Of a stretch of DNA of 64,000 nucleotides, positions 1-64,000 are shown piece after piece. Below the pieces are notes generated by a model. The model was not told where the DNA came from and did not search any database. It saw only the letters and a list, made by a program, of their open reading frames with translations. The stretch spans positions 682,001-746,000 of the forward strand of contig NZ_FQYR01000003.1 of NCBI RefSeq assembly GCF_900141815.1. Reading direction: 5' to 3'. The stretch comes from Rubritalea squalenifaciens DSM 18772. GTDB lineage: Bacteria > Verrucomicrobiota > Verrucomicrobiia > Verrucomicrobiales > Akkermansiaceae. The translations under genes and the position numbers were made by a program. The stretch's first letter is position 1. Every line of letters starts with the position of its first letter.

Positions 1-689
1 GGCTGGTTATGGGCTACATAGGCGAAGAATGGTTTGTCTTTGTTCTGTTTGATGAAGGATACTGCGGCATCGGTGTAGAGTCCGGTGAGGGAAGTGGATG
101 CTTCATCATCGGACGGAAGGTTTTTAGCGACTTCACTGTAGCCCTTGACGGGCTTGTTTCCCGATGGATCAGATTTTAAGAGCTTGGCGTTATCGTAGTC
201 GTGGGAGACATTGGTGCCAACCCAGGTGTCAAAGCCATGAGCGAGAGGGAGGGCTTCAGTACTCATTTGATTGCCCTTGTTTGGATTGCCTAGATGCCAC
301 TTGCCAAACATGCCAGTCTTGTAGCCATTGGCTTTGAGTCCCTCAGCGATGGTGATCTCAGCACTTCGGAGGTGAGGCTTCGATCCAGGTCCAATTACCC
401 AGGTTCCAAAGCCTGAGCGGCCAGGGTAGCGCCCTGTGAGTAGTGAGTAGCGGGAGGCACTGCAGGCGGGGGAACTTACGTAGAATTGGGTGCAGTTCAA
501 TCCATTATGTGCCAGTCTGGAGATGTTCGGGGTCTCGATGACGGGGTTGCCATTGTAGGAAAAATCACCGTATCCGGAATCATCCAAATAGATGATGATG
601 ACATTCGGCTTGTCCATGACTTCTCTGGCTTGTGCCAGAGGGAGCGAGCAAGCGCAGGCTAGACTGAATAGAGTGGGAAAAATTTTCAT
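1..689 (-). CDS. Sulfatase, arylsulfatase-A type (C-terminal part outside window)
   Basis: Predicted exported sulfatase that hydrolyses sulfate esters, in marine Verrucomicrobia usually on algal polysaccharides. It is read on the minus strand from the ATG at 689; about 229 residues are present and the rest runs off base 1. Residues 1-21 are a signal peptide. Asp36-Asp37 in the strand IIIYLDD are the expected metal ligands. The formylglycine core is CSASR (76-80) followed by LLTGR (83-87). GKWHLG at 129-134 is another family block. The core is C-x-A-x-R rather than the commoner C-x-P-x-R, but the modifiable cysteine is present. It is divergent from the helicase gene at 791. The substrate cannot be read from this part. 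Confidence 0.9.
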   Translation of the reverse strand, partial: MKIFPTLFSLACACSLPLAQAREVMDKPNVIIIYLDDSGYGDFSYNGNPVIETPNISRLAHNGLNCTQFYVSSPACSASRYSLLTGRYPGRSGFGTWVIGPGSKPHLRSAEITIAEGLKANGYKTGMFGKWHLGNPNKGNQMSTEALPLAHGFDTWVGTNVSHDYDNAKLLKSDPSGNKPVKGYSEVAKNLPSDDEASTSLTGLYTDAAVSFIKQNKDKPFFAYVAHNQ

Positions 690-790
690 GGTGTCTGTGT
701 GAGTGTGAATCTGCATACGCAGGATGGGGGATGAGATTTTCATTTCAATAGAAGATCTCAAGAAGAGAAGAGATTTCATTTTACTGAGCC

Positions 791-2833
791 ATGTGTGGAG
801 TGTTTGATCCACGTATGGCACGTGAGTACCAGCTTAAGAAGACCGTCACCGAAAACGCATCCGGTATCGACTATGCAGCTGAATTGAATGAACAGCAGTA
901 TGCTGCGGTGTCTTCACGTCCTGGGGCCTCTCTGGTGATTGCTGGTGCAGGCAGTGGAAAGACACGGACTCTGACATACCGGGTGGCCTATCTGCTCGAC
1001 AGAGGGGTTGACCCGCGAAACATTCTTTTGCTGACCTTCACAAATAAGGCATCACGGGAAATGCTTGAGAGGGTACGTGAATTGATCTCTCAGGATATCT
1101 CGGATTTGTGGGGAGGTACCTTCCACTCTATTTGTAACCGTATTCTGAGGCGCCACGCTGACGAACTGGGCTTCACCCGAAGTTTTTCCATTCTAGATCG
1201 AGACGATCAGAAAGCCTTGCTCAATGCCGTCATAGCGGACTGCAAAATTGATACACAGAGTAGAAGGTTCCCGAAGCCCGATGTTCTGGCTTCAATCTTC
1301 AGCTTGATGGAAAATACCAAGGAGAGTCTGGAGGATATCCTGGAGGTTCGTTATCCATATTTTGAGGAATGGCTGGACGATATCAAGCGTGTACAGAAGG
1401 GCTATGTTCAGAAGAAGCTGGATGTAAACTCAATGGATTTTGATGATCTGCTGGTCCTTACCCTGAAGTTGCTCAAGAAGGATGAAGATCTCAGAGAGCT
1501 ATATCAGAAGAAGTTCAAACACGTATTGGTGGACGAGTATCAAGACACGAACATCATCCAATGTGAGCTGATTGATTTATTAGTAGCCAAGAATAAAAGC
1601 CTCATGGTTGTGGGTGATGACGCTCAGTCGATCTATTCCTGGCGTGGCGCGAATATGAAGAACATCCTTCGCTTCCAAGATCGATATCCGGGAGCCGCAG
1701 TCTACAAGATTGAGACCAACTACCGCAGTTGCCCTGAGATCCTAGAACTCTCCAATGCCGCCATTAAGGCGAACACGGAACAAATCCCCAAGGAACTACG
1801 TGCTCATAGGGTTGGGGGCAGTATGGTGCCGGCCCTGATTCCTCTGAACGACCCCCGCACCCAAGCGGAGTTCGTTACCCAGCGCATCCTAGAGTTGCGT
1901 GATGAAGGGGTGGAGCTTGAGGAGATGGCCATCCTGTACCGGGCTCATTATCAGAGCATGGAAATCCAGATGGAAATGACCACGCGAGACATCCCGTTCC
2001 ATATCACCTCGGGACTACGATTCTTCGAGCAAGCGCATATTAAGGATGTCTCTTCGTTCATCAGGTTTGCGGTGAATCGTCAGGATGAGGTAAGCTTCAA
2101 GCGGATGGTATCTCTCTTGCCCGGCGTAGGTGCTAAGAGTGCGGATAATTTATGGAAAGCATGGGTAGCGCATCCGGCATGTAGAGCTGAGAGCCCACCT
2201 CAGTCCTTCTCTAAAATCATGATGGAGTTCAAGGTGCCTAAGAAGTCGCAGGCACATTGGGAGCAACTCTGCTACACCATGGATGAGTTGGTTCATTCAG
2301 ATGGTTTCGCTGTGCCATCTGAAATGATCTTCAGTATCCAGGAGGGGGTCTATGATGACTACATGAGGGGGAGTTTTGATAACTACGAGAACAGAAAACA
2401 GGATATCGAGCAATTGATGACCTATGCACGAAGCTACAGTGATGTGCTGGAGTTCTTGGCGCAACTTTCACTGATGAGTTCAGTGGATTCGTCTCCAACG
2501 GGCAGCAAAGCGGAAAAAGATGAAGAAGGGGTAACGCTGTCCTCGATTCATCAGGCCAAAGGGCTTGAATGGAAAGTCGTCTTTGTGGTCTGGCTGGCAG
2601 ATGGCATGTTCCCTAATGGGAGAATTCTGGAGTCTGAAGATCTGGAGATGCTGGAGGAGGAGAGGCGCTTGTTCTACGTAGCCATCACTCGGGCCAAGGA
2701 TGAGCTTTACCTGACCTATCCAATGATGAATCCGAAAAGCTATACAGGAGAAATCCTCCAGAATCCTTCAAGGTTTCTCGACGATTTCCCGTCAGATCTT
2801 GTGGAAGAGTGGGTGGTGGATTCCGGCTGGTAG
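791..2833 (+). CDS. ATP-dependent DNA helicase, UvrD/PcrA family (first of two)
   Basis: Superfamily 1A 3'-5' DNA helicase of the UvrD/PcrA/Rep group, with an expected role in repair or replication restart. 680 residues, near the family size. Q-motif region near 33-40 (ELNEQQYAAV). Walker A GAGSGKT at 52-58. Motif II DEYQDTN starts near residue 248. GDDAQSIYSWRGA (motif III) and the C-terminal helicase motifs ending in VAITRAKDELYL are intact. The ATG at 791 is used; an in-frame ATG at 815 is possible but lacks a better ribosome site. It is only distantly similar to the second UvrD-like protein at 54654, so the two look like old paralogues. Which is the true UvrD or PcrA cannot be decided here. 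Confidence 0.93.
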   Translation: MCGVFDPRMAREYQLKKTVTENASGIDYAAELNEQQYAAVSSRPGASLVIAGAGSGKTRTLTYRVAYLLDRGVDPRNILLLTFTNKASREMLERVRELISQDISDLWGGTFHSICNRILRRHADELGFTRSFSILDRDDQKALLNAVIADCKIDTQSRRFPKPDVLASIFSLMENTKESLEDILEVRYPYFEEWLDDIKRVQKGYVQKKLDVNSMDFDDLLVLTLKLLKKDEDLRELYQKKFKHVLVDEYQDTNIIQCELIDLLVAKNKSLMVVGDDAQSIYSWRGANMKNILRFQDRYPGAAVYKIETNYRSCPEILELSNAAIKANTEQIPKELRAHRVGGSMVPALIPLNDPRTQAEFVTQRILELRDEGVELEEMAILYRAHYQSMEIQMEMTTRDIPFHITSGLRFFEQAHIKDVSSFIRFAVNRQDEVSFKRMVSLLPGVGAKSADNLWKAWVAHPACRAESPPQSFSKIMMEFKVPKKSQAHWEQLCYTMDELVHSDGFAVPSEMIFSIQEGVYDDYMRGSFDNYENRKQDIEQLMTYARSYSDVLEFLAQLSLMSSVDSSPTGSKAEKDEEGVTLSSIHQAKGLEWKVVFVVWLADGMFPNGRILESEDLEMLEEERRLFYVAITRAKDELYLTYPMMNPKSYTGEILQNPSRFLDDFPSDLVEEWVVDSGW

Positions 2834-2835
2834 GG

Positions 2836-3072
2836 TTAGAAATGGTCTTTGAATGAGCGTCTGGTGGCGAAGCCAAATAACAAGGTGCATGCGAGGCCGC
2901 CTACCAAGAAAGGTAGGAACTCCTGTGCCAGGGAGTCATGGAGGCCATGTTTGCTAGCCCGGATAATCATTGCGGCTGAGGCTATGACTGCAACAGTCAG
3001 AGAAAATAGGAACAAGAAACCAAGAAGGCAGCAGGTGGGAGTGGGTCTGCTAGGTGTAGGGATGCCATTCAT
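2836..3072 (-). CDS. Small two-helix membrane protein
   Basis: 78-residue protein with two hydrophobic segments (about 15-37 and 51-70), a charged linker between them and a basic C-terminus. No family recognised. Its ATG shares one base with the stop of the upstream KH-domain gene (TGATG arrangement at 3070-3074), which suggests translational coupling and supports it being real. The gene ends 3 bases from the convergent helicase gene. Confidence 0.6.
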   Translation of the reverse strand: MNGIPTPSRPTPTCCLLGFLFLFSLTVAVIASAAMIIRASKHGLHDSLAQEFLPFLVGGLACTLLFGFATRRSFKDHF

Positions 3073-3437
3073 CAGGCTTCCTCTAGATTCTCATCATCTT
3101 GCTCGGCGATATCCTCGTCCGTGGGCAATTCTTCGATGATTTCACCTGCCTCAATGGCGGCCATGCGCTGGCGTTCTTCCTCGTGAGAGACAATTTGTAA
3201 TGTGGCTTGAATGCCGTCACGTACCGCTGCAGCCTTAAGGATGTTGCGAATGGCGCTGGCCGTAAATCCATTGCGGCCAATGAGGATAGCCACATCATTC
3301 TGATTCAGCACCAGTCTGAAGCGGATATGGTTATCCGACACCTCTGCCACCTTTAGCTGGGCCTCATCTGGGTACTTAATAAATTGCAGGGCGATGAACT
3401 GGAGAAAATTCCTGATCTGATCCGTGGTCTGTTGCAT
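3072..3437 (-). CDS. KH-domain RNA-binding protein, KhpA-like
   Basis: Single KH-domain RNA-binding protein of the KhpA (YlqC) type. KhpA proteins bind RNA, often with KhpB, and affect cell division or small-RNA function. The segment IALQFIKYPDEAQLKV matches the KhpA N-terminal helix and strand. The GxxG loop is GRNG at 54-57, followed by the helix with KAAAVRDG. An acidic tail of about 30 residues follows. I chose the ATG at 3437 (121 aa). The frame stays open to an ATG at 3539, but that start would overlap the divergent pyrF start and would add 34 residues unlike the family. The downstream small membrane gene overlaps its stop. Confidence 0.82.
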   Translation of the reverse strand: MQQTTDQIRNFLQFIALQFIKYPDEAQLKVAEVSDNHIRFRLVLNQNDVAILIGRNGFTASAIRNILKAAAVRDGIQATLQIVSHEEERQRMAAIEAGEIIEELPTDEDIAEQDDENLEEA

Positions 3438-3537
3438 AAGGTTACTTTCAAGTTCTGCGAAGCAAGTTTCAAGCAATTTGCTGTGTAAAGATAAGCTTGT
3501 ACTTGCAAGTCTGCTCGCATAGCGAGAGAGTTCTCGC

Positions 3538-4317
3538 ATGCGCTACGGAGAGAAGCTTTCCAAGAGAATCAAAGATACAAATTCAAGGCTCTGTGTGGGC
3601 TTAGACCCTCGTCCCGACCTCTCGGGAGGCATGGAGAAAATCCCTGATTTACTCAAACAAGTCGTAGATGAGACTTGGGAGTATGCAGCAGCTTTCAAGC
3701 CTAACATGGCATACTTTGAGGCAATGGGGCTTCGCGGCCTTGAGATGTTAGAAGAAATGCTGGGCAATATGCCCAATGAAGTGCCCATCATCTTGGATGC
3801 CAAACGTTCGGACATTGGAGAGACCCAAAAGTACTACGCGAAGAGCTACTTTGAGAACTGGAATGTGGACGCCGTTACCTTGAATCCGTTTTTAGGATAC
3901 GATACCATGGAGCCGTTTCTGGACTGGGAAGGGAAGGCTATCTACGTCCTAGCAGTCACCTCCAATCCTGGAAGTGCTGATTTCCAGAGACAAATGGTTG
4001 GTGATCGCTATGTCTTTGAGTTGGTGCAAGATATCTGCAGGCGAGCTCATGAAGAAGGGCGCAAAACGGATGTCGGCATGGTAGTAGGTCTCACTAATGC
4101 CAGCGATGACGTGCTTAGCCGCATCGATGATTATCCATTGTTGATCCCTGGTTTGGGGGCACAAGGTGGAGATCTTGAAAATATGGCAGGCAAGGGAAGA
4201 ACTGCACCGGACACTATTAATGTATCTCGAGGAATCATGTACAAGGACATGGAAAAGAGCTTCGGGCAAAAGGCCAAATTCTGGGCCGAGCAGATTGCTG
4301 CGTCTTATCCGGCATAA
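3538..4317 (+). CDS. pyrF: Orotidine-5'-phosphate decarboxylase (type 2)
   Basis: Converts OMP to UMP, the last step of de novo pyrimidine synthesis, in the cytoplasm. 259 residues, typical of the longer type 2 subfamily. CVGLDPRPD at 19-27 forms the first phosphate and base-binding strand. The catalytic D-x-K-x-x-D is LDAKRSDIG with Asp87, Lys89 and Asp92. NPFLGYD and the late glycine-rich phosphate loop (PGLGAQGG) are present. It is divergent from the KH gene and only 15 bases upstream of recF, so the two are probably co-transcribed. Confidence 0.95.
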   Translation: MRYGEKLSKRIKDTNSRLCVGLDPRPDLSGGMEKIPDLLKQVVDETWEYAAAFKPNMAYFEAMGLRGLEMLEEMLGNMPNEVPIILDAKRSDIGETQKYYAKSYFENWNVDAVTLNPFLGYDTMEPFLDWEGKAIYVLAVTSNPGSADFQRQMVGDRYVFELVQDICRRAHEEGRKTDVGMVVGLTNASDDVLSRIDDYPLLIPGLGAQGGDLENMAGKGRTAPDTINVSRGIMYKDMEKSFGQKAKFWAEQIAASYPA

Positions 4318-4332
4318 ACGGCGACTCTGACC

Positions 4333-5394
4333 ATGCTAACCTCACTGCGCCTGTTAAACTTTCGCTGCTTCGAATCACTGAGTCTGGAGCTTCCTGAGGA
4401 GGGCGCGTTGTTTGTGGGCCATAATGCCCAGGGGAAGACCTCCATTTTGGAGGCTGTCTGTGTCCTTGTTCGTCTACATTCACCGCGGGCCAAATCGATG
4501 AGGCCGCTCATGAAGTTTGATGCTTCCGAGTTTGGAATAGCTGGCGAGGGGTGGGAGAGAGATTTACAGGTGCGCCACAGCAGAGCTGGTTCCAAAATGC
4601 TGATTGATGGTGAGGAGCTAAAAACTCAAGGAGAGTATCTGGAAAATGGAGGCTTGGTTGTCTGGATGGGCAATGAGGATGTGGAGTTGGTTCGAGGCAG
4701 CGGGGGGGGTAGGAGGCGTTATCTGGATTTCATTTGTTCCCAGTTGGATCAAGGCTATCGGAGAGCGCTTAGCCGATACCGCAGAGCCTTGAAGGCGCGA
4801 AATTTACTACTCAAAGAACCCCGCCTGAGAGAGGATTCCATTCAGGCCTACACGGAAATCTTAATCGAGCACGGTGAGTACATTACCTCTGCCCGCCAGC
4901 ATGTATTAACGCTTCTGGCCCCACATCTTGCCAATACACAGAAGAGCGTAAGTGGTCGGGAAGAGATCCTTGCTTTTGAGTATCAGCCGGGCTCTGGCGG
5001 GAGTATGGTCAGGGCATTTGAATCTACGGCTGAGAGTGAGCGCCGGCAGCGTCAGACTCTTGCGGGCCCTCATCGTGATGATTTTAAGATTTTGCTAAAC
5101 GGCTTGCCTGCTGGGGACTATGCCAGTGAGGGACAGCAGAGAACAATTGCTCTGGCGATGAAGTTGGCCCAGGGAGATGTCCTGAGGTCCGTTGGCGGTA
5201 AAATGCCTGTCTACCTGCTGGATGATATTTTTGGGGAGTTGGATCCTCAGAGACGAAATGCCTTGATGAGATATCTTCCCAAATCAGCTCAAAAATTGAT
5301 CACCACTACGAACCTGGACTGGATGGATCAAGACCTGGCGGGCTGGAGTAGATACTTGGTGGATGCTGGTTCGGCAAAGCTGGAAGATTCATAA
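4333..5394 (+). CDS. recF: DNA replication and repair protein RecF
   Basis: SMC-like ATPase that loads RecA at gaps together with RecO and RecR. 353 residues, normal length. The N-terminal strand LRLLNFRCFESLSLELP is diagnostic. Walker A GHNAQGKTS is at 29-37. The signature region SEGQQRTIALAMKLA and Walker B YLLDDIFGELDPQRR lie in the C-terminal third. It follows pyrF by 15 bases, not dnaN or gyrB as in many bacteria. The next gene starts 63 bases on. Confidence 0.95.
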   Translation: MLTSLRLLNFRCFESLSLELPEEGALFVGHNAQGKTSILEAVCVLVRLHSPRAKSMRPLMKFDASEFGIAGEGWERDLQVRHSRAGSKMLIDGEELKTQGEYLENGGLVVWMGNEDVELVRGSGGGRRRYLDFICSQLDQGYRRALSRYRRALKARNLLLKEPRLREDSIQAYTEILIEHGEYITSARQHVLTLLAPHLANTQKSVSGREEILAFEYQPGSGGSMVRAFESTAESERRQRQTLAGPHRDDFKILLNGLPAGDYASEGQQRTIALAMKLAQGDVLRSVGGKMPVYLLDDIFGELDPQRRNALMRYLPKSAQKLITTTNLDWMDQDLAGWSRYLVDAGSAKLEDS

Positions 5395-5457
5395 TCAGGA
5401 AAAGTTCATTGCCATGACAACAATCAGCGGCATAGATTCAAAATAGTTGAAATAAAC

Positions 5458-6117
5458 ATGAATTTTTTACGACAGATCTCGTCAAATTGGCTGAGAGGAG
5501 CTATACCAGATGGTCACTCACAGGGTGACAGTGCTGGGGGAGGCGCTTCTCAGCTGGATGATCGTATCCTCGTGAGCAGGGCTCAGAGTGGCGATTATTC
5601 AGCATTCGACGAATTGGTGACCCGTCACCGAGGAAAGGTCTACGCGATGATTGTGAACATGGTCAAAAATGACGCTGATGCCTGGGATCTTGCTCAAGAT
5701 TCCTTTATCAAGGCGTGGAATGCACTGCCCAAGTTCGAGAACCGTTCTCGGTTCTCAACCTGGATGTTCAGGATTTCCCACAACGTTGTCTATGACTGGA
5801 TGCGGAAACGTAAAATCCAGGCAGACGGAGAGCTGGATGACCAGTTACTCAGTAGAGACCAAATCGACACGAATGCCAGCACGGCACCCCGGGCAGTAGC
5901 CCGGCCGGACCAGGCACTCGAAAACCAGGAGCTGCAAGGGGAGATAGAAGCGGCCCTAGCTCAACTTAGTGATGAACACCGCGAAGCCATCCTGTTACGT
6001 GAAGTACAGGGGATGGAATACAAAGAAATTGCTGATATCCAAGGGTGCTCGCTTGGAACAGTGATGAGCCGACTATTTTACGCACGCAAGAAACTTCAAA
6101 ACCTATTAGAGAGATGA
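5458..6117 (+). CDS. ECF-type RNA polymerase sigma factor
   Basis: Extracytoplasmic-function sigma factor of 219 residues that directs RNA polymerase to a small regulon. Region 2 runs from about 38 to 120 (DELVTRHRGKVYAMIV, then DLAQDSFIKAWNALPKF and FSTWMFRISHNVVYDWMR). Region 4 lies at about 165-217 (LSDEHREAILLREVQG, EIADIQGCSLGTVMSRLF). There is a variable, partly acidic linker between them and an extra N-terminal extension of about 30 residues. Its stop overlaps the ATG of the next gene (ATGA), as in sigma/anti-sigma pairs. It heads a five-gene plus-strand cluster ending at 8355. Confidence 0.93.
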   Translation: MNFLRQISSNWLRGAIPDGHSQGDSAGGGASQLDDRILVSRAQSGDYSAFDELVTRHRGKVYAMIVNMVKNDADAWDLAQDSFIKAWNALPKFENRSRFSTWMFRISHNVVYDWMRKRKIQADGELDDQLLSRDQIDTNASTAPRAVARPDQALENQELQGEIEAALAQLSDEHREAILLREVQGMEYKEIADIQGCSLGTVMSRLFYARKKLQNLLER

Positions 6118-6680
6118 ACAGACCAGATGACAAAACCTTGGAGCGTTGGATGGACGGCGCACTGGAAGGCGAGGAATTGCGCCAGGTCGAAGCTTGGGCA
6201 GAAACACATGCAGGTGAATTGGAGCAGCTTATGAGCTGGTCCGATACCAGTAAGCTGATCAAGCAGTCCATGAGTGCAGATACTGAGCCACCATATCCGG
6301 ATTTCTTTAACACGAAAATTCGCCAGGCCGCCGTTGGGCATCATGATGAACCGATGGTCGCTCAGAAAGCGCCGTCCCTATGGCAGCGTTTCAGTTGGAT
6401 TATTGCCCCTGCGGCACTCGCAGGTATGGCAGTCTGCTTCTATGTGGGAACTCAAATTCACAGTGACACTCCATCAAGTGGCTCTACGGCACAAACGGGT
6501 GAGGTCTACATACCTCAGCGAGGTGTTACTGCGGAAATTTCTCAGGCCGGTGAGATCACCGTGATTTCACTAGAAGGCTTGGAGGATATTCCAGATACAT
6601 TGGATATTGCTGCAGGAGAGACAAGCATTGGCATCTCTCCAAGATACCTGGCCAAGGTGGATAGAGACAACTTGTACTGA
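6114..6680 (+). CDS. Membrane anti-sigma-like protein
   Basis: 188-residue protein with a cytoplasmic N-terminal helical part (residues 1-85), one membrane segment near 93-112 (WIIAPAALAGMAVCFYVG) and an extracytoplasmic C-terminal part. The start of the protein (DDKTLERWMDGALEGEELRQVEAWAETH) resembles anti-sigma factor N-termini, but the HxxxCxxC zinc motif of ZAS anti-sigma factors is absent. The function is inferred from overlap with the sigma gene (ATGA at 6114-6117) and from topology. The ATG at 6114 was preferred over an in-frame ATG at 6045, which lies inside the sigma coding region. Confidence 0.75.
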   Translation: MNRPDDKTLERWMDGALEGEELRQVEAWAETHAGELEQLMSWSDTSKLIKQSMSADTEPPYPDFFNTKIRQAAVGHHDEPMVAQKAPSLWQRFSWIIAPAALAGMAVCFYVGTQIHSDTPSSGSTAQTGEVYIPQRGVTAEISQAGEITVISLEGLEDIPDTLDIAAGETSIGISPRYLAKVDRDNLY

Positions 6681-6681
6681 T

Positions 6682-7194
6682 ATGACTCACGCACACCTCA
6701 AGTCGTTTTCTCTCTTGATTTTCGCCCTCTGTGCCATGCTTGGCATGCCAGTGGCGGCTCAGGATGCGGGTAAAGATTCGGTCGGCAAGCTTAAGGTCAG
6801 CTTGTACTTTGCCACCAATGGAGATCCGGAGACAGCTGGTAAGAAAGCTAAGAAGGTTGATGAGGCGCTCGTTAAGCAGTTTTCTGGCGCAAAGGCACTG
6901 AAGTTCAAGCACTACAGGCTCCTGGGTGATGATACACAGCCGATTCTTCGGAGTTATGAAAACTGGATTGCCCCAATGAAGCCTTCCGAGGAAATCCTGC
7001 TTAGCTTTGAACCCAGGGGAAAAGTAGAATCAGATGGACTCTCTTTGGATTTGGAATTCTGGCAGAGCCGCAAAAAGATCATGAAGAGTGGTCCGCACTT
7101 GCAGGTAGGCAAGCCTTTATACATACTGGGGCCCAGTTGGAGAGGTGGGAAATTGCTGGTAGCAGTGGAACTCATCTCCGTGCAAAAACCATAG
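6682..7194 (+). CDS. Secreted protein of unknown function in the sigma-factor cluster
   Basis: 170 residues from the ATG at 6682, one base after the upstream stop. Residues 1-27 are a signal peptide ending near PVAAQDA. The mature part is lysine-rich with beta-strand character (LKVSLYFATNG, LYILGPSWRGGKLLVAVELI) and has no cysteines. No family recognised. In-frame ATG codons upstream (from 6607) lie inside the anti-sigma gene and were not used. The tight spacing suggests that it is made together with the sigma factor and its partner. Confidence 0.75.
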   Translation: MTHAHLKSFSLLIFALCAMLGMPVAAQDAGKDSVGKLKVSLYFATNGDPETAGKKAKKVDEALVKQFSGAKALKFKHYRLLGDDTQPILRSYENWIAPMKPSEEILLSFEPRGKVESDGLSLDLEFWQSRKKIMKSGPHLQVGKPLYILGPSWRGGKLLVAVELISVQKP

Positions 7195-7201
7195 TCGTTC
7201 C

Positions 7202-7894
7202 ATGCGTAGCTTCATCCTTATACTCAGCTTGGCCTTTACTCAGGCCCAAGCAGCTGTTTTCACCTTCAAGGAAACGACCAAAGCTGTAAAGCCAGAGCCT
7301 GATGCTAAGGTTATCGAGATCCTTTTTCCCTTCAAAAACACCAGTGATCAGGCTGTCGATATCGTGGCCTATGATGCACCCTGTAGCTGTATGAGCGCCA
7401 AGCTCAAAGGTGGTACCGCACTCAGCAACAACAAGGGGATCCGTTTCGAGCCAGGTGAGGAAGGTGTCGTTAAGGGGATTTTTGAACTGGGTAACTTCAA
7501 GGGAACCATCGATAAGAAAATTTTCTTGTGGACCTCCAATGATAGTAAGGAAAAGCCATCTATCGAACTCACGACCCGAGTGACTATTCCCGAGCTTATT
7601 TCTGCGACTCCCACTTCACTGATCTGGGATTTAAAAGGACAGGCTAATGCCAAGGAGATCTCAATCAAGGTAGTAGGTGAAAAACCTATAAAAGTGACTG
7701 ACGCTAAGTGCTCCAATGGAAATCTGGAGTTTGAGGTGATTACGATCAAAGAGGGCTTTGAGTACACCCTGAAGGTGAAGCCTAAATCAACGGACAAAAT
7801 TCTTTTTGCTTCGATCAAGCTTAGTACCGATAGCAAAATTGATCGTTTCAAGACCTTGCAGGCATTTGCAACCGTTAAGCCTAACAAGAACTAG
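7202..7894 (+). CDS. DUF1573 domain protein, exported
   Basis: 230 residues with a signal peptide (about 1-17, ending TQAQA). The DUF1573 immunoglobulin-like fold follows: FPFKNTSDQAVDIVAYDAPCSCMSAKL carries the family's C-x-C pair after a conserved NTS strand, and FEPGEEGVVKGIFELGNFKGTIDKKIFLWTS is the second half. A second beta-domain follows from about 125. DUF1573 proteins are periplasmic and of unknown role. It begins 7 bases after the preceding gene and lies 5 bases before the rhodanese gene. Confidence 0.85.
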   Translation: MRSFILILSLAFTQAQAAVFTFKETTKAVKPEPDAKVIEILFPFKNTSDQAVDIVAYDAPCSCMSAKLKGGTALSNNKGIRFEPGEEGVVKGIFELGNFKGTIDKKIFLWTSNDSKEKPSIELTTRVTIPELISATPTSLIWDLKGQANAKEISIKVVGEKPIKVTDAKCSNGNLEFEVITIKEGFEYTLKVKPKSTDKILFASIKLSTDSKIDRFKTLQAFATVKPNKN

Positions 7895-7899
7895 TTTTC

Positions 7900-8355
7900 A
7901 TGCTGCGTTTTCTTGTTCAGACAATAGCCATATTATTGTTAGGAGCACTCTCAGGGGTAGCCGTCTATATGATAGTCGGGCAACCAGATCGCTCTGTAAA
8001 ATGTGTGCAGGCGGACTTGGGTGAGTGGGAGGTTTGCTGGGATACGGTGACTGCCGATTGGGGCGGGGATGTTCTGTGGGTCGACGCTAGGTCTCAGCGT
8101 GAGTATGACAAGAAGCACTTGGATGGGGCTTTGCTTGTCAGAGAAAAAGATGCAGAGAATGACTTGGCTCAAGATGAAGTCATGCAGGCAATTGGAATGT
8201 CCGGGGTAGAAGGTAAAAAGCTCGTGGTCTACTGCGGTACTGAGGCCTGCGGTGCCAGTAAGTCAGTGGCGGAAAAGATTCGCGCCACTGGATTCCATAG
8301 TGAGGTCTATACGCTCTTTGGAGGCTGGAAAGCCGTACCCAAAGAGCTGAAATAG
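7900..8355 (+). CDS. Membrane-anchored rhodanese-like protein
   Basis: 151 residues. An N-terminal membrane anchor (about 5-26) is followed by one rhodanese domain facing outside the cytoplasm. VLWVDARSQREYDKKHLDGALLV is the usual first half (aspartate and the E-Y-x-x-H-L block). The active-site loop is YCGTEACG with Cys112 as the sulfur-carrying residue, followed by a helix and FGGWKAVP. Rhodaneses transfer sulfane sulfur or act as redox or phosphate-binding scaffolds. The second cysteine in the loop (Cys117) is atypical. It is the last gene of the sigma cluster and convergent with the dehydrogenase gene 3 bases away. Confidence 0.85.
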   Translation: MLRFLVQTIAILLLGALSGVAVYMIVGQPDRSVKCVQADLGEWEVCWDTVTADWGGDVLWVDARSQREYDKKHLDGALLVREKDAENDLAQDEVMQAIGMSGVEGKKLVVYCGTEACGASKSVAEKIRATGFHSEVYTLFGGWKAVPKELK

Positions 8356-8358
8356 ATA

Positions 8359-9519
8359 CTATTTGTCGACAATCTGATAGATCGATCCTTTGTCCGAGAT
8401 AATGTAGAGCTCTCCCTGAGGGTCCTCAGCAAATGAACTGATCTGAGTGATTTTTTTACCGTCCACCTCGAAATCTTTTGTCCAAGACTTGAGGTTCTGG
8501 GCTTTTCCTTCCTTATACTCAAAGGTCCAGACATTACCAATCGTGTAGTCTGCAAAGAAGTAGAGGCCCTTGAGTTCAGAGATACTGCCGCGATAGACAT
8601 ACCCGCCGGTCACAGAGAGCCCTTCGTCTGGGCCTCCGCCGTGTACATATTCGTGCACGGGTTCGACGTTATTCTCAGGCTTATCGCCACCAACACCTTT
8701 CTTGGGTGTCTCGTGATAACCTTCACGTAAGCGCCAACCAAAGTTGGCTCCTTTGAGTTGATTTAAGCTAGTGACATTGATTTCTTCCCATTTGTTTTGG
8801 CCGACATCACCTATGAACATTAAGTCGCCGCTCCAGGAGCAGCGCCATGGGTTTCTCAGGCCGTAGGCAAAAATTTCAGGGGCGGCATCTTTTTGGTTTA
8901 CGAAGGGGTTATCGCTTGGAACCTGATAGGCCTTATCTGTCGATACGTCGATACGGAGCATCTTGCCCAGCAGGTTGCTCAGATCCTGGGAGTTATTTTT
9001 AGGGTCATTTGCCGCACCACCGTCGCCAGTGCCGATGTACAGCATGCCGTCGGGACCGAAGTCTATCCAGCCTCCATTGTGGTTTCCGTAGGGCTGTTCG
9101 GCATGTACGAGTTTTTCCTCACTGGCGGGATCGACCTCCAGCTTGCCGTTGTCAGGGTAGCTAAATCGCGAAACCTGAGTGTGACCTTTGCTGTCTGTGT
9201 AGTAGAGGTAGAAGCGACGATCTTTACTGAAAGTTGGAGAGAATGCCATGCCTAGCAGTCCTTGCTCGTTGGATTTGGAGCGAACGCGGTCTTTGATGTC
9301 TAGCAGAGGCGTATCTAGCAGCTTACCAGATTTGCGGTCGAAGACTCGGATGTAACCCTCTTTTTCAAGAATATAGAGATAGTCAGAAGATCCACTAGGA
9401 GCGGTCATGTATGTGGGGCGTTTTAAGTCGTCCACAAAGAGATCCAGGGAAGGGGCTGCGAAAACTGGGGTGCCGCCTACTAGGCTGGCGACTATGAGAT
9501 GCTTGATGCTGGGTGACAT
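8359..9519 (-). CDS. Glucose/sorbosone dehydrogenase-like (PQQ-type beta-propeller) protein
   Basis: 386 residues with an N-terminal signal peptide (about 1-21), then a six-bladed propeller of the soluble glucose dehydrogenase/GSDH family. Visible family blocks are EQGLLGMAFSPTF, GNHNGGWIDFGPDGMLYIGTGDGG, YGLRNPWRCSW and GDVGQNKWEEIN. These carry the histidine and acidic residues used for PQQ and calcium. It is expected to oxidise sugars in the periplasm; many PVC members are uncharacterised. The gene lies 51 bases downstream of an ECF sigma gene. Confidence 0.88.
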   Translation of the reverse strand: MSPSIKHLIVASLVGGTPVFAAPSLDLFVDDLKRPTYMTAPSGSSDYLYILEKEGYIRVFDRKSGKLLDTPLLDIKDRVRSKSNEQGLLGMAFSPTFSKDRRFYLYYTDSKGHTQVSRFSYPDNGKLEVDPASEEKLVHAEQPYGNHNGGWIDFGPDGMLYIGTGDGGAANDPKNNSQDLSNLLGKMLRIDVSTDKAYQVPSDNPFVNQKDAAPEIFAYGLRNPWRCSWSGDLMFIGDVGQNKWEEINVTSLNQLKGANFGWRLREGYHETPKKGVGGDKPENNVEPVHEYVHGGGPDEGLSVTGGYVYRGSISELKGLYFFADYTIGNVWTFEYKEGKAQNLKSWTKDFEVDGKKITQISSFAEDPQGELYIISDKGSIYQIVDK

Positions 9520-9570
9520 GCGAAGAAAGTAGCCTATTTTTGTAAATGTAAAAGAGACTAATTTACCCCA

Positions 9571-10215
9571 TTATTCCTCTCCCATGTAATGCGAAAGCTG
9601 TTCGCGAAGAGTGGTGCGTGCTCTGAAGAGTTGGCTTTTTACCGCAGAGACAGAGAGTTCCGTGATATCAGCGATCTCTTCGTAGGAAAGGTTCTCGTAA
9701 CGCCTCAGAATCAAGGCCAGACGCTGCTTTTCAGGGAGGGATTCAATTGCTTTATCAACGGCTTCGCGAAGTTCTGCGTGAAGTAATTCGCTGTCAGGAG
9801 CGATGGAGGATTCCGCGGGGGCCTCGCTGTGTGTGCTTTCCTCTCGTTCTTCAAGAGAGTAGGTCTTCCTTCGGGATTTCTTCCTCGTTTCATTGAATAC
9901 CAAGTTTCTGGTAATGGTGAAGAGGAAGGTGGTGAACTTTGCTTGGTGCTTGTAGCGCTTGGCTGATTTCCAGAGCCTAATGAAAACTTGCTGAGCTATA
10001 TCTTCCGCCTCGGAAGCATTGCCGAGCATCTTGGCAACAGTACCAATGATGGCAGATTGATGCCGTTCCACGATCGTTTCAAATGCCGCATGGTCGCCAA
10101 GCTTCACGCGCTCCATCAATGCAACATCAACCTTGTCCTCGTGGCAGTCGTCTGAGGAAGAGGTATCGATCTTGGTCATATTGACGGGTAGAAACTGTGT
10201 AGCGGTGTCTGACAT
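9571..10215 (-). CDS. ECF-type RNA polymerase sigma factor (second)
   Basis: 214-residue ECF sigma factor. An N-terminal tail of about 30 residues is followed by region 2 (AFETIVERHQSAIIGTVAKML, EDIAQQVFIRLWKSAKRYKH, FTTFLFTITRNLVFNETRKK), an acidic Ser/Glu-rich linker, and region 4 (ALESLPEKQRLALILRRYE-type block, then EEIADITELSVSAVKSQLFRARTTLREQL). No anti-sigma gene is visible beside it. It follows dnaG by 65 bases, the place often held by the housekeeping sigma gene rpoD. Confidence 0.93.
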   Translation of the reverse strand: MSDTATQFLPVNMTKIDTSSSDDCHEDKVDVALMERVKLGDHAAFETIVERHQSAIIGTVAKMLGNASEAEDIAQQVFIRLWKSAKRYKHQAKFTTFLFTITRNLVFNETRKKSRRKTYSLEEREESTHSEAPAESSIAPDSELLHAELREAVDKAIESLPEKQRLALILRRYENLSYEEIADITELSVSAVKSQLFRARTTLREQLSHYMGEE

Positions 10216-10280
10216 TGAGCTATGTCAGATAGAACTTTCTACCATCAGAATAGTTGCGCGGGAATTTAAAAATTCTTTGT

Positions 10281-12101
10281 CTAACGAATGTAGCGTTCGT
10301 TGAGGTTGCTGAGAAGTTGGCGCACGTCTTCGGCCTGACGAAGTAGGTCGGTCATTTCCTCCATGCCCAAACCAGGTTTTTTGAGGGCAGCCCGGATGAT
10401 GGCATCTTTGTGTTGCAGGTGGTTACTTATAAGCATCGAGGTGGCACCCTCGGCTACACTGACAGGATTCTCAGGCAGGTTCTCACTGAAGGCGCTTTGC
10501 AGAGCGAGCCTGTCGGATTCCTCAATACCGAGCAAATAGGTCTGGATCGAAGCTGGGTTGCTGGGGTTGGGCTTTCTGGCGAGAATTTTAGCGAGAACGT
10601 GACCGCCCGGAGTCTGCGACATGGGCTCATGCAGGGCTTCCAGTTGTTCGCACAGCCACTCCATGACTTCGGATGAATTGAGGGCCAGGAAACAGAGATA
10701 GGATATGGTGTTGTCCATCGGTGTGGCCTGGGCCTTCTCCGGGGTGCTTTCGTCAATGTTGTCGTAGTTGCGAACACGATACTGTTGTTTGTCCGCCTGA
10801 AAAACCATACTGCGGAAATCCTGATCACCAACGCCGAGTCGAGCAGCGACCTTGCTGATAACGCTGTCCAAAGTCACTTTGTCTGTGACTAAGCGAGCGA
10901 GGTTGGCCAGATCTTTAGCTAAATTGGACTTCTCACGGATATCTGCCAAGTCGACAGCTTTGGACGCGTGGGTGAGTTTGTAGTCGAAAAAGTCCTGAGC
11001 TTCATCAAGAAGGGTCTTGAATGCATCCGCACCATGTTTCTGGATGTAAGAGTCTGGATCTTCACCTTCGGGCATGGAGGCGCAGCGTACGTGGATGCCG
11101 GCAGGCACTAGTATGGAAAAGGCTCGTTGTGCCGCCTTGTGGCCAGCGGAGTCTGCGTCAAAGCAGAGAATGGCTGTGTCTGTGTAGCGTTTGAGCAAGC
11201 GTGCATGGTGCTCGGTGAACGCAGTGCCTAGCGGAGCAATGGCATTCTGAATACCTTGTTCGTGGCAGGAGATAGCATCGATCTGTCCCTCGCAGATGAG
11301 GGCAAATTTTTCCTTGGTCATGTGGCGTCTCGCCTTATCCAGTCCAAAGAATACGCGGGATTTATCGAAGATTTGCGTCTGGGGTGAGTTGATGTACTTG
11401 CCGCTATTAGGGTCATTCACCAACTGTCTGCCGCTGAAGGCGATAATATCCCCGTAGTCGTTGTGTATAGGGAACATCAGGCGATTCCTAAAGCGCACGT
11501 AGATGCCGGCTTTGGGATTACCTTCCGCTTTGAGGGCCGCCAGACCCGCATCCACCAGATCGCGGCCTCGGAAATTATTTTCTCTGGCCCAGTTCAGGAA
11601 CTCCTTGGGATTTTCAGGCATCCAGCCGATGAGCCAGCGCTCGGCTGATTCTTTACTGAAGCCACGTTTTTTCAGGTAGTCCCGGGCGTGCTGGGCTTGG
11701 GGAGACTTCCTTACCAGACTGTGGAAATATTGAGCTGCCGCATTGTGTAGTTCGATCAGCCTGGACTTGGATCTCCGGCGCTGTTCAGCCTGTGGATCGT
11801 AAACCTCCTCGATGATGGGCACGCCAGCCTTGTCTGCGAGTTTCTTGACTGCGTCTACAAAGGGTAGGTTCTCATACTTCATCACGAAACCGATGGCGGA
11901 ACCGCTCTCGCCGCAGCCAAAGCAGTGGAAGCTTTGACGTGATGGAGTGATGTTGAAGGACGGAGTCTTCTCGTTATGGAAAGGGCAAAGTGCCTTGAAT
12001 GAGCCGCCTGCACGCTTGAGCGGGATGTAGCCAGAGATGACATCGACGATGTCAGTCGCGGCGAGCACTTGCTCGATTGTCTCCTCTGGGATGCGGGCCA
12101 T
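10281..12101 (-). CDS. dnaG: DNA primase
   Basis: Makes RNA primers at the replication fork with DnaB. 606 residues from the ATG at 12101, where the protein begins MARIPEETIEQVLAATDIVD as in the family; the frame opens earlier at 12131, but that would add ten unlike residues. The zinc-finger ligands are Cys39, His42, Cys60 and Cys63 (CHC2 type). The RNA polymerase/TOPRIM core follows (EGQIDAISCHEQGI and CFDADSAGHKAA, with the acidic metal-binding residues), then a C-terminal DnaB-interaction region. Divergent from trxB. Confidence 0.96.
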   Translation of the reverse strand: MARIPEETIEQVLAATDIVDVISGYIPLKRAGGSFKALCPFHNEKTPSFNITPSRQSFHCFGCGESGSAIGFVMKYENLPFVDAVKKLADKAGVPIIEEVYDPQAEQRRRSKSRLIELHNAAAQYFHSLVRKSPQAQHARDYLKKRGFSKESAERWLIGWMPENPKEFLNWARENNFRGRDLVDAGLAALKAEGNPKAGIYVRFRNRLMFPIHNDYGDIIAFSGRQLVNDPNSGKYINSPQTQIFDKSRVFFGLDKARRHMTKEKFALICEGQIDAISCHEQGIQNAIAPLGTAFTEHHARLLKRYTDTAILCFDADSAGHKAAQRAFSILVPAGIHVRCASMPEGEDPDSYIQKHGADAFKTLLDEAQDFFDYKLTHASKAVDLADIREKSNLAKDLANLARLVTDKVTLDSVISKVAARLGVGDQDFRSMVFQADKQQYRVRNYDNIDESTPEKAQATPMDNTISYLCFLALNSSEVMEWLCEQLEALHEPMSQTPGGHVLAKILARKPNPSNPASIQTYLLGIEESDRLALQSAFSENLPENPVSVAEGATSMLISNHLQHKDAIIRAALKKPGLGMEEMTDLLRQAEDVRQLLSNLNERYIR

Positions 12102-12205
12102 GCACGAGACATAGCAGCGGGGGAAGATCACTTGGAAGTTTTTTGTGTCCCGTGATCAAAAAAATAGCAAATGAGGTCATCCAAAGACAAAAAATGTCAT
12201 AAAAG

Positions 12206-12233
12206 TTGGCAAAGTGAAATTCGTGGGCATAAT
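12206..12233 (+). promoter_or_regulatory. Sigma-70-type promoter of trxB
   Basis: TTGGCA at 12206-12211 and CATAAT at 12228-12233 are separated by 16 bases (5/6 match to each consensus hexamer). Predicted transcription start near 12240, giving a leader of about 20 bases to the trxB ATG at 12259. It sits in the divergent dnaG-trxB gap. Confidence 0.6.
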
Positions 12234-12258
12234 TCCGCAACTTTTTACTCAAAGATTT

Positions 12259-13218
12259 ATGGAGAACGTCATTATCATTGGAACCGGGCCAGCCGGATAC
12301 ACTGCAGCCATCTATTCCGCACGTGCGGATCTCTCACCACTGATCCTTACTGGTAGCCAGCCTGGCGGCCAGCTCACCACCACTACTGATGTGGAGAACT
12401 TCCCAGGATTCCCTGAGGGCATCATGGGGCCTGAGCTGATGGTCAAGATGCAGCAGCAGGCTGAGCGCTTCGGTGCCAGAGTTGAAAATGGCGTGGAGGT
12501 GACTGATGTCATCAAGAACGATGATGGTTCTTTCACCGTCAAGGCGAAGCAGGTCTTTGGTGCTGAAACCATGGAGTGGCAGAGCAAAACAGTCATCATC
12601 GCCTCTGGCGCATCTGCGCGTTACCTCGGATTGCCGGGTGAAATGGATCTGGTGAAGAGTGGTGCAGGTCTTACAGCTTGCGCTACTTGCGATGGGGCGT
12701 TCTACCGTGACGTCCCTGTCTGCGTGATCGGCGGTGGCGACAGTGCTGCGGAGGAAGCAACTTTCCTCACTAAATTTGCAAGCAAGGTTTATCTCATTCA
12801 CCGTCGTGAAGAGCTTCGTGCGTCAAAGATCATGGCTCAAAGGGCTTTGGATAATCCAAAAATTGAGCCAGTCTGGAACTCTCAAGTGGTCGAATACCTT
12901 CTTGATGACAACGGAAGAATCCGCGGCGTAAAGCTTGAAAGTACAGTCGACGGTTCTCATTCAGAATTGGAACTCGAAGGTGTATTCATGGCTATCGGTC
13001 ACACACCAAACAGTGGATTCCTCAGTGACGAGCTGGTTGACAAGGATGAGAGCGGTTATGTGCTCCAGGTGCCAGGCAGAACAGCGACCAAGACACCGGG
13101 TCTATACTCCGCTGGCGATATCTCGGACACGGTCTACCGTCAGGGCATCACGGCTGCTGGCCAGGGTTGTGCTGCCGCTCTGGAGGCTGAGCATTATCTT
13201 GCAGGGCTCGAGGGATAA
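12259..13218 (+). CDS. trxB: Thioredoxin-disulfide reductase
   Basis: FAD enzyme that reduces thioredoxin with NADPH. 319 residues from the ATG at 12259 (MENVIIIGTGPAGYTAAIYS); an in-frame ATG at 12214 lies inside the predicted promoter and was rejected. FAD-binding GTGPAG at 8-13. Redox-active CATC at 141-144. NADPH-binding GGGDSAAEEA at about 158-167. The C-terminal FAD block YSAGDISD is present. Full length, single gene, with its own promoter and terminator. Before the mobile unit inserted, the next gene was comM. Confidence 0.97.
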   Translation: MENVIIIGTGPAGYTAAIYSARADLSPLILTGSQPGGQLTTTTDVENFPGFPEGIMGPELMVKMQQQAERFGARVENGVEVTDVIKNDDGSFTVKAKQVFGAETMEWQSKTVIIASGASARYLGLPGEMDLVKSGAGLTACATCDGAFYRDVPVCVIGGGDSAAEEATFLTKFASKVYLIHRREELRASKIMAQRALDNPKIEPVWNSQVVEYLLDDNGRIRGVKLESTVDGSHSELELEGVFMAIGHTPNSGFLSDELVDKDESGYVLQVPGRTATKTPGLYSAGDISDTVYRQGITAAGQGCAAALEAEHYLAGLEG

Positions 13219-13241
13219 TTTATCCTGTATTTTCTTTCCAG

Positions 13242-13277
13242 GCCACTGTTGCTAATCTTGGCGACAGTGGCTTTTTT
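13242..13277 (+). terminator. Rho-independent terminator of trxB
   Basis: Eight-base stem GCCACTGT (13242-13249) and ACAGTGGC (13264-13271) with a 14-base loop, followed by a run of six T. It lies 24 bases after the trxB stop and just before the mobile-unit boundary. Confidence 0.8.
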
Positions 13278-13280
13278 ATT

Positions 13281-13294
13281 AACTAATATTAGTT
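13281..13294. repeat. Palindromic AT-rich insertion target
   Basis: AACTAATATTAGTT is a perfect 14-base palindrome. Its last four bases are part of the AGTTA duplication made on insertion of the mobile unit. It may have been a preferred AT-rich, bent target; that is inference. Confidence 0.5.
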
Positions 13295-13295
13295 A
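13291..13295 (+). repeat. Left 5-bp target-site duplication (AGTTA)
   Basis: AGTTA directly abuts the outer end of the left inverted repeat. The same five bases directly abut the outer end of the right terminal stub at 25946-25950, in direct orientation. Five bases is the usual duplication length for Tn3-family elements. Confidence 0.85.
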
Positions 13296-13332
13296 GGGGT
13301 TTTTTGCACATCCCCCAAAAATGCACAATCTG
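13296..13332 (+). repeat. Left terminal inverted repeat, 37 bp
   Basis: Starts GGGGTTTTTTGCACATCC and is perfectly complementary to 17102-17138. Its first 28 bases (13296-13323) recur at 25876-25903. Confidence 0.95.
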
Positions 13333-13357
13333 GCGTAAAAACCGACCGATGCAATGC

Positions 13358-13939
13358 TCAAAGATCATCCCCACTGTTACCGAGATAACGGTAGACACTC
13401 GCCTTTGAAAGCCCGTAGTCCCTCATCAGGACCTTGATCAGTTCGCCGTCCCTTCTCCTGCGTTGCAACTCCTGTCTTTGTTTGTCGGTCAGTTTTTTCC
13501 TGCGGCCGAACCCCACACCCCGTTCCTTCGCCTTGCGTATCCCGTCCATCTGGCGTTCCGCCCGGATCTCGGTCTCGAACTGGGCTATCGCCCCGAGCAT
13601 GTTGAAGAGCAGGCGGCCGGTCGCGTCGTTCGTGTCGATGTTCTGGTCAAGAACCTGGAGGGCGACCTTCTTGTCCTCGAGCTCGTCGGCGATCCTGCAC
13701 AAGTGGAGCGTCGAGCGGGCAAGGCGGTCTAGCCTGGTAACGACCAGCGTGTCTCCCTCGCGGACATATTCCAGGCATGCCGCCAGCCCGGCCCTCTTGT
13801 CCGAGGAACCGCTCTTCTTGTCCTGGAACACCTTGTCGCAGTGGGCGAGCTTGTCGAGCTGCACCCGGAGGCTCTGTCCTACGGAGCTGACCCTTGCATA
13901 GCCTACGAGTGTCTTTCCGGTCTCGTGTGTTTTTTTCAT
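13358..13939 (-). CDS. tnpR: Serine recombinase, Tn3-type resolvase
   Basis: 193-residue small serine recombinase that resolves transposition cointegrates at res. From the ATG at 13939 the protein reads MKKTHETGKTLVGYARVSS; the nucleophile is Ser18 in YARVS. TLVVTRLDRLARS and GAIAQFETEIRAERQ are the other catalytic and dimer-helix blocks, and the C-terminal helix-turn-helix (MRDYGLSKASVYRYL) binds DNA. The frame is open back to 14071, but that would run through the res region into tnpA. Divergent from tnpA. Intact and probably active. Confidence 0.93.
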   Translation of the reverse strand: MKKTHETGKTLVGYARVSSVGQSLRVQLDKLAHCDKVFQDKKSGSSDKRAGLAACLEYVREGDTLVVTRLDRLARSTLHLCRIADELEDKKVALQVLDQNIDTNDATGRLLFNMLGAIAQFETEIRAERQMDGIRKAKERGVGFGRRKKLTDKQRQELQRRRRDGELIKVLMRDYGLSKASVYRYLGNSGDDL

Positions 13940-14043
13940 GTGAATTGTCTCAAAACCCTTTAAAGGATTTGCGAACGCATTATTGAGACATTGAACGAGA
14001 CATGTCAACGTGCGGGTACCGAAAAGTATACTTTCTGAAACCC
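13940..14043. other. Presumed res site and divergent tnpR/tnpA promoter region
   Basis: 104 bases between the two start codons. It holds TGTCTCA (13946-13952) and TGAGACA (13984-13990) in inverted order, and the palindrome GACATGTC at 13999-14006. These could be resolvase half-sites. The placement fits the Tn3 family; the exact subsite layout was not established. Confidence 0.55.
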
Positions 14044-17000
14044 ATGGAAAATCTGAACATCCCGAAACCACAGCGCCTGAAGATACTCGGCGACGATGAG
14101 ATTGACGCCCTCTTCGGGCTTCCCAGGTTCACGGAGAGGCAGCGGGTCAAGTTTTTCTCGGTCTCCATCCGGGAACGGACTGTTCTGGAAGAGCTGGGAA
14201 CGATCCAATCCAAAATCTGTTTCCTGTTGCAACTGGGTTATTTCAAAGATCGCCAGATGTTTTTTACTTTCGAGCCCGAAGATGTTCATGAGGACATCGA
14301 GTACATCCTGGCAACGTATTTCCCAAAATATCATCCGTCTAGTTTCAACGTGTCGAGGAATACCCGTGCGAGACAACAACGCCTGATCCTTGAACTCTGC
14401 TCCTACAATCCGTGCGACTTGGGCATGTTGGAAGACAAAGCTCGCAAGGCAGCAAGGATTTGCGGGAAACCTATCTTCGTTTTCCGCGAGATTATTCAGG
14501 CAATGACCGACCAGCGGACCGTTTTTCCGGCATACAGTTCGCTGCAAAATATTGTAGGGAAGGCATTGAACCATGAACAAGACCGGATGAAGGACTTGAT
14601 CCGGAAACATCTCGTTCCGTCGGATGTGCAGGCTCTCGACCAACTGATACACCCGGATTCAGGTTCATATGAAATAACCCAGCTAAAACGGGAACCTAAA
14701 GACTTCAGCGCCTCGGAGATCAAGCGCGAAGTCGAGCGGGGGAAGCAGATTTTACAACTGTACCGACGATCCAAGATAATTCTTCCGGTTCTGGGGCTTT
14801 CGAACGAAAGCATCAAGTATTTCTCCTCGCTAGTGACCTATTACTCCGTCTTCCGGCTCAGAAGGTTTGACCCCGGAGTAGTCCATGTCTACCTGCTGTG
14901 CTTTATTCATCACCGCTACCAGCGCCACCATGACAACCTGCTGGCAAGCCTGATCCATTCAGTCCGCAAATTCAGCGACCGGGCCAAAGAATCCGCCAGA
15001 CAACGGGTCTATGAACACCGGGTTGAGAAAAACGGCCATCTCCGGAAGGCCGGGCAAATCCTGAGACTTTTCATAGATGACGAAATATCAGGAACAGACT
15101 CTTTTGATCAGGTCAGAGCCAAGGCGTTTTCGATTCTGGACAGGGATGACATCGAAGCGGTCGCCAGCCACATCACGACCCAGGCCAGCTTTGATGAAAC
15201 GGCTTTCCAATGGGATTGCTTGGAATCCATGGCTGCCCAGTTCAAGCGTCACTTGCGTCCCATAGTCCGCGCGCTGGACTTCAACGGTGCGCCTGCGCAG
15301 TCACAACTTATCAGGTCTCTCCAGTTTCTTCAGGAGGCCGTTTCAAAAGGACGGTCTCTGGCGAGTTTTCCTGAATCCAAAATCCCCGCCGGAGTCATAG
15401 GCAGTTCCCTCAAGCGTTATCTCTACGATCCCAGTCCAGATCCTGAAAGCAGAAACCAGTTGAATCCGAACCGTTACGAATTCCTGGTTTACCGCCTTCT
15501 CCGGGACAGACTTGAAGCAGGAGACCTGTTCTGCCGCGACAGTGTTCGTTTCCGTAGCTTTGAAGACGACCTGGTTGACGCTGAACAATGGAAGACCAAC
15601 AGGGACAGGTTGATCGAAAGCGCGGGACTTCCACTCCTCAAGCAACCGATTCATGAGCATCTCGCTTCCTTGGAAGAAGAACTGGAAAGCCTTCTCGAAA
15701 GGGTAAACAAGAGGGTTGAGTCGGGCGACAACAAACATTTCAAGATAAAGAAACGCGGATCTCAAACCCGCTGGAGCCTGCCTTATCCCGGAGGCTCCGA
15801 GGAGTCCCGGGCTTCTTTGTTTGATACTGTGAGCCAGGTGGATATCAGCAGGGTGCTGGACTTCGCCAACCGGCAATGCCAATGGATGGAACCTCTGGAA
15901 CATGTTCTTCACCGCTACGTCAAAAGGGAGGCTGATACACGGGTCATCACTGCGTGCATCCTGGCATGGGGAACCAACATGGGACTGGGGACGATGGGCC
16001 AGATCTCGGATATAGGATACCATGCCTTGATGGCGGGCTCGGACAATTTCATACGTCTTGAAACCCTGCGGGAAGCCAATGACCGTATCACCAACGCCAC
16101 CTCCAAGATGCCCTTGTTCAGGAGTTATGACATTAACGACTCCATCCACTCCAGTTCCGACGGCCAAAAGTTTGAAACCGGGATCAACACCATCAATGCC
16201 CGCCATTCGCCCAAATACTTCGGCCTGAAAAAAGGTGTTGTCTCCTATACCCTCGTCGCCAATCACATCCCTCTGAATGCCAGGATCATCGGAGCCAATG
16301 AACATGAAAGCCACTATGTTTTCGATATCCTGTTCAACAACTCGTCCCAGGTCCAGCCAGACTTGCACTCGACCGACACCCACGGAACCAACGAGGTGAA
16401 CTTTGCTCTCCTCCACCTCTTCGGTTACCAGTTTGCGCCCCGGTACCGGGATGTCTTTGAAAAAGTCTCCACCTCTCTTTACGGGTTCAAACACCCCAAC
16501 CGATATCAAGGGTTGATAAAACCCGTGCGCAAGATCAACAAAAAGACGATCATCGAGAGTTGGGACAGCGCCCAGCGTATCCTCGTGTCCCTGGCGCTCA
16601 AGACAACGACCCAGAACATCATCGTCGGGAAGCTGAACGCTTACCCCAGAAGAAACAAAACCCGCCAGGCCCTCTGGGAATATGACAACATCATCAAGAG
16701 CTTGTATCTGTTACGTTACATTGACTCGTCTCCGCTCCGGCGTAATGTCCAGAAGGCTCTCAACCGTGGCGAGAGCTACCACCAGCTCCGCCGGGCCGTT
16801 TCCTATGCCAATTTCGGAAAACTGCGTTTTAAAACCGAGTACGAGCAACAGGTCTGGGGAGAATGCAGCCGATTGATTACCAACTGCATAATATACTACA
16901 ACACCACTATCCTTTCGCGCCTTCTGGACCATGCCCAAGACGACGGGAACAAAGAATGGGCCGGCCGGATCGTACGGGCTTCCCCGGTCGCCTGGCAGCA

Positions 17001-17097
17001 CATTAATTTCTTCGGACGCTATGAATTCGGGAAACCAGACCAACCAATCGACATGGTAGAAACTGTCCAGCAACTTGCACGAACACTCAAAAAATGA
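14044..17097 (+). CDS. tnpA: Tn3-family transposase
   Basis: Large DDE transposase that drives replicative transposition and forms cointegrates. 1,017 residues from the ATG at 14044, the usual size of about 1,000; an upstream in-frame ATG at 14002 lies within the presumed res site. The N-terminal DUF4158-like region starts LKILGDDEIDALFGLP. Catalytic acids are Asp706 (SSDGQK), Asp778 (STDTHGTNEVNFALLHLFG, the family hallmark) and probably Glu934 (TEYEQQ). GYQFAPRYRD is present. The stop TGA at 17095-17097 lies 4 bases before the right inverted repeat. No frameshift is seen. Confidence 0.95.
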   Translation: MENLNIPKPQRLKILGDDEIDALFGLPRFTERQRVKFFSVSIRERTVLEELGTIQSKICFLLQLGYFKDRQMFFTFEPEDVHEDIEYILATYFPKYHPSSFNVSRNTRARQQRLILELCSYNPCDLGMLEDKARKAARICGKPIFVFREIIQAMTDQRTVFPAYSSLQNIVGKALNHEQDRMKDLIRKHLVPSDVQALDQLIHPDSGSYEITQLKREPKDFSASEIKREVERGKQILQLYRRSKIILPVLGLSNESIKYFSSLVTYYSVFRLRRFDPGVVHVYLLCFIHHRYQRHHDNLLASLIHSVRKFSDRAKESARQRVYEHRVEKNGHLRKAGQILRLFIDDEISGTDSFDQVRAKAFSILDRDDIEAVASHITTQASFDETAFQWDCLESMAAQFKRHLRPIVRALDFNGAPAQSQLIRSLQFLQEAVSKGRSLASFPESKIPAGVIGSSLKRYLYDPSPDPESRNQLNPNRYEFLVYRLLRDRLEAGDLFCRDSVRFRSFEDDLVDAEQWKTNRDRLIESAGLPLLKQPIHEHLASLEEELESLLERVNKRVESGDNKHFKIKKRGSQTRWSLPYPGGSEESRASLFDTVSQVDISRVLDFANRQCQWMEPLEHVLHRYVKREADTRVITACILAWGTNMGLGTMGQISDIGYHALMAGSDNFIRLETLREANDRITNATSKMPLFRSYDINDSIHSSSDGQKFETGINTINARHSPKYFGLKKGVVSYTLVANHIPLNARIIGANEHESHYVFDILFNNSSQVQPDLHSTDTHGTNEVNFALLHLFGYQFAPRYRDVFEKVSTSLYGFKHPNRYQGLIKPVRKINKKTIIESWDSAQRILVSLALKTTTQNIIVGKLNAYPRRNKTRQALWEYDNIIKSLYLLRYIDSSPLRRNVQKALNRGESYHQLRRAVSYANFGKLRFKTEYEQQVWGECSRLITNCIIYYNTTILSRLLDHAQDDGNKEWAGRIVRASPVAWQHINFFGRYEFGKPDQPIDMVETVQQLARTLKK

Positions 17098-17101
17098 CCC
17101 T

Positions 17102-17138
17102 CAGATTGTGCATTTTTGGGGGATGTGCAAAAAACCCC
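17102..17138 (-). repeat. Right terminal inverted repeat of the Tn3 unit, 37 bp (internal to the larger unit)
   Basis: Exact reverse complement of 13296-13332. The 49 bases 17090-17138, which include the tnpA stop, are repeated identically at 25897-25945. Confidence 0.95.
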
Positions 17139-17275
17139 AACCTGGATTGTTCAATTCGTTCACACGGATGAAACGGCGACCCGCCGCATCTTTTGTTTCC
17201 AAACACCGCGGAACAGCCAAATCACCCAATAACGAACTTTGACATTTTAGAGCGAGTCCCTAGTTTGCATTGAGA

Positions 17276-17443
17276 ATGAATGTCTCACTGACCGATAAGC
17301 TGGTGCAATTCGTCAACCAACTGGTTGAGCAAGGACGCTATCGCTCCGCCAGTGAGGTTGTGCGCGAAGGGCTTCGGCTTCTGGAAATCCGGGAAGCGCA
17401 GCTTCAGCCGAAGCCGGAGACGAAGAAGAAACCCAAGAGCTAG
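17276..17443 (+). CDS. ParD/CopG-like antitoxin, orphan
   Basis: 55-residue protein beginning MNVSLTDKLVQFVNQLVEQG and continuing RYRSASEVVREGLRLLE, the ribbon-helix-helix pattern of ParD antitoxins. A lysine-rich tail follows. ParD normally neutralises the ParE toxin and represses its own operon. No ParE-like frame follows; 12 bases downstream there is a piece of a restriction-modification gene instead. It is part of the cargo 137 bases inside the Tn3 right end. It is short but has a convincing family pattern. Confidence 0.75.
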   Translation: MNVSLTDKLVQFVNQLVEQGRYRSASEVVREGLRLLEIREAQLQPKPETKKKPKS

Positions 17444-17455
17444 TCACTTTCCACT

Positions 17456-17665
17456 ATGATCGCCGTAGAAATCGAAGAAGCAGTGTCACTGCTGGCAGAG
17501 CAGCCTTTTGAGGCTGACGCGTTTCCCTATGCTTTTTTGGAGGCTTTTGTGGCTTGTTTTCTTCTTCCCATAAGCGTTTTTATATTTGGTGGGTTGATCT
17601 CAATTTTTTGCAGTCATGCGGTTACAGGAATGAAAACGAAAGATCTTCACGTTGCATCCGAGTAA
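17456..17665 (+). pseudogene. 5' fragment of an MmeI-like restriction-modification (DNA methyltransferase) gene
   Basis: The first ~31 codons encode IEEAVSLLAEQPFEADAFPY followed by AFLEAF, which is how MmeI-like class I DNA methyltransferase/restriction proteins start (family recognised from memory). After AFLEAF the family continues with a conserved charged stretch. Here the frame instead runs into unrelated hydrophobic codons (VACFLLPISVFIFGG) and stops at 17665. The join near 17550 marks a deletion or rearrangement. The remaining 69-codon frame is unlikely to be functional. About 128 bases without a recognisable gene follow it before the CDF gene. Confidence 0.65.
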
Positions 17666-17793
17666 ATCTGACTTTTTTTATTTTTTCTTCAAGGCGTTCC
17701 TCTGCAAATCAACAGGTGGTCAGCCAATTTTATTCGAGGAATAACTCACAAAAAGATAACTTCACTCAAGCTTTTCAATTTTAATGATGAGTT

Positions 17794-18396
17794 TCAGTCT
17801 CTCTCGCTCTGTTGCCTAGCATCCACAAGTATGCGAATTCCACCCCATAGCACAACCCCAGTAATGATTGCCCCAATGATCAGATCTGGCCACCTGGAGC
17901 CAGTGAGGTAGATGATGACGCTTGCCAGAATGACACAGGAGTTAGCGATGACGTCGTTCTTGGAAAAGATGTAGCTGGCTCGCATGTGAACCTCCCCTTC
18001 CTTTTCCTTGGAAATGAGTTTCAGGCAGTAAGCGTTCACAGCGAGCGCGATGATGGAAACGATGAACATCAGGAGCGACGAAGGCTCGCTACCAGTGATC
18101 GCCCGCCTGACGATGTCCGTGCCAATTCCCAAGGCGATGAGCAATTGGAACCCGCCGCTGAGGAAGGCTGCCTTGATCTTGACGCTTGAACAGCGCCCGA
18201 CAGCGTAAAGAGCCACGCTATAAACGAGCGCATCAGCCAGCATGTCGAGAGAGTCGGCCAAGACACCAGTCGATTCGCCGATGATGCCAACGACTAGTTC
18301 GACGACGAACATGGTAGCATTTAGAGCGAGCAGTTTGCGGAGAACTCCTTTCTGTGAGGCATCGTTGACTTCGATGTGGCAGTCGCAAGATGACAT
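17794..18396 (-). CDS. Cation diffusion facilitator family transporter, short form
   Basis: Predicted inner-membrane metal/proton antiporter for divalent cations such as Zn, Co or Cd. 200 residues with about six membrane helices. The metal-site helix 2 is ADSLDMLADALVYS and helix 5 is SKNDVIANSCVI. The N-terminus MSSCDCHIEV has a C-x-C. There is no C-terminal cytoplasmic metal-sensing domain, as in other short members. Its start is 4 bases from the czcA stop, so it is the last gene of the efflux operon. It would move metal from cytoplasm to periplasm, where the RND pump could export it. Confidence 0.9.
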   Translation of the reverse strand: MSSCDCHIEVNDASQKGVLRKLLALNATMFVVELVVGIIGESTGVLADSLDMLADALVYSVALYAVGRCSSVKIKAAFLSGGFQLLIALGIGTDIVRRAITGSEPSSLLMFIVSIIALAVNAYCLKLISKEKEGEVHMRASYIFSKNDVIANSCVILASVIIYLTGSRWPDLIIGAIITGVVLWGGIRILVDARQQSERD

Positions 18397-18400
18397 CGAT

Positions 18401-21400
18401 TTATTGGGCTGGAGTGGTTTCTATAGTTGATGAATTCTGCCGCTTACGGTTCACCATCAGGTAAAGAATTGGTAGCACAACGAGAGTGAGGGCGGTCGAA
18501 GTGATGACTCCGCCGATGACAACGGTGGCCAGAGGTTTCTGGACTTCCGAGCCTACGCCAGTCGAGATGGCCATTGGAAGGAAACCGATGGCATCGGTGA
18601 TGGCGGTGGCCAAGACGGGACGGAGACGTTGAGTCGCCGCTTGTTTTACGGCGGTGACGGCATCGGTCGCGTCCTGTAGATTGGAACGGATCGCCTCAAT
18701 CAGGATCTGGCCGTTGAGCACAGCGATTCCGAATAGCGCGATGAACCCGATGGCGGCACTGACACTGAATGGGATGTCGCGCAGCCACAAGGAGAGAACA
18801 CCACCGACAAGCGCGAAGGGAATCCCGAGATAAATCAGGGCGACATCCTTGAGGTTCCGCAGACTGAGATAGAGCAGCACAAAGACGAGGATCATGGTCA
18901 GTGGAACGACTAGGGAAAGCCGGGTGTGGGCGCGTTCCAGGTTTTCGAATTGGCCACCCCACTCGATGACATATCCTTCCGGAAGATCAATCTCTTCAGC
19001 GATCTTGCGTTTGGCTTCTTCGACAAAAGAAACCACGTCTCTGCCATCGACATTGCTCTGGACTCGGATCAGGCGGCGACCCCATTCGCGGTTAATTGTA
19101 GCTGCACCGGGTGCTTCGACGATGTCAGCGACCTCGGAGAGAGGAACCCGAATTCCATTGGCAGTCGGAATGACAAGGTTCCGAACGGCTTCGATGTTGG
19201 TGCGATATTTTTCAGGCAGGACAATGCCGAGTGGAAACTGGCGCTGCCCTTCATAGATTTCGCCGACACGGAGCACACCGATTGCCTCGATGTATGGTAA
19301 AATTTCGGATGCTGAAATTCCAAGGCGAGCCATTTTTTCAGGGCGCAGCTCGATCCGCAGGCCGGGCTGGCCGCTGATCTGGTCGGTGGAAACGTCGGCT
19401 TGTCCGTCGATGTCAACGAGCACTTTCTGGATTTCATCGCTGAGGCGGGTAAGCGTTTCGAAGCTATCGCCGTAAATTAGAATACCGACATCTGAGCGCA
19501 CGCCGGATTCCATTTCATTTAGTCGCATCTCGATGGGTTGTGTAAAAAGGATGTTCACGCCGGGCAGGGTTGAGACGGTTTCCTGCATCTTGGCAACGAG
19601 TTCGTCCTGGGTTTTGGCGCGAGTCCATTGATCGCGGGGCTTCAGAGAAAGGAAGATGTCGGTGAGTTCGGTGCCCATCGGATCAGTGGCAATCTCGGCG
19701 GTGCCGATACGGCTCCAAACGTGGCGAACTTCATCAGGGAATTTCTCCTTGAGTAGCTTTTCGATCTGAGTGTTGTAGTCAGTGGATGTATCGATGGAGG
19801 TTCCGGCCAAGCGGATGGTGTTCGCTACGACCGCACCTTCACTGAGGCGCGGGATAAACTCACCGCCAAGTCGGGTGGAGACGAAGCCAGTGACGACGAG
19901 CAGCGCGAGGACAACGGAGAGGACGATCCAGCGAACTTTCAGAACTATACCAAGGATAGCCGAGTAGCCACTAGTGAGCTTGCGTGAGAACCAGCCTTCC
20001 TTGTTCTTGAATTTACGGGGTAAAAACAGGTGTCCAAGGACGGGGGAAATGACGATGGCAATAATCAGTGCGCCAAGTAGGGCGAGGATGAAGGTCGTGG
20101 CCATGGGGCGGAACATTTTTCCTTCGGTGCCTTCCAGGGTGAGAATGGGCAGGAAAACCACGGCAATAATTCCCATACCAAAGAGAATTGGGCGGGCGAC
20201 TGAGCGGCTTGACTCGAAGATGCAATTGAAGCGTTCCAAGACTGTGAGTTTTCGCCCGGCTTGGCGGGTGCGATCAGCGAGGCCGCGCAAGTTGGCTTCC
20301 GTCATGACCACAGATCCATCGACGATCAGGCCAAAGTCGATAGCTCCTAGGCTGAGAAGGCTAGCGGTGATGGCGAAATAGTTCATTCCAAGCACAGCGA
20401 AGAGCATGGCGAGCGGGATACAGATGGCGACCAGGAGACCGGCGCGGACATTCCCAAGCAGGATTAAAAGTGTTAGAGTGACCAGTAACGCACCACCGAC
20501 GAGGTTGTGGGTCACGGTATCGAGTACCGAATCAGTCAGCTCGGTGCGGTCGTAAACAATTTGGACTTCCACACCATCGGGGAGAGACGGGCGGATTTCT
20601 TCCAAGCGAACTTTGAGTGCTTGGGTCACTTCTTGGGCGTTCTCACCCATCAGCATGAAGGCAAGGCCGAGGACGACTTCGCCCTGACCGTCAGCAGTAA
20701 CCGCGCCACGACGTAGCTCACTGCCGATCTGCACTTCCGCTATATCTGAAACACGAACCGGAGTCCCTTCGCTAGAAGCGACCTCGATTCTTTCGATTTG
20801 TTTAATGGAGCTGACTCGCCCTACACCATGAACCAGTAAATCTTGGCCGCTGACAGTAACCCGGCCTCCGCCCACGTTGCGGTTGTTTTTTTCCAAAGCC
20901 TCTACGATATCGGAGAGAGATAAATCAAATTTTACCAGTAGCTCTGGATCGACTACAACGTGATATTGTTTTTCGAGGCCTCCCCATGAGTTTACTTCAG
21001 CAACGCCAGGGACTTTGCGAAGTTCGGGCTTGATGATCCAATCATGGATGGTTCGGAGTTGTTCAAGACTGCGACTGCCGTCGCTACTACGGATCACGTA
21101 ATGGAAGATTTCACCGAGTCCGGTCGAGATCGGTCCCATCTGCGGTGTGCCGACTCCATCGGGCAGCTCGACTGTGAGGAGTCTTTCGGAAATATACTGG
21201 CGAGCGGTGGTGATTTCCGTATCGTCATCAAAGGTGGCGACAACCTGAGAGAGACCGAATTTGGAGACTGAGCGCACACTGACGAGTCCGGGAAGGCCGG
21301 ATATTTCCAGTTCAACGGGCAGAGTGATCTGTTGCTCAATCTCTTCGCCATTGAGTGACGGAGCAACGGTATTGATCTGAACTTGGATTGGAGTGGTATC

Positions 21401-21520
21401 CGGAAAGGCATCAACAGGAACACGCGATCCCGCCCAGATCCCGGCAACTGCGATCAAGGCGGTAAAAAGGAAGACTAACAGGCGGTTGGCCAGACAGAAG
21501 CGAATGAGATGTGTGAACAT
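18401..21520 (-). CDS. czcA: Heavy-metal efflux RND pump, CzcA family
   Basis: Inner-membrane proton-driven pump of a tripartite metal exporter. 1,039 residues, normal length. N-terminal helix and porter-domain start (SRVPVDAFPDTTPIQVQI) are typical of CzcA/CusA. The proton-relay signature DFGLIVDGSVVMTE lies near residues 395-408 and is of the CzcA type. GGEFIPRLSEGAV, the second half with GQFENLERA, and the final membrane helices are intact. The substrate is probably Zn/Co/Cd, but monovalent metals cannot be excluded from sequence alone. It follows czcB after a 122-base gap containing a partial duplication of the czcB end. Confidence 0.94.
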   Translation of the reverse strand: MFTHLIRFCLANRLLVFLFTALIAVAGIWAGSRVPVDAFPDTTPIQVQINTVAPSLNGEEIEQQITLPVELEISGLPGLVSVRSVSKFGLSQVVATFDDDTEITTARQYISERLLTVELPDGVGTPQMGPISTGLGEIFHYVIRSSDGSRSLEQLRTIHDWIIKPELRKVPGVAEVNSWGGLEKQYHVVVDPELLVKFDLSLSDIVEALEKNNRNVGGGRVTVSGQDLLVHGVGRVSSIKQIERIEVASSEGTPVRVSDIAEVQIGSELRRGAVTADGQGEVVLGLAFMLMGENAQEVTQALKVRLEEIRPSLPDGVEVQIVYDRTELTDSVLDTVTHNLVGGALLVTLTLLILLGNVRAGLLVAICIPLAMLFAVLGMNYFAITASLLSLGAIDFGLIVDGSVVMTEANLRGLADRTRQAGRKLTVLERFNCIFESSRSVARPILFGMGIIAVVFLPILTLEGTEGKMFRPMATTFILALLGALIIAIVISPVLGHLFLPRKFKNKEGWFSRKLTSGYSAILGIVLKVRWIVLSVVLALLVVTGFVSTRLGGEFIPRLSEGAVVANTIRLAGTSIDTSTDYNTQIEKLLKEKFPDEVRHVWSRIGTAEIATDPMGTELTDIFLSLKPRDQWTRAKTQDELVAKMQETVSTLPGVNILFTQPIEMRLNEMESGVRSDVGILIYGDSFETLTRLSDEIQKVLVDIDGQADVSTDQISGQPGLRIELRPEKMARLGISASEILPYIEAIGVLRVGEIYEGQRQFPLGIVLPEKYRTNIEAVRNLVIPTANGIRVPLSEVADIVEAPGAATINREWGRRLIRVQSNVDGRDVVSFVEEAKRKIAEEIDLPEGYVIEWGGQFENLERAHTRLSLVVPLTMILVFVLLYLSLRNLKDVALIYLGIPFALVGGVLSLWLRDIPFSVSAAIGFIALFGIAVLNGQILIEAIRSNLQDATDAVTAVKQAATQRLRPVLATAITDAIGFLPMAISTGVGSEVQKPLATVVIGGVITSTALTLVVLPILYLMVNRKRQNSSTIETTPAQ

Positions 21521-21564
21521 GGGTGCGGAATAGATTGAAAAATAGAAAGAGCGGGGTGCGGTTG

Positions 21565-21600
21565 GTGTGGCGGCTATAAATCATCGACGCAGCCAGCACC
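21565..21600 (+). repeat. 36-bp direct repeat, copy 1 (after czcB)
   Basis: Matches 21631-21666 with one mismatch, 66 bases apart. Copy 2 contains the end of czcB (codons for GAGCVDD and stop); copy 1 lies in the czcB-czcA gap. It looks like a local tandem duplication of the czcB 3' end. Confidence 0.85.
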
Positions 21601-21630
21601 AAGAGTGGGTTGCGCTGACTCAAACGTTGC

Positions 21631-21666
21631 GTGTGGCGGCTATCAATCATCGACGCAGCCAGCACC
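21631..21666 (+). repeat. 36-bp direct repeat, copy 2 (czcB 3' end)
   Basis: Second member of the pair with 21565-21600. It spans the czcB stop at 21643-21645 and its last codons. Confidence 0.85.
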
Positions 21667-23208
21667 GAGAAGTGACTTGAGAAACTCCGAGCGCAGGATG
21701 TAGCTACCTTGGCTGACGATTTTATCGCCGGGCGTAAGTCCGCTGCGGATCGCGGTTAGTTCTCCGGAAGCCGCGCCATGTGTGATTTCAACGCGGGTTG
21801 CTGCGTAGAGTGCGGGTTCCTTGCGGACGAAGACGAAAGGAACTCCATCAATGGTCTGGATCGCGCCTGTGGGAACTGCGAGTGTAGGGCTGGCCTTGCC
21901 AAGGTGGATGCGAGCGTCCCCATATAGGCCTTTCCGTAAAGCGGCTGGAGGTGCGATCACCAAAGCGCGTGCCTGTATGCGGCGGGATTTCTCATCTACC
22001 GCACTCGCGATCCATACAAGTTCGCCGGTGATGACTGTATCCGGTATGTCGGTGAAAGTCGCGCTTACTTCCATTCCAGGTGTTAGGCCTGCAGCATCGC
22101 GGGCGGGAATAGAGAGTTCAAGCCACATGGTCGAGAGATCGGCCAGAACGAAGATCGCTTCGCCGGGTTCGATCCGCTCTCCTACGGAGACATCGCGGTC
22201 AACGATGGTTCCCGCAAAGGGAGCTTTTAGAGTGAGTAAAGAAGTCGGACGACCGTCGGAGGCGAGCAGATTGATTTCGTTCTCGCTCAATCCGAGATTG
22301 AGCAATCGCTGGCGTGCTGTGGACAAATCCACATCGGCGACTTCTGCAGCTGCTTCGGCGGCTTCGAGATCGGCGGCGGCGGAGATCTGTTTATCCGCTA
22401 ACTTGCGCTCGCGAATTACCTGAAGACCAGCGAGCTTCTTTGCGGCATTCGCAGAGAGAAAACGGCTTTTCATTTCCGCGAAGTCCGGTGAATTCACCGT
22501 GCCGAGAATTTCACCAGCGGCAACTTTTTGACCGGGAACCACTGCGATTTTCTGGACGATGCCCTCGACCAGAGGAGTGATTTTCGCGACCTTGTTTTGA
22601 TTGTAATCGACCGTTGCGTAAGCTTCGACAGCAGGCTGGCCGGTGGTAGTTTCCGGATTGGAAACTTTGACTCCTACCTTTTCCATCGACTCGGCAGATG
22701 CGACGCGGATCTTGAGGCTTTCACCCGCCTTGAGGCTGGCTGCGAGCTGAGGTTGGCAGATGGCGCATTCCTTTTCCAGGACACCATGCTCGTTGCACAT
22801 CAGGGCATTGGCGGGTGCTGACGGTGCGGCAACTCCGGCTTTGTCGCCCTTCAGTTCAGGATGGCAAAGATAGCATTCATCTTCATAGACACCGTGCTCG
22901 GTGCAATACAACCGCTTTGGGTCTTTGATTTCCGGGTGACAAAGGAAACAACGATCTTCGTATCGGTCATGTTCCTTGCACCAGAGGCGCTTGGCATCGC
23001 GTTTTGAAGCATCGCAAATGAAGCAGCCTTCGCCCGTGGGGCAGGCCGCTACGGCGTGGACTTCGATTTCTCCATCGGAGGATTTCTCACTGGCTTCAGT
23101 CGATTCGGATTTCGTGTTGGTTTCATTTTTCTCGGCATTACATGCGGCGAAAAAAAAGGTGAGGATGCCAAGGCCGATGGCCTGGCTTAGTTTTGGTATT
23201 AGTTTCAT
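21643..23208 (-). CDS. czcB: RND efflux periplasmic adaptor, CzcB family, with Cys/His metal-binding repeats
   Basis: Adaptor linking CzcA to the outer-membrane channel. 521 residues. The lipoprotein signal ends FFFAAC with Cys23. Residues 56-155 hold an unusual repeat region: CFIC at 62-65, then three units C-x2-H-x6-C-x2-C at Cys77/His80/Cys87/Cys90, Cys102/His105/Cys112/Cys115 and Cys138/His141/Cys148/Cys151, in a frame like YCTEHGVYEDECYLCHPEL. This resembles tandem zinc ribbons. The usual adaptor core follows (barrel-sandwich, coiled coil rich in Ala/Glu, GERIEPGEAIFVLADLSTMWLE block). The start is 4 bases past the czcC stop. The repeats may capture or sense metal. Confidence 0.92.
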   Translation of the reverse strand: MKLIPKLSQAIGLGILTFFFAACNAEKNETNTKSESTEASEKSSDGEIEVHAVAACPTGEGCFICDASKRDAKRLWCKEHDRYEDRCFLCHPEIKDPKRLYCTEHGVYEDECYLCHPELKGDKAGVAAPSAPANALMCNEHGVLEKECAICQPQLAASLKAGESLKIRVASAESMEKVGVKVSNPETTTGQPAVEAYATVDYNQNKVAKITPLVEGIVQKIAVVPGQKVAAGEILGTVNSPDFAEMKSRFLSANAAKKLAGLQVIRERKLADKQISAAADLEAAEAAAEVADVDLSTARQRLLNLGLSENEINLLASDGRPTSLLTLKAPFAGTIVDRDVSVGERIEPGEAIFVLADLSTMWLELSIPARDAAGLTPGMEVSATFTDIPDTVITGELVWIASAVDEKSRRIQARALVIAPPAALRKGLYGDARIHLGKASPTLAVPTGAIQTIDGVPFVFVRKEPALYAATRVEITHGAASGELTAIRSGLTPGDKIVSQGSYILRSEFLKSLLGAGCVDD

Positions 23209-23212
23209 AGTT

Positions 23213-24514
23213 TCAGTTGTTAGTCATTGTTTTTAGGGAATTGTGGGCGCGGAGAAGATCAGCCTGGGCGCGGGTCTGACCGCGCTCGACCTTGAAAAGG
23301 GTTTTGCGGGCATCAAGCACTTCGAGCAAAGAAGCTTTGCCTGAGTTGTAGGCTTCGCGGGTGTCAGTCAGTCCTTGGCGGGCTGCATTGATGGTTCGCG
23401 TGTCGAATTCGCTGGCACGGCTGCGGGCGGCACGGAGATCTGAGGAGAGTTTGGTAATGCGGGAGCGAAGTTCGCTTTCGGTGGCGCGGCCATTGGCTTG
23501 GGCGCTGTCGAGGCGTTCTTTGGCGGCCTGAATATTCCCCTGATTACGGTCGAAAATAGGGAGTGGAATACGGATGCCGACCACCGCAGCCGTCTCATTG
23601 GCATCACGCATCTCGCGGACTCCGCCGCCTACCTCAATATCGGAATAACGCTTCGCTTTTTCGAGGTCGTAGGTGGCTTGCGCACGGGCGAAACGAAGCG
23701 CAGCGGCACGCATCGCTGGATGGCGCGAGATCGCGGATTCGGGATTTGATGGGACAGCACCTCGCGGAGCATCAAGCGATCCGGCGGCGGTGACATTGGG
23801 TGATCCACCTCCCCATATCTGGCTCAGTTCTGCTGAGGCATTGCTCTCCGCAGAGCGAGCCTCGGCAAGATTTTCCTTGGCTTCGGAGATGGCTAGCCTC
23901 GCCTTACCGACATCGATCCGATTGCTTTTTCCTACCTCAAGCAAAGTATTCAGCGTGCTCAAGTTTTCCTCTGCACGGCCAAGATTTTGTTCGCTTAGTT
24001 CGCGAAGCTTCCGCGCTTCCAGAAGGGTGGTGAAAGCCCTGTCAGCGGCGATTCGGATATTACGTTCTTCGCTGGCAATCTCGGCTTTAAGTGCTGCAGC
24101 TTTGAGTGCTGCGACCATCGTTCGCTTCGACCGTTTGCCCCCGAGTTCCAGTTTTTGAGATAGCGCTGCGGTGATTTCAGCTCCATTGAAACCGCTGCTC
24201 TCACCACTTCCGGCGAAGTTCTCCACGTCCAGTCCTATTTCGGGGTTTGGTGGAAGCCCGGCCTGGATTGTCTCCGCTTCAAGAGCCCTGAGTTCCGCGC
24301 GTAGAGACTGTAATCTGGGGCTATAGATCAACGCATGTTGAATAGCACGATTGCGGGAGACGACTCCCTTCAAAAGAGGCGCTGATTTTAATCCGGTGTT
24401 GTGGCTGGAAGTAAATCGATTGGCTGATTCCCTGCTTGATCGAGACTGAGGGTCAGAGGCGCAGGAAATGAATAGGAATGGGAAAATTAAAAAAATTGAG
24501 AGCCTTAAATGCAT
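23213..24514 (-). CDS. czcC: Outer-membrane efflux channel, TolC/CzcC family
   Basis: 433-residue outer-membrane channel of the metal exporter. A lipoprotein signal ends LFISC near residue 18. Two OEP repeats with long alpha-helical Ala/Glu/Arg-rich hairpins follow (LRAELRALEAETIQAGLPPNP opens the first in the family manner; AYNSGKASLLEVLDARKTLF closes the second). Normal length. First of the three core czc genes on the minus strand. A hairpin terminator lies just upstream, between this gene and the Cys-rich gene. Confidence 0.93.
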   Translation of the reverse strand: MHLRLSIFLIFPFLFISCASDPQSRSSRESANRFTSSHNTGLKSAPLLKGVVSRNRAIQHALIYSPRLQSLRAELRALEAETIQAGLPPNPEIGLDVENFAGSGESSGFNGAEITAALSQKLELGGKRSKRTMVAALKAAALKAEIASEERNIRIAADRAFTTLLEARKLRELSEQNLGRAEENLSTLNTLLEVGKSNRIDVGKARLAISEAKENLAEARSAESNASAELSQIWGGGSPNVTAAGSLDAPRGAVPSNPESAISRHPAMRAAALRFARAQATYDLEKAKRYSDIEVGGGVREMRDANETAAVVGIRIPLPIFDRNQGNIQAAKERLDSAQANGRATESELRSRITKLSSDLRAARSRASEFDTRTINAARQGLTDTREAYNSGKASLLEVLDARKTLFKVERGQTRAQADLLRAHNSLKTMTNN

Positions 24515-24618
24515 AAGAATGTGGGTTAGAAGTCACTTGGTTTGAGTGGGTGCCTGATCCAACAGAGGAATCGGCCACAGCTGGGAAACCGCGAGAAACA
24601 ATTGCGGCTTTAGGGCAT

Positions 24619-24649
24619 AAAAAAGCGTGCGCTAAAAATGAGCGCTCGC
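24619..24649 (-). terminator. Intra-operon hairpin terminator or attenuator
   Basis: Read on the minus strand: GCGAGCGC, a 9-base loop, GCGCACGC (one A-A mismatch in the stem), then TTTTTT. It lies 16 bases after the stop of the Cys-rich gene and 105 bases before czcC. It would reduce read-through into czcCBA, or act as an attenuator. Confidence 0.65.
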
Positions 24650-24664
24650 TGTCAAACCAGTGAA

Positions 24665-25126
24665 TCAAACGAGAAACACTGAATACCTCACACGAAGAGA
24701 TACAGAGGGAATGAGTCCCACAAACGGGGGGCTTCCACGTATTCCGTGGATGGATCTTGTAAGGGAAAACGCGGTGGCGATTTCTCCTAACGACCTTGGA
24801 GATGCCATGGGGTCAGCCCCGTTTCGGCTATGGCTTTGGATGGAATCTACAGCAACAAAATTGTCTAGCTCCATGTAGAGATCTAGCGAACAATCTTGGC
24901 CTCGATTAGGAGAAACATCAATCTCAGAGGTGTCTTGCGAAGAACAGTCACAAGATTCTTCACTGCTAAAACGTGAGCAGGCTCCCTCTGGAATGACATC
25001 AAGGCACTCGCATTTTCCCACGAAAAAGTTCTGTATACAAAGACAATAGCCAAGGCCAGGCTGAGAAGTGGAAATTCCCACTAACATCAACCAAAGCATA
25101 ACTAGTGCTGTAAGTTTACGAGGCAT
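24665..25126 (-). CDS. Small exported cysteine-rich protein at the head of the czc operon
   Basis: 153 residues from the ATG at 25126 (the frame opens at 25216, but that start lies across the arsR operator). Residues 1-26 are a signal peptide. Eight cysteines follow, six of them as C-x-C pairs (28/30, 39/41, 59/61) plus Cys50 and Cys79, and then a cysteine-free C-terminal half. No family recognised. Position and composition recall small periplasmic proteins such as CzcI or CopL that head metal-efflux operons, and metal binding is inferred. Divergent from arsR. Confidence 0.7.
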   Translation of the reverse strand: MPRKLTALVMLWLMLVGISTSQPGLGYCLCIQNFFVGKCECLDVIPEGACSRFSSEESCDCSSQDTSEIDVSPNRGQDCSLDLYMELDNFVAVDSIQSHSRNGADPMASPRSLGEIATAFSLTRSIHGIRGSPPFVGLIPSVSLRVRYSVFLV

Positions 25127-25203
25127 TGTATAATTTGAGGTCAAATAGTTGAGCGGGCAAACGGCTTCTGTTTGTGACGCGGACGCTATGTGATTTCGCA
25201 TAA

Positions 25204-25226
25204 CGTAACTCAACACTTGAATTACG
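25204..25226. promoter_or_regulatory. Predicted ArsR/SmtB operator
   Basis: Inverted repeat CGTAACTCAA (25204-25213), spacer CAC, TTGAATTACG (25217-25226), with one mismatch in ten. It lies between the divergent Cys-rich/czc operon and arsR, and overlaps the predicted arsR -35 box. Size and symmetry fit an ArsR-family dimer site. Confidence 0.7.
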
Positions 25227-25244
25227 CAAGGAACATTTTACAAT
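25217..25244 (+). promoter_or_regulatory. Predicted arsR promoter
   Basis: TTGAAT (25217-25222), 16-base spacer, TACAAT (25239-25244). Transcription would start near 25251, so translation may begin at the ATG at 25271 rather than at 25253. The -35 box is inside the operator half-site, which fits autorepression. Confidence 0.55.
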
Positions 25245-25252
25245 TTTGCATA

Positions 25253-25603
25253 ATGAAAGCCGATATTGCAATGATCGACACCCCTAAGTGCCTGAACACG
25301 AGTAAAGTAGCTCGTCTTAAAAAGGGGCTGGAGGCGGATGCCTTTGTTGACATAGCAAAAATCTACAAGGCATTATCGCACCCATCCCGCTTGCAGGTGC
25401 TTTATTTGCTGGGTCTGGAACCGTGCTGTGTCTGCGATTTATCTCACGTCATGGGTATTCCAGTCCCTACAGCGTCACAATACCTCAGAATACTGAGGAA
25501 AGCAGGACTCGTAGAATTCGAAAAGGATGGAAAATTTATCATCTATTCCCTGACCTTGACGGCTCGAAGCCTGGGGGATCTAGGTAAAGTAAATGGCATT
25601 TAA
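25253..25603 (+). CDS. ArsR/SmtB-family metal-responsive repressor
   Basis: Winged-helix repressor that leaves DNA when metal binds. 116 residues from the ATG at 25253; the ATG at 25271 (110 aa) is an alternative supported by the promoter position, and an in-frame ATG at 25190 would cross the operator. The fold is clear: YKALSHPSRLQVLYLLG, then the CCVCDLSHVMGIPV helix, PTASQYLRILRKAGLVEFEKDGK (recognition helix and wing). Cys58, Cys59 and Cys61 form the alpha-3 thiolate site known from ArsR/CadC; Cys13 could be an N-terminal ligand. Divergent from the czc operon, which it most likely controls. Confidence 0.92.
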   Translation: MKADIAMIDTPKCLNTSKVARLKKGLEADAFVDIAKIYKALSHPSRLQVLYLLGLEPCCVCDLSHVMGIPVPTASQYLRILRKAGLVEFEKDGKFIIYSLTLTARSLGDLGKVNGI

Positions 25604-25875
25604 TGGCCATTTACCTTTGAGATTGTTCGATGGCTGCAGAATACATCCCAGGAGAAGGGAGAGCGGCACAAGCAGTAGCTGCGAGAAGGCTTTCCCTTCG
25701 GGCTTACTACTTGCAGTTCAACGCCTTCGACTGAAAGGCTTCGCCTCCTCAAACTCTAGAAAGTGGCGGCATTAGCCACAGAGAATTAGGGAACCGCTGA
25801 TTTGAGCTTCCCCACGGATTTCGTACAGGGAGTGTCCTAAATTTTGTTAGTTCATTTATGCAGCCTTTGCAAGCT
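25604..25875. other. Right cargo edge: no intact gene
   Basis: 272 bases between arsR and the terminal stub. A 61-codon frame (25593-25775) shows no family features. The stretch around 25827-25846 (GAGTGTCCTAAATTTTG) reads like the end of an insertion sequence, but no second end or transposase piece is present, so this is only a suspicion. The segment ends in AAGCT beside the stub. Confidence 0.4.
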
Positions 25876-25945
25876 GGGGTTTTTTGCACATCCCCCAAAA
25901 ATGACCCTCAGATTGTGCATTTTTGGGGGATGTGCAAAAAACCCC
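25876..25945 (+). mobile_element. 70-bp deletion stub of the Tn3 element (miniature inverted-repeat element)
   Basis: Bases 25876-25903 equal the first 28 bases of the transposon (13296-13323). Bases 25897-25945 equal its last 49 bases (17090-17138), including the tnpA stop. The two segments share AAAAATG (25897-25903), so the stub arose by a deletion of about 3.8 kb at a 7-base microhomology between the left repeat and the tnpA 3' end. It keeps the 37-base right repeat but no res site, tnpR or tnpA. Same orientation as the full copy. Confidence 0.93.
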
Positions 25946-25950
25946 AGTTA
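25946..25950 (+). repeat. Right 5-bp target-site duplication (AGTTA)
   Basis: Direct copy of 13291-13295, abutting the outer end of the stub. Host sequence leading to comM resumes here. Confidence 0.85.
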
Positions 25951-26014
25951 GTGTGTTTTTGTGAACACTATTTGTGTTGATGCTGATTTCGTTTCATGCT
26001 AAGGCATAGTCATC

Positions 26015-27553
26015 ATGCTAGTGAAGGTATTCTCTGCTGCACTACAAGGTGTGGATGCTGTCGAAGTCGAGGTCGAGGTGAACTCTGTCAAAAAGGACAA
26101 GTTTACCATGCAAATTGTTGGGTTGCCGGATGCCTCCGTGCGAGAGAGTTCACAGCGGGTGTTGAGCGCTATTTCGAATAGTGCGCTGGCCTTCAATACC
26201 GGCTTAAATACGGTCAATCTAGCACCAGCTGACTTGAGGAAGGAGGGACCCAGCTTTGACCTACCAATCGCTGTTGCCATGGCGGCTGCCGGTATGGAAA
26301 AGGATATTCCAAGGTTCGAGCAATATATGATGGTGGGTGAGCTGGCTTTGGACGGGAGCCTTCGGCCTGTAAAAGGGGTGATATCTATTGCTCTTGAGGC
26401 CAGAAAGCGGGGCAAGACGCGGTTGATTGTTCCAGAGGTAAATGCTGCTGAGGCAGCGGTAGTGGAAGGTGTAGAAGTCTACGGGATGGAAAACCTGCAT
26501 GCTACCTGGAGATTTCTGACAGGAGAAGAGATGCGTGCGCCCTATGATCTGGACCGGCAGAGTTTCTTTAGTTCTCGTAGAGTCTATCAAGAGGATCTAT
26601 GCGATGTGAAAGGTCAGCATATGGTGAAGCGCGCTCTCGAGGTGGCTGCAGCCGGTGGTCACAATTTACTCATGGTAGGGCCTCCTGGGACTGGTAAATC
26701 AATGATTGCCAAGAGGATGGGTACCATTCTTCCAGATATGACGGAAGATGAGGCCATTCAGGCCACGAAGATTCATTCCATCAGCGGAAGATTGAACGGT
26801 AAGGATTCGTTTATGGTCACGCGGCCGTTCCGTTCGCCACATCACACGATTAGTGATGCTGGATTGTTAGGTGGCGGTACAAACCCTGGACCCGGTGAGG
26901 TTAGTTTAGCACATAACGGAGTTTTGTTTCTAGATGAGTTGCCTGAATTCAGGAGGCAGACGCTTGAGGTGCTGCGAGCTCCTCTGGAGGACAGGGAGAC
27001 AACGATCTCCAGAGCCATGGGGAGTGTGACTTTTCCAAGTGATTGCCTGTTGATTGCCGCAATGAATCCATGTCCATGCGGTTATTATGGGGATTTGAAG
27101 CGCGAGTGCCGCTGTTCTCCGGTTCAGATCGAGAGATACCGACGTAAGATTTCAGGCCCTTTGTTAGATAGAATTGATCTCCATGTGGAAGTGCCTCTCG
27201 TTCCCTACAAGGAACTCAAGGAGGGAAGTGGCGGAGAGAGTTCCGAAGTGATTCGTGGACGGGTAACGGAGGCCAGGGATCGCCAGCTTCACCGATTCAG
27301 AGCTCATCAGGGCGTATTTAGTAATGCCTCAATGCCGAGCAGCATGGTAGCCAAGCATTGCAAGTTAGATGAAGCTTCTTCCAAACAGCTTGAGCAAGCG
27401 ATGGAGATGCTCAACTTCTCGGCGCGCGCCCATGACCGTATTCTTAAGGTTGCTAGAACCCTGGCTGATCTAGAAGCGCAGGAAAGTATACAGCTTGGTC
27501 ATATTCTTGAGGCTATTCAGTACCGCTCACTGGATAGAAAGCTTATGATGTGA
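26015..27553 (+). CDS. comM: YifB/ComM-family Mg-chelatase-like AAA+ ATPase
   Basis: Hexameric helicase-like AAA+ protein. In other bacteria ComM promotes branch migration during natural transformation. 512 residues, normal length. The N-terminal ChlI-like domain reads [32 protein letters not shown]. Walker A is GPPGTGKS at 222-229. [31 protein letters not shown] is the Walker B/sensor block, [11 protein letters not shown] is diagnostic, and a C-terminal Mg-chelatase domain ends the protein. The start at 26015 has a weak TAAGG upstream. Before the mobile unit inserted it lay about 140 bases downstream of trxB. Confidence 0.93.
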
Positions 27554-27655
27554 TAGGATTCAGGTTTTGATGTAGGGTTGCTAAGGTCTTTCGGGATTGG
27601 TAATCTGCTGTAGCTAAGGTCGTTTGAGTGGAGTAGTAAAACAGCTGCTATTTCT

Positions 27656-28438
27656 ATGCTTGAGGAAAGTGATGTCAGAAAAATGGTTAGGCTGCTCGCG
27701 GAGACTGTAGCGGTGGATGGAGGGCAAGCAGCCAAGAAGAGATATCTAATGAACGGCTTGTGCCGTTTGGTGGATGCCGATTCTTGTGTCTGGGCGCTTG
27801 GCTGCCACATTAATCCTGGAGAACCCCAGGTCTATGTGAGTTTTCTTCATGAGGGTTTTGAGGAAGAACGTTTCACCAAATTGATCTCGGCAGCTGAACA
27901 TCCAGTGATGGGAAAGGTGGTGGAGCCATTCTTTCAAGAGTTGGCAGATACGGGGCAACACCTGACATGGACAAGGGAGCAGATCGACCCTAAGGGGCTA
28001 GCTATGCAGGATGGTATTCGTGAGTTGTGGGAGGATGCGGATATCGGTTCTTTGGTGATGAGCTATTATCCGCTGGATCAGGACTCAACAAGTAGCGTGG
28101 TTTTCTATCGCAGGCTGAGTCAGGCGGCTTTTTCCGAGAGAGACCGTAGGATCATCCACATCATTCTGGGGGAAGTTTCCTGGCTCCATCTTACAGGTTG
28201 GCCCAATGACCGAGGGGCTAGCGTACCTGAGTTGTCCCCTAGGCAGCGCGTGGTGCTTAATCTGTTGCTTGAAGGTATGGGGAGAAAGCAGATTGCTCAC
28301 CAGCTAGAGATCACCGAGAATACAGTGTCCGGTTACATCAAAGAGATTTACAGGCATTTCTCGGTAAATTCTCACGCACAACTAGTCAGGAGAATGCTGG
28401 CTGCGGATTTGAAGTCTGAAGGGGCGCCCCCCAAATGA
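27656..28438 (+). CDS. LuxR-family transcriptional regulator
   Basis: 260-residue DNA-binding protein. The C-terminal LuxR/GerE helix-turn-helix is clear at about 190-250: LSPRQRVVLNLLLEGMGRKQIAHQLEITENTVSGYIKEIYRHF. The N-terminal 185 residues look like a GAF- or PAS-like sensing domain (VDADSCVWALGCHINPGEPQVYVSFLHEG) but were not assigned to a family. It is not a response regulator, since no receiver aspartate is seen. It stands alone, 102 bases after comM. Signal unknown. Confidence 0.88.
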   Translation: MLEESDVRKMVRLLAETVAVDGGQAAKKRYLMNGLCRLVDADSCVWALGCHINPGEPQVYVSFLHEGFEEERFTKLISAAEHPVMGKVVEPFFQELADTGQHLTWTREQIDPKGLAMQDGIRELWEDADIGSLVMSYYPLDQDSTSSVVFYRRLSQAAFSERDRRIIHIILGEVSWLHLTGWPNDRGASVPELSPRQRVVLNLLLEGMGRKQIAHQLEITENTVSGYIKEIYRHFSVNSHAQLVRRMLAADLKSEGAPPK

Positions 28439-28767
28439 GGGGATAGGCAGATCAGGGGAGTAGGAGTATAGTGGTTGTCACTCTAGAGAGCAATTGCTGC
28501 CTCAGGCAGCCATCTAGTAGAGTTACGCAGGAGAAAGTGTGTGTGTCATTCCTGACAAACTTTGCCTAGTTGCCCTCGGTATATCTCGCGAATTATCGTG
28601 AGATATACCATGAGCGACTCTCCTCGCCGTGGGTGAGTTGGGTTGATTTTGCGGTGCAGCCGGATATGCGTCTTGTTTTTTAAGTCCATGCTGGACGTGA
28701 GAGACATTTATGTCATAGCTGTGTCTATCCCGAATGGGATATTCATAAATTACATAGAAAAAACTTC
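28439..28767. other. 329-bp intergenic region with several short palindromes
   Basis: No credible gene. It contains a strong 13-base-pair hairpin (28578-28609, listed separately) and smaller inverted repeats: GTCCA/TGGAC at 28684-28696 and ATCCC/GGGAT at 28727-28740. It may hold the promoter and control sites of the DUF6941-like gene at 28768; no convincing -35/-10 pair was found. Confidence 0.5.
28578..28609. repeat. Strong inverted repeat (operator or RNA hairpin)
   Basis: GGTATATCTCGCG (28578-28590), loop AATTAT, CGTGAGATATACC (28597-28609): thirteen pairs with one G-T wobble. No T-run follows, so it is not a standard terminator. A dimeric regulator site is equally possible; the upstream LuxR-type gene is one candidate binder. 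Confidence 0.7.
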
Positions 28768-29199
28768 ATGGACATTCAAATTGCGACACTTTGCGACTTT
28801 GCAGCTGACTACAATGGCAAGATGGTAATCAACGGCACCTTCGATACCTTGGCTGCCCCTAAGATGCCAGTCATCCATCCACAGTGCTGCCTCGCCATGC
28901 GCCTCTGCATCACTCCAGAAGATTCCGGTAACCACAAGTTTACAGTCAACATCATCGATGAAGATGGCAACGCACTCGACGACAAGATGCCAATCGAGGC
29001 TGACATGCCGATTGAGCTTCCTGAGAACGTACCATTTATGACACGTAACCTGATCCTTAATCTCCAGGGTCTTCGTTTCCCTGAAGATGGAATCTACTCC
29101 ATCGACATTAGTGTTGATGACGAGCTTCTTTCCCGTATTCCACTTCGTATCGTTGAAGTGGATCAACAACAACAACAACAGCAGCAACCAACTGCCTAA
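28768..29199 (+). CDS. DUF6941-like protein with a polyglutamine tail
   Basis: 143 residues. MDIQIATLCDFAADYNGKMVINGTFDTL matches the start of a small beta-sandwich family found beside varied genes (DUF6941, recognised from memory). LCITPEDSGNHKFTVNIIDEDG and GIYSIDISVDDELLSRIPLRIVEV complete the fold. The C-terminus ends VDQQQQQQQQPTA, eight glutamines encoded by a CAA/CAG repeat at about 29164-29187. No signal peptide. Function unknown. The SDR gene starts 30 bases later. Confidence 0.8.
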   Translation: MDIQIATLCDFAADYNGKMVINGTFDTLAAPKMPVIHPQCCLAMRLCITPEDSGNHKFTVNIIDEDGNALDDKMPIEADMPIELPENVPFMTRNLILNLQGLRFPEDGIYSIDISVDDELLSRIPLRIVEVDQQQQQQQQPTA

Positions 29200-29229
29200 G
29201 CGGAAGCTTGATTTAAAGACCCCTTTAAA

Positions 29230-30051
29230 ATGACGGAATCATATCCCCTGTATCGTTCCGCACTTATCACCGGGGCCTCTGCTGGCCTCGGTGAAGAGTT
29301 CGCTCTACAGCTTGCCGAAAATTGTCATCAAATTATCCTAGTGGCGCGCCGCTCGGACAAACTGCATGAATTGGCGAGTGAGTTGCGGAAGAGAAACCCC
29401 AATCTTGATGTGCTGCATTTTGCGGTGGATCTCACGAACCAACAAGAGCGTGAGGATTTCATTACATTGCTAGTCGAGCACGGCGCTCAGCCTGACTTGC
29501 TAGTAAACAATGCAGGCATGGGCGACTATGGTGAATTTGTGCAGGCAGAGTGGCCCAAGCTGGAGCAGATGCTCAAGCTTAACATTAATGCTCTGACTCA
29601 CCTGACTCACGCCTTGTTGCCCAAGATGATCGAGTCGGGTAGCGGGGCTATATTGAATGTAAGCTCCTTGGCGAGCATTCTCCCTATTCCGGATTTTGCT
29701 GTATATGCGGCCACTAAGGCTTACGTTACCAGCTTCACTGAGGCAATTCGCATGGAGCTGAAGGGGACTGGTGTGAATGCACTGGCATTGTGCCCAGGTC
29801 CCGTCCACACGGAGTTTGGTTCCGTGGCAATGAGGGATGATCAGCAGAACAAGATCCCTGGAAAGGAGTTTTTCTACACACCTAAAGAGCAGGTGGTAGC
29901 TGAAGCGCTGGACGGGTTGGTCAAGGATCGCGCGAGGGTTTACCCGGGATGGAAAATTGGCTTAGCTGCCGCAGCGATCTCCTTACTACCAGTCGTGGCT
30001 ATTCGACTTATCATGGGAACGCGACCACGCAAATTACCCACAGATGTCTAG
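29230..30051 (+). CDS. Short-chain dehydrogenase/reductase
   Basis: 273-residue classical-type SDR that oxidises or reduces an unknown substrate with NAD(P). The cofactor loop is GASAGLG at 15-21 and NNAG lies near 95. The catalytic Ser is in NVSSLASIL and the YAATK motif has Tyr159 and Lys163. The C-terminal extension ends in a hydrophobic helix (KIGLAAAAISLLPVVAIRLIMG), suggesting membrane association, as in DltE/YqjQ-like SDRs. Directly after the DUF6941-like gene. Confidence 0.9.
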   Translation: MTESYPLYRSALITGASAGLGEEFALQLAENCHQIILVARRSDKLHELASELRKRNPNLDVLHFAVDLTNQQEREDFITLLVEHGAQPDLLVNNAGMGDYGEFVQAEWPKLEQMLKLNINALTHLTHALLPKMIESGSGAILNVSSLASILPIPDFAVYAATKAYVTSFTEAIRMELKGTGVNALALCPGPVHTEFGSVAMRDDQQNKIPGKEFFYTPKEQVVAEALDGLVKDRARVYPGWKIGLAAAAISLLPVVAIRLIMGTRPRKLPTDV

Positions 30052-30140
30052 ATCATAGATCTTGAGTGACTTGGGCGTGTTTTACACGCTGTTAACTCGA
30101 GCGAAAGATTGAAGCGCGCGTTTGATTGCGGGCTTGATCT

Positions 30141-30170
30141 TTGTGACTTTAGGGGTGGCTTGTATATAAA
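30141..30170 (+). promoter_or_regulatory. Candidate promoter of cysJ
   Basis: TTGTGA (30141-30146) and TATAAA (30165-30170) with an 18-base spacer. It predicts a start near 30177 and a leader of about 150 bases before the cysJ ATG at 30327. Confidence 0.45.
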
Positions 30171-30173
30171 ATC

Positions 30174-30311
30174 TAGCAATCCCGGATATTGGGCATTATC
30201 ATCTGTTCTGGATTGCTAAGTACGAAATCAGCATACTGGCACAGTCAGGGCTTGCATGCTTCACACCTTTTAAGCAATTTGTCCGCCCCCTTCGAAATGG
30301 TTTCTGAAGGG
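30174..30311 (+). promoter_or_regulatory. Structured 5' leader of cysJ (possible cis-acting RNA element)
   Basis: Two inverted repeats lie in the leader. TAGCAATCC (30174-30182) pairs perfectly with GGATTGCTA (30210-30218). CCCTTCGAAA (30288-30297) pairs with TTTC plus GAAGGG (30301-30311) with one bulged T and a three-base loop. The second hairpin covers the purine-rich GAAGGG, a possible ribosome site 15 bases from the ATG. No known riboswitch consensus was recognised. Confidence 0.5.
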
Positions 30312-30326
30312 AACAAGATTTCTATT

Positions 30327-32072
30327 ATGTCACAGCCGAATTACATTCCTGATGATGCTCCCTTCACTGCCGAACAACGGCAGTGGCTCAATAATCTCGT
30401 AGGTAACTTTATCAGTGACCTGACGTCTGGCCGAGGACTTACTGGTCAGGGATCAGCGCCCGCGATTCCAGTTACTATTCTTATTGGCTCACAGACAGGC
30501 AATTCGGAATCACTTGGGAAGAAACTCTCCAAGGCAATGGCCAAACTCAACTTCAATCCAGAGGTGATTGATATGGCCTCCTATGAGAAGGAGAAGCTGC
30601 CATCTGAGCAGAACGTTCTGATCATTACCTCCACCTATGGTGACGGGGAACCACCAGACAACGCAGCAGACCTTCATGAGTGGATTCTCAGCGATGCCGC
30701 CCCGAGTCTTGAGGGGGTTAATTTCTCCGTGCTTGCTCTTGGTGATACTGAGTATCCTGATTTCTGTAAGTGCGGTATCGAGTTTGATACCCGCTTCGAG
30801 CAACTCGGTGCCACGCGCATCTATGATCGTGTTGATTGCGACGTTGATTTCGATGAGCCGTTTGCCCTGTGGCGTGATGGCGTGATGGATGCACTTGGGG
30901 GATCTCAGGCAGCAGTTGCGCCAGCGTTTGAAGAGCCTACAGAGGATGGATACAGCAAGAAGAATCCATTCCGTGCTGATGTGCTTCAGAACTACAACCT
31001 GAATACAGATGATTCTGAGCGCCAAACTCAGCATGTTGAAATCAGTCTTGATGGTTCTGGTATCGAGTACGAAGTGGGAGATGCACTTGGTGTTTTGCCG
31101 CAGAATGATGTAGCCTTGGTAGATGAGATTCTTGAGAATCTGCCGTTCAAGCCTACTGAAGAGGTTCCTCTTCCCGGTGGCGGTGAGGCTACTCTGCGCG
31201 AAGCACTTATTGAGCACTACGACATCCGTAATCTGAATAAGAAATTTATCGAAAGCTGGCAGGCACGCAGTGGTTCACCATTCTTGAGGTCACTTGTGGA
31301 GGCTGACAGCAAAGAAGCCTACGAGGATTTCTGTTGGGGACGTGAGTTGATCGATCTCATTACTGACCATCCAGCAGACTTTGAAGATGCTGAGGAGTTT
31401 GTAGCTGTCCTTAAGAAGTTGCAGCCTAGATTGTACTCCATTGCTTCATCACCAAATGCAAATCCTGGTGAAGTTCATCTCACTGTCGGCGTAGTTCGCT
31501 ACAACAGTCATTACCGCAACCGCGGAGGAGTGTGTTCAACTTTCCTTTCTGATCGCGTTAACGGAGTGCAGCCGGGCGTATTTGTCCACAGCAATAAGGC
31601 GTTCCGTTTACCTGAGAATGGAGAGACTCCAGTGATCATGGTAGGTCCTGGTACTGGTATTGCGCCATTCCGAGCATTTCTCCAAGAGCGTAAAGTTTCC
31701 GGTGCTAAAGGTGGAAACTGGCTCTTCTTCGGTAACCCCTATGAGTCCAAGGATTTCCTTTATAAGGATGAGTTGGAGGAGCTTCAGAAGGAGGGTGTGC
31801 TCACTAAGCTTGATACAGCATTCTCAAGAGATCAGGCCGAGAAAGTTTATGTCCAGCACAGAATGCTTGAGCAAGGCGCTGAGCTATGGAAATGGCTTAG
31901 TGAAGACAAGGCCAGCTTCTACGTCTGCGGTGATGCATCCAGAATGGCGAAAGATGTTGATGCAGCCCTGCATAAGGTGGCTGAGCAACACGGCAAACTA
32001 AGCGAGGAAGAGGCGGCTGAATTTGTGAAGACGCTCAAGAAAGAGAAGCGTTACTGTCGCGACGTATATTAA
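30327..32072 (+). CDS. cysJ: Sulfite reductase (NADPH) flavoprotein, CysJ-like
   Basis: Diflavin reductase that passes electrons from NADPH through FAD and FMN to the sulfite reductase hemoprotein. 581 residues from the ATG at 30327; the frame is open from 30189, but that would cover the structured leader. The FMN domain begins ILIGSQTGNSESLG, with STYGDGEPPDNA. The FAD block is RLYSIASSPNANPGEVHLTVG and GGVCSTFLSDR. The NADP block is MVGPGTGIAPFRAFLQER. It ends KRYCRDVY as in CysJ. No hemoprotein gene (cysI) is adjacent. A terminator follows. Confidence 0.9.
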   Translation: MSQPNYIPDDAPFTAEQRQWLNNLVGNFISDLTSGRGLTGQGSAPAIPVTILIGSQTGNSESLGKKLSKAMAKLNFNPEVIDMASYEKEKLPSEQNVLIITSTYGDGEPPDNAADLHEWILSDAAPSLEGVNFSVLALGDTEYPDFCKCGIEFDTRFEQLGATRIYDRVDCDVDFDEPFALWRDGVMDALGGSQAAVAPAFEEPTEDGYSKKNPFRADVLQNYNLNTDDSERQTQHVEISLDGSGIEYEVGDALGVLPQNDVALVDEILENLPFKPTEEVPLPGGGEATLREALIEHYDIRNLNKKFIESWQARSGSPFLRSLVEADSKEAYEDFCWGRELIDLITDHPADFEDAEEFVAVLKKLQPRLYSIASSPNANPGEVHLTVGVVRYNSHYRNRGGVCSTFLSDRVNGVQPGVFVHSNKAFRLPENGETPVIMVGPGTGIAPFRAFLQERKVSGAKGGNWLFFGNPYESKDFLYKDELEELQKEGVLTKLDTAFSRDQAEKVYVQHRMLEQGAELWKWLSEDKASFYVCGDASRMAKDVDAALHKVAEQHGKLSEEEAAEFVKTLKKEKRYCRDVY

Positions 32073-32101
32073 TTAGACTCGTCCTTCTAAATGCAATTTA
32101 T

Positions 32102-32129
32102 AAAGCCCCGGCCTATGCTGGGGCTTTTT
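32102..32129 (+). terminator. Rho-independent terminator after cysJ
   Basis: AAAGCCCC (32102-32109), 10-base loop, GGGGCTTT (32120-32127), extending into a run of five T. 29 bases after the cysJ stop. Confidence 0.88.
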
Positions 32130-32192
32130 GTATTTAGGAATGATGTTGCCTAAGGGATTGTGTAATATGACGAATGGCTTAATCTAACGCTC

Positions 32193-35100
32193 GTGCCAAA
32201 GTTCGAAAGTTTGATGATCAGGGCGTCTGCCGGTAGTGGAAAAACCTGGCAGCTGGCAAACCGTTATTTGGCTCTAGTCGTGCTAGGAGTGCGACCGGAA
32301 AAAATAATCGCTCTAACCTTCACCAGAAAGGCTGCCGGGGAGTTTGCCGACCGTATTCTCACCATGCTGGCTGATGGGGCCGCGTCATCTGCCGGGGCCG
32401 CCGATCTGTCTGCGCAAATTCAAAGTGCCGTGAAGGGACATGGGGAGATGAAAGGGCTGGTTTCTGGCGAGGTCGATCTACCAGTCATGAGCCAGGAGTT
32501 TTTCCAGCTCAAGCTTGGTGAAATGACCAAAGCGCTTGATAAGTTGACCTTAAGCACTCTGGACAGCTATTTTGTCAAAATTGTTCGCTATTTCACCTTT
32601 GAGCTCGGATTGGCGGGATTTGATCTAGTACAGGGAAGTGAACTGGATCAGGAAAAGCTCTCGGTGTTGACGGAGATGTTCTCCTCGCAAGGGAAGATGG
32701 CCAAGTCCTACCATAGTTTCCTAGAGGCATTTAAACTCGCTACAATGGGGAATGAGGAGGCCCGGCTCATTGACACCTTAAAGGATTTCATCAATGCCTA
32801 TCATTATCGCTGGCTATCCTCGCCTGATGCATCGAAATGGGGGAATCCAGAGGCGCTCTGGGATCATGAGCACCCATGGAAGAAGTGCGCTGACCCGTTA
32901 GTCAAAATGGAGCAGGCTGTTACTCTCCTTGAGGGGCTTGGGTGGCATAGAAGTTTGGTGAAATCATTGATTGCAGCTGTTGAGTGGCTGGGAAGCTATG
33001 AGAAAGGGATGCCAGTCAGTGACTTGCCCTCTGGGGCGGGCCGCATTCTAGAAAATCTATCCGATATCCGATCAGGAGAATGGGTGATCCCATACTCTAG
33101 GAAAGAATACGTGGCAAAGGGGGAATTGCTTGGCTTGCTTGATCAGCTGGCTTCGAATTTTGTCTGCTGTGAACTTGAGCTCAAAATGGAGCGCACTCGT
33201 GGTGTGTTTGAGGTGATCAATACCTATGAGAAACTTTATCAAAAGAAAGTGAGAGGCCAGGGCAAGCTTAGCTTTAGTGATATTGGGCTGCTGTTAGCTG
33301 GACAGGACACGACAGGGTTGTGGGATGAGGTGGCCAGAGAACTGGTGGATTATCGTTTAGATGGACGTTACGATCACTGGATGCTTGATGAGTTTCAGGA
33401 TACGAGCAGGGTTCAATGGGCTGTAATTCAAAACCTGATTGATGAGATTATGTACTCTGAGGAGGGTACTCGCTCATTGTTTGTCGTTGGTGATACGAAA
33501 CAGGGTATATATGGATGGCGAGGAGGCGATTCTGAGTTGTTTAATGAAGTCGCTGAACGCTACAGCGGCCGCCTTACTCAGAGTCCAATGGACAAATCCT
33601 GGCGCTCAACGCCAGAGGTCCTCGATCTATTGAACCTAGTATGTGACCCATCCAGTGAAGCCATGAGGGAGCTCTTTAGTGAAGACTCTCTCGCCCGCTG
33701 GGACTACGAAGAGCATACCGCAGCAAAGTCAGGCAAGGGGCATGCCTGGGTGTGTGAGGTTCAAGAGTCAGACGAGCTCGAAGGCAAAGAACTGCAATAC
33801 GCCTGGGTTGGGGAGATTCTTGCTAAGGTCGCTCCTGTGAAGCGGAAGTTATCCTGCGCTGTCATTGTTCGAAACAATTCCCATGCAAAAGCGCTTGGTG
33901 ATTACCTCAGGGCTAACTGCCCGGATTTGCCTGTCGCGATGGACAGTGAAATCACAGTTGCCGAGGATAACCCTGTCTCTTATGCAATATGTGATGCGTT
34001 TCGTTTTCTTGCTCACCCCGGTGATAGCTTGGCGTCAAATCATTTGAAGATGAGCCCATTGTCGTCAGTGATGGGTTTCGGTGAAAACTCTGACCAATCC
34101 GTATGGTTCCAGTGGAACAGGAAGCTTAATGTCTCAGATATAAGTGAAGTGCTTCACTCCTTGATCCTTGGTCTTAGAGAGCGCGTGTCGCTTTCAAACT
34201 ACAGTGTGGGACGCTTGCATGAGCTTGAACGTTCAGCGGCTCAATTTGTTAAGCGTGGCGGGAGCCTTGAAGACTGGGTGAGCGAAATGGAGCAGTGGCG
34301 TCAAAAAGAGGTGACGCGTGAAGGGGTGGTCCAGATTATGACCGTTCACAAGTCCAAAGGCCTTGGTTTTGATGTTGTCATATTACCCTCGCTGGAAACC
34401 AGCTCATTCGACTCACTGGGTAAATTGGATTTGTTGGAAAAGAAAGATCCTGATGGAAATGTAGAGCATCATCTTCTGTTTCCTCAAAAGCAGTTGGCGC
34501 TAGCTGACGAAGAATTGCAAGCTGAAGTCGATCGCTGGCAGTCTGATCAAGCTTACGAGGCTTTCTGTGTCCATTATGTGGCTTTGTCTCGTGCCAAGTC
34601 AGGCATATATTGCTTATTGCCGAAGAGGGGCAAGAGCTCTTCGTTATCGAGAAGGAATTCTGATTGGTTGCGTCTTGCTCTGGGGGATGACGCGGTGCGA
34701 GATGAGCACTTCAGTGATCTTTCAGGTACCGTGCTTTATGAATCAGGCTCGTGGAATTGGTTGGATGACAAGGAGTCTATCCTAGTGAGTCCGCAACAGG
34801 TGGAGGAGGTGCGATTATTGGAAGCTTCTCAGAAAGCGGTGCCTATTTTGGCCTCCTCTCATGCAGGCGCGAACATTCAACAACAATTGATGAGCCGAGG
34901 AGGATTACGAGTTGGTCTTGAGGTTCATCAGGCTCTTGAAAGCATCGAATGGCATAGAGGGGGGGCATTCAAGTGGGCTGGTAATAGACGTGTTCAGCAG
35001 ATCGTCCAGGCATGTTTAGATGTCGAGAAGGTATCTAAGCTGTTCACGGCAAATTCTAACATGAAATTATATCGTGAGGTTGCTGTAGAAGTTCTCATAG

Positions 35101-35351
35101 ACGGTGACTGGGTGAGTGGGGTAATTGATCGTTTGCACGTATCTATAGATAATGGAGGTCATCCAATTTCTGCTCAGATTATCGATTTCAAGACAGACGC
35201 TTCTGATGATGTTGGTCTACTAGCTGAGAAATATAAAATACAACTGGATCTCTACCAACAAGCGGTCGCTCAAATATTTGATCTACCTCTAGCGAGCATC
35301 TCTAAAATCATCTTATCGACTCACGCTAAGAAGGTCATCCAGTTAAGTTGA
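32193..35351 (+). CDS. UvrD-type helicase with C-terminal nuclease, AddA/RecB-like
   Basis: 1,052-residue helicase-nuclease expected to process DNA double-strand ends. A GTG start at 32193 is used (MPKFESLMIRASAGSGKT). Walker A ASAGSGKT is at 11-18. Motif II DEFQDTS starts at residue 399, and GDTKQGIYGWRGGD follows. MTVHKSKGLGFDVVILP is a C-terminal helicase motif. The PD-(D/E)xK nuclease is at the end: GVIDRL, then IIDFKT with Asp998 and Lys1000, then Gln/Tyr in LDLYQQAV. Shorter than AddA (about 1,200). No addB or recC/recD lies beside it; the upstream gene is cysJ. Confidence 0.9.
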   Translation: MPKFESLMIRASAGSGKTWQLANRYLALVVLGVRPEKIIALTFTRKAAGEFADRILTMLADGAASSAGAADLSAQIQSAVKGHGEMKGLVSGEVDLPVMSQEFFQLKLGEMTKALDKLTLSTLDSYFVKIVRYFTFELGLAGFDLVQGSELDQEKLSVLTEMFSSQGKMAKSYHSFLEAFKLATMGNEEARLIDTLKDFINAYHYRWLSSPDASKWGNPEALWDHEHPWKKCADPLVKMEQAVTLLEGLGWHRSLVKSLIAAVEWLGSYEKGMPVSDLPSGAGRILENLSDIRSGEWVIPYSRKEYVAKGELLGLLDQLASNFVCCELELKMERTRGVFEVINTYEKLYQKKVRGQGKLSFSDIGLLLAGQDTTGLWDEVARELVDYRLDGRYDHWMLDEFQDTSRVQWAVIQNLIDEIMYSEEGTRSLFVVGDTKQGIYGWRGGDSELFNEVAERYSGRLTQSPMDKSWRSTPEVLDLLNLVCDPSSEAMRELFSEDSLARWDYEEHTAAKSGKGHAWVCEVQESDELEGKELQYAWVGEILAKVAPVKRKLSCAVIVRNNSHAKALGDYLRANCPDLPVAMDSEITVAEDNPVSYAICDAFRFLAHPGDSLASNHLKMSPLSSVMGFGENSDQSVWFQWNRKLNVSDISEVLHSLILGLRERVSLSNYSVGRLHELERSAAQFVKRGGSLEDWVSEMEQWRQKEVTREGVVQIMTVHKSKGLGFDVVILPSLETSSFDSLGKLDLLEKKDPDGNVEHHLLFPQKQLALADEELQAEVDRWQSDQAYEAFCVHYVALSRAKSGIYCLLPKRGKSSSLSRRNSDWLRLALGDDAVRDEHFSDLSGTVLYESGSWNWLDDKESILVSPQQVEEVRLLEASQKAVPILASSHAGANIQQQLMSRGGLRVGLEVHQALESIEWHRGGAFKWAGNRRVQQIVQACLDVEKVSKLFTANSNMKLYREVAVEVLIDGDWVSGVIDRLHVSIDNGGHPISAQIIDFKTDASDDVGLLAEKYKIQLDLYQQAVAQIFDLPLASISKIILSTHAKKVIQLS

Positions 35352-35407
35352 AATTCGTGTGCTTATTACTAGCGCAGACGGAAACTCTAGCCTAGCATTA
35401 GGCTAGT

Positions 35408-36520
35408 ATGAGTGAACGTATAGGTAAAAAGCAGATTCCTCAGGAGAGGGATTTCACTGGTGGTTTGATCCTCTCAGAATCATGTTCCTACATAGGATCT
35501 ACAGGGGAAAAGAAACTCGACGATAAAATCATGGCTCTGGCCCAAGAACTGGATACTGGGTCTAATGCTTGCCTGCTGGCGGAAATGATGGTTACCGCAG
35601 TTAGGTTGTCCCGTGGTGCAGTCTCCACAGGGGACTTCAAGATGATGAACCGAGCATTGAAAGAGATGCGAATCGCAACGGAGGTTTTCTACCCATACAG
35701 GGATATCAAAAAAGTCGCTGTATTTGGATCTGCTAGAACGCTTCCTGAAGAGGAGGAATATCAGACTGCCGTTAGATTTTCTAAGAGAATGGCAGAAGAA
35801 GGGTTTATGACGATCACTGGTGCTGGACCAGGTATCATGGCAGCAGGTAATGAAGGTGCAGGTAGAGAGTCCAGTTTTGGTCTTAACATCGCCTTGCCAT
35901 TTGAGGCTGCAGCCAACCTGTTTATTGCAAAAGACGAAAAGTTAATCGACTTCAACTACTTCTTTACGCGTAAGTTGTCATTTGTGAAAGAAGCGAATGC
36001 CGCAGTCGCCTTGCCCGGAGGCTTCGGAACGATGGATGAAATCTTTGAGGCCCTTACTCTCATTCAAACAGGCAAGGCAATCGTATATCCTATCGTGCTC
36101 TTGGACTCTAAAGGGGGGAAATACTGGAAGTTTTGGAATCAATTTGTTGAGGAGCACCTGCACCGTCTGGGGTTGATTTCTGATTCTGATTTCTCCTTGT
36201 TCTTGGTGACTGACGATGTGGAAGAAGCAGTGAATGAGATCACGCACTTCTACAAAAACTTCCACTCTTACCGTTACGTCGGAGATAAGCTAGTGGTCAG
36301 AATTAAGAAGAAGATCAAAGAGAAGGCCTTTAGTCACATGGCGAAAGAGTTTAAAGGTATCGTGAAGTCTGGTGAAATGGTCCAGAGTGAGGCTTTGCCG
36401 GAGGAAGGTGATGAGCACGAGCTTGACGCCCTACATCGCATTGTTTTCAGACACAAACGTAGAGACTTTGGCCGATTGAGAGAGTTTATCAACGCACTGA
36501 ATGACGCTGATACGGAGTAA
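35408..36520 (+). CDS. LOG-family protein (PGGxGTxxE, cytokinin-nucleotide hydrolase-like)
   Basis: 370 residues. The Rossmann-like LOG domain starts VAVFGSARTLPEEEEYQTA near 103 and carries GAGPGIMAAGNEGA and the PGGFGTMDE motif at 203-211. LOG proteins hydrolyse nucleotide 5'-monophosphates; many bacterial members were once called lysine decarboxylases. This is the longer form, with about 100 extra N-terminal helical residues and a C-terminal extension. Stands alone 56 bases after the helicase-nuclease gene. Confidence 0.88.
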   Translation: MSERIGKKQIPQERDFTGGLILSESCSYIGSTGEKKLDDKIMALAQELDTGSNACLLAEMMVTAVRLSRGAVSTGDFKMMNRALKEMRIATEVFYPYRDIKKVAVFGSARTLPEEEEYQTAVRFSKRMAEEGFMTITGAGPGIMAAGNEGAGRESSFGLNIALPFEAAANLFIAKDEKLIDFNYFFTRKLSFVKEANAAVALPGGFGTMDEIFEALTLIQTGKAIVYPIVLLDSKGGKYWKFWNQFVEEHLHRLGLISDSDFSLFLVTDDVEEAVNEITHFYKNFHSYRYVGDKLVVRIKKKIKEKAFSHMAKEFKGIVKSGEMVQSEALPEEGDEHELDALHRIVFRHKRRDFGRLREFINALNDADTE

Positions 36521-36553
36521 GTCAGATGACTAGAACAAGAATCTTCAGGGAAG

Positions 36554-36634
36554 TACCGGCGGCCGGAGTCGAACCGGCACTCCAATGGAACTCGATTTTG
36601 AGTCGAGCGCGTCTACCAATTCCGCCACGCCGGC
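36554..36634 (-). tRNA. tRNA-Leu (anticodon CAA)
   Basis: Read on the minus strand, the gene folds as a class II tRNA. Acceptor stem GCCGGCG pairs with CGCCGGT (G-U at the first pair). The D-arm contains AATTGGTAGAC. Anticodon stem CTCGA/TCGAG with loop CTCAAAA gives anticodon CAA (codon UUG). A longer variable arm (TTCCATTGGAGT) and the T-loop TTCGACT follow. CCA is not encoded. It lies 33 bases beyond the LOG gene. Confidence 0.95.
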
Positions 36635-36721
36635 CCTGAAGTGCTTGTGGTATGTACGAAATGTTTCCCCATGTCAAAGTGGAAAGCACTTCAGTACCAA
36701 AAAAATCTCAAATAGGAGGAG

Positions 36722-37240
36722 CTAGCGCATCGCCTTTGGTGGGCCTAGCACCTCACTGAGTACGATAGCTTGTCTCGCGCTATCTGGTGTAGAGAGGAGT
36801 TTCGTGTAGGATGTCTTCCCATGTCGCGCTTTCTTGCGGCGCTTGCTTCTGAGTAGATTTCCCGATGATTGGATTTTCTCCAGGGCTTCCTGTTCCGCCT
36901 TGGATAGCTTGGGTTCCTGCTTGCGGTAGCTACGAGTTAGTGACTCAACCGTGGTCGGCTTAGAAACTTGGGCTGACTTATGCTGGATGGGGAGAGGGGG
37001 AGGAGTCTGAGCTGGCTGTTGAATTACCTGTGGTGGAGCCGTTGGATTGCTGGTCTGCTTTCTCCTGATTTCTTCTCTGTATTGCTCGTAGATATCCTCT
37101 AGGTCAGACTCGTGTTTGGCCTGACCTTGGGATCCTACTTTGCCGAATAGCCATTTCAGTCCACTGAACACGAGGAAGCCAATCGCAAGAATGATTCTTG
37201 GATCCAGATCGATATCGGCAAGTGTGGTGAATATGGCCAT
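36722..37240 (-). CDS. Small membrane-anchored protein next to floA
   Basis: 172 residues: short N-terminus, one membrane helix (about 15-35, IILAIGFLVFSGLKWLFG), an acidic coil (ESDLEDIYEQYREEIRRK), a proline/glutamine-rich linker and a basic C-terminus. Its last ~20 residues (DSARQAIVLSEVLGPPKAMR) look conserved in style with other PVC proteins that end AIVLSEILGPP. No function known. It starts 18 bases after floA, so it probably shares its transcript and may work with the flotillin scaffold. Confidence 0.78.
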   Translation of the reverse strand: MAIFTTLADIDLDPRIILAIGFLVFSGLKWLFGKVGSQGQAKHESDLEDIYEQYREEIRRKQTSNPTAPPQVIQQPAQTPPPLPIQHKSAQVSKPTTVESLTRSYRKQEPKLSKAEQEALEKIQSSGNLLRSKRRKKARHGKTSYTKLLSTPDSARQAIVLSEVLGPPKAMR

Positions 37241-37258
37241 TCAGAAAGCTAATAGGGA

Positions 37259-38305
37259 TTATTCAGAATCTTCGCCGGCGATGGAATCACGCATTTTTGT
37301 GTCAGATTTGATGTTCTGGTACTTTACGTAATCCATCACTCCCAGGTTGCCATTACGGAAAGCTTCAGCAATAGCCATTGGGATCTGAGCTTCAGCTTCT
37401 ACCACCTTGGCTCTCATTTCTTGAGTACGAGCAGACATCTCTTGTTCTGCAGCTACAGCAGCTGCGCGCCTTACCTCGGCTTTAGCTTGCGCGATCTGCT
37501 TGTCGGCCTCAGCTTGTTCAGCTTGAAGTCGGGCGCCGATGTTGTCTGCAACATCCACATCAGCGATATCGATGGAGAGAATTTCAAAAGCAGTTGCGGA
37601 GTCAACTCCCTTGCCTAGCACAAGACGTGAGATAGAGTCCGGGTTCTCTAGAACTGCTTTGTAGGATTCAGCAGAACCCACAGAAGTAACGATGCCTTCG
37701 CCTACGCGAGCGATAATGGTCTCCTCAGTCGCACCGCCTACGAAGCGATCCAAGTTCGTACGAACGGTCACTCGAGCGCGGGCATTTACTGCGATACCGT
37801 CTTTGGCAACAGCAGTAATCTTGGAGATGCCTGTATTTGGGTTAGGGCAGTCGATGACTTTTGGGTTAATGGAGGTACGTACAGCCTCAAGGACGGTTTT
37901 GCCAGTGTCCTTTGTTGCAAGATCGATGGCGCACGCTCTATCAAAATTCAGGGTGATACCAGCTTTGTCCGCTGCAATCAGAGCCAGTACGACATCGCCA
38001 ACGTCGCCACCAGAGAGGTAGTGGGCCTCAAGAAGCTCCGTGGAGTAATCCAAGCCGGCTTTTTTTGCTGTAATTCTGCAGTCTACGATAAGTCCGAATG
38101 GAACCTTTCTCAGCCACATTCCGATCAGGCTGCCAAAGGATACGGGTGCCTGAGAGAGTCTAGCACGAAGCCAAGTCTTGAAGAACTTGAGGAGTAAGTA
38201 GATCAAGACGAGACCAAAGAGGATGACAACACATGCTACAATTAGTGTTGTAGTAGGTACTGGCGGGGATGCGGCTAAGAATTTAGAGAACGACATACTT
38301 TGCAT
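37259..38305 (-). CDS. floA: Flotillin-like protein FloA
   Basis: Membrane scaffold protein of flotillin microdomains (YqfA/FloA family). 348 residues. One N-terminal membrane hairpin or helix (about 18-44), then the SPFH-like domain with [33 protein letters not shown], and DFVGG-like [25 protein letters not shown]. The C-terminal heptad region is rich in Glu and Ala ([24 protein letters not shown]). The start could be Met1 or Met4. Downstream of polX by 24 bases. Confidence 0.93.
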
Positions 38306-38329
38306 AATGGATATGTTAGTTTTTAGATT

Positions 38330-40054
38330 CTACTGAATTTTGAGAAATTCAAGAACTTCTGCCAGGGGCTTTGTATTAATGACATCTTGTCTGCGTAGCC
38401 AGCCTTTGCGAGCGAGGCGGACGCCGAATGAAAGAAACTGGAGATGCTCGACTCGATGGGCGTCTGGGTTGATGGAGCAGAGTACACCCTTGTCGCAGGC
38501 TTTTCTCCAGTGTCGCCAGTCCATGTCCAATCGATAGGGACTGCAATTGAGTTCAATAATGGTGCCGGTCTCGGCAGCACAATCGATAATTTTATCGATA
38601 TTAACTGCATAGGCTTCTCTTTTGAGGAGGAGGCGCCCAGTGACATGGCCAAGCATGGTGATATAAGGATTCTCCATGGCGCGGATAATTCGGGCCGTCA
38701 TCTCATCCTCGCTCAGGGTAAATGCATTGTGTACAGAGGCTACTGCATAATCTAACTGCTTTAGGATGTCGTCCGGGAAGTCCAATGAGCCATCCTTGAG
38801 AATATCAACCTCCGAGCCAGCTAGTAGTCTAAAGGATCCCTCCCATTGTTTATTGAGAGCCTTTATTTCATCAATTTGTTTAAGAAGTCTCTCCGGGTAG
38901 AGGCCGTTAGCTTGGAAAGATGACTTGGAATGGTCAGCAATCCCAAGGTATTCGAGGCCTAGATCGATGGCAGCTTCGGCCATTTCCTCAAGAGAGTTTC
39001 TGCCGTCTGAAGCTGTTGTGTGGTTGTGAAAAGTGCCGCGCAGGTTCTCTAATTCTATCAGTTTAGGAATTACTCCATGTTCAGCGGCTTCAAACTCACC
39101 ACGGTTTTCACGGAGTTCCGGAGGAATGTATTGAAGCCCCAAAGCCTGATAGATGTCTTCCTCCTGCTGAATCTCAGGTGGAGCTTCAGCGTCTTCTTTT
39201 ACGGAAAAGTTATACTCATTCAGAGACCAGCCCTTTTTTAAGGAGCGCTGGCGCAGTGCAGCATTGTGCTCCTTGCTGCCAGAAAAATACTGGAGGGCAA
39301 AGGGGAACTCTTTATTGGATACAGCCCTCAGATCAGCCTGTAGACCATTCGCCAGGCGCACCGAGGCTTTCGTGCTCCCACAAGCAATGACGTCTTCGAC
39401 AATTTCGAGTTCAGAGAAATATTTTGTGAGTTCGCTAGGGTGGTCGGTTGCCACCAAAATATCGATGTCATGTAGGATCTCTTTGGATCTGCGGTAGGAC
39501 CCGGCGTGGCAGCATTGTAAGGTAGCGGGGTGCGCACGAATCGCATCAAGTAAGGACTCGGCTAAGACAGCCACATCACCAAGCCTGAATAGTGAGGAAA
39601 ACTTCTCTCTTAGTTCGATAGCTGCTAACAGTTTCTCAACTGTCTTGGCGCCAAATCCGCTAAGCTGAGAGATTGAGCCATCTTCACACGCTCGCTTAAG
39701 AGACTCTATGGAGTCGATCTCTAGCTTGTCGTAGAGCGCTTTGATTTTTTTGGGGCCTAGACCTTGGATTTCAAATAAATCAAAAAGAGTAGGGGGGAAT
39801 CCTGAGCGAAGGTCTTCGTAGTAATCCATTTTGCCGGTGGTAACCAGCTCGTGAATTTTGTCCTGTAGAGCTTTACCGATGCCGTCGATTTCAGCTAAAC
39901 GGTTTTCTTTGGCTAGACCAATGATGTCACAGTCGCCAGTTCGGGCTATCTCCGCTCCATTACGATAGGCCCGAGTTTTAAAAACATTCTCCCCCTTAAG
40001 CTCCAGTAGTAGTGCTATGTTCTCTAGCACATCTGCGATGTCTTCACGAGTCAT
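38330..40054 (-). CDS. polX: DNA polymerase/3'-5' exonuclease PolX
   Basis: Family X repair polymerase with a C-terminal PHP nuclease. 574 residues, normal size. Helix-hairpin-helix motifs (EIDGIGKALQDKIHELV, IQGLGPKKIKALY, LSGFGAKTVEKLL) cover residues about 50-150. The nucleotidyltransferase core has HDIDILVATDH with the metal-binding aspartates. The PHP domain starts GTFHNHTTASDGRNSLEEM near 340 and continues LGIADHSKSS and INPDAHR, with the metal-binding histidines. Probable role: gap filling in base excision repair. Confidence 0.94.
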   Translation of the reverse strand: MTREDIADVLENIALLLELKGENVFKTRAYRNGAEIARTGDCDIIGLAKENRLAEIDGIGKALQDKIHELVTTGKMDYYEDLRSGFPPTLFDLFEIQGLGPKKIKALYDKLEIDSIESLKRACEDGSISQLSGFGAKTVEKLLAAIELREKFSSLFRLGDVAVLAESLLDAIRAHPATLQCCHAGSYRRSKEILHDIDILVATDHPSELTKYFSELEIVEDVIACGSTKASVRLANGLQADLRAVSNKEFPFALQYFSGSKEHNAALRQRSLKKGWSLNEYNFSVKEDAEAPPEIQQEEDIYQALGLQYIPPELRENRGEFEAAEHGVIPKLIELENLRGTFHNHTTASDGRNSLEEMAEAAIDLGLEYLGIADHSKSSFQANGLYPERLLKQIDEIKALNKQWEGSFRLLAGSEVDILKDGSLDFPDDILKQLDYAVASVHNAFTLSEDEMTARIIRAMENPYITMLGHVTGRLLLKREAYAVNIDKIIDCAAETGTIIELNCSPYRLDMDWRHWRKACDKGVLCSINPDAHRVEHLQFLSFGVRLARKGWLRRQDVINTKPLAEVLEFLKIQ

Positions 40055-40105
40055 GCTAGGAGAGGGGGAGCGTGTTTGAATTGAGCATTGGTGTGTTCTT
40101 AATGC

Positions 40106-40414
40106 TTATCCGAGGCCTGGAATATTCATGCCACCGGTAAGTTTGGACATTTCAGAAGCAGCCATCTCCTTTCCTTTGGTTACGGCTTCCTGTACTCCTT
40201 TGAGTACAAGGTCCTCAAGAAATTCCACATCCTCGGGATCGACAACTGACGGGTCAATCTTAATGGATTGAACGTCGCCAGCACCTGTGGCCACTACGGT
40301 GACTTTACCGCCACCAACAGAGGCTTCCACTGTCTTTTGTGCGAGCTCTTCTTGGGCTTTGGCCATGCCAGCTTGCATTTGCTGGGCCTGCTTCATGAGT
40401 TTGTTCAGATTCAT
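40106..40414 (-). CDS. YbaB/EbfC-family nucleoid-associated protein
   Basis: 102-residue DNA-binding protein that forms dimers. MNLNKLMKQAQQMQAGMAKAQEEL opens the protein, and VEASVGGGKVTVVATGAGDVQSIKIDPSVVDPEDVEFLEDLVL is the family core. It lies 27 bases after dnaX, the conserved dnaX-ybaB order; recR, the usual third gene, is absent here and polX follows instead. Confidence 0.95.
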   Translation of the reverse strand: MNLNKLMKQAQQMQAGMAKAQEELAQKTVEASVGGGKVTVVATGAGDVQSIKIDPSVVDPEDVEFLEDLVLKGVQEAVTKGKEMAASEMSKLTGGMNIPGLG

Positions 40415-40441
40415 GGTGATATTAATTGGTTGAGTTGAAAT

Positions 40442-42070
40442 TTAGGAGACAAGCGTAGCTTGAAATAGCTTGAGGGCTTTTTGAATGAGAGGGTCCTGAT
40501 AGAATTCTTCGTCACCATTATCCTCTTCTTCCTCTGGAGGTGCATTTTCTGCAGCTTCAGCTTTTGCTGCAGTCTCAGCCTGTTGCTGCTTCTCCCTGGC
40601 AATCACAGCAGGTTCTGGAGCGGGTTCCGGCGCTTTGTCAGGTGCATCGGCAATAAGTGCATCGAGCCCCATTATGGGATCACCACTCTTTTTGGGTCTA
40701 GTTGCTGCTTCTGGCTCTGTCGTGGTAATGACAGGTTCGGGTGCTGGCTGGCTAACAGGCTCCGGAGCAGGAGCCGCGGCAGCGATTGGTTCAGGTTGAG
40801 GCTGGGTGTCTATTACGGGCTCAGGCTGTGAAATAGGATCAGGTGATTCATCTTTCTGCTCTAGCACGACAGCGACCTCTTTGTCTTTTGAGGCTGGTTT
40901 GCTGGCAGGCGGTGTAGCCTGTTGTGGAATATCCACGGGACCAGCTCCGGCGAGAGCCTTGATGACATCACTTATCCGTGCGTCATTGAGAGATTGTATT
41001 GCTTTGATCAGGCCGATCTCGAAATGAAGTTTTTTGTTCGTAGCCCACTTCATGCGAGATTCTGTATCTGCAAAGATATCCACGAGATTGAGGAGGCGAT
41101 CAGTAGGCACAGATGTGGATAGCTCTACTAAGGGCTGCCAGAGTTCAACGGGTATGCCGTCGCTCTCGGCGTTTGGATCGACTTTGGCAACTAGCAGAGA
41201 ACGCAAACAGCCGATCGAGTCATCAAGCAGTTGACTCAGTTCCTTACCTGTCGAGGCTTGCTCATGGAGGATTTTCAGGGCAGCAGAGGTGTCCTTCTCC
41301 AGAATGCTGCTAGTGAGTTTAGCGACTGTCTCTCTAGAGGTGAATCCAAACACATCCAAGACATTGGCTTCAGTAATATGATTGCCACAAAAGGCCACCA
41401 GCTGGTCCAGCATGGACTGAGCATCACGCATGCCACCTTCGGCACCCTTGGCAACCGTCCAAGCAGCTGTTTTCTCGAGTTCTACACCTTCGTTGTTGGC
41501 AATATAGATGAGGTGGTCAGCTATCGTCTGCGTAGCGATAGGGCGTAGATCAAAACGCTGACAGCGAGAAATGATCGTAGGCAGAATCTTATTTGGCTCA
41601 GTGGTGGCGAAAATAAATTTTACGTGCTCGGGAGGCTCTTCCAGTGTTTTAAGGAGAGCGTTGAACGCCTGTGTGGTGAGCATGTGCACCTCATCAATGT
41701 AGATGATCTTGTATCGACAGCGGCTCGGAGCAAAACGCACGTTGTCTCGCAGGTCCCTGACTTGGTCCACGCCGTTGTTTGAAGCACCATCGATCTCCAG
41801 AACGTCCAAAGAGCGTCCTTCTGCGATCTCCTGACAGATGTCTTCATCAGGGTCAAAATCGATGCTCGGACCATTGCTGCAGTTCAAGGCTTTTGCCAAG
41901 ATACGCGCAGTAGAGGTCTTACCTGTACCTCGCGGCCCCACGAAGAGGTAGGCATGGGCTAACCTCTCTTGTTCAATAGCGTTCCTGAGGGTTTGGATCA
42001 CATGATCTTGACCCAGAACATCTTTAAATGTCTTCGGGCGATACTTCCTGGCGAATACCTGATAACTCAC
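40442..42070 (-). CDS. dnaX: DNA polymerase III subunit gamma/tau
   Basis: Clamp-loader ATPase. 542 residues, with N-terminal RPKTFKDVLGQDHVIQTL, Walker A GPRGTGKT at 45-52, IDEVHMLTTQAFNALLKTLEEPP, and sensor FATTEPNKILPTIISRCQRFD. From about 365 a low-complexity Pro/Glu/Ala-rich linker leads to a short C-terminal segment. Odd point: the zinc module after ALNC (normally four cysteines, with a CGxCxxC run) is reduced to Cys64 and Cys79, so the metal site is probably lost. No clear slippage site for a separate gamma product was identified. Confidence 0.94.
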   Translation of the reverse strand: MSYQVFARKYRPKTFKDVLGQDHVIQTLRNAIEQERLAHAYLFVGPRGTGKTSTARILAKALNCSNGPSIDFDPDEDICQEIAEGRSLDVLEIDGASNNGVDQVRDLRDNVRFAPSRCRYKIIYIDEVHMLTTQAFNALLKTLEEPPEHVKFIFATTEPNKILPTIISRCQRFDLRPIATQTIADHLIYIANNEGVELEKTAAWTVAKGAEGGMRDAQSMLDQLVAFCGNHITEANVLDVFGFTSRETVAKLTSSILEKDTSAALKILHEQASTGKELSQLLDDSIGCLRSLLVAKVDPNAESDGIPVELWQPLVELSTSVPTDRLLNLVDIFADTESRMKWATNKKLHFEIGLIKAIQSLNDARISDVIKALAGAGPVDIPQQATPPASKPASKDKEVAVVLEQKDESPDPISQPEPVIDTQPQPEPIAAAAPAPEPVSQPAPEPVITTTEPEAATRPKKSGDPIMGLDALIADAPDKAPEPAPEPAVIAREKQQQAETAAKAEAAENAPPEEEEDNGDEEFYQDPLIQKALKLFQATLVS

Positions 42071-42140
42071 AGGAGGAAGATTATGCAGAGGCTGGAAAAT
42101 GCCAATGGCAAAAGTGCTTTTTTATAGGTAGACAGTCCAG

Positions 42141-42542
42141 CTAGCGCGCGATCTTGGCGCTCTTTGGCAGGAATGGCTCCACAAAGACTTCTTGGAAGTC
42201 ATAGATGTTCTGGAAGTCATCTCGGCTATCGCTGTCCTGTTTGCCGAACATCCCCTCATCGATTAACATGAAGACCATATCTCCGATGTCTTCACAAGAG
42301 GTGATACCCCATTCCTCGAAGAGAGTGGCGGCCATTGGTCCGAATTCCTTGAGTGCGAGATCTCTAAAACCCGACAGTAACTGGCTGGCGGTGACGTGCT
42401 GGCCAGAGATTGCATTATTTTTCTCATGGTCTGTGACCGTATAATCAAGAGCCTGTTTCAGAAACTCAAAGGCTTCTGGTCGGAATCTCTGGTCTCGATT
42501 GTAGATATTTCTCAGAGCTTGATCGAAATGCACCGGCTGCAT
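42141..42542 (-). CDS. Minf_1886-like protein (Planctomycetes/Verrucomicrobia-restricted family)
   Basis: 133-residue soluble protein. The pattern FDQALRNIYNRDQRFRPEAFEFLKQALDYTV, then HVTASQLLSGFRDLALKEFGPMA and WGITSCEDIGDMVFMLIDEGMF is that of a small family seen only in the PVC group (recognised from memory). Function unknown. It is 70 bases upstream of dnaX on the same strand, so it may be the first gene of that transcript. Confidence 0.85.
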   Translation of the reverse strand: MQPVHFDQALRNIYNRDQRFRPEAFEFLKQALDYTVTDHEKNNAISGQHVTASQLLSGFRDLALKEFGPMAATLFEEWGITSCEDIGDMVFMLIDEGMFGKQDSDSRDDFQNIYDFQEVFVEPFLPKSAKIAR

Positions 42543-43119
42543 GACTGGAGATTGGTCACTTAAAGACTAACATTCAAGAGAAAGCTTTCACCTATATTGA
42601 GCTATCTCTGATAGGTTCATAAGGAGAAGTATTATGTGAATAAGTTGTGAAATTCGCTCGTAAGGCGCTGCTGCTGATCGATCGGGGAGGCGCGTGAGGG
42701 CAGCCAAGCCTTCACTATGAGTATGATTGATGGAAAGGCGCTGCTTTCGTTAGCGCTATAATCATTTTTCACGACAGCTATCTTAAGAGGAGTGTAACAA
42801 ACTAATAATAAAAGCATAAAGGGGTTTCCTGCTGATTCCCGTTTATGAATGAAGGCCTGAATCCGTCTATTCGCCTCTCAGGGGGTGAGATGTTTGAGGC
42901 TGCTTCGGACTCGTCTGGATATTAACGAGTTGGAGTTGAAGGCGGTCACTATGCTGTTTGTGAATAACTTGTTAATGGGGGCGGTGAGATGCTTATGATT
43001 ATTATGAATGTGATTCAAGTTGCAGTCCTTCGCATAATCTTTTCATAGAGAAAGCATGACTGCTTTTCAGGGTGATGATGTAAAAAAACCGTTCGCAAGT
43101 CCGTATGATTTGCTAGATT
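42543..43119. other. 577-bp intergenic region, no gene supported
   Basis: Divergent gap between the Minf_1886-like gene and the phosphofructokinase gene. Only short frames without ribosome sites or family features. An AT-rich stretch with an isolated TATAAT (42757-42762) and a TATGAT at 43104-43109 are possible -10 boxes, but no matching -35 was found. No convincing hairpin RNA was seen. Confidence 0.5.
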
Positions 43120-44196
43120 ATGTCCATGCGAATCGGAATTCTGAATAGTGGTGGCGATTGCCCTGGATTAAATGCTGTGATTCACGGTGTTGTGGGAGCT
43201 GCTGCTAAATTAGGGTGGGAGGTTATTGGGTTCCGTGATGGTTTTGAAGGATTGTTGCCACCCGGTGATTACCAGAAGCTCGACCCTGAAGATACAGTAG
43301 GTATTTTGAAGCTTGGTGGTACGATATTGGGGACGACAAACAAGAGTCACTTTGCAGCTAAAATTGGTGTTTCCGACCCGGTTGAGGCTATCGAGGCTGT
43401 CACAGTTAAGGCCAAGCGGACTATGGAGCAGCTTGAAATCAGGGCTTTGATTGTTGTCGGTGGAGAGGGTTCGCTGAGCACGGCGCTTCATCTATACCAG
43501 GCAGGTTTCCCAATCATTGGCGTGCCTAAAACAATTGATAATGACCTTCAGGCTACTGCGATGACCTTCGGTTTTGATAGTGCGGTGTCTTGCGTGGTTG
43601 ACGCTCTAGATAGGCTTCACACCACAGCCGTGAGTCACAAACGTGTGATGGTCGTCGAGGTCATGGGGCGCCATGCGGGTTGGATTGCACTCTGGGGAGG
43701 AATTGCTGGTGGAGCGAATGTTATCTTGATGCCCGAAATACCATTTTCACTCGAGAAAGTAGCTGAGCATATTAAGGCCCGTGAGGCGAAAGGCCATCAC
43801 AGCACGATGATTGTGGTTGCTGAGGGAGCCACCATTCCAGGGGGGCAACTAGTCACCAAAGAGGCTCATGAGGGGGAAGTTCGTCTGGGTGGTATTGGTG
43901 AATTGATCGCCACAGAAATTGCTGACAGAACTGGCAAGGAGACAAGGACTTGTACTCTAGGTCATCTTCAGCGAGGCGGTGAGCCTACCAGCCTAGATCG
44001 AATTCTCGGGGCAAGATTTGGAGTGAAGGCTGTGAAGCTTGCTGAGGAGGGCAATTTCGGCCGTATGGTTAGCTACCAAGCATATCACGTAAGTTCGGTG
44101 CCTATCGAAGAGGCGGTAAACCATCTTCGTAGTGTGGACCCTGAGGGTGAAGTAGTGGAGACTGCCAGAGCCATCGGCATTTGCATGGGGGACTGA
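43120..44196 (+). CDS. 6-phosphofructokinase, group III type
   Basis: Phosphorylates fructose 6-phosphate in glycolysis. 358 residues. Substrate loops are GILNSGGDCPGLNAVIHG at 6-23, GGEGS at 114-118 and PKTIDNDLQATAMTFGFDSA from 136. Gly117 in the position that selects ATP, together with Lys137 of PKTIDND (usual in PPi enzymes), is the mix typical of group III enzymes, so ATP is the likelier donor but PPi is not excluded. EVMGRHAGWIALW and LGHLQRGGEPTSLDRI are intact. The start may be 43120 or the second ATG at 43126. Confidence 0.92.
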   Translation: MSMRIGILNSGGDCPGLNAVIHGVVGAAAKLGWEVIGFRDGFEGLLPPGDYQKLDPEDTVGILKLGGTILGTTNKSHFAAKIGVSDPVEAIEAVTVKAKRTMEQLEIRALIVVGGEGSLSTALHLYQAGFPIIGVPKTIDNDLQATAMTFGFDSAVSCVVDALDRLHTTAVSHKRVMVVEVMGRHAGWIALWGGIAGGANVILMPEIPFSLEKVAEHIKAREAKGHHSTMIVVAEGATIPGGQLVTKEAHEGEVRLGGIGELIATEIADRTGKETRTCTLGHLQRGGEPTSLDRILGARFGVKAVKLAEEGNFGRMVSYQAYHVSSVPIEEAVNHLRSVDPEGEVVETARAIGICMGD

Positions 44197-44203
44197 GTTG
44201 CCC

Positions 44204-45442
44204 CTAATGCGGCCAAGTTAAGAGAATAACTAGTCCTCCTGCCAGAGAGGCTCCAAACCCTTTTATGAGGGGCCAGACGAGCTCTATCGGGCCAAGAATG
44301 GACGCAATGACACCTTTGAATACCAAGTTGGCCATGCCGCCAATAAGGATGGATCTCCAAGCGATCGCGGGCGCCAAGGTGTCAGTGGCAACCATCTGAG
44401 CAGATGACAGGGTGATGGCGTCCATGTCTGTCAGTCCGGAGATAGCAGCTACTACGTAGACCCCTTGGCTGCCAAAGTTGTCATTTGCTACCGCTACTCC
44501 GTAAAGCACTGCCGCGTACATGATTCCAAAAATTACAGCGACCGTGAACTCTGAGGGTGGGGTGGTTCTTCGCTCATTTGGGCTATTTTTATCCACGCCT
44601 CTGGAGATAAAGGCAGATATAAGTGCCATCCATAGCATCATGAAAATGAGTGGAGTCGCCATGCTTGACCACTCCGTGATAGCAACCAAAGCTATTTCGA
44701 AAAGAACTCGCGCAAAGACAATGGTCGAGGATATCATCAAGATCAGTACCGTGACGGTGCCAGCGGATGAGGGTGTAGCTTTTGCCTGGCGAGAGAAGCT
44801 TACAGTCGTAGCTGTGCTAGATATGAGGCCGCCCAGTATACCCGCTGCTACCGCGCCTTTCTTTTCCCCAAAATACTTGGAGGCAAAATAGGCGACTAGA
44901 GACATACCTACAATCAGGACCACCATCAGCCATATCTTGAAGGGGTTGATCGCTTCATGCGGTCCAAATGAACGATTGGGTAGCAAGGGTAAAATGATCA
45001 GTACTAGTAGAGATAGGCGCGCAATTGCGTGAAGATCCTCACGATTAAGCTGGCTTGAGAAAGCATGTAGAGGTCGCTTAGTTTGTAGTAAAACCAGGCA
45101 GCAGCCTGCGAGCAAGAGGGCCACAATGCGCTCATCATTAACGAGCAAGGCCCCGATGAAAAATGAGAGCAGGCAAGCCACTTCGGTGGTGAGGCCCGTA
45201 CTTGTATTTCGGTTGGGGTGAATAGCTCCAACGGCGAGAATGACGGCTACAGCCAGAAGGGCGACACAGGTCTGCCAAACTCCAAGAGTAGCTGCTGCAG
45301 AGCCTAGCAGAGTGATCAAGGTGAAAGTTCTGATGCCAGCACTATGTGACTTAGTGACCTCTCGCTGTAAGCCAATGAGTAGGCCTAAAGCTAACGAAAG
45401 AAAGTAAGCTTGGGTTTCTTGCCACATCGAGGTTTCTAGCAA
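44204..45442 (-). CDS. MgtC/SapB-type membrane protein with DUF4010 domain
   Basis: 412 residues with about 12 membrane helices. The N-terminal ~140 residues resemble the MgtC/SapB family (LALGLLIGLQREVTKSHSAGIRTFTLITLLGS). The remainder is DUF4010 (YFASKYFGEKKGAVAAGILGGLISSTATTVSFSRQ and AISGLTDMDAITLSSAQM). The family is thought to act in ion or magnesium homeostasis, but no activity is proven. Convergent with the phosphofructokinase gene, 7 bases apart. The start may be Met1 or the Met at 45427. Confidence 0.88.
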   Translation of the reverse strand: MLETSMWQETQAYFLSLALGLLIGLQREVTKSHSAGIRTFTLITLLGSAAATLGVWQTCVALLAVAVILAVGAIHPNRNTSTGLTTEVACLLSFFIGALLVNDERIVALLLAGCCLVLLQTKRPLHAFSSQLNREDLHAIARLSLLVLIILPLLPNRSFGPHEAINPFKIWLMVVLIVGMSLVAYFASKYFGEKKGAVAAGILGGLISSTATTVSFSRQAKATPSSAGTVTVLILMISSTIVFARVLFEIALVAITEWSSMATPLIFMMLWMALISAFISRGVDKNSPNERRTTPPSEFTVAVIFGIMYAAVLYGVAVANDNFGSQGVYVVAAISGLTDMDAITLSSAQMVATDTLAPAIAWRSILIGGMANLVFKGVIASILGPIELVWPLIKGFGASLAGGLVILLTWPH

Positions 45443-45496
45443 TCAATCTGAATTTTAACACAGAAGGTCACTGGAGCCAAGAACTCTGGAAGGAAC

Positions 45497-45527
45497 AAAA
45501 AAGGGCGCCCTTGTTAGGGCGCCCTTT
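45497..45527 (-). terminator. Strong terminator of the PVC cytochrome gene
   Basis: Perfect 11-base stem AAAGGGCGCCC (45500-45510) and GGGCGCCCTTT (45517-45527) with a 6-base loop. Read on the minus strand it ends in TTTTTT, 24 bases after the stop at 45551. On the plus strand the T-run is short. Confidence 0.92.
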
Positions 45528-45550
45528 GTGATTATTTAGAAAAGTGTTAC

Positions 45551-48544
45551 TTACTTCAGAGAGTGAAGGTACTCAATGACGTCCGCAAACTCCTTCATGG
45601 TAAGAGCATCGAGGAGATGTGGCCCCATGATGGTAGAGGCGGATTTGCCGACTGACTTCACTTCAGACATTGGCACAGTGGTGCTGATGCCTGCAATATT
45701 ACGCACGACAAGCTCTTTATCGTCTTTTGAAACGAGGGTACCTTGCATGCTGGATCCGTCAGTCTTGACCACATCAACCCACGCATCTGCGATAGTTGCA
45801 TCTGGCTTGAGGATCGCTTCGGCAATAGCCTCGCGGTCCAAGTGACCACCAATCGCATTAAGGTCAGGGCCGAGTTTGCGGTCGTTGGCTGAGATGCTGT
45901 GGCATGCAATGCATGCTTGACTAGACATGAGTTTCTTACCTTTAGCTACATTGCCCTTGGCCTTATCAAGCCCGAGCATGACGTCTTCGATAGACATGTC
46001 GCCAATCTTCTTCTCTTTGCTAGCTACTTTATCCTCAACTTTGCCGATACCTTGAAGGTTCATGCGGTATTTGTTGGCGAGGAAGGTCAGGTACCCCTTG
46101 TGATCAGGAGTTGCTGATTCCCACTCTGTGCGGAATAGCTCTTCGATTTGTAGAGAGGCTTCCCATGTCACAGGCACATAGTATGGTCCACGAGTGTCTG
46201 GCTGCGTCTTCCACCACCATGAACCATCATATGGAGCTTCTTTTGTGTAAAGACGGGCAAGAGTTCGAAGGATCTTATTCTTGAGCTTAGCATCGCTGGA
46301 GCCCTTGAATTTGGAGATCAGAGCGTTTACTACGGTCTCATCATGCATGAGGTGGAGGGCCCAGAGAGCGCCGTCTTGACTTTCACTATCGATGGCATCC
46401 AAGCAGTCTTCTTTAGCACCCAAGTTAACCAGGGCGTGGACGGCTACGTGAGGCAGAATAACTGGTGAGTTGGGTGTTGCGTGAGGGCCTTCAGGGCTGC
46501 CACTCCCGCTTGGAGGCGTGGCCGACAGGGCAAATTTAACACTGGCGGACTCGTTTGCTCCGCTGGAGAGGCCGGCTTTTGCTTGGAAGCGTACGTATTG
46601 AGGCGGAATTTTGTAGGTAATTACAGACTTGGAGTGGGTACCAATGCCGTCTTTGACCTTGGTTCCATCAACAAGCTGAAGCGGCTTGCCAGTCGTGTCT
46701 TTCCCTTTCAGGGTTTTACCCCAGCCTTGTGTGGCTGACTTCCACTTAAGCTTATTCAGAGGAACTTTCTTACCACTCTCGGTAATGAGTGTAGGGTCAA
46801 TCCATGCGGCGTGATCTCCTCCATTTCCGTCACCGCCATCTTCTACGATCAGGCAGAGTTGTTTGGTGCGGGTGATATCGATATCAATATCGATCACTTT
46901 TTTGCCGGTTACCTTTTCACTAGTGAAAAATGCGGTGGCAGTTTTTGTGCCTTCGTCATCCTTCTCTGATGCAGGAGGTTTAGCAACAGCAAGAAGGGCA
47001 GGGGCGGCTTCTTTTTTGCCAATGCGGCCTAGTGCTACTGCGGCGGCGACCTGGACACGTGGATTGGATGACTTGAGAGCTTCGTAGAACGGCTCAAGCG
47101 GGAGATCTGCTACCTGGTCGAGTCTATCTGCGAGCGCTCTGATGGTCCACTCCTGTACGTCGGTGTCGTCAGCCAGGTCCAAGAGTGCCTTGTTGGCGTC
47201 CTTACCAAGTAGTTGCTTGTAGGTGAAGATTGCAGCCACACGAGACTCCTTGGAGGCTTTGGTGTCCTGGGCAATCGCGATGATTTCACCAGCTGCTTTC
47301 TTGGAATCACGTTTGATTAGCTCCTGCTGCACGTTAAGGCGAGTCGTCGCGCTGTCTGAGCGCAAGCCCTTCACCAAGGCCTCATCCGAGAGCTTGGTGA
47401 GCTCAGGGAAAGCTTTGTACTGCCAGTTCTGAGGAGTGACGAGTTGGATGTATCCACGCTTTGGGTTTCCTTTGTAGCCAGCACCTGCCCATGCTGCGAT
47501 GAACATGCGGCCAGAGCCGTCGACATCGACATCAGCCGGCTGAGAGGTGTTGATGAAATCTTCCTGCTTTTGAGTGAAGGATGGCCCATCTTGGGTAAGA
47601 CGATGGATGTAGATTTCATTGCGTCCCCAGTCCGCCATCATGGGCACCTTGTTGTACTTGTCTGGCCAGGTTGGTTCATCCATGAAAAGAGCGCCTGTAC
47701 CAGATCCTCCACCAAGGTCAGCTAGAGCGGGGATAATTTCAGAGGTGAAATGTTTGAAAAGAACTGGGTACCCATACTCACCGGATTGAATCTGGTGGAT
47801 GAAGCGTACATTCCAGCCGCCACCGTCGTTGGTGTTGCCGCGGGTGTACATGTTCATGAACGGATCAATCGCTACATCGTAGATATTACGAAGTCCATGA
47901 GTGTAAACTTCCATGTTTGATCCGTCGGGACGCACTCTCAGAATGCCTCCACCTAGCATGGTGAGTTTCTTGCCATCTGTGCCGACAGCATCGACAAAGC
48001 CAAAGTCACCTACGGCAATGTAAATCCAGCCGTCGATACCCATACGGATACCATTGGTTGTGTGGTCGGCGCCACGATCTTGGTTGTGCTTAGGCACGGA
48101 AATATTTTCAATGAGTCGCTTTGGTTCGCCGTCTGCAACACCATCATGGTCAGCATCCGTGAGAACGGAAAGATGCATGCCTGTAAGCTTTTGGCCGTCT
48201 GGGATCACGGTGTGGAGGACATAAAGCTTGTCACCCATGGAAATTAGTCCACGAGGGTTGTCTACTTTGGCGAATACCGTGTGTTTATCCGCTTTTCCAT
48301 CGTTGTCTGTATCAACGAGTTTAACGATGCGGCCCTTGCCGGAACCTTTCCCAAGTGAACCGAGGAGATCAACGCCTACATAGACATCTCCATTTGCGGC
48401 CACGGAGAGACAGGCAGGTGATGGAGCCACGTCGCTGCCAGCGAATTCAGTGACCTTCAGGTCAGACGGGTTTGCGATGGAAGTCGCACTGGTGGCTGTG
48501 AGGGCCAGTGCGGTACTGATAATGCGTGTTTTAAGCTTACTCAT
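45551..48544 (-). CDS. PVC-type beta-propeller/HEAT/NPCBM-like c-type cytochrome
   Basis: 997 residues from the ATG at 48544 (signal peptide to about 24; the frame is open to 48625 but without a signal there). Order: six-bladed propeller of the PVC membrane-bound dehydrogenase type (GDVYVGVDLLGSLGKG, DTDNDGKADKHTVFA, HTTNGIRMGIDGWIYIAVGD); HEAT-like helical repeats from about 420; an inserted NPCBM-like sandwich (LVDGTKVKDGIGTHSKSVITY); more helices; and a C-terminal cytochrome c domain with heme site CIACH. Exported, probably periplasmic. Such proteins are expanded in Verrucomicrobia and Planctomycetes and are linked to sugar oxidation, without known substrate. Confidence 0.9.
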   Translation of the reverse strand: MSKLKTRIISTALALTATSATSIANPSDLKVTEFAGSDVAPSPACLSVAANGDVYVGVDLLGSLGKGSGKGRIVKLVDTDNDGKADKHTVFAKVDNPRGLISMGDKLYVLHTVIPDGQKLTGMHLSVLTDADHDGVADGEPKRLIENISVPKHNQDRGADHTTNGIRMGIDGWIYIAVGDFGFVDAVGTDGKKLTMLGGGILRVRPDGSNMEVYTHGLRNIYDVAIDPFMNMYTRGNTNDGGGWNVRFIHQIQSGEYGYPVLFKHFTSEIIPALADLGGGSGTGALFMDEPTWPDKYNKVPMMADWGRNEIYIHRLTQDGPSFTQKQEDFINTSQPADVDVDGSGRMFIAAWAGAGYKGNPKRGYIQLVTPQNWQYKAFPELTKLSDEALVKGLRSDSATTRLNVQQELIKRDSKKAAGEIIAIAQDTKASKESRVAAIFTYKQLLGKDANKALLDLADDTDVQEWTIRALADRLDQVADLPLEPFYEALKSSNPRVQVAAAVALGRIGKKEAAPALLAVAKPPASEKDDEGTKTATAFFTSEKVTGKKVIDIDIDITRTKQLCLIVEDGGDGNGGDHAAWIDPTLITESGKKVPLNKLKWKSATQGWGKTLKGKDTTGKPLQLVDGTKVKDGIGTHSKSVITYKIPPQYVRFQAKAGLSSGANESASVKFALSATPPSGSGSPEGPHATPNSPVILPHVAVHALVNLGAKEDCLDAIDSESQDGALWALHLMHDETVVNALISKFKGSSDAKLKNKILRTLARLYTKEAPYDGSWWWKTQPDTRGPYYVPVTWEASLQIEELFRTEWESATPDHKGYLTFLANKYRMNLQGIGKVEDKVASKEKKIGDMSIEDVMLGLDKAKGNVAKGKKLMSSQACIACHSISANDRKLGPDLNAIGGHLDREAIAEAILKPDATIADAWVDVVKTDGSSMQGTLVSKDDKELVVRNIAGISTTVPMSEVKSVGKSASTIMGPHLLDALTMKEFADVIEYLHSLK

Positions 48545-48770
48545 AGGATCGTAACAAGAGAACAGTGACTTGTGTGGTTTCTCAATGATACTGCGGATAC
48601 GTCGTATGCCTACTAAATATATCACAGTATCAGCTGAGCGTGATTAACCGCTCTTCAGCCTCTATATGAAAGAAAAAACTCAGACATTAACGGGCTTGGC
48701 CGAAAAATGACATAGAATGCAGCCAAACGCAGAAATCTAATTTGGCAAATGGGGTTCAATCCGTTAACAC

Positions 48771-49265
48771 ATGGCCGTCATGTCAATAGATCCATTACTT
48801 CAACTTCTGTGCCAAAATGCGCGCTACACTCATCAAGAACTTGCCGAGCTCCTCAAGTTGGACGCGGCGGCGGTGACTGAGCGTATCCAGGCGTGGGAGA
48901 AAGATGGAACCATTCTTGGCTACAATGCAGTGGTGAATCCTGAGTTGGCAGGCAGCACAGACGTGGCAGCATTCATTGAGGTGAAGCTAACTCCAGAGAG
49001 AGGTGGTGGCTTTGACCGCCTAGCAATGCGAATCGCACGTTTCGATCAGGTCGACGCCTGTTACCTGGCCAGTGGCGGCTACGATCTGATGGTGGTCGTC
49101 GAGGGCTCTGATTTGAGAGAGGTGGCTAGATTTGTCAGTGAGAAGTTGAGCACCATCGACGGTGTGCTTTCAACGGCCACGCATTTCAGACTCAAAACCT
49201 ACAAGGAGAACGGCTTTGTCTTTGAGATGGAAGAACCGGAAGGCAGGCTAGCTGTCGCACCATAA
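48771..49265 (+). CDS. Lrp/AsnC-family transcriptional regulator
   Basis: 164 residues. N-terminal helix-turn-helix (HQELAELLKLDAAAVTERIQAWEKDGTILGYNAVVNPEL), then the RAM effector domain (VAAFIEVKLTPERGGGFDRLAMRIARFDQVDACYLASGGYDLMVVVEG). It probably senses an amino acid. The aminotransferase gene begins 19 bases after it and is the likely regulated partner. The second in-frame ATG at 48780 is an alternative start. Confidence 0.93.
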   Translation: MAVMSIDPLLQLLCQNARYTHQELAELLKLDAAAVTERIQAWEKDGTILGYNAVVNPELAGSTDVAAFIEVKLTPERGGGFDRLAMRIARFDQVDACYLASGGYDLMVVVEGSDLREVARFVSEKLSTIDGVLSTATHFRLKTYKENGFVFEMEEPEGRLAVAP

Positions 49266-49284
49266 GCTCTATTGGGATTTTATT

Positions 49285-50454
49285 ATGGACTACACTAGTA
49301 AAATTGCACGGCAGGTTGCCAGTGTGCCACGCTCAGGTATTCGCGATTTCTTTGAGTTGGTACAGGGAAGGGAAGACGTGATCTCTCTTGGAGTCGGGGA
49401 GCCAGACTTCAGTGCTCCATGGCATATCCGTGAAGCGGCCATCTACTCATTGGAAAAAGGGCAGACCAGCTACACTTCCAACCTTGGTCTCCTGCAGTTA
49501 CGCAAACACATCTCAACTTATGTGGGGGAGTTCTTCAATGTGGACTATTCCCCGGCCGATGAGGTTCTCGTTACCGTGGGTGTCTCTGAGGCGATTGATC
49601 TTGCGTTGAGAGCACTACTCAATCCAGGTGATGAGGTTGTTTACCATGAGCCTTGCTACGTTTCTTACAGCCCGAGTATCGCCATGGCACATGGCAAAGC
49701 AGTTCCAGTAGCTACTCACAAGTCTGACGGTTTCTCGCTCAAAGCTAGTGCACTGGAGAATGTTCTCACAGACAAGACCAGGGTGGTAATGCTGAATTTC
49801 CCAACCAATCCTACGGGCGCCATCGCCCCTAAAGAGGATCTAGAGGAAATTGCTGCGCTTTGTATCAAGCATGACCTCATCGTCCTAACGGATGAAATTT
49901 ATAGTGAATTGCAGTATGACTCGGATGAACATGTTTCTATAGCTTCATTGCCAGGCATGAAAGAACGCTGCATTCTGCTGCATGGTTTCTCCAAGGCATT
50001 TGCTATGACAGGCTTCCGTCTAGGCTACGCATGTGCGCCTGCGCCAATCATCGAGGCCATGATGAAAATTCATCAGTACTCTATGCTGTGTGCTCCTATC
50101 ACAAGTCAGGCTGCAGCGATTGAAGCGCTTGAAAATGGTGCGCCAGCGGTGCAGCGCATGAAAGAGAGTTATCATCAGCGTAGAGATTACCTGGTGAAGA
50201 GACTCAATGACATGGGGCTTGAGTGCCATACTCCTGGTGGAGCATTTTATGTGTTTCCTGATATCAGGAAGTTTGGTTTGAGCAGCAAGGATTTCGCTAT
50301 GCGCTTGCTTGAAGAGCAAAATGTCGCTGCAGTGCCGGGAGATGCATTCGGCCAGAGTGGTGAAGGCTTCTTACGTTGTTGTTATGCCACCGGAATGGAT
50401 GACCTCAAGGAAGCTATGGACAGAATGGAGATCTTTGTTAGTACTCTTCACTAA
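49285..50454 (+). CDS. PLP-dependent aminotransferase, class I/II
   Basis: 389-residue fold-type I aminotransferase. ISLGVGEPDFSAPWHIREAA is the substrate loop, FPTNPTGA contains the conserved Asn, DEIYSEL has the pyridine-binding Asp, and the PLP lysine is Lys237 in GFSKAFAMTGFRLGY. The C-terminal substrate Arg lies in GFLRCCYA. It resembles aspartate/aromatic or MalY/PatA-type enzymes; the substrate is not fixed by sequence. Directly downstream of the Lrp-like regulator and 3 bases before the CPBP gene. Confidence 0.94.
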   Translation: MDYTSKIARQVASVPRSGIRDFFELVQGREDVISLGVGEPDFSAPWHIREAAIYSLEKGQTSYTSNLGLLQLRKHISTYVGEFFNVDYSPADEVLVTVGVSEAIDLALRALLNPGDEVVYHEPCYVSYSPSIAMAHGKAVPVATHKSDGFSLKASALENVLTDKTRVVMLNFPTNPTGAIAPKEDLEEIAALCIKHDLIVLTDEIYSELQYDSDEHVSIASLPGMKERCILLHGFSKAFAMTGFRLGYACAPAPIIEAMMKIHQYSMLCAPITSQAAAIEALENGAPAVQRMKESYHQRRDYLVKRLNDMGLECHTPGGAFYVFPDIRKFGLSSKDFAMRLLEEQNVAAVPGDAFGQSGEGFLRCCYATGMDDLKEAMDRMEIFVSTLH

Positions 50455-50457
50455 TTC

Positions 50458-51228
50458 ATGACGAGTAACCCCCTAACTGAACTGAGAGAGAACAAGACCT
50501 ACGCTCACGTAGTTCCTTTCGCTGCTTTTTTCCTCCTGAACATGGCGATGTCTCTCGGGGATCAAATCAAGTGGGAGCACCCTGACGCTCCCTGGTGGAG
50601 GCATTGGCCGGAGCAATGGATGTACCCTATACAAACCATTTTGGTGCTGGGTACTCTGGTGTTCTACTGGAAGCACTATGATCTAAAGTGGGACTCGCGA
50701 GTTGTTTTCGGTGGGCTTATGGGTGTTGTCGGGATTGGCTTTTGGCTTCTACCGACAACGCTTTATGACTGGATGGGCTACACTGAGGAGAGTGTTGGGT
50801 GGCTTGAGTATCTCGGGGTCATGCCAAGACGAGAGGGGTTTGATCCTATGGTGCTGAAGGATGAGTTCGGCATAGGGGGTGTATTCGTGTCTGGCTTTCT
50901 TCGCTTTTTCCGCGCAGTCATCATTGTGTCTCTTGTAGAGGAGATTTTATGGAGGGGTTTCCTGATGCGTTTCATCCTCAATCCTGATGGTGATTACTGG
51001 AAGGTTCCCTTTGGCAAGCCTGATTGGCGTAGCTATCTGATCGTCACAGCAGCCTTTATTTCCATTCACCAACCTGTTGATTTTCTGGGAGCGTTCATCT
51101 ATGGATCGCTCACCTATTGGGTGGCAGTGAAAACGAAAAGTTTGGCTGCCTGTATCACTATGCATGCTGTAGCGAACCTCTTAATGGGGACGTATGCTCT
51201 GTATTACGGAAAATTTGGACTCTGGTAA
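50458..51228 (+). CDS. CPBP-family (CAAX protease-like) membrane protease
   Basis: 256-residue membrane protein with about seven helices. The CPBP (Abi) motifs are VEEILWRG with Glu161-Glu162, the helix with ISIHQP, and MHAVANLLMG, which provide the glutamate and histidine ligands. The subgroup resembles the CAAX prenyl protease-related proteins seen near exosortase systems; no exosortase is visible here. Substrate unknown. Tightly packed between the aminotransferase and the degenerate NadE gene. Confidence 0.88.
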   Translation: MTSNPLTELRENKTYAHVVPFAAFFLLNMAMSLGDQIKWEHPDAPWWRHWPEQWMYPIQTILVLGTLVFYWKHYDLKWDSRVVFGGLMGVVGIGFWLLPTTLYDWMGYTEESVGWLEYLGVMPRREGFDPMVLKDEFGIGGVFVSGFLRFFRAVIIVSLVEEILWRGFLMRFILNPDGDYWKVPFGKPDWRSYLIVTAAFISIHQPVDFLGAFIYGSLTYWVAVKTKSLAACITMHAVANLLMGTYALYYGKFGLW

Positions 51229-51231
51229 GAC

Positions 51232-52635
51232 ATGCGTATTGGGCTGGCTCAGATCAACTCGATGGTTGGTGATTTTCCCGCCAATGCTAAGAGAATCATG
51301 CAGGCCTATAGGTCCTGTCTAGATCAGGATGCCGAGTTAGTAGTTACACCAGCATATGCGTTGTGCGGATACCCGCTTTTAGGGTTGGTTCATCGTGAAC
51401 GCTTTGTCGAGCAGTGTCTCCAGGCACTCGACTATCTGGGGGATGAGGTTAAGGATGTGCCTTTATTGGTCGGGCACATATTAATAGAGAATGATGAGCC
51501 GCAGAAAGCTGCCACTCTATTACAGCTTGGAAAAGACCCTGTCTGCATTTCGTTCCCGTATGCTGCAGCTGACCAGACGAACAAGCAGATTGAGCTAAAA
51601 GGGTGTAAACTGGATCTCAGGTTGTCAGACTCAGGGTGTTTGGATGTAGCGTCTGATCTCTTCATCCATATGGATGCTGAAACTTTCACACATCCTGAAA
51701 GGGCGACCGATCGCTCTCCCGGACTGCCAGGTGTTTACTGCAATGCAGTTGGCAGCAACGATGGCTGGGTCTTTCACGGGCAATCTACAGCGTATGGCCT
51801 ATCAGGAGTGGTGTTACGCAGTTTGGTTGCATTCGGTGAGGAATGCTTAGTGGTCGACGTTGGTGGTGATGTAGTTTCTCAAGTTACTTCGGAAGAGATG
51901 CATTCGACGGAACTGCTTTATCGGGCACTCTGTTGTGGAGTAGAAGATTTTGTGCGTAAAGGTGGCTATAATGGTGTTTGCATCGCCTGGGATGGAACTC
52001 TGGCGGCACATCTCCTTACTAGAATTGCCATCGACTCCATGGGGGAAGAACAGATTGCAGTGATTGATTTCACTGAAGATCCTAGTTCAAACCATGATTG
52101 GGGGGATGTCGAAATTCTGGACACTAGTTTAAGTGCATTATCAAAACCGCTAACAGACGAGTTTCCTGTGGCGGCAGGTGTGGAGCACAGGCTGCGTAAA
52201 GTGGCTTTAGATCACGCTGCTGAGTCCAGAGGGTATCTCTATCTTAGCGCTGGGACCTCCACCTCATTCCTGATGGGTGACTCCGAATATATAGACTATG
52301 ATTTTGGAGGGCTTGCGGTCTTTGCAGATTTGCCAACGAGTAGTCTCCTAAAATTAGGGAGGTATTTGAAGCTATCAGAAGATGTCATTGCTTCGGCAGG
52401 AGAGGGGGATGCTGTTGCTATCCAAGAGAAAGTGCTTAAGGCGATCGCCAATGGGAGAGGAGCTCTCCAGATCATTGAATCTACTAATTTGCCTGAGCAT
52501 TTTGTCAGAAGCCTTATCAGAAAATACAATTTAAATCATACCAGATCACGATACAGGCCTGTAAAAATACACCTAACCAAAACAGATAGAGACCTTAATG
52601 GTGATTTCCCTGTTATTCAGACCTTTGTAGACTAA
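51232..52635 (+). CDS. Degenerate glutamine-dependent NAD synthetase homologue (probable pseudoenzyme)
   Basis: 467 residues that align along their whole length with two-domain NadE (nitrilase plus synthetase; about 540 aa): MRIGLAQINSMVGDFPANAK, CGYPLLGLV, GGYNGVCIAWDGTLAAHLL and the C-terminal KYNLNHTRSRYRPVKI. The key residues are gone. The nitrilase Glu is Ala41 (TPAYALCGYP for PExxLTGYP). The nucleophile Cys in the usual C-E-D motif is missing (LRLSDSG). The P-loop SGGxDS is replaced by AWDGTLAA (252-259), and TGNKSE by AGTSTS. The frame is intact and normally placed in an operon, so it looks maintained for a non-catalytic role. Confidence 0.75.
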   Translation: MRIGLAQINSMVGDFPANAKRIMQAYRSCLDQDAELVVTPAYALCGYPLLGLVHRERFVEQCLQALDYLGDEVKDVPLLVGHILIENDEPQKAATLLQLGKDPVCISFPYAAADQTNKQIELKGCKLDLRLSDSGCLDVASDLFIHMDAETFTHPERATDRSPGLPGVYCNAVGSNDGWVFHGQSTAYGLSGVVLRSLVAFGEECLVVDVGGDVVSQVTSEEMHSTELLYRALCCGVEDFVRKGGYNGVCIAWDGTLAAHLLTRIAIDSMGEEQIAVIDFTEDPSSNHDWGDVEILDTSLSALSKPLTDEFPVAAGVEHRLRKVALDHAAESRGYLYLSAGTSTSFLMGDSEYIDYDFGGLAVFADLPTSSLLKLGRYLKLSEDVIASAGEGDAVAIQEKVLKAIANGRGALQIIESTNLPEHFVRSLIRKYNLNHTRSRYRPVKIHLTKTDRDLNGDFPVIQTFVD

Positions 52636-52661
52636 CCGGGTAGAATTGTGCATTATCTCAT

Positions 52662-52667
52662 GGAAGG
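52662..52667 (+). promoter_or_regulatory. Ribosome binding site deciding the start at 52673
   Basis: GGAAGG lies five bases upstream of the ATG at 52673. It favours this ATG over the in-frame TTG at 52646. Confidence 0.65.
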
Positions 52668-52672
52668 TAGTT

Positions 52673-54577
52673 ATGAGAGCTGAGGAAGCATCTAGCACGA
52701 GAACCCAAAAGAAGGGTATGCCATGGATCAAGATAGCCATCTTGGTCACAGTCTTGATGATTGCCGGGGCGGTGGCTGTTCAATACCTCAAGTGGCAGGA
52801 AACGGCTGCTTCAGAAAAAAGGCTGGCGGAACAAAGTGCGGTCCAGAGGAAGCAAAACTCCCGCAAGGCCGTTGAAGATGCACAGAACTTCTTAAATCAG
52901 GGGGACCTTGCAAAAGCTGAGAGATCTATTCTCTTAGCTGAGGGCTTGGATACTGATGGTGAGCTGAGCGGGGATATTTTTCAGCTCAAAGCCAAGTACA
53001 AAATATTGAAGGCTAAGGCGGATGAGGAGCTTGAGGCATTGAAGAAGAGGGAGGCTAAAGCTGATGAAATTATTAGTGAGATCAATAATCTGTTAGCGGG
53101 GGCTGAGATTGAAGCGATTTTATCTCAGCTTAAAAACAAGCTTTCTAGTCTCGACCAAATCGAGAAGGAAGGAGTCAGCGATGCCTGTAGGAAAAGGATT
53201 GGGCAAATCAACTCTCAAATCGACACCTCAAGACGAGAGGCAAATATCAAGAGGCTTCAAAATTTGCTAGCGGAAGTAGTTTCATTGCAGACAGAGGAAG
53301 AGGTCGCGGGAGCACTTAAAGCTATCCAAGCCCGAGCAGCCCGTGACCCCATTCCGGAAGAATTGCAGGAGAAAATTGCAAATGCCTCCAAGGAGCTTCA
53401 GCAAAGACTTCAGACGATTCAGGTGGTGAAAACTTTTCAGGTAAACTTGTCGAAGGAGAACTGGATTGACGCTGAGCAGTCCATCACCGCCATGGAGTCG
53501 CTTGGTTTGGGTGACGCGCAAATACAGCAATATCGATTAAGGTTTCAAGAGCTTCGCGCTCACGCGGAAAAAAGAGACCGACGCGTGCAAATGTTGATGA
53601 ACGAGTTCAAGAGTATGGACACTTCTCGTTTTAATGCTGCCGCATTTTCAAAACTTGACCAGATTCTTGAGATAGCGCCTGAGCACGCGGAAGCATTGGC
53701 ACTAAAGAAACGCCTGTCTACCACCTTGGACCAGATCCGCGTTCCTGGAGATGTAGCTGACATTGATGAGGCCGTGAAATGGGTTAATAGCGGGGGGAGA
53801 ATACTTCTTGGAGAAGGTTTGTTCTATGCGGAGATTGAATTGGAGAAGAGCCTGAAGATAGAAGGCCAGGGGGTGAATAAAACATTTATCGAGTCCAAGT
53901 GCGCGCACGGCCCTGCTATTTATATTAAGCAGAAGGAAGGCAAGGTGAACATAAAAGGGCTTACGGTAAAGGGAATAGGCTATATCGACGACCAGCATCG
54001 TCATGCGCTAATCCTCGTCGCATCCAATGCGTATTTTGAGAATTGCGAGTTCGTCAAAGCACCAGGGCATGGAGTAGCTGTTATTGCTGGCAAGCTAGAG
54101 ATGAAGGGGTGCAAAGTATCACAGAGCGGCTGGGATGGAGTCACCATTAAAGGGGAGGACAGTCAAGCCGCGCTGACTGACTGCCTATTTGATGAAAATG
54201 CGGAGCATGGAGTGGACTTTTGGGATGGAGCTTCAGGTACGGTGTTTCGGAGTAAAATTGCGTCTTCCTCAGGAAGTGGCCTGGTAGTCACTGGGGGGAG
54301 TCGAGTCACTCTAGCCCAATGCACAGTAGAGAAGAATAGAGAGACGGGCGTGTATATTGCCGACGGCTCTCTGGTGAAAATGGATAAGGTCCTTTCACAG
54401 GGGAACCTGCTCTCAGGTGTTGCCATCCAAGGCGATCTTACTTCTGTTGAAATGAGTATCGTGGCTTCTGCGGGGAATGACCAGGCAGGCTACTTTATCC
54501 AGGGCAACCCCACGATTCATGGGCTAAACCGTGCTACAGCAGAGAATAATAAACAGGGTAAAATTGTAAGGAAATAG
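52673..54577 (+). CDS. Membrane-anchored coiled-coil protein with C-terminal right-handed beta-helix
   Basis: 634 residues. A basic N-terminus is followed by a membrane helix at about 19-38 (WIKIAILVTVLMIAGAVAVQ). A long alpha-helical, probably coiled-coil region (about 45-350, many Glu/Lys/Gln) comes next. The C-terminal part (about 355-634) is a parallel beta-helix of the pectate-lyase/NosD style, shown by repeating blocks such as IYIKQKEGKVNIKGLTVKGIG, GVAVIAGKLEMKGCKVSQSG and GVYIADGSLVKMDKVLSQGN. No catalytic residues were identified; binding of polysaccharide or protein at the cell surface is a guess. It starts 37 bases after the NadE-like gene. Confidence 0.85.
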   Translation: MRAEEASSTRTQKKGMPWIKIAILVTVLMIAGAVAVQYLKWQETAASEKRLAEQSAVQRKQNSRKAVEDAQNFLNQGDLAKAERSILLAEGLDTDGELSGDIFQLKAKYKILKAKADEELEALKKREAKADEIISEINNLLAGAEIEAILSQLKNKLSSLDQIEKEGVSDACRKRIGQINSQIDTSRREANIKRLQNLLAEVVSLQTEEEVAGALKAIQARAARDPIPEELQEKIANASKELQQRLQTIQVVKTFQVNLSKENWIDAEQSITAMESLGLGDAQIQQYRLRFQELRAHAEKRDRRVQMLMNEFKSMDTSRFNAAAFSKLDQILEIAPEHAEALALKKRLSTTLDQIRVPGDVADIDEAVKWVNSGGRILLGEGLFYAEIELEKSLKIEGQGVNKTFIESKCAHGPAIYIKQKEGKVNIKGLTVKGIGYIDDQHRHALILVASNAYFENCEFVKAPGHGVAVIAGKLEMKGCKVSQSGWDGVTIKGEDSQAALTDCLFDENAEHGVDFWDGASGTVFRSKIASSSGSGLVVTGGSRVTLAQCTVEKNRETGVYIADGSLVKMDKVLSQGNLLSGVAIQGDLTSVEMSIVASAGNDQAGYFIQGNPTIHGLNRATAENNKQGKIVRK

Positions 54578-54653
54578 CCCTAAGTCAGGAATCTTTCGAG
54601 ACGTATCTAATCCAGATTGACAGCGGGGAAAGGCTTGGGTTCCATCAACCGCG

Positions 54654-56651
54654 ATGTCCACCGGGTTCTCATTTTCCAGTCTCAATGAAGCGCAGCGCGA
54701 TGCAGTTAATTCTCTTGATGGTCCAGTATTGATTCTGGCTGGGGCTGGTACAGGCAAGACTCGCACGGTGACCTGCCGGATTGCTAATATGCTTCAGCAA
54801 GGTGTGCAGCCGCACCAGATCCTCGCGGTGACATTCACCAACAAGGCTGCCGCAGAGATGCGTGAGCGTGTTTGTGGCATGGTGTCTCAGGATGCTGGTG
54901 AAGAAATCACCGTGTGTACATTTCACTCCCTCTGTGTGAGGATCTTGCGTGAGGGCATCGAGAAACTTGGCTACAAGAAGAACTTCACCATCTATTCTGG
55001 CCCTGACCAGATCGGCATGATCAAGCAGCTGATCGTCCGCAAAGGCGGAAAGGATCTGAATGTTGACCCTCAGATGGTCCTCAGTCTCATTTCAAACAAT
55101 AAGAATGCGGGCATTGATGCGGACGATCAAGCCGATGATCTGATCGCTGACATTGCCCGTGCTTACAATAATGAATTGAGAACTCAGAATGCCGTGGATT
55201 TCGATGACTTGCTTCTACTAGCTGAGAAACTCCTTCGCGAGCATGCGGATGTGCGTGAGATTCTGCAGAAGAAGTACACACATGTAACCGTTGATGAGTT
55301 CCAGGACACCAATGGTCTTCAGATGAAGCTGCTCCAGCAGTTGGTAGGTAAGCCATACAATGTCTGTGTGGTTGGTGATGATGATCAGAGTATCTATGGC
55401 TGGCGAGGAGCCGACGTAACAAATATCCTTCAGTTTGAGAGGTTCTTCCCCAATCCTAAGGTGATCCGCCTAGAGATGAACTATCGCAGCTCAGCTGCAG
55501 TTCTCCATACTGCCAACTCTCTGATTAAGCACAATTACGGACGCAGGGAGAAAGAGTTGAAGCCGTCAAAAGACGGTGGCGAGAAATTGCGACTCATTGC
55601 GATGCCGGGGGATGAGGAAGAGGCTGACTTTATCGCGGAGGAGATCCACGAACGTAATGCGGTGGAGAAAAAGCCATGGGAGGATTTCGCGATCCTGTTC
55701 CGGACCAACGGCCAGAGCCGCAATCTTGAGCGTGCTATGCGCGAGCTGAAAATCCCATACCGTATGGTGGGGGCACAGAGTTTCTTCGACAAAAAGGAAG
55801 TGCGAGACACTATCGCCTATCTGCAGGCCTTACATAACCCGCTTTCGGATGTGCCTCTGCTGCGTGTTCTGAATTCTCCGCCACGCGGTATAGGGCAGGG
55901 TTCCACGGTACTCATTACCGACTGCAGTCGTGAGAGGCAGTGTAGTGTCTGGGAGGCAATGGGGTGCGAGGAGGTGCTTGAGCAACTGAGCACCAAAGTC
56001 CGCAATTCGGTCAATGCATTCGTCGAGCTCATGCAGGGATATCACCAGCGACTCATCAAGAAAGAGGAGAACATGGGTGCAGTCTTCAAGGAGTTCCTGG
56101 AGGAAATCGATTTCTTTGAATGGGTCAAACGCGGCTGCAAGACTGAGAATGAAAAGCTCCAGCGCGTGGAGAATGTTCAAGAAGTCTACGCTAATTTGTC
56201 TCACGCACATCGCCAAGGAAAGTCGCTACAGAAGTTCCTCGACCAGATGGCGCTACAGCAAGATAAAGACGATGATATTGAAAAGCAGAAGGGTGTCTGC
56301 ATGATTACCCTCCATGCCTCCAAGGGTTTGGAATTCCCGATCGTATATCTGGTTGGTTTAGAAAACGGGATCTTGCCTCATAAGCGAAGCTTGGAAGAGG
56401 GCACCACAGATGAGGAGCGCAGATTGCTGTATGTGGGTATCACCCGGGCTCAGGATGAACTCACCATGACCTACTGTGCTTACCGCACTAAGTACGGGGA
56501 ACAGGCTCATTGTGAATCCAGTCAGTTCCTCAAGGAAATCGACTTCACTCACATTGAGGAACTTGATTATGACGACATCATGGGAGCTGAGGCTACTGAA
56601 GAGGAGACGGAGAGTTTCTTCTCAGGGCTTAAGAGCTTCCTTGATGACTGA
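54654..56651 (+). CDS. ATP-dependent DNA helicase, UvrD/PcrA family (second)
   Basis: 665-residue superfamily 1A helicase. FSSLNEAQRDAVNS is the Q-motif region and Walker A GAGTGKT lies at 30-36. DEFQDTNGLQMKLL is motif II, and GDDDQSIYGWRGADV with LEMNYRSS follow. MTLHASKGLEFPIVYLVGLENGILPH and YVGITRAQDEL complete the set. This copy is closer to the PcrA/UvrD consensus than the one at 791. It is convergent with the small membrane gene at 56668. Confidence 0.94.
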   Translation: MSTGFSFSSLNEAQRDAVNSLDGPVLILAGAGTGKTRTVTCRIANMLQQGVQPHQILAVTFTNKAAAEMRERVCGMVSQDAGEEITVCTFHSLCVRILREGIEKLGYKKNFTIYSGPDQIGMIKQLIVRKGGKDLNVDPQMVLSLISNNKNAGIDADDQADDLIADIARAYNNELRTQNAVDFDDLLLLAEKLLREHADVREILQKKYTHVTVDEFQDTNGLQMKLLQQLVGKPYNVCVVGDDDQSIYGWRGADVTNILQFERFFPNPKVIRLEMNYRSSAAVLHTANSLIKHNYGRREKELKPSKDGGEKLRLIAMPGDEEEADFIAEEIHERNAVEKKPWEDFAILFRTNGQSRNLERAMRELKIPYRMVGAQSFFDKKEVRDTIAYLQALHNPLSDVPLLRVLNSPPRGIGQGSTVLITDCSRERQCSVWEAMGCEEVLEQLSTKVRNSVNAFVELMQGYHQRLIKKEENMGAVFKEFLEEIDFFEWVKRGCKTENEKLQRVENVQEVYANLSHAHRQGKSLQKFLDQMALQQDKDDDIEKQKGVCMITLHASKGLEFPIVYLVGLENGILPHKRSLEEGTTDEERRLLYVGITRAQDELTMTYCAYRTKYGEQAHCESSQFLKEIDFTHIEELDYDDIMGAEATEEETESFFSGLKSFLDD

Positions 56652-56667
56652 TGACTGGATCTGCCGG

Positions 56668-56880
56668 CTACCTGAGCAGGAAGTAGAAAGCCAATACTTC
56701 GCCGCCAATCCACACGGCAACGATGTGAGCAACTCCGAAAGAACGTGCACCTGGGCTTTCTGAAGGGTTGTCGTGGTGAGGCCCAAACAGGTGATTGTAT
56801 TTTGCCACTAGCCAGCCACCAAGCAGCGTCCACACAATGAGAAAGATGACTATTCCGGTCTTGATGACAATCTGCAGCAT
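56668..56880 (-). CDS. Small membrane protein
   Basis: 70 residues with two hydrophobic segments (about 5-26 and 48-68) joined by a His/Pro-rich polar loop (KYNHLFGPHHDNPSESPGARSF). No family recognised. Its start is 59 bases beyond the ftsY stop on the same strand, so it may be a downstream member of that transcript. The frame is short, but the clean two-helix layout supports it. Confidence 0.55.
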   Translation of the reverse strand: MLQIVIKTGIVIFLIVWTLLGGWLVAKYNHLFGPHHDNPSESPGARSFGVAHIVAVWIGGEVLAFYFLLR

Positions 56881-56939
56881 AGTGATTTATTATTTTCCGT
56901 TAGAGTAATCTGGCAGGGGATTATTCCAGAAAATTATTT

Positions 56940-57791
56940 TTACATGATGTCCTCCACAAATTCTTCTTTGCGGAATGGTTTGAACTGGTGAGCTTCCTCA
57001 CCCAAACCTATGAATTTTGGGGCGATTCCCAGCTCTTGGTAGATAGAGACGATTATGCCTCCCTTGCCGGAACCATCCAGCTTGGTGACGACTAAGCCGT
57101 CTAGAGCGATCGCTTTATTGAATTCTCTGGCCTGTTGAAGCGCATTACCGCCAGTAGTAGCATCGACAACGATCATCTTCAGATGTGGCGCAGAAGGGTC
57201 TTGCTTGCCTACAGTTCGCTCGATCTTCTCAAGTTCTGACATCAAGTTGTGGCGAGTATGCAGGCGCCCAGCTGTATCCAGGATAAGGAACTGAGTGCCC
57301 TCTGCGATGGCTTTCTGGTGAGCAGTGTAGCAGACCGACGATGGATCTGCATTCGGAGCCCCTTTTACCAGTGGAATTTCAAGGCGGTTGGCCCATACTT
57401 CAAGTTGCTCGACGGCTGCTGCACGGAAGGTATCTGCTGCTGCCACCATGACTGAGTGTCCTTGGGATTTAAGATATTGGGAAAGCTTGGCTGTAGAGGT
57501 AGTCTTCCCCGTCCCATTGACGCCGACCATAAGGATAACGTAGGGTAGGCCGTCTTCTCTAGGCCTAAGGTCCAGCTTATCTTCAGGTAAGATTTCAGCG
57601 ATGTGGCGCTTGGCTGTATCAGAGACATCATCAGCAGTGATCTGCCTGCCCAAGTCTTGTAGCTCATCGACAATGGTCATGGTCAGCTTGGCCCCCAAGT
57701 CTGCTGCGATCAGGTCGGCTTCTAGCTCGTCCCAGTCGATCTCAGCCTTGTTGCGTACCTTGTTGATGAGTTTTTTGAAAAAGCCTGACAT
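56940..57791 (-). CDS. ftsY: Signal recognition particle receptor FtsY
   Basis: SRP receptor GTPase that delivers membrane-protein ribosomes to SecYEG. 283 residues, with the NG core and no acidic A domain. The N domain starts MSGFFKKLINKVRNKAEIDW. P-loop GVNGTGKTT is at 90-98. AAADTFRAAAVEQLEVWA, the DTAGRLHTRHNLMSELEKI block, TKLDGSGKGGIIVSI, and the closing GLGEEAHQFKPFRKEEFVEDIM are all standard. Confidence 0.96.
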   Translation of the reverse strand: MSGFFKKLINKVRNKAEIDWDELEADLIAADLGAKLTMTIVDELQDLGRQITADDVSDTAKRHIAEILPEDKLDLRPREDGLPYVILMVGVNGTGKTTSTAKLSQYLKSQGHSVMVAAADTFRAAAVEQLEVWANRLEIPLVKGAPNADPSSVCYTAHQKAIAEGTQFLILDTAGRLHTRHNLMSELEKIERTVGKQDPSAPHLKMIVVDATTGGNALQQAREFNKAIALDGLVVTKLDGSGKGGIIVSIYQELGIAPKFIGLGEEAHQFKPFRKEEFVEDIM

Positions 57792-57821
57792 GTCGCGGAT
57801 GGGTTTATGATGGGTGTCGCT

Positions 57822-58376
57822 TTAGGGCAAGAGTTTCTTGATCTCTCTCACTTCGTGCCTGTGGGGGCTGAGCTCGTCTATTTTAGCCAGGACTACGGAA
57901 ATATCAGGAATCTGAATTTTCTCGCTCTCGATTTGCCTCTCATCACGAGGAAAGTCATCGGCAGGGAGTATGGCTTGAGCTAGATGGTGGCATGCCCAGG
58001 CTCTCCACACGCGCAATTCGGCTAATGGCTGATTAAAATTCATGCGGGTCGCCAAGTGTTGGTAATGACGCACCGGATTACCCAAGAATTCATGACTTCT
58101 GTGTGAGGACTGAATGATCCAGTACACTGCTTTGTAGGCGATGGGGTGTCTCTGTGTGATTGGCGCGTCCGCTTGCAGTTGAGCCATGAATGACTTGTTT
58201 ATCTGTAACAGAGCCTGGGCGGGATAACCCTGCTTCCATTGATTCTGTGCGAGTTCAAGGCAGGCTAGATAGAATTTCTGGCCACACTCCGCCCGGTAAG
58301 GCCTGGAGTGGGTGATGGGCAAGACTCCAGAAGTGGGTGGTAAATGGGGGCAGTGATTATTTGCGTTGGTTCGCAT
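57822..58376 (-). CDS. Conserved-looking hypothetical protein
   Basis: 184 residues, soluble, rich in His, Trp and Gln, mostly helical (YLACLELAQNQWKQGYPAQALLQINKSFM, LRVWRAWACHHLAQAILP). No signal peptide, membrane segment or recognised domain. The ATG at 58376 is the only good start. Located 30 bases upstream of ftsY on the same strand. Function unknown. Confidence 0.65.
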   Translation of the reverse strand: MRTNANNHCPHLPPTSGVLPITHSRPYRAECGQKFYLACLELAQNQWKQGYPAQALLQINKSFMAQLQADAPITQRHPIAYKAVYWIIQSSHRSHEFLGNPVRHYQHLATRMNFNQPLAELRVWRAWACHHLAQAILPADDFPRDERQIESEKIQIPDISVVLAKIDELSPHRHEVREIKKLLP

Positions 58377-58429
58377 ATTCGGCTTGATGCATGGTGATAA
58401 GGCAGTGAAAAGCAGCTGTCAAAATTTTC

Positions 58430-59698
58430 GTGGATTCCAAATTACCAACTGGAGCACGTACGATCTGGATCGGAGTCGTGTTTTTCTTGCTGTCAGTCCC
58501 ACCGGGTCTGTGGTCACCAGCATTGCCCAATATTCTGGAGAGTTATGACGCTCTATGGGTCATTCCCTACGCGACTGCGGTAGGCCCGGTAGTCAGCATT
58601 TTCTCGAGCCTGATGTTTGCTTCTTTGGCTGATCGTCGTGTTGAGGCTCAGAAACTACTCGGAGTTTTATCTCTTGCTGGTGCTGGATTCCTCTACATGG
58701 CTTTTGCTGTTCTGAGTTGGGGTTGGAATCCTTGGTGGTATGTGGTTATGCAGGGCATGAATGCGCTCATCTCCGCTCCTATGTGGGCTCTGATTACCAA
58801 AATTGCTTTGGAGCATGCCGAAAACCCGACCAAGCAATTCCCTCTGTATCGTCTGTGGGGCACAGTAGGTTGGGCCTTTGCTGGTATTTTAGTGAGCTGG
58901 TTGGCTTTGGACGCCTCAGCTGAGGCCGGTAAGGCTGCCGCACTTGTGCGGATCTTGCTCGCCGCGGCTGCATTCATGCTACCGGTGACCAAGCCTATTC
59001 CCTCAGAAGAGAGGGGGCTTCGTGCAGCGCTTGGTCTGAATGCATTCACCCTGTTCCGAGATCGCACGCTGAGAGTCTATTTCATAACCGCTACGCTCAT
59101 TGCGGTGCCCTTGATGGCTCACTACATGTATGCACCGAAACAGCTTCTTGAAATGGGGCAGCTACCTGGAAACGATGATTGGTTTTCAAATGTGGTTAAG
59201 TCTATGCTACCAGGACCCACGGCGCAGATGACCTTTGGACAAATTACTGAAATTGGAGCCATGTTGTTCCTGAGTTGGGTAGGTGCTCGGGCCCGAGTCA
59301 AAGCTTTGGTCATCGTCGCCCTCATCGTAGGCGTTACACGGTTTGCTGTCTACGCTCTCGCTGGCCAAACAGGTATCATGATGTGGATGTGGTTGGGGGT
59401 TTCTCTACACGGCCCCTGTTATACCTTGTTCTCGATTACAGGACAGATGTTCATGGATAGAAGGGTGCCTCGTAACATGAGAGGTCAGGCGCAAGCCCTT
59501 TTTGGCTTGCTGAGCGGTAGTGTCGGCGGCTCAGTCGGCGCACTCACATGCGGCTTCGTATTCTCAATGACTGGAGCAGGGCAGACCTGGATGGCTTGGA
59601 CCATCTTCTGGACCATTCTATCCCTTATGGTGCTGCTGTGCTTGGTGTATTTCAGCATCGGCTACAAAACGATCCAGCACACACACGACGAGAACTAG
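58430..59698 (+). CDS. MFS transporter, nucleoside:proton symporter-like
   Basis: 422 residues with about 12 membrane helices. The GTG at 58430 is used. FSSLMFASLADRRVEAQKLLG is the A-like loop between helices 2 and 3. LITKIALEHAENPTKQFPLYRLWGTVGWAFAGILVS and the C-half GVTRFAVYALAGQ, MRGQAQALFGLLSGSVGGSVGAL resemble the NupG/XapB nucleoside permease group of LacY-like transporters. Substrate uncertain. The stop overlaps the convergent peptidase stop by 4 bases. Confidence 0.85.
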   Translation: MDSKLPTGARTIWIGVVFFLLSVPPGLWSPALPNILESYDALWVIPYATAVGPVVSIFSSLMFASLADRRVEAQKLLGVLSLAGAGFLYMAFAVLSWGWNPWWYVVMQGMNALISAPMWALITKIALEHAENPTKQFPLYRLWGTVGWAFAGILVSWLALDASAEAGKAAALVRILLAAAAFMLPVTKPIPSEERGLRAALGLNAFTLFRDRTLRVYFITATLIAVPLMAHYMYAPKQLLEMGQLPGNDDWFSNVVKSMLPGPTAQMTFGQITEIGAMLFLSWVGARARVKALVIVALIVGVTRFAVYALAGQTGIMMWMWLGVSLHGPCYTLFSITGQMFMDRRVPRNMRGQAQALFGLLSGSVGGSVGALTCGFVFSMTGAGQTWMAWTIFWTILSLMVLLCLVYFSIGYKTIQHTHDEN

Positions 59699-60972
59699 AA
59701 TAGTTTCTCCAGAGCTTGTCTCATATTCGCCTCAGTATGAGGACCAATACTTGCGATGGAGATGTTCTCGCGCATAAATGTCTTGCTGGTGAGTGCGCGG
59801 ATTTCATCCAAGGTGACTGAGGCTAGGGTAGCTCGTGCCTCTTCCGGATCAATGATTTTACCAAAACTCATCAGGGAGTCTCCCATCCAGCTCATGCGGG
59901 AATGTGTGCTCTCCAGGCCAATCTTGGCCTGTCCGTCCGCATATCGTTTCGACTGTCGCAGTTCAGCTGCGGTAAAGCCATTGTTTTTGAGGTCAGCTAA
60001 AACCATGTGCAGAGCATCGATGCATTCGTCCAATCTTTGAGCATCAAGACCGACGTGAATTTCAAAGGTGCCCGTATCCTCGTAGAGGCTGTAGTCGGAG
60101 GAAATACTGTAGCACAGGCCCCGCTTCTCTCTAAGTTCCTGGAAAAGGCGTGAGCTCATGGTTTCACCTAACAGGAAGCTTAGCATGCGAAGGATGTGGC
60201 GGTCGCTCGAGTGGCGTCCATTGGTGTGATAGGCAATCGCAAGATGCACTTGTTCAATCTCACGCTGATCATGGAGCAGGGGGAGATCCTGAACTTCAGC
60301 GGATCTTCTATCAGGGTCGAAATGTTCGAATGTCTTCTGCGGAGTCGAGGCGGCTGGGAGAAACTTGTCCGCCAGTTTCAAGACGTCCTCATGCTTTACA
60401 TTGCCGGCAACGGCCAGCGTCAAACCCTCCACAGAGTAATGCTCTTCGGCAAACTCCTCAAGGGTTTCACGATGGATGCTCTGAATAGAGGCTTCTGTGC
60501 CTGTGATGGGGCGACCAAGTGGGTGATCTGGCCACAGGGCTGCAGACAAGAGGTCATGAAGGTGATCACCCGGGTTTTCCTGATACATAACAATCTCTTC
60601 GGCGATCACCTCGCGCTCCCGTTCAATCTCTTCTATGGAGAAAGTAGAATGCCACAGCATATCGGCCATGACCTCAAGGAATTCAGGCAGTAGTTCGACC
60701 GGTCCACGTGTCTCCAGGCAGGTTTGATCTTCCGTGGTGTAAGCATTGATAGTCCCGCCGGCACCTTCAATCGCTATAGCGAGATCTAGGGCTGAGCGGT
60801 CGCTTGTCCCCTTGAAGATCATGTGCTCAAGAAAGTGAGCTACGCCATTAACTGCGAGCTCCTCATAGCGGCTTCCTACTGGGATGTAGATCCCTACAGA
60901 AACGCTGTCCATGTAGGGCATTTCCGATGTGGCTACATGGAAACCGCGCAGTTGGTCGTGATGCATTTGCAT
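59695..60972 (-). CDS. M16-family zinc metallopeptidase
   Basis: 425-residue insulinase/mitochondrial processing peptidase-like protein. The inverted zinc motif HFLEH is at 46-50 (His46, Glu49, His50), with the downstream glutamate in EREREVIAEEI. The M16 C-terminal domain follows (LSFLLGETMSSRLFQELREKRGLCYSISSDYSLYEDTG). No signal peptide, so it is probably cytoplasmic, similar to the PqqF/YmxG group. Five bases separate it from ispD upstream on the same strand. Confidence 0.94.
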   Translation of the reverse strand: MQMHHDQLRGFHVATSEMPYMDSVSVGIYIPVGSRYEELAVNGVAHFLEHMIFKGTSDRSALDLAIAIEGAGGTINAYTTEDQTCLETRGPVELLPEFLEVMADMLWHSTFSIEEIEREREVIAEEIVMYQENPGDHLHDLLSAALWPDHPLGRPITGTEASIQSIHRETLEEFAEEHYSVEGLTLAVAGNVKHEDVLKLADKFLPAASTPQKTFEHFDPDRRSAEVQDLPLLHDQREIEQVHLAIAYHTNGRHSSDRHILRMLSFLLGETMSSRLFQELREKRGLCYSISSDYSLYEDTGTFEIHVGLDAQRLDECIDALHMVLADLKNNGFTAAELRQSKRYADGQAKIGLESTHSRMSWMGDSLMSFGKIIDPEEARATLASVTLDEIRALTSKTFMRENISIASIGPHTEANMRQALEKLF

Positions 60973-60977
60973 GAAAT

Positions 60978-61637
60978 TTAGGAACGTAGTTTCTCCGCCA
61001 ACTGAATGTCTTGGGGAAAAGTGATTTTGATATTTGGGGTGTTATTCTCAACCAGGTGAGTAGCCACGCCGATCAACTCAAGAGCGGAAACCTCATCGGT
61101 AACAAGTGAGCCAGAAGATTCGACCGCTTCATAAGCCTTCTGCAGTAGCTCACGCTTGAAGATTTGAGGGGTTTCCATAGCCCATAGGTTATCCCTATCT
61201 ACAGCTGCAACAACGACTCCTTGGTCGTCGGAGCGCTTCACAGTATCGACAATCCGCTTAGCCGATGTTGCCGCACCAAATTGAGACGCTGCAATAATCG
61301 TTTTCTCAATTTGTTGAGGCGAGATGAGAGGCCTTGCACCATCGTGCACCGATATCAGTTGGGCATCACTAGTTAGGGCCTTGATGCCATTATAGACGGA
61401 ATTGTGTCGATCTGATCCGCCATCAACTCTACTAACAGGAATACTTAAATCTGATAGACCTAACTGGTTAAATCTATCTTCTGGGCACACCACGATTATC
61501 TCACAGATTTCTGGAGTGCTGGCGAAGGCTTTGATGGAGTGCTTGAGTACCGGTTCACCATCGAGGGGAGCCAGAAGCTTATCAAAGCCCATTCTTCTGC
61601 TAGTACCAGCAGCGACAATGATGGCAGCGGTCGACAT
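60978..61637 (-). CDS. ispD: 2-C-methyl-D-erythritol 4-phosphate cytidylyltransferase
   Basis: Third enzyme of the MEP isoprenoid pathway, forming CDP-methylerythritol. 219 residues, normal length. The nucleotide loop is VAAGTSRRMGFDK at about 8-20. VSVHDGARPL is present as ISVHDGARPLISPQQIEK, and the C-terminal block VTDEVSALELIG with ENNTPNIKITFPQD completes the signature. Between yqeY (upstream) and the M16 peptidase (downstream). Confidence 0.96.
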   Translation of the reverse strand: MSTAAIIVAAGTSRRMGFDKLLAPLDGEPVLKHSIKAFASTPEICEIIVVCPEDRFNQLGLSDLSIPVSRVDGGSDRHNSVYNGIKALTSDAQLISVHDGARPLISPQQIEKTIIAASQFGAATSAKRIVDTVKRSDDQGVVVAAVDRDNLWAMETPQIFKRELLQKAYEAVESSGSLVTDEVSALELIGVATHLVENNTPNIKITFPQDIQLAEKLRS

Positions 61638-61646
61638 CAGCTTAGA

Positions 61647-62099
61647 TTAGGATAGGGCCTTCATGACGGCTTGAGATAGGGTCTTTCCATCAGCACGACC
61701 TTCCGTGCTCTTCTGGAGGACTCCCATGACTTTGCCCATGTCAGCGCGTGTAGAAGCACCTGTTTCGGTGATAGCCGCAGTGACTGCAGCTTCGATCTCC
61801 GCATCGCTCAATGCTGCCGGAAGATATTTTTCAAGGACGGTAACTTCAGCCTGCTCTGCGTCTGCAAGCTCAGGGCGGCCAGCATCCTGATATTGTTTAA
61901 TGGAATCCTGGCGCTGCTTGATTTGTTTACGAACCACAGCCATGGCCTCGGTCTCGTCCAGTTCTGCACTGGCGCCGCCTTTTTCGATCGCAGCATTCTT
62001 GATAGCAGAAATTAGAGAGCGGATGGTGGTGAGAGCAACCTTGTCTTTGGACTTCATTGCATCTTTCATGTCTGACTTGAGAGTTTCTTGAATGCTCAT
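61647..62099 (-). CDS. yqeY: GatB/YqeY domain protein
   Basis: 150-residue YqeY-type protein. MSIQETLKSDMKDAMKSKDKVALTTIRSLISAIKNAAIEKG is the family start, and RQDSIKQYQDAGRPELADAEQAEVTVLEKYLP and MGKVMGVLQKSTEGRADGKTLSQAV follow. Related to the tail of GatB; thought to interact with tRNA or amidotransferases, with no proven activity. First gene of the yqeY-ispD-M16 set. Confidence 0.93.
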   Translation of the reverse strand: MSIQETLKSDMKDAMKSKDKVALTTIRSLISAIKNAAIEKGGASAELDETEAMAVVRKQIKQRQDSIKQYQDAGRPELADAEQAEVTVLEKYLPAALSDAEIEAAVTAAITETGASTRADMGKVMGVLQKSTEGRADGKTLSQAVMKALS

Positions 62100-62205
62100 A
62101 GCTCAACTGTGTGCAGCTTCATGGAACATGCAAGTGTGAAGTGATGGGGGAGATGAATGCTGCGGGGAAATCTAATAAAAGATGCGCATGGTTCGTTAAC
62201 TTCAT

Positions 62206-62652
62206 ATGGCTAGTTCTAAATCCGAACAACTATTGAAGGACGACGAGCCAATGATGGATATTTCATCACTGATCGACGTGTGTTTTTTGCTGCTTATCTT
62301 CTTTCTCGTCACTTCGACGATTTTGCCGACCGAGAGAGACCTGATGTTGAAGTTGCCTGATGGCAGGGGTGTCCCCTCTGAGGATGTAGTGATTAACTTG
62401 AGTGTCGATGCTCAGGGGCAAATCAAAATGAAGAGTGGGGGAGTAGAGGAAGTTATCGATAGTGATAGCAATAATCGAAATCTACCCAAGCTGGTAGATC
62501 GGCTACAACTGTTCAAGATGGCCGCCGGACCCAATGACGTTGTGGCGATGATCGATGTCGACGACGCAGCAAGTCAGCAGCGTTTTATAGATGTCATGAA
62601 CTGCCTCGCAGGAGAAGAGGTTACCAAGGTGGCTTTCACGGCTAGAGATTAA
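62206..62652 (+). CDS. ExbD/TolR-family biopolymer transport protein
   Basis: 148 residues. Cytoplasmic N-terminus, one membrane helix (about 20-41, SSLIDVCFLLLIFFLVTSTIL) containing the conserved Asp25 used for proton flow, and a periplasmic domain (INLSVDAQGQIKM). ExbD works with ExbB/TolQ in energising outer-membrane transport, but no exbB is beside it here. Single gene, followed 42 bases later by the DUF1080 gene. Confidence 0.9.
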   Translation: MASSKSEQLLKDDEPMMDISSLIDVCFLLLIFFLVTSTILPTERDLMLKLPDGRGVPSEDVVINLSVDAQGQIKMKSGGVEEVIDSDSNNRNLPKLVDRLQLFKMAAGPNDVVAMIDVDDAASQQRFIDVMNCLAGEEVTKVAFTARD

Positions 62653-62694
62653 TTTCAACTTGGCAAAAACGCAGTGTAGGGACACCTTGTTGAC

Positions 62695-63402
62695 ATGTTC
62701 ACCACTCTAGGAAAAACAATCACAATGGCACTTGGTGTCTGCGCGCTGGGATCCACCCTGCTCGCAGCCGAGGTGGAGCAGCCAGATGAAAGCAAAGGCT
62801 GGAAGAAACTCTTCGACGGCAAAACAACCAAAGGGTGGCGCACCTATAACCAGAGGGAAGCTAAGCCTCAATGGCAAGCTGTTGATGGTGCGCTCACACT
62901 AACGAAGCCCGGCGGCGGCAATCTTATTACTGAAGGGCAGTATGAGAACTTTGATCTCCGCTTGGAATGGAAAATTCCGAAAGGTCGTAATAGTGGGCTC
63001 TTTATTGGTGCAAAGGAGAGTGAACGAGTGATTTACCAGGATGCTATCGAAATGCAGATCCTCGGAAATACAGGCTTTCCAAAGCTTGATGACTACCACA
63101 TTGCGGGTTCAATCTACGGTTTCTTTCCAAGTAAGAGGGAATGGGCAAAGCCTGACGGAGAGTGGAACAAAGTCAGAATCCTTAAGAAAGACGGAAACAT
63201 CAAAGTTTTCTTTAATGATCAAGTTGTTGCAGACTTCAAGCCTTCTAGCGAAGAGTTTGCTCAGATGATTGCTAAGACGAAGTTTAAGGCTTGGCCTCAG
63301 TTCGGGAAGCATGAAAAGGGGCATATTGGCTTCCAGGACCATGGAGATAGTCACGGCCTCGCAATCCGGAATATTTGGATCAAAGAGCTTGATGCGAAGT
63401 AA
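62695..63402 (+). CDS. DUF1080 (3-keto-disaccharide hydrolase-type) protein
   Basis: 235 residues. Signal peptide to about residue 23 (ALGSTLLAAEVEQ), then one DUF1080 beta-sandwich: KLFDGKTTKGWRTYNQREAKPQWQAVDGALTL, the strand DLRLEWKIPKGRNSGLFIGAKES, the helix and loop YQDAIEMQILGN, and KRILKKDGNIKVFFN-like elements. It ends GHIGFQDHGDSHGLAIRNIWIKEL, the usual close. Very common in Verrucomicrobia and Planctomycetes. Predicted periplasmic, acting on oxidised sugars. Confidence 0.92.
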   Translation: MFTTLGKTITMALGVCALGSTLLAAEVEQPDESKGWKKLFDGKTTKGWRTYNQREAKPQWQAVDGALTLTKPGGGNLITEGQYENFDLRLEWKIPKGRNSGLFIGAKESERVIYQDAIEMQILGNTGFPKLDDYHIAGSIYGFFPSKREWAKPDGEWNKVRILKKDGNIKVFFNDQVVADFKPSSEEFAQMIAKTKFKAWPQFGKHEKGHIGFQDHGDSHGLAIRNIWIKELDAK

Positions 63403-63425
63403 TTAGCGGTAATAGTACCGACATC

Positions 63426-64000
63426 ATGCATCATAGACACAAAGCACTTTGCTTCATTTTGCTCTCGATCTCCTGTAGCGGAAGCCTTCGAGCTGAGCAA
63501 CCGGCTTACATAGGCGGGGCTGGAGATAATCAGCAGGAGATCGTAAGTGCTTTGCAAAAAATTACTCCAGAGCAGAGAGACGGACTGGTCTTTCTGCTCA
63601 AACACATGCCCGAATCCGACCTTAAGACTCTCAAGGCGGATTTTCTACTGCAAAACGTTGATTTTGCCTACCGCGCCAGGAATTCATTCGTCTGGGCTAA
63701 AGAGGTTCCAGAGGAGATCTTCCTCAATGATGTTCTTCCTTATGCCTCACTTGACGAGAGGCGTGACAATTGGCGAGGAGACTTTTACAAAAGGTTTAGT
63801 AATGTCGTTAAGGAGGCCAAATCTCTGGATGAGGCCTGTCTCTTGGTTAACAAGCAGATCAAGGAGGTTGTTAAGGTTGAATACAACACCAAGCGGAAGA
63901 AGCCAAACCAAAGCCCCTATGAGTCCATGGAACAAGGGATGGCTAGCTGCAGTGGTCTTTCCATTCTCTTGGTTAATGCCCTGCGTTCTGTGGGCATTCC
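63426..64000 (+). CDS. Exported transglutaminase-like protein (3' end outside window)
   Basis: 191 complete codons from the ATG at 63426 to the window end without a stop. A signal peptide (about 1-23, FILLSISCSGSLRA) is followed by a helical N-terminal domain (LQNVDFAYRARNSFVWAKEVPEEIFLNDVLPYASLDERRDNW) of the type that precedes transglutaminase-core domains. QGMASCSGLSILLVNALRSVGIP carries the likely catalytic cysteine in its helix. The histidine and aspartate would lie beyond the window. Follows the DUF1080 gene by 23 bases. Confidence 0.85.
   Translation, partial: MHHRHKALCFILLSISCSGSLRAEQPAYIGGAGDNQQEIVSALQKITPEQRDGLVFLLKHMPESDLKTLKADFLLQNVDFAYRARNSFVWAKEVPEEIFLNDVLPYASLDERRDNWRGDFYKRFSNVVKEAKSLDEACLLVNKQIKEVVKVEYNTKRKKPNQSPYESMEQGMASCSGLSILLVNALRSVGI

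Follow-up and report, generated by a model that had tools for sequence, protein, structure and literature searches.

Why would a bacterium keep a gene for an NAD synthetase homologue in which both active sites are gone? NadE catalyses the final step in making NAD and tends to be regarded only as an enzyme. The question is raised by a gene in the window, the whole 64,000-nucleotide stretch of Rubritalea squalenifaciens DSM 18772 DNA analysed here. The initial annotation had described it as an intact frame in a tight operon with a CPBP protease and an aminotransferase (AT), and both statements are borne out: the gene is a single open frame running from ATG to TAA with no internal stop, its codon-position G+C (0.58/0.40/0.44) is coding-like, and the gaps to its upstream neighbours are short (Table 1). 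The CPBP protein passes TIGR03008, a family named for PEP-CTERM systems, with 96.3 bits against a cut-off of 81.05, and the longest frame of the downstream beta-helix gene opens at a TTG at 52646. Between 48500 and 55000, promoter-like sites are rarer than in shuffled sequences and terminator-like sites are about equally frequent.

Table 1. The nadE2 locus and its features, in window coordinates
Feature	Position	Strand	Basis
Lrp/AsnC-type regulator, opens the gene string; 19-nt gap to aminotransferase	48771..49265	+	
Class I/II aminotransferase, same gene string; 3 nt to CPBP	49285..50454	+	
CPBP intramembrane protease (TIGR03008); 3-nt gap to the dead NadE2	50458..51228	+	
Inactivated NadE2-type NAD synthetase homologue, 467 aa	51232..52635	+	ORF, families, relatives, motif columns, predicted fold
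Residues 1-85, conserved start of nitrilase-like domain	51232..51486	+	Identity, pN/pS, invariant columns
Codon 41, Ala in the catalytic nitrilase Glu column	51352..51354	+	Alignment
Codon 132, Ser in the nucleophilic Cys column	51625..51627	+	Alignment
Codons 253-261, WDGTLAAHL replacing the loop LSGGIDSAL	51988..52014	+	Alignment
Beta-helix protein, downstream neighbour of nadE2 in several relatives	52673..54577	+	

The protein is recognizably an NAD synthetase homologue. It matches the NAD+ synthase profile NF010588 (PRK13981) with an E value of 1.9e-37 and 128.9 bits, short of the cut-off of 479; its sole Pfam match is the start of CN_hydrolase (32 bits), and Pfam returned no match to NAD_synthase (PF02540) in it. 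The closest solved structures are NAD synthetases of the short kind (4f4h, 3n05 and 5kha). An AlphaFold2 model, for which the window protein was combined with 41 Akkermansia-type homologues, reached a pLDDT of 79.9 and a pTM of 0.83, and it superposes on 3n05_A with a Z score of 30.8 and an rmsd of 3.0 over 447 aligned residues. The two-domain NAD synthetase fold is thus predicted to be kept along the full length, in agreement with the earlier proposal of a fold preserved from end to end.

The catalytic residues have not been kept. The motif columns were read against 14 homologues from the family and order, all with Glu, Lys, Cys and SGGxDS intact. In the window protein, PEL of the Glu column reads PAY, most of the lysine segment KTLLPTYDVFDE is deleted, and ICEDIW around the Cys reads LSDSGC, with another Cys four residues on, at position 136. 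SGGIDS of the synthetase domain, which we take to be its ATP loop, reads DGTLAA, so that Gly255 is the sole survivor and five of the six SGGxDS positions are changed, and TTGNKSE in the GNKSE region reads SAGTSTS. Glu, Lys and Cys form the glutaminase triad of NAD synthetase, as given in PMC6946656. The initial claim of an NAD-synthetase homologue without either active site is therefore upheld. PMC7196632 places the Burkholderia enzyme in a dimeric, type 2 group, NadE2. Compared with glutamine-dependent NadE2 (NadE2-Gln; 4f4h from Burkholderia thailandensis, with 3n05 and 5kha by similarity), the window protein is homologous over its full length and has the same modelled two-domain fold, but it is about 80 residues shorter, stays below the curated cut-off and lacks the triad, the SGGxDS loop and the NAD_synthase match. 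That the protein works as an NAD synthetase despite its unusual residues is extremely improbable, because the predicted fold is set against triad columns devoid of Glu, Lys and Cys, a loop changed almost throughout, the loss of GNKSE and a motif-intact NadE elsewhere in the same genome.

This second NadE answers the question, left by the initial annotation, of whether a separate canonical nadE exists. The window genome has three PF02540 matches, one of which is a 681-codon frame that retains PEL, K, CED and SGGADS and, read from its probable start codon, encodes 649 aa; the other two are presumably MnmA and GuaA. The long NadE passes TIGR00552 (85.7 against 63.65 bits). Its scores for NF010588 (273 bits) and NF002730 (214 bits) are both below the cut-offs, which leaves length as the sole ground for the label ‘type 1’. 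In length it resembles the octameric type 1 enzyme NadE1-Gln (M. tuberculosis 3dla and 6ofc; PMC6946656), which has the same domain order as the window protein and is a longer protein, separate from the window NadE2. A heterodimer of the dead protein with an active NadE2 was rejected for this genome, since the PF02540 matches read as the long NadE, MnmA and GuaA; with no other NadE2 found in this genome, a partner cannot be a second NadE2 subunit.

Comparison with relatives (genomes are given G numbers and loci L numbers) places the window gene in an old nadE2 slot. The string Lrp-AT-CPBP-NadE is present in all four congeners with a NadE2 (G003, G005, G007 and G010) and in 7 of 15 other family or order loci (G016, G018, G022, G026, G056, G040 and G043), and the intact short NadE of relatives occupies the same slot. 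In the other 8 of the 19 non-Akkermansia loci the retrieved sequence did not contain the full string, and G135 and G166 have their aminotransferase and CPBP genes elsewhere than nadE2; CPBP adjoins nadE2 in 11 of these 19 loci. Between G005 and the window, the aminotransferase and UvrD are each 80% identical, Lrp 73% and CPBP 60%, and NadE only 29%. In a separate comparison, the window protein was 30-32% identical to the NadE2 of all four congeners, with 31-32% for G005 and G007. In G005 the CPBP gene (G005:C1:3827388-3828151; L111) is read as two fragments, the matched region being interrupted by a TAA, from either a sequencing error or decay.

Within the genus, the loss of NadE2 is graded. 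G007 has NadE2 alone, which retains Glu, Lys and Cys and has the loop LTGGVDSAL. G003 (L113), G005 (L111) and G010 (L112) each have a long NadE elsewhere in the genome: G003 keeps the triad and has lost the loop Asp (LSGGIGSSL), and in G005 and G010 the Cys is Gly and the loop reads LNGNIESSL and MNGSIESSL, respectively. The NF010588 score declines stepwise from 687 bits in G022 through 607 in G007, 527 in G003, 453 in G005 and 428 in G010 to 129 in the window, with G022, G007 and G003 above the cut-off of 479. Six further genomes (G002, G004, G006, G008, G009 and G011; drafts 83-98% complete) have both a long NadE and the Lrp-AT-CPBP string, but neither protein nor profile search turned up a NadE2 in them; the contig of G006 ends 1.4 kb past CPBP. 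The genus therefore counts one genome with NadE2 alone, four (the window included) with a long NadE and a damaged NadE2, and six with the long NadE only, and G001 (58% complete), in which neither NadE was seen, is uninformative. In a tree of Lrp, AT and CPBP combined, the window is the sister of the six genomes without NadE2 (93/87), and G024, which belongs to another genus and has a dead copy, groups with G022, whose copy is intact (95/98). The window end branch is 2.5 changes per column for NadE2 versus 0.23 for Lrp+AT+CPBP. The initial annotation had held that orthologues with restored motifs would count against a pseudoenzyme; this applies in half, because positional orthologues in the genus and family are intact or less damaged, which indicates that the loss is lineage-specific.

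The presence pattern in the genus suggests that NadE2 was displaced and then inactivated. We consider it likely, with a probability of about 0.72, that the window gene is a nadE2 that was displaced by the long NadE, is catalytically dead and has been kept as a folded non-catalytic protein. The ancestor would have had a chromosomal nadE2 encoding a short, glutamine-dependent NAD synthetase. Judging by the presence patterns, it would then have gained a second NadE, the long one of 649 aa in the window genome, to which NAD synthesis passed, and this arrival probably preceded the inactivation of NadE2. Freed from catalysis, NadE2 lost both the Glu, Lys and Cys of the triad and the SGGxDS loop, as the alignment shows, and it was retained as a protein with a predicted intact fold, with selection on the frame and above all on residues 1-85, as comparison with its relatives shows. 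A second NadE was rejected as a sufficient cause of loss, since G017 has a long NadE and a motif-intact NadE2, the frame of which ends about two residues early. In two loci of genus g9, L137 (G031) and L138 (G019), the beta-helix gene directly follows CPBP and nadE2 is gone; g9 genomes with a match have the long NadE only.

A comparable loss was found in Akkermansia, as which we took genus g3, all 20 of its extracted sequences being 100% identical to named loci. A profile scan of named genomes returned 42 loci, 40 titled Akkermansia or Akkermansiaceae, A. glycaniphila Pyt included, and two ‘uncultured bacterium’. Of these, 41 are full length with the stop in place; L188, cut by a contig end, was left out of the ORF set, and 41 distinct full-length ORFs remain. 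None of the 41 keeps the Glu or the Lys, one (G103) has a Cys in the Cys column and SGGxDS is present in one (A. glycaniphila). Glu, Lys, Cys and SGGxDS are all missing from 15 further homologues, taken from g3 genomes that include A. muciniphila-like ones. Over all 56, Glu and Lys are kept in 0 and SGGxDS is lost in 55. Like the window protein, these homologues lack Glu and Lys and come with a long NadE in most genomes (a frame in 37 of the 39 g3 genomes searched, the exceptions being G082, 79% complete, and G128; all motifs are kept in that of G062). Unlike it, they have motifs of their own and a different genome location. The profile matched nothing in 5 of the 20 g3 genomes searched (G013, G125, G127, G128 and G130).

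The g3 genomes also hold some exceptional arrangements. In G128 (97% complete) NadE of neither type was found, through a missing contig or true absence, and only weak PF02540 matches occur there, in frames of 517, 321 and 625 codons. G074, G084, G086 and G090 (L066-L069) have, beside the long NadE and the dead homologue, an extra short frame of 259-261 codons that matches PF02540 well and probably encodes an ammonia-dependent NadE. In A. glycaniphila Pyt (L165:6001-7587) the glutaminase is dead and the synthetase loop intact (PF02540, 238.5 bits); the model has a pLDDT of 89.4, with 3n05 as its best structural match. A long NadE was not found in A. glycaniphila, where this homologue, possibly ammonia-dependent, is the only clear NAD synthetase. 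Akkermansia seems to have followed a parallel course, probably with the glutaminase half lost first.

An alternative history is that the window, G024 and Akkermansia inherited one and the same ancient dead protein through transfer or hidden duplication. The full tree groups the three with support of 98/97, and in this full set the AU test gives a borderline result (p-AU 0.0498) for grouping the window with its four congeners; the full tree and this AU test used 11 of the 20 Akkermansia rows. The branches are long, however, and the program warns of false joins. Once Akkermansia, G024 and G015 are removed from the tree, the window groups with its four congeners (87/99), although there a grouping with G005 alone is disfavoured (p-AU 0.037). 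Glu41 to Ala and the loop Ser to Asp are common to many dead copies, but shared derived letters do not discriminate: the window shares 15 of 58 with the Akkermansia consensus, no larger a share than among other damaged rows, such as the 10 of 26 that G005 has in common with it. The window gene, moreover, sits in a vertical slot, and the order of loss differs, G003 having lost the synthetase loop only and A. glycaniphila the glutaminase only. Together with the slot and the species tree, this differing order points to separate origins; the trees do not settle the matter. We therefore regard a single dead family as unlikely, and the dead NadE2 of Akkermansia is probably of separate origin from that of the window.

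Is the dead gene under selection, or is it a relic that became useless when the long NadE arrived, stays open by chance or recent release, and is heading for deletion? We mutated the G005 or G007 gene at random, with substitutions only, to at most 70% identity, and 0 of 120 simulated frames remained stop-free (about 3% at 85% identity). The window gene is far below 70% identity to its congeners, and its frame could not have survived without selection. Regional identity was measured against 13 intact homologues, the dead G024 copy and the intact but divergent G015 copy being left out; these 13 rows also served in the counts of shared derived letters and invariant columns. Residues 1-85 of the window protein are 54% identical to these homologues, versus 63% among the 13 themselves; for residues 1-30 the values are 62% versus 60%, and for residues 86-467 they are 24% versus 64%, a contrast that the initial annotation had not noticed. 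Between the window and G005, pN/pS is 0.25/0.79 in residues 1-85 and 0.56/0.81 in the remainder. Synonymous sites are saturated in both regions, and the N-terminal contrast therefore lies at the protein level; recent gene conversion as its source was rejected, pS there being 0.79. Neither the relatives' genomes nor the named genomes yielded a close orthologue of the dead form, so selection is deduced from frame survival and the regional contrast.

Purifying selection was measured directly on damaged homologues only, namely those of G005 and G010 in the window genus and those of Akkermansia. Between G005 and G010, pN is 0.13 in residues 1-85 and 0.26 in the rest, with saturated pS of 0.90 and 0.82. 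In Akkermansia, all 183 pairs with dS of 0.02-1.5 have omega (Nei-Gojobori) below 1, with a median of 0.39 and a maximum of 0.64; the five lowest among the 40 closest pairs listed are 0.08-0.14, and the 25 closest pairs listed for the A. muciniphila-like group span 0.20-0.56. In the Akkermansia homologues, too, residues 1-85 are better kept than 86-467. In the window protein and the 41 Akkermansia-type rows together, 16 of 24 invariant columns fall within residues 1-85 (hypergeometric p 9e-8, a statistic that ignores relatedness); in the 13 intact enzymes this region is the less invariant one, with 22 of 85 columns versus 169 of 451 elsewhere. The dead NadE2 of G024 is best kept at its C terminus (47% in 426-467, versus 34% in 1-85).

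The gene's absence from all six sister genomes indicates that it is dispensable there, and this absence, the two g9 loci and the weak constraint on residues 86-467 are what a relic would lead one to expect. With the simulated frames, the constraint on residues 1-85 and that on the damaged homologues of G005, G010 and Akkermansia against it, we judge the relic reading quite improbable. An unbroken frame, with pN well below pS in residues 1-85, is also not that of a pseudogene. By sequence, the window protein is well supported as a pseudoenzyme: it is homologous to an enzyme family and lacks the catalytic residues, while its gene is intact and, from frame survival and regional constraint (with omega from relatives only), under selection. 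The pseudoenzyme proposed initially is thereby supported, with the motif-intact long NadE as a further point in its favour.

The changes could alternatively reflect new chemistry rather than loss, in a reshaped synthetase pocket that binds or converts another ligand. Many Akkermansia rows do share new motifs at the former loop and GNKSE regions (LDxPxSxL and SPLxRRxIMLGxFxLYGESCG), and the predicted folds are intact. These motifs are, however, absent from the window protein, with its DGTLAA and SAGTSTS, and from the A. muciniphila-like group, in which the loop region reads LLENSASLL and similar, and the conserved part of the window protein is residues 1-85 and not the pockets. A new enzyme is accordingly very doubtful.

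If the window protein is indeed a displaced NadE2 kept as a non-catalytic protein, it would most likely act by protein binding through its conserved N-terminal alpha/beta segment, residues 1-85. The regulatory or scaffold role suggested in the initial annotation is a guess, and no partner for the protein was found. Pseudoenzymes that regulate or scaffold a relative include HisZ, with HisG, and pseudo-DHOase, with ATCase. They share with the window protein a catalytic fold without catalytic residues; their partners, however, are known, and the window genome has no intact NadE2 as a relative. In other bacteria, NadE2 is bound by PII proteins, according to PMC7196632. A PII protein is present in the window genome and in seven other non-Akkermansia genomes searched, and was found in none of the six Akkermansia-genus genomes searched. 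PII was therefore rejected as a shared partner; in the window genome alone it might be one. Tentatively, the retirement of NadE2 into a non-catalytic protein under selection may be recurrent in this verrucomicrobial family, in the window genus, in G024 and in Akkermansia with its A. muciniphila group, and the N-terminal segment may have an older second function, perhaps protein contact, that persists after another NadE has arrived and NadE2 no longer makes NAD.

No earlier report of a dead NadE was found among the titles and opening lines of abstracts in the literature searched. The series described here runs, in one bacterial family, from intact NadE2 through the loss of one site and of both to absence, and in the window genus it is tied to a second NadE; it therefore bears on how an essential enzyme is displaced and what survives of it. 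Dead copies may be misnamed as NAD synthetase in annotations. Should the part that survives turn out to be functional, a second role may always have belonged to NadE2, and this role would be approachable in Akkermansia, since a dead copy is present in the A. muciniphila-like genomes examined.
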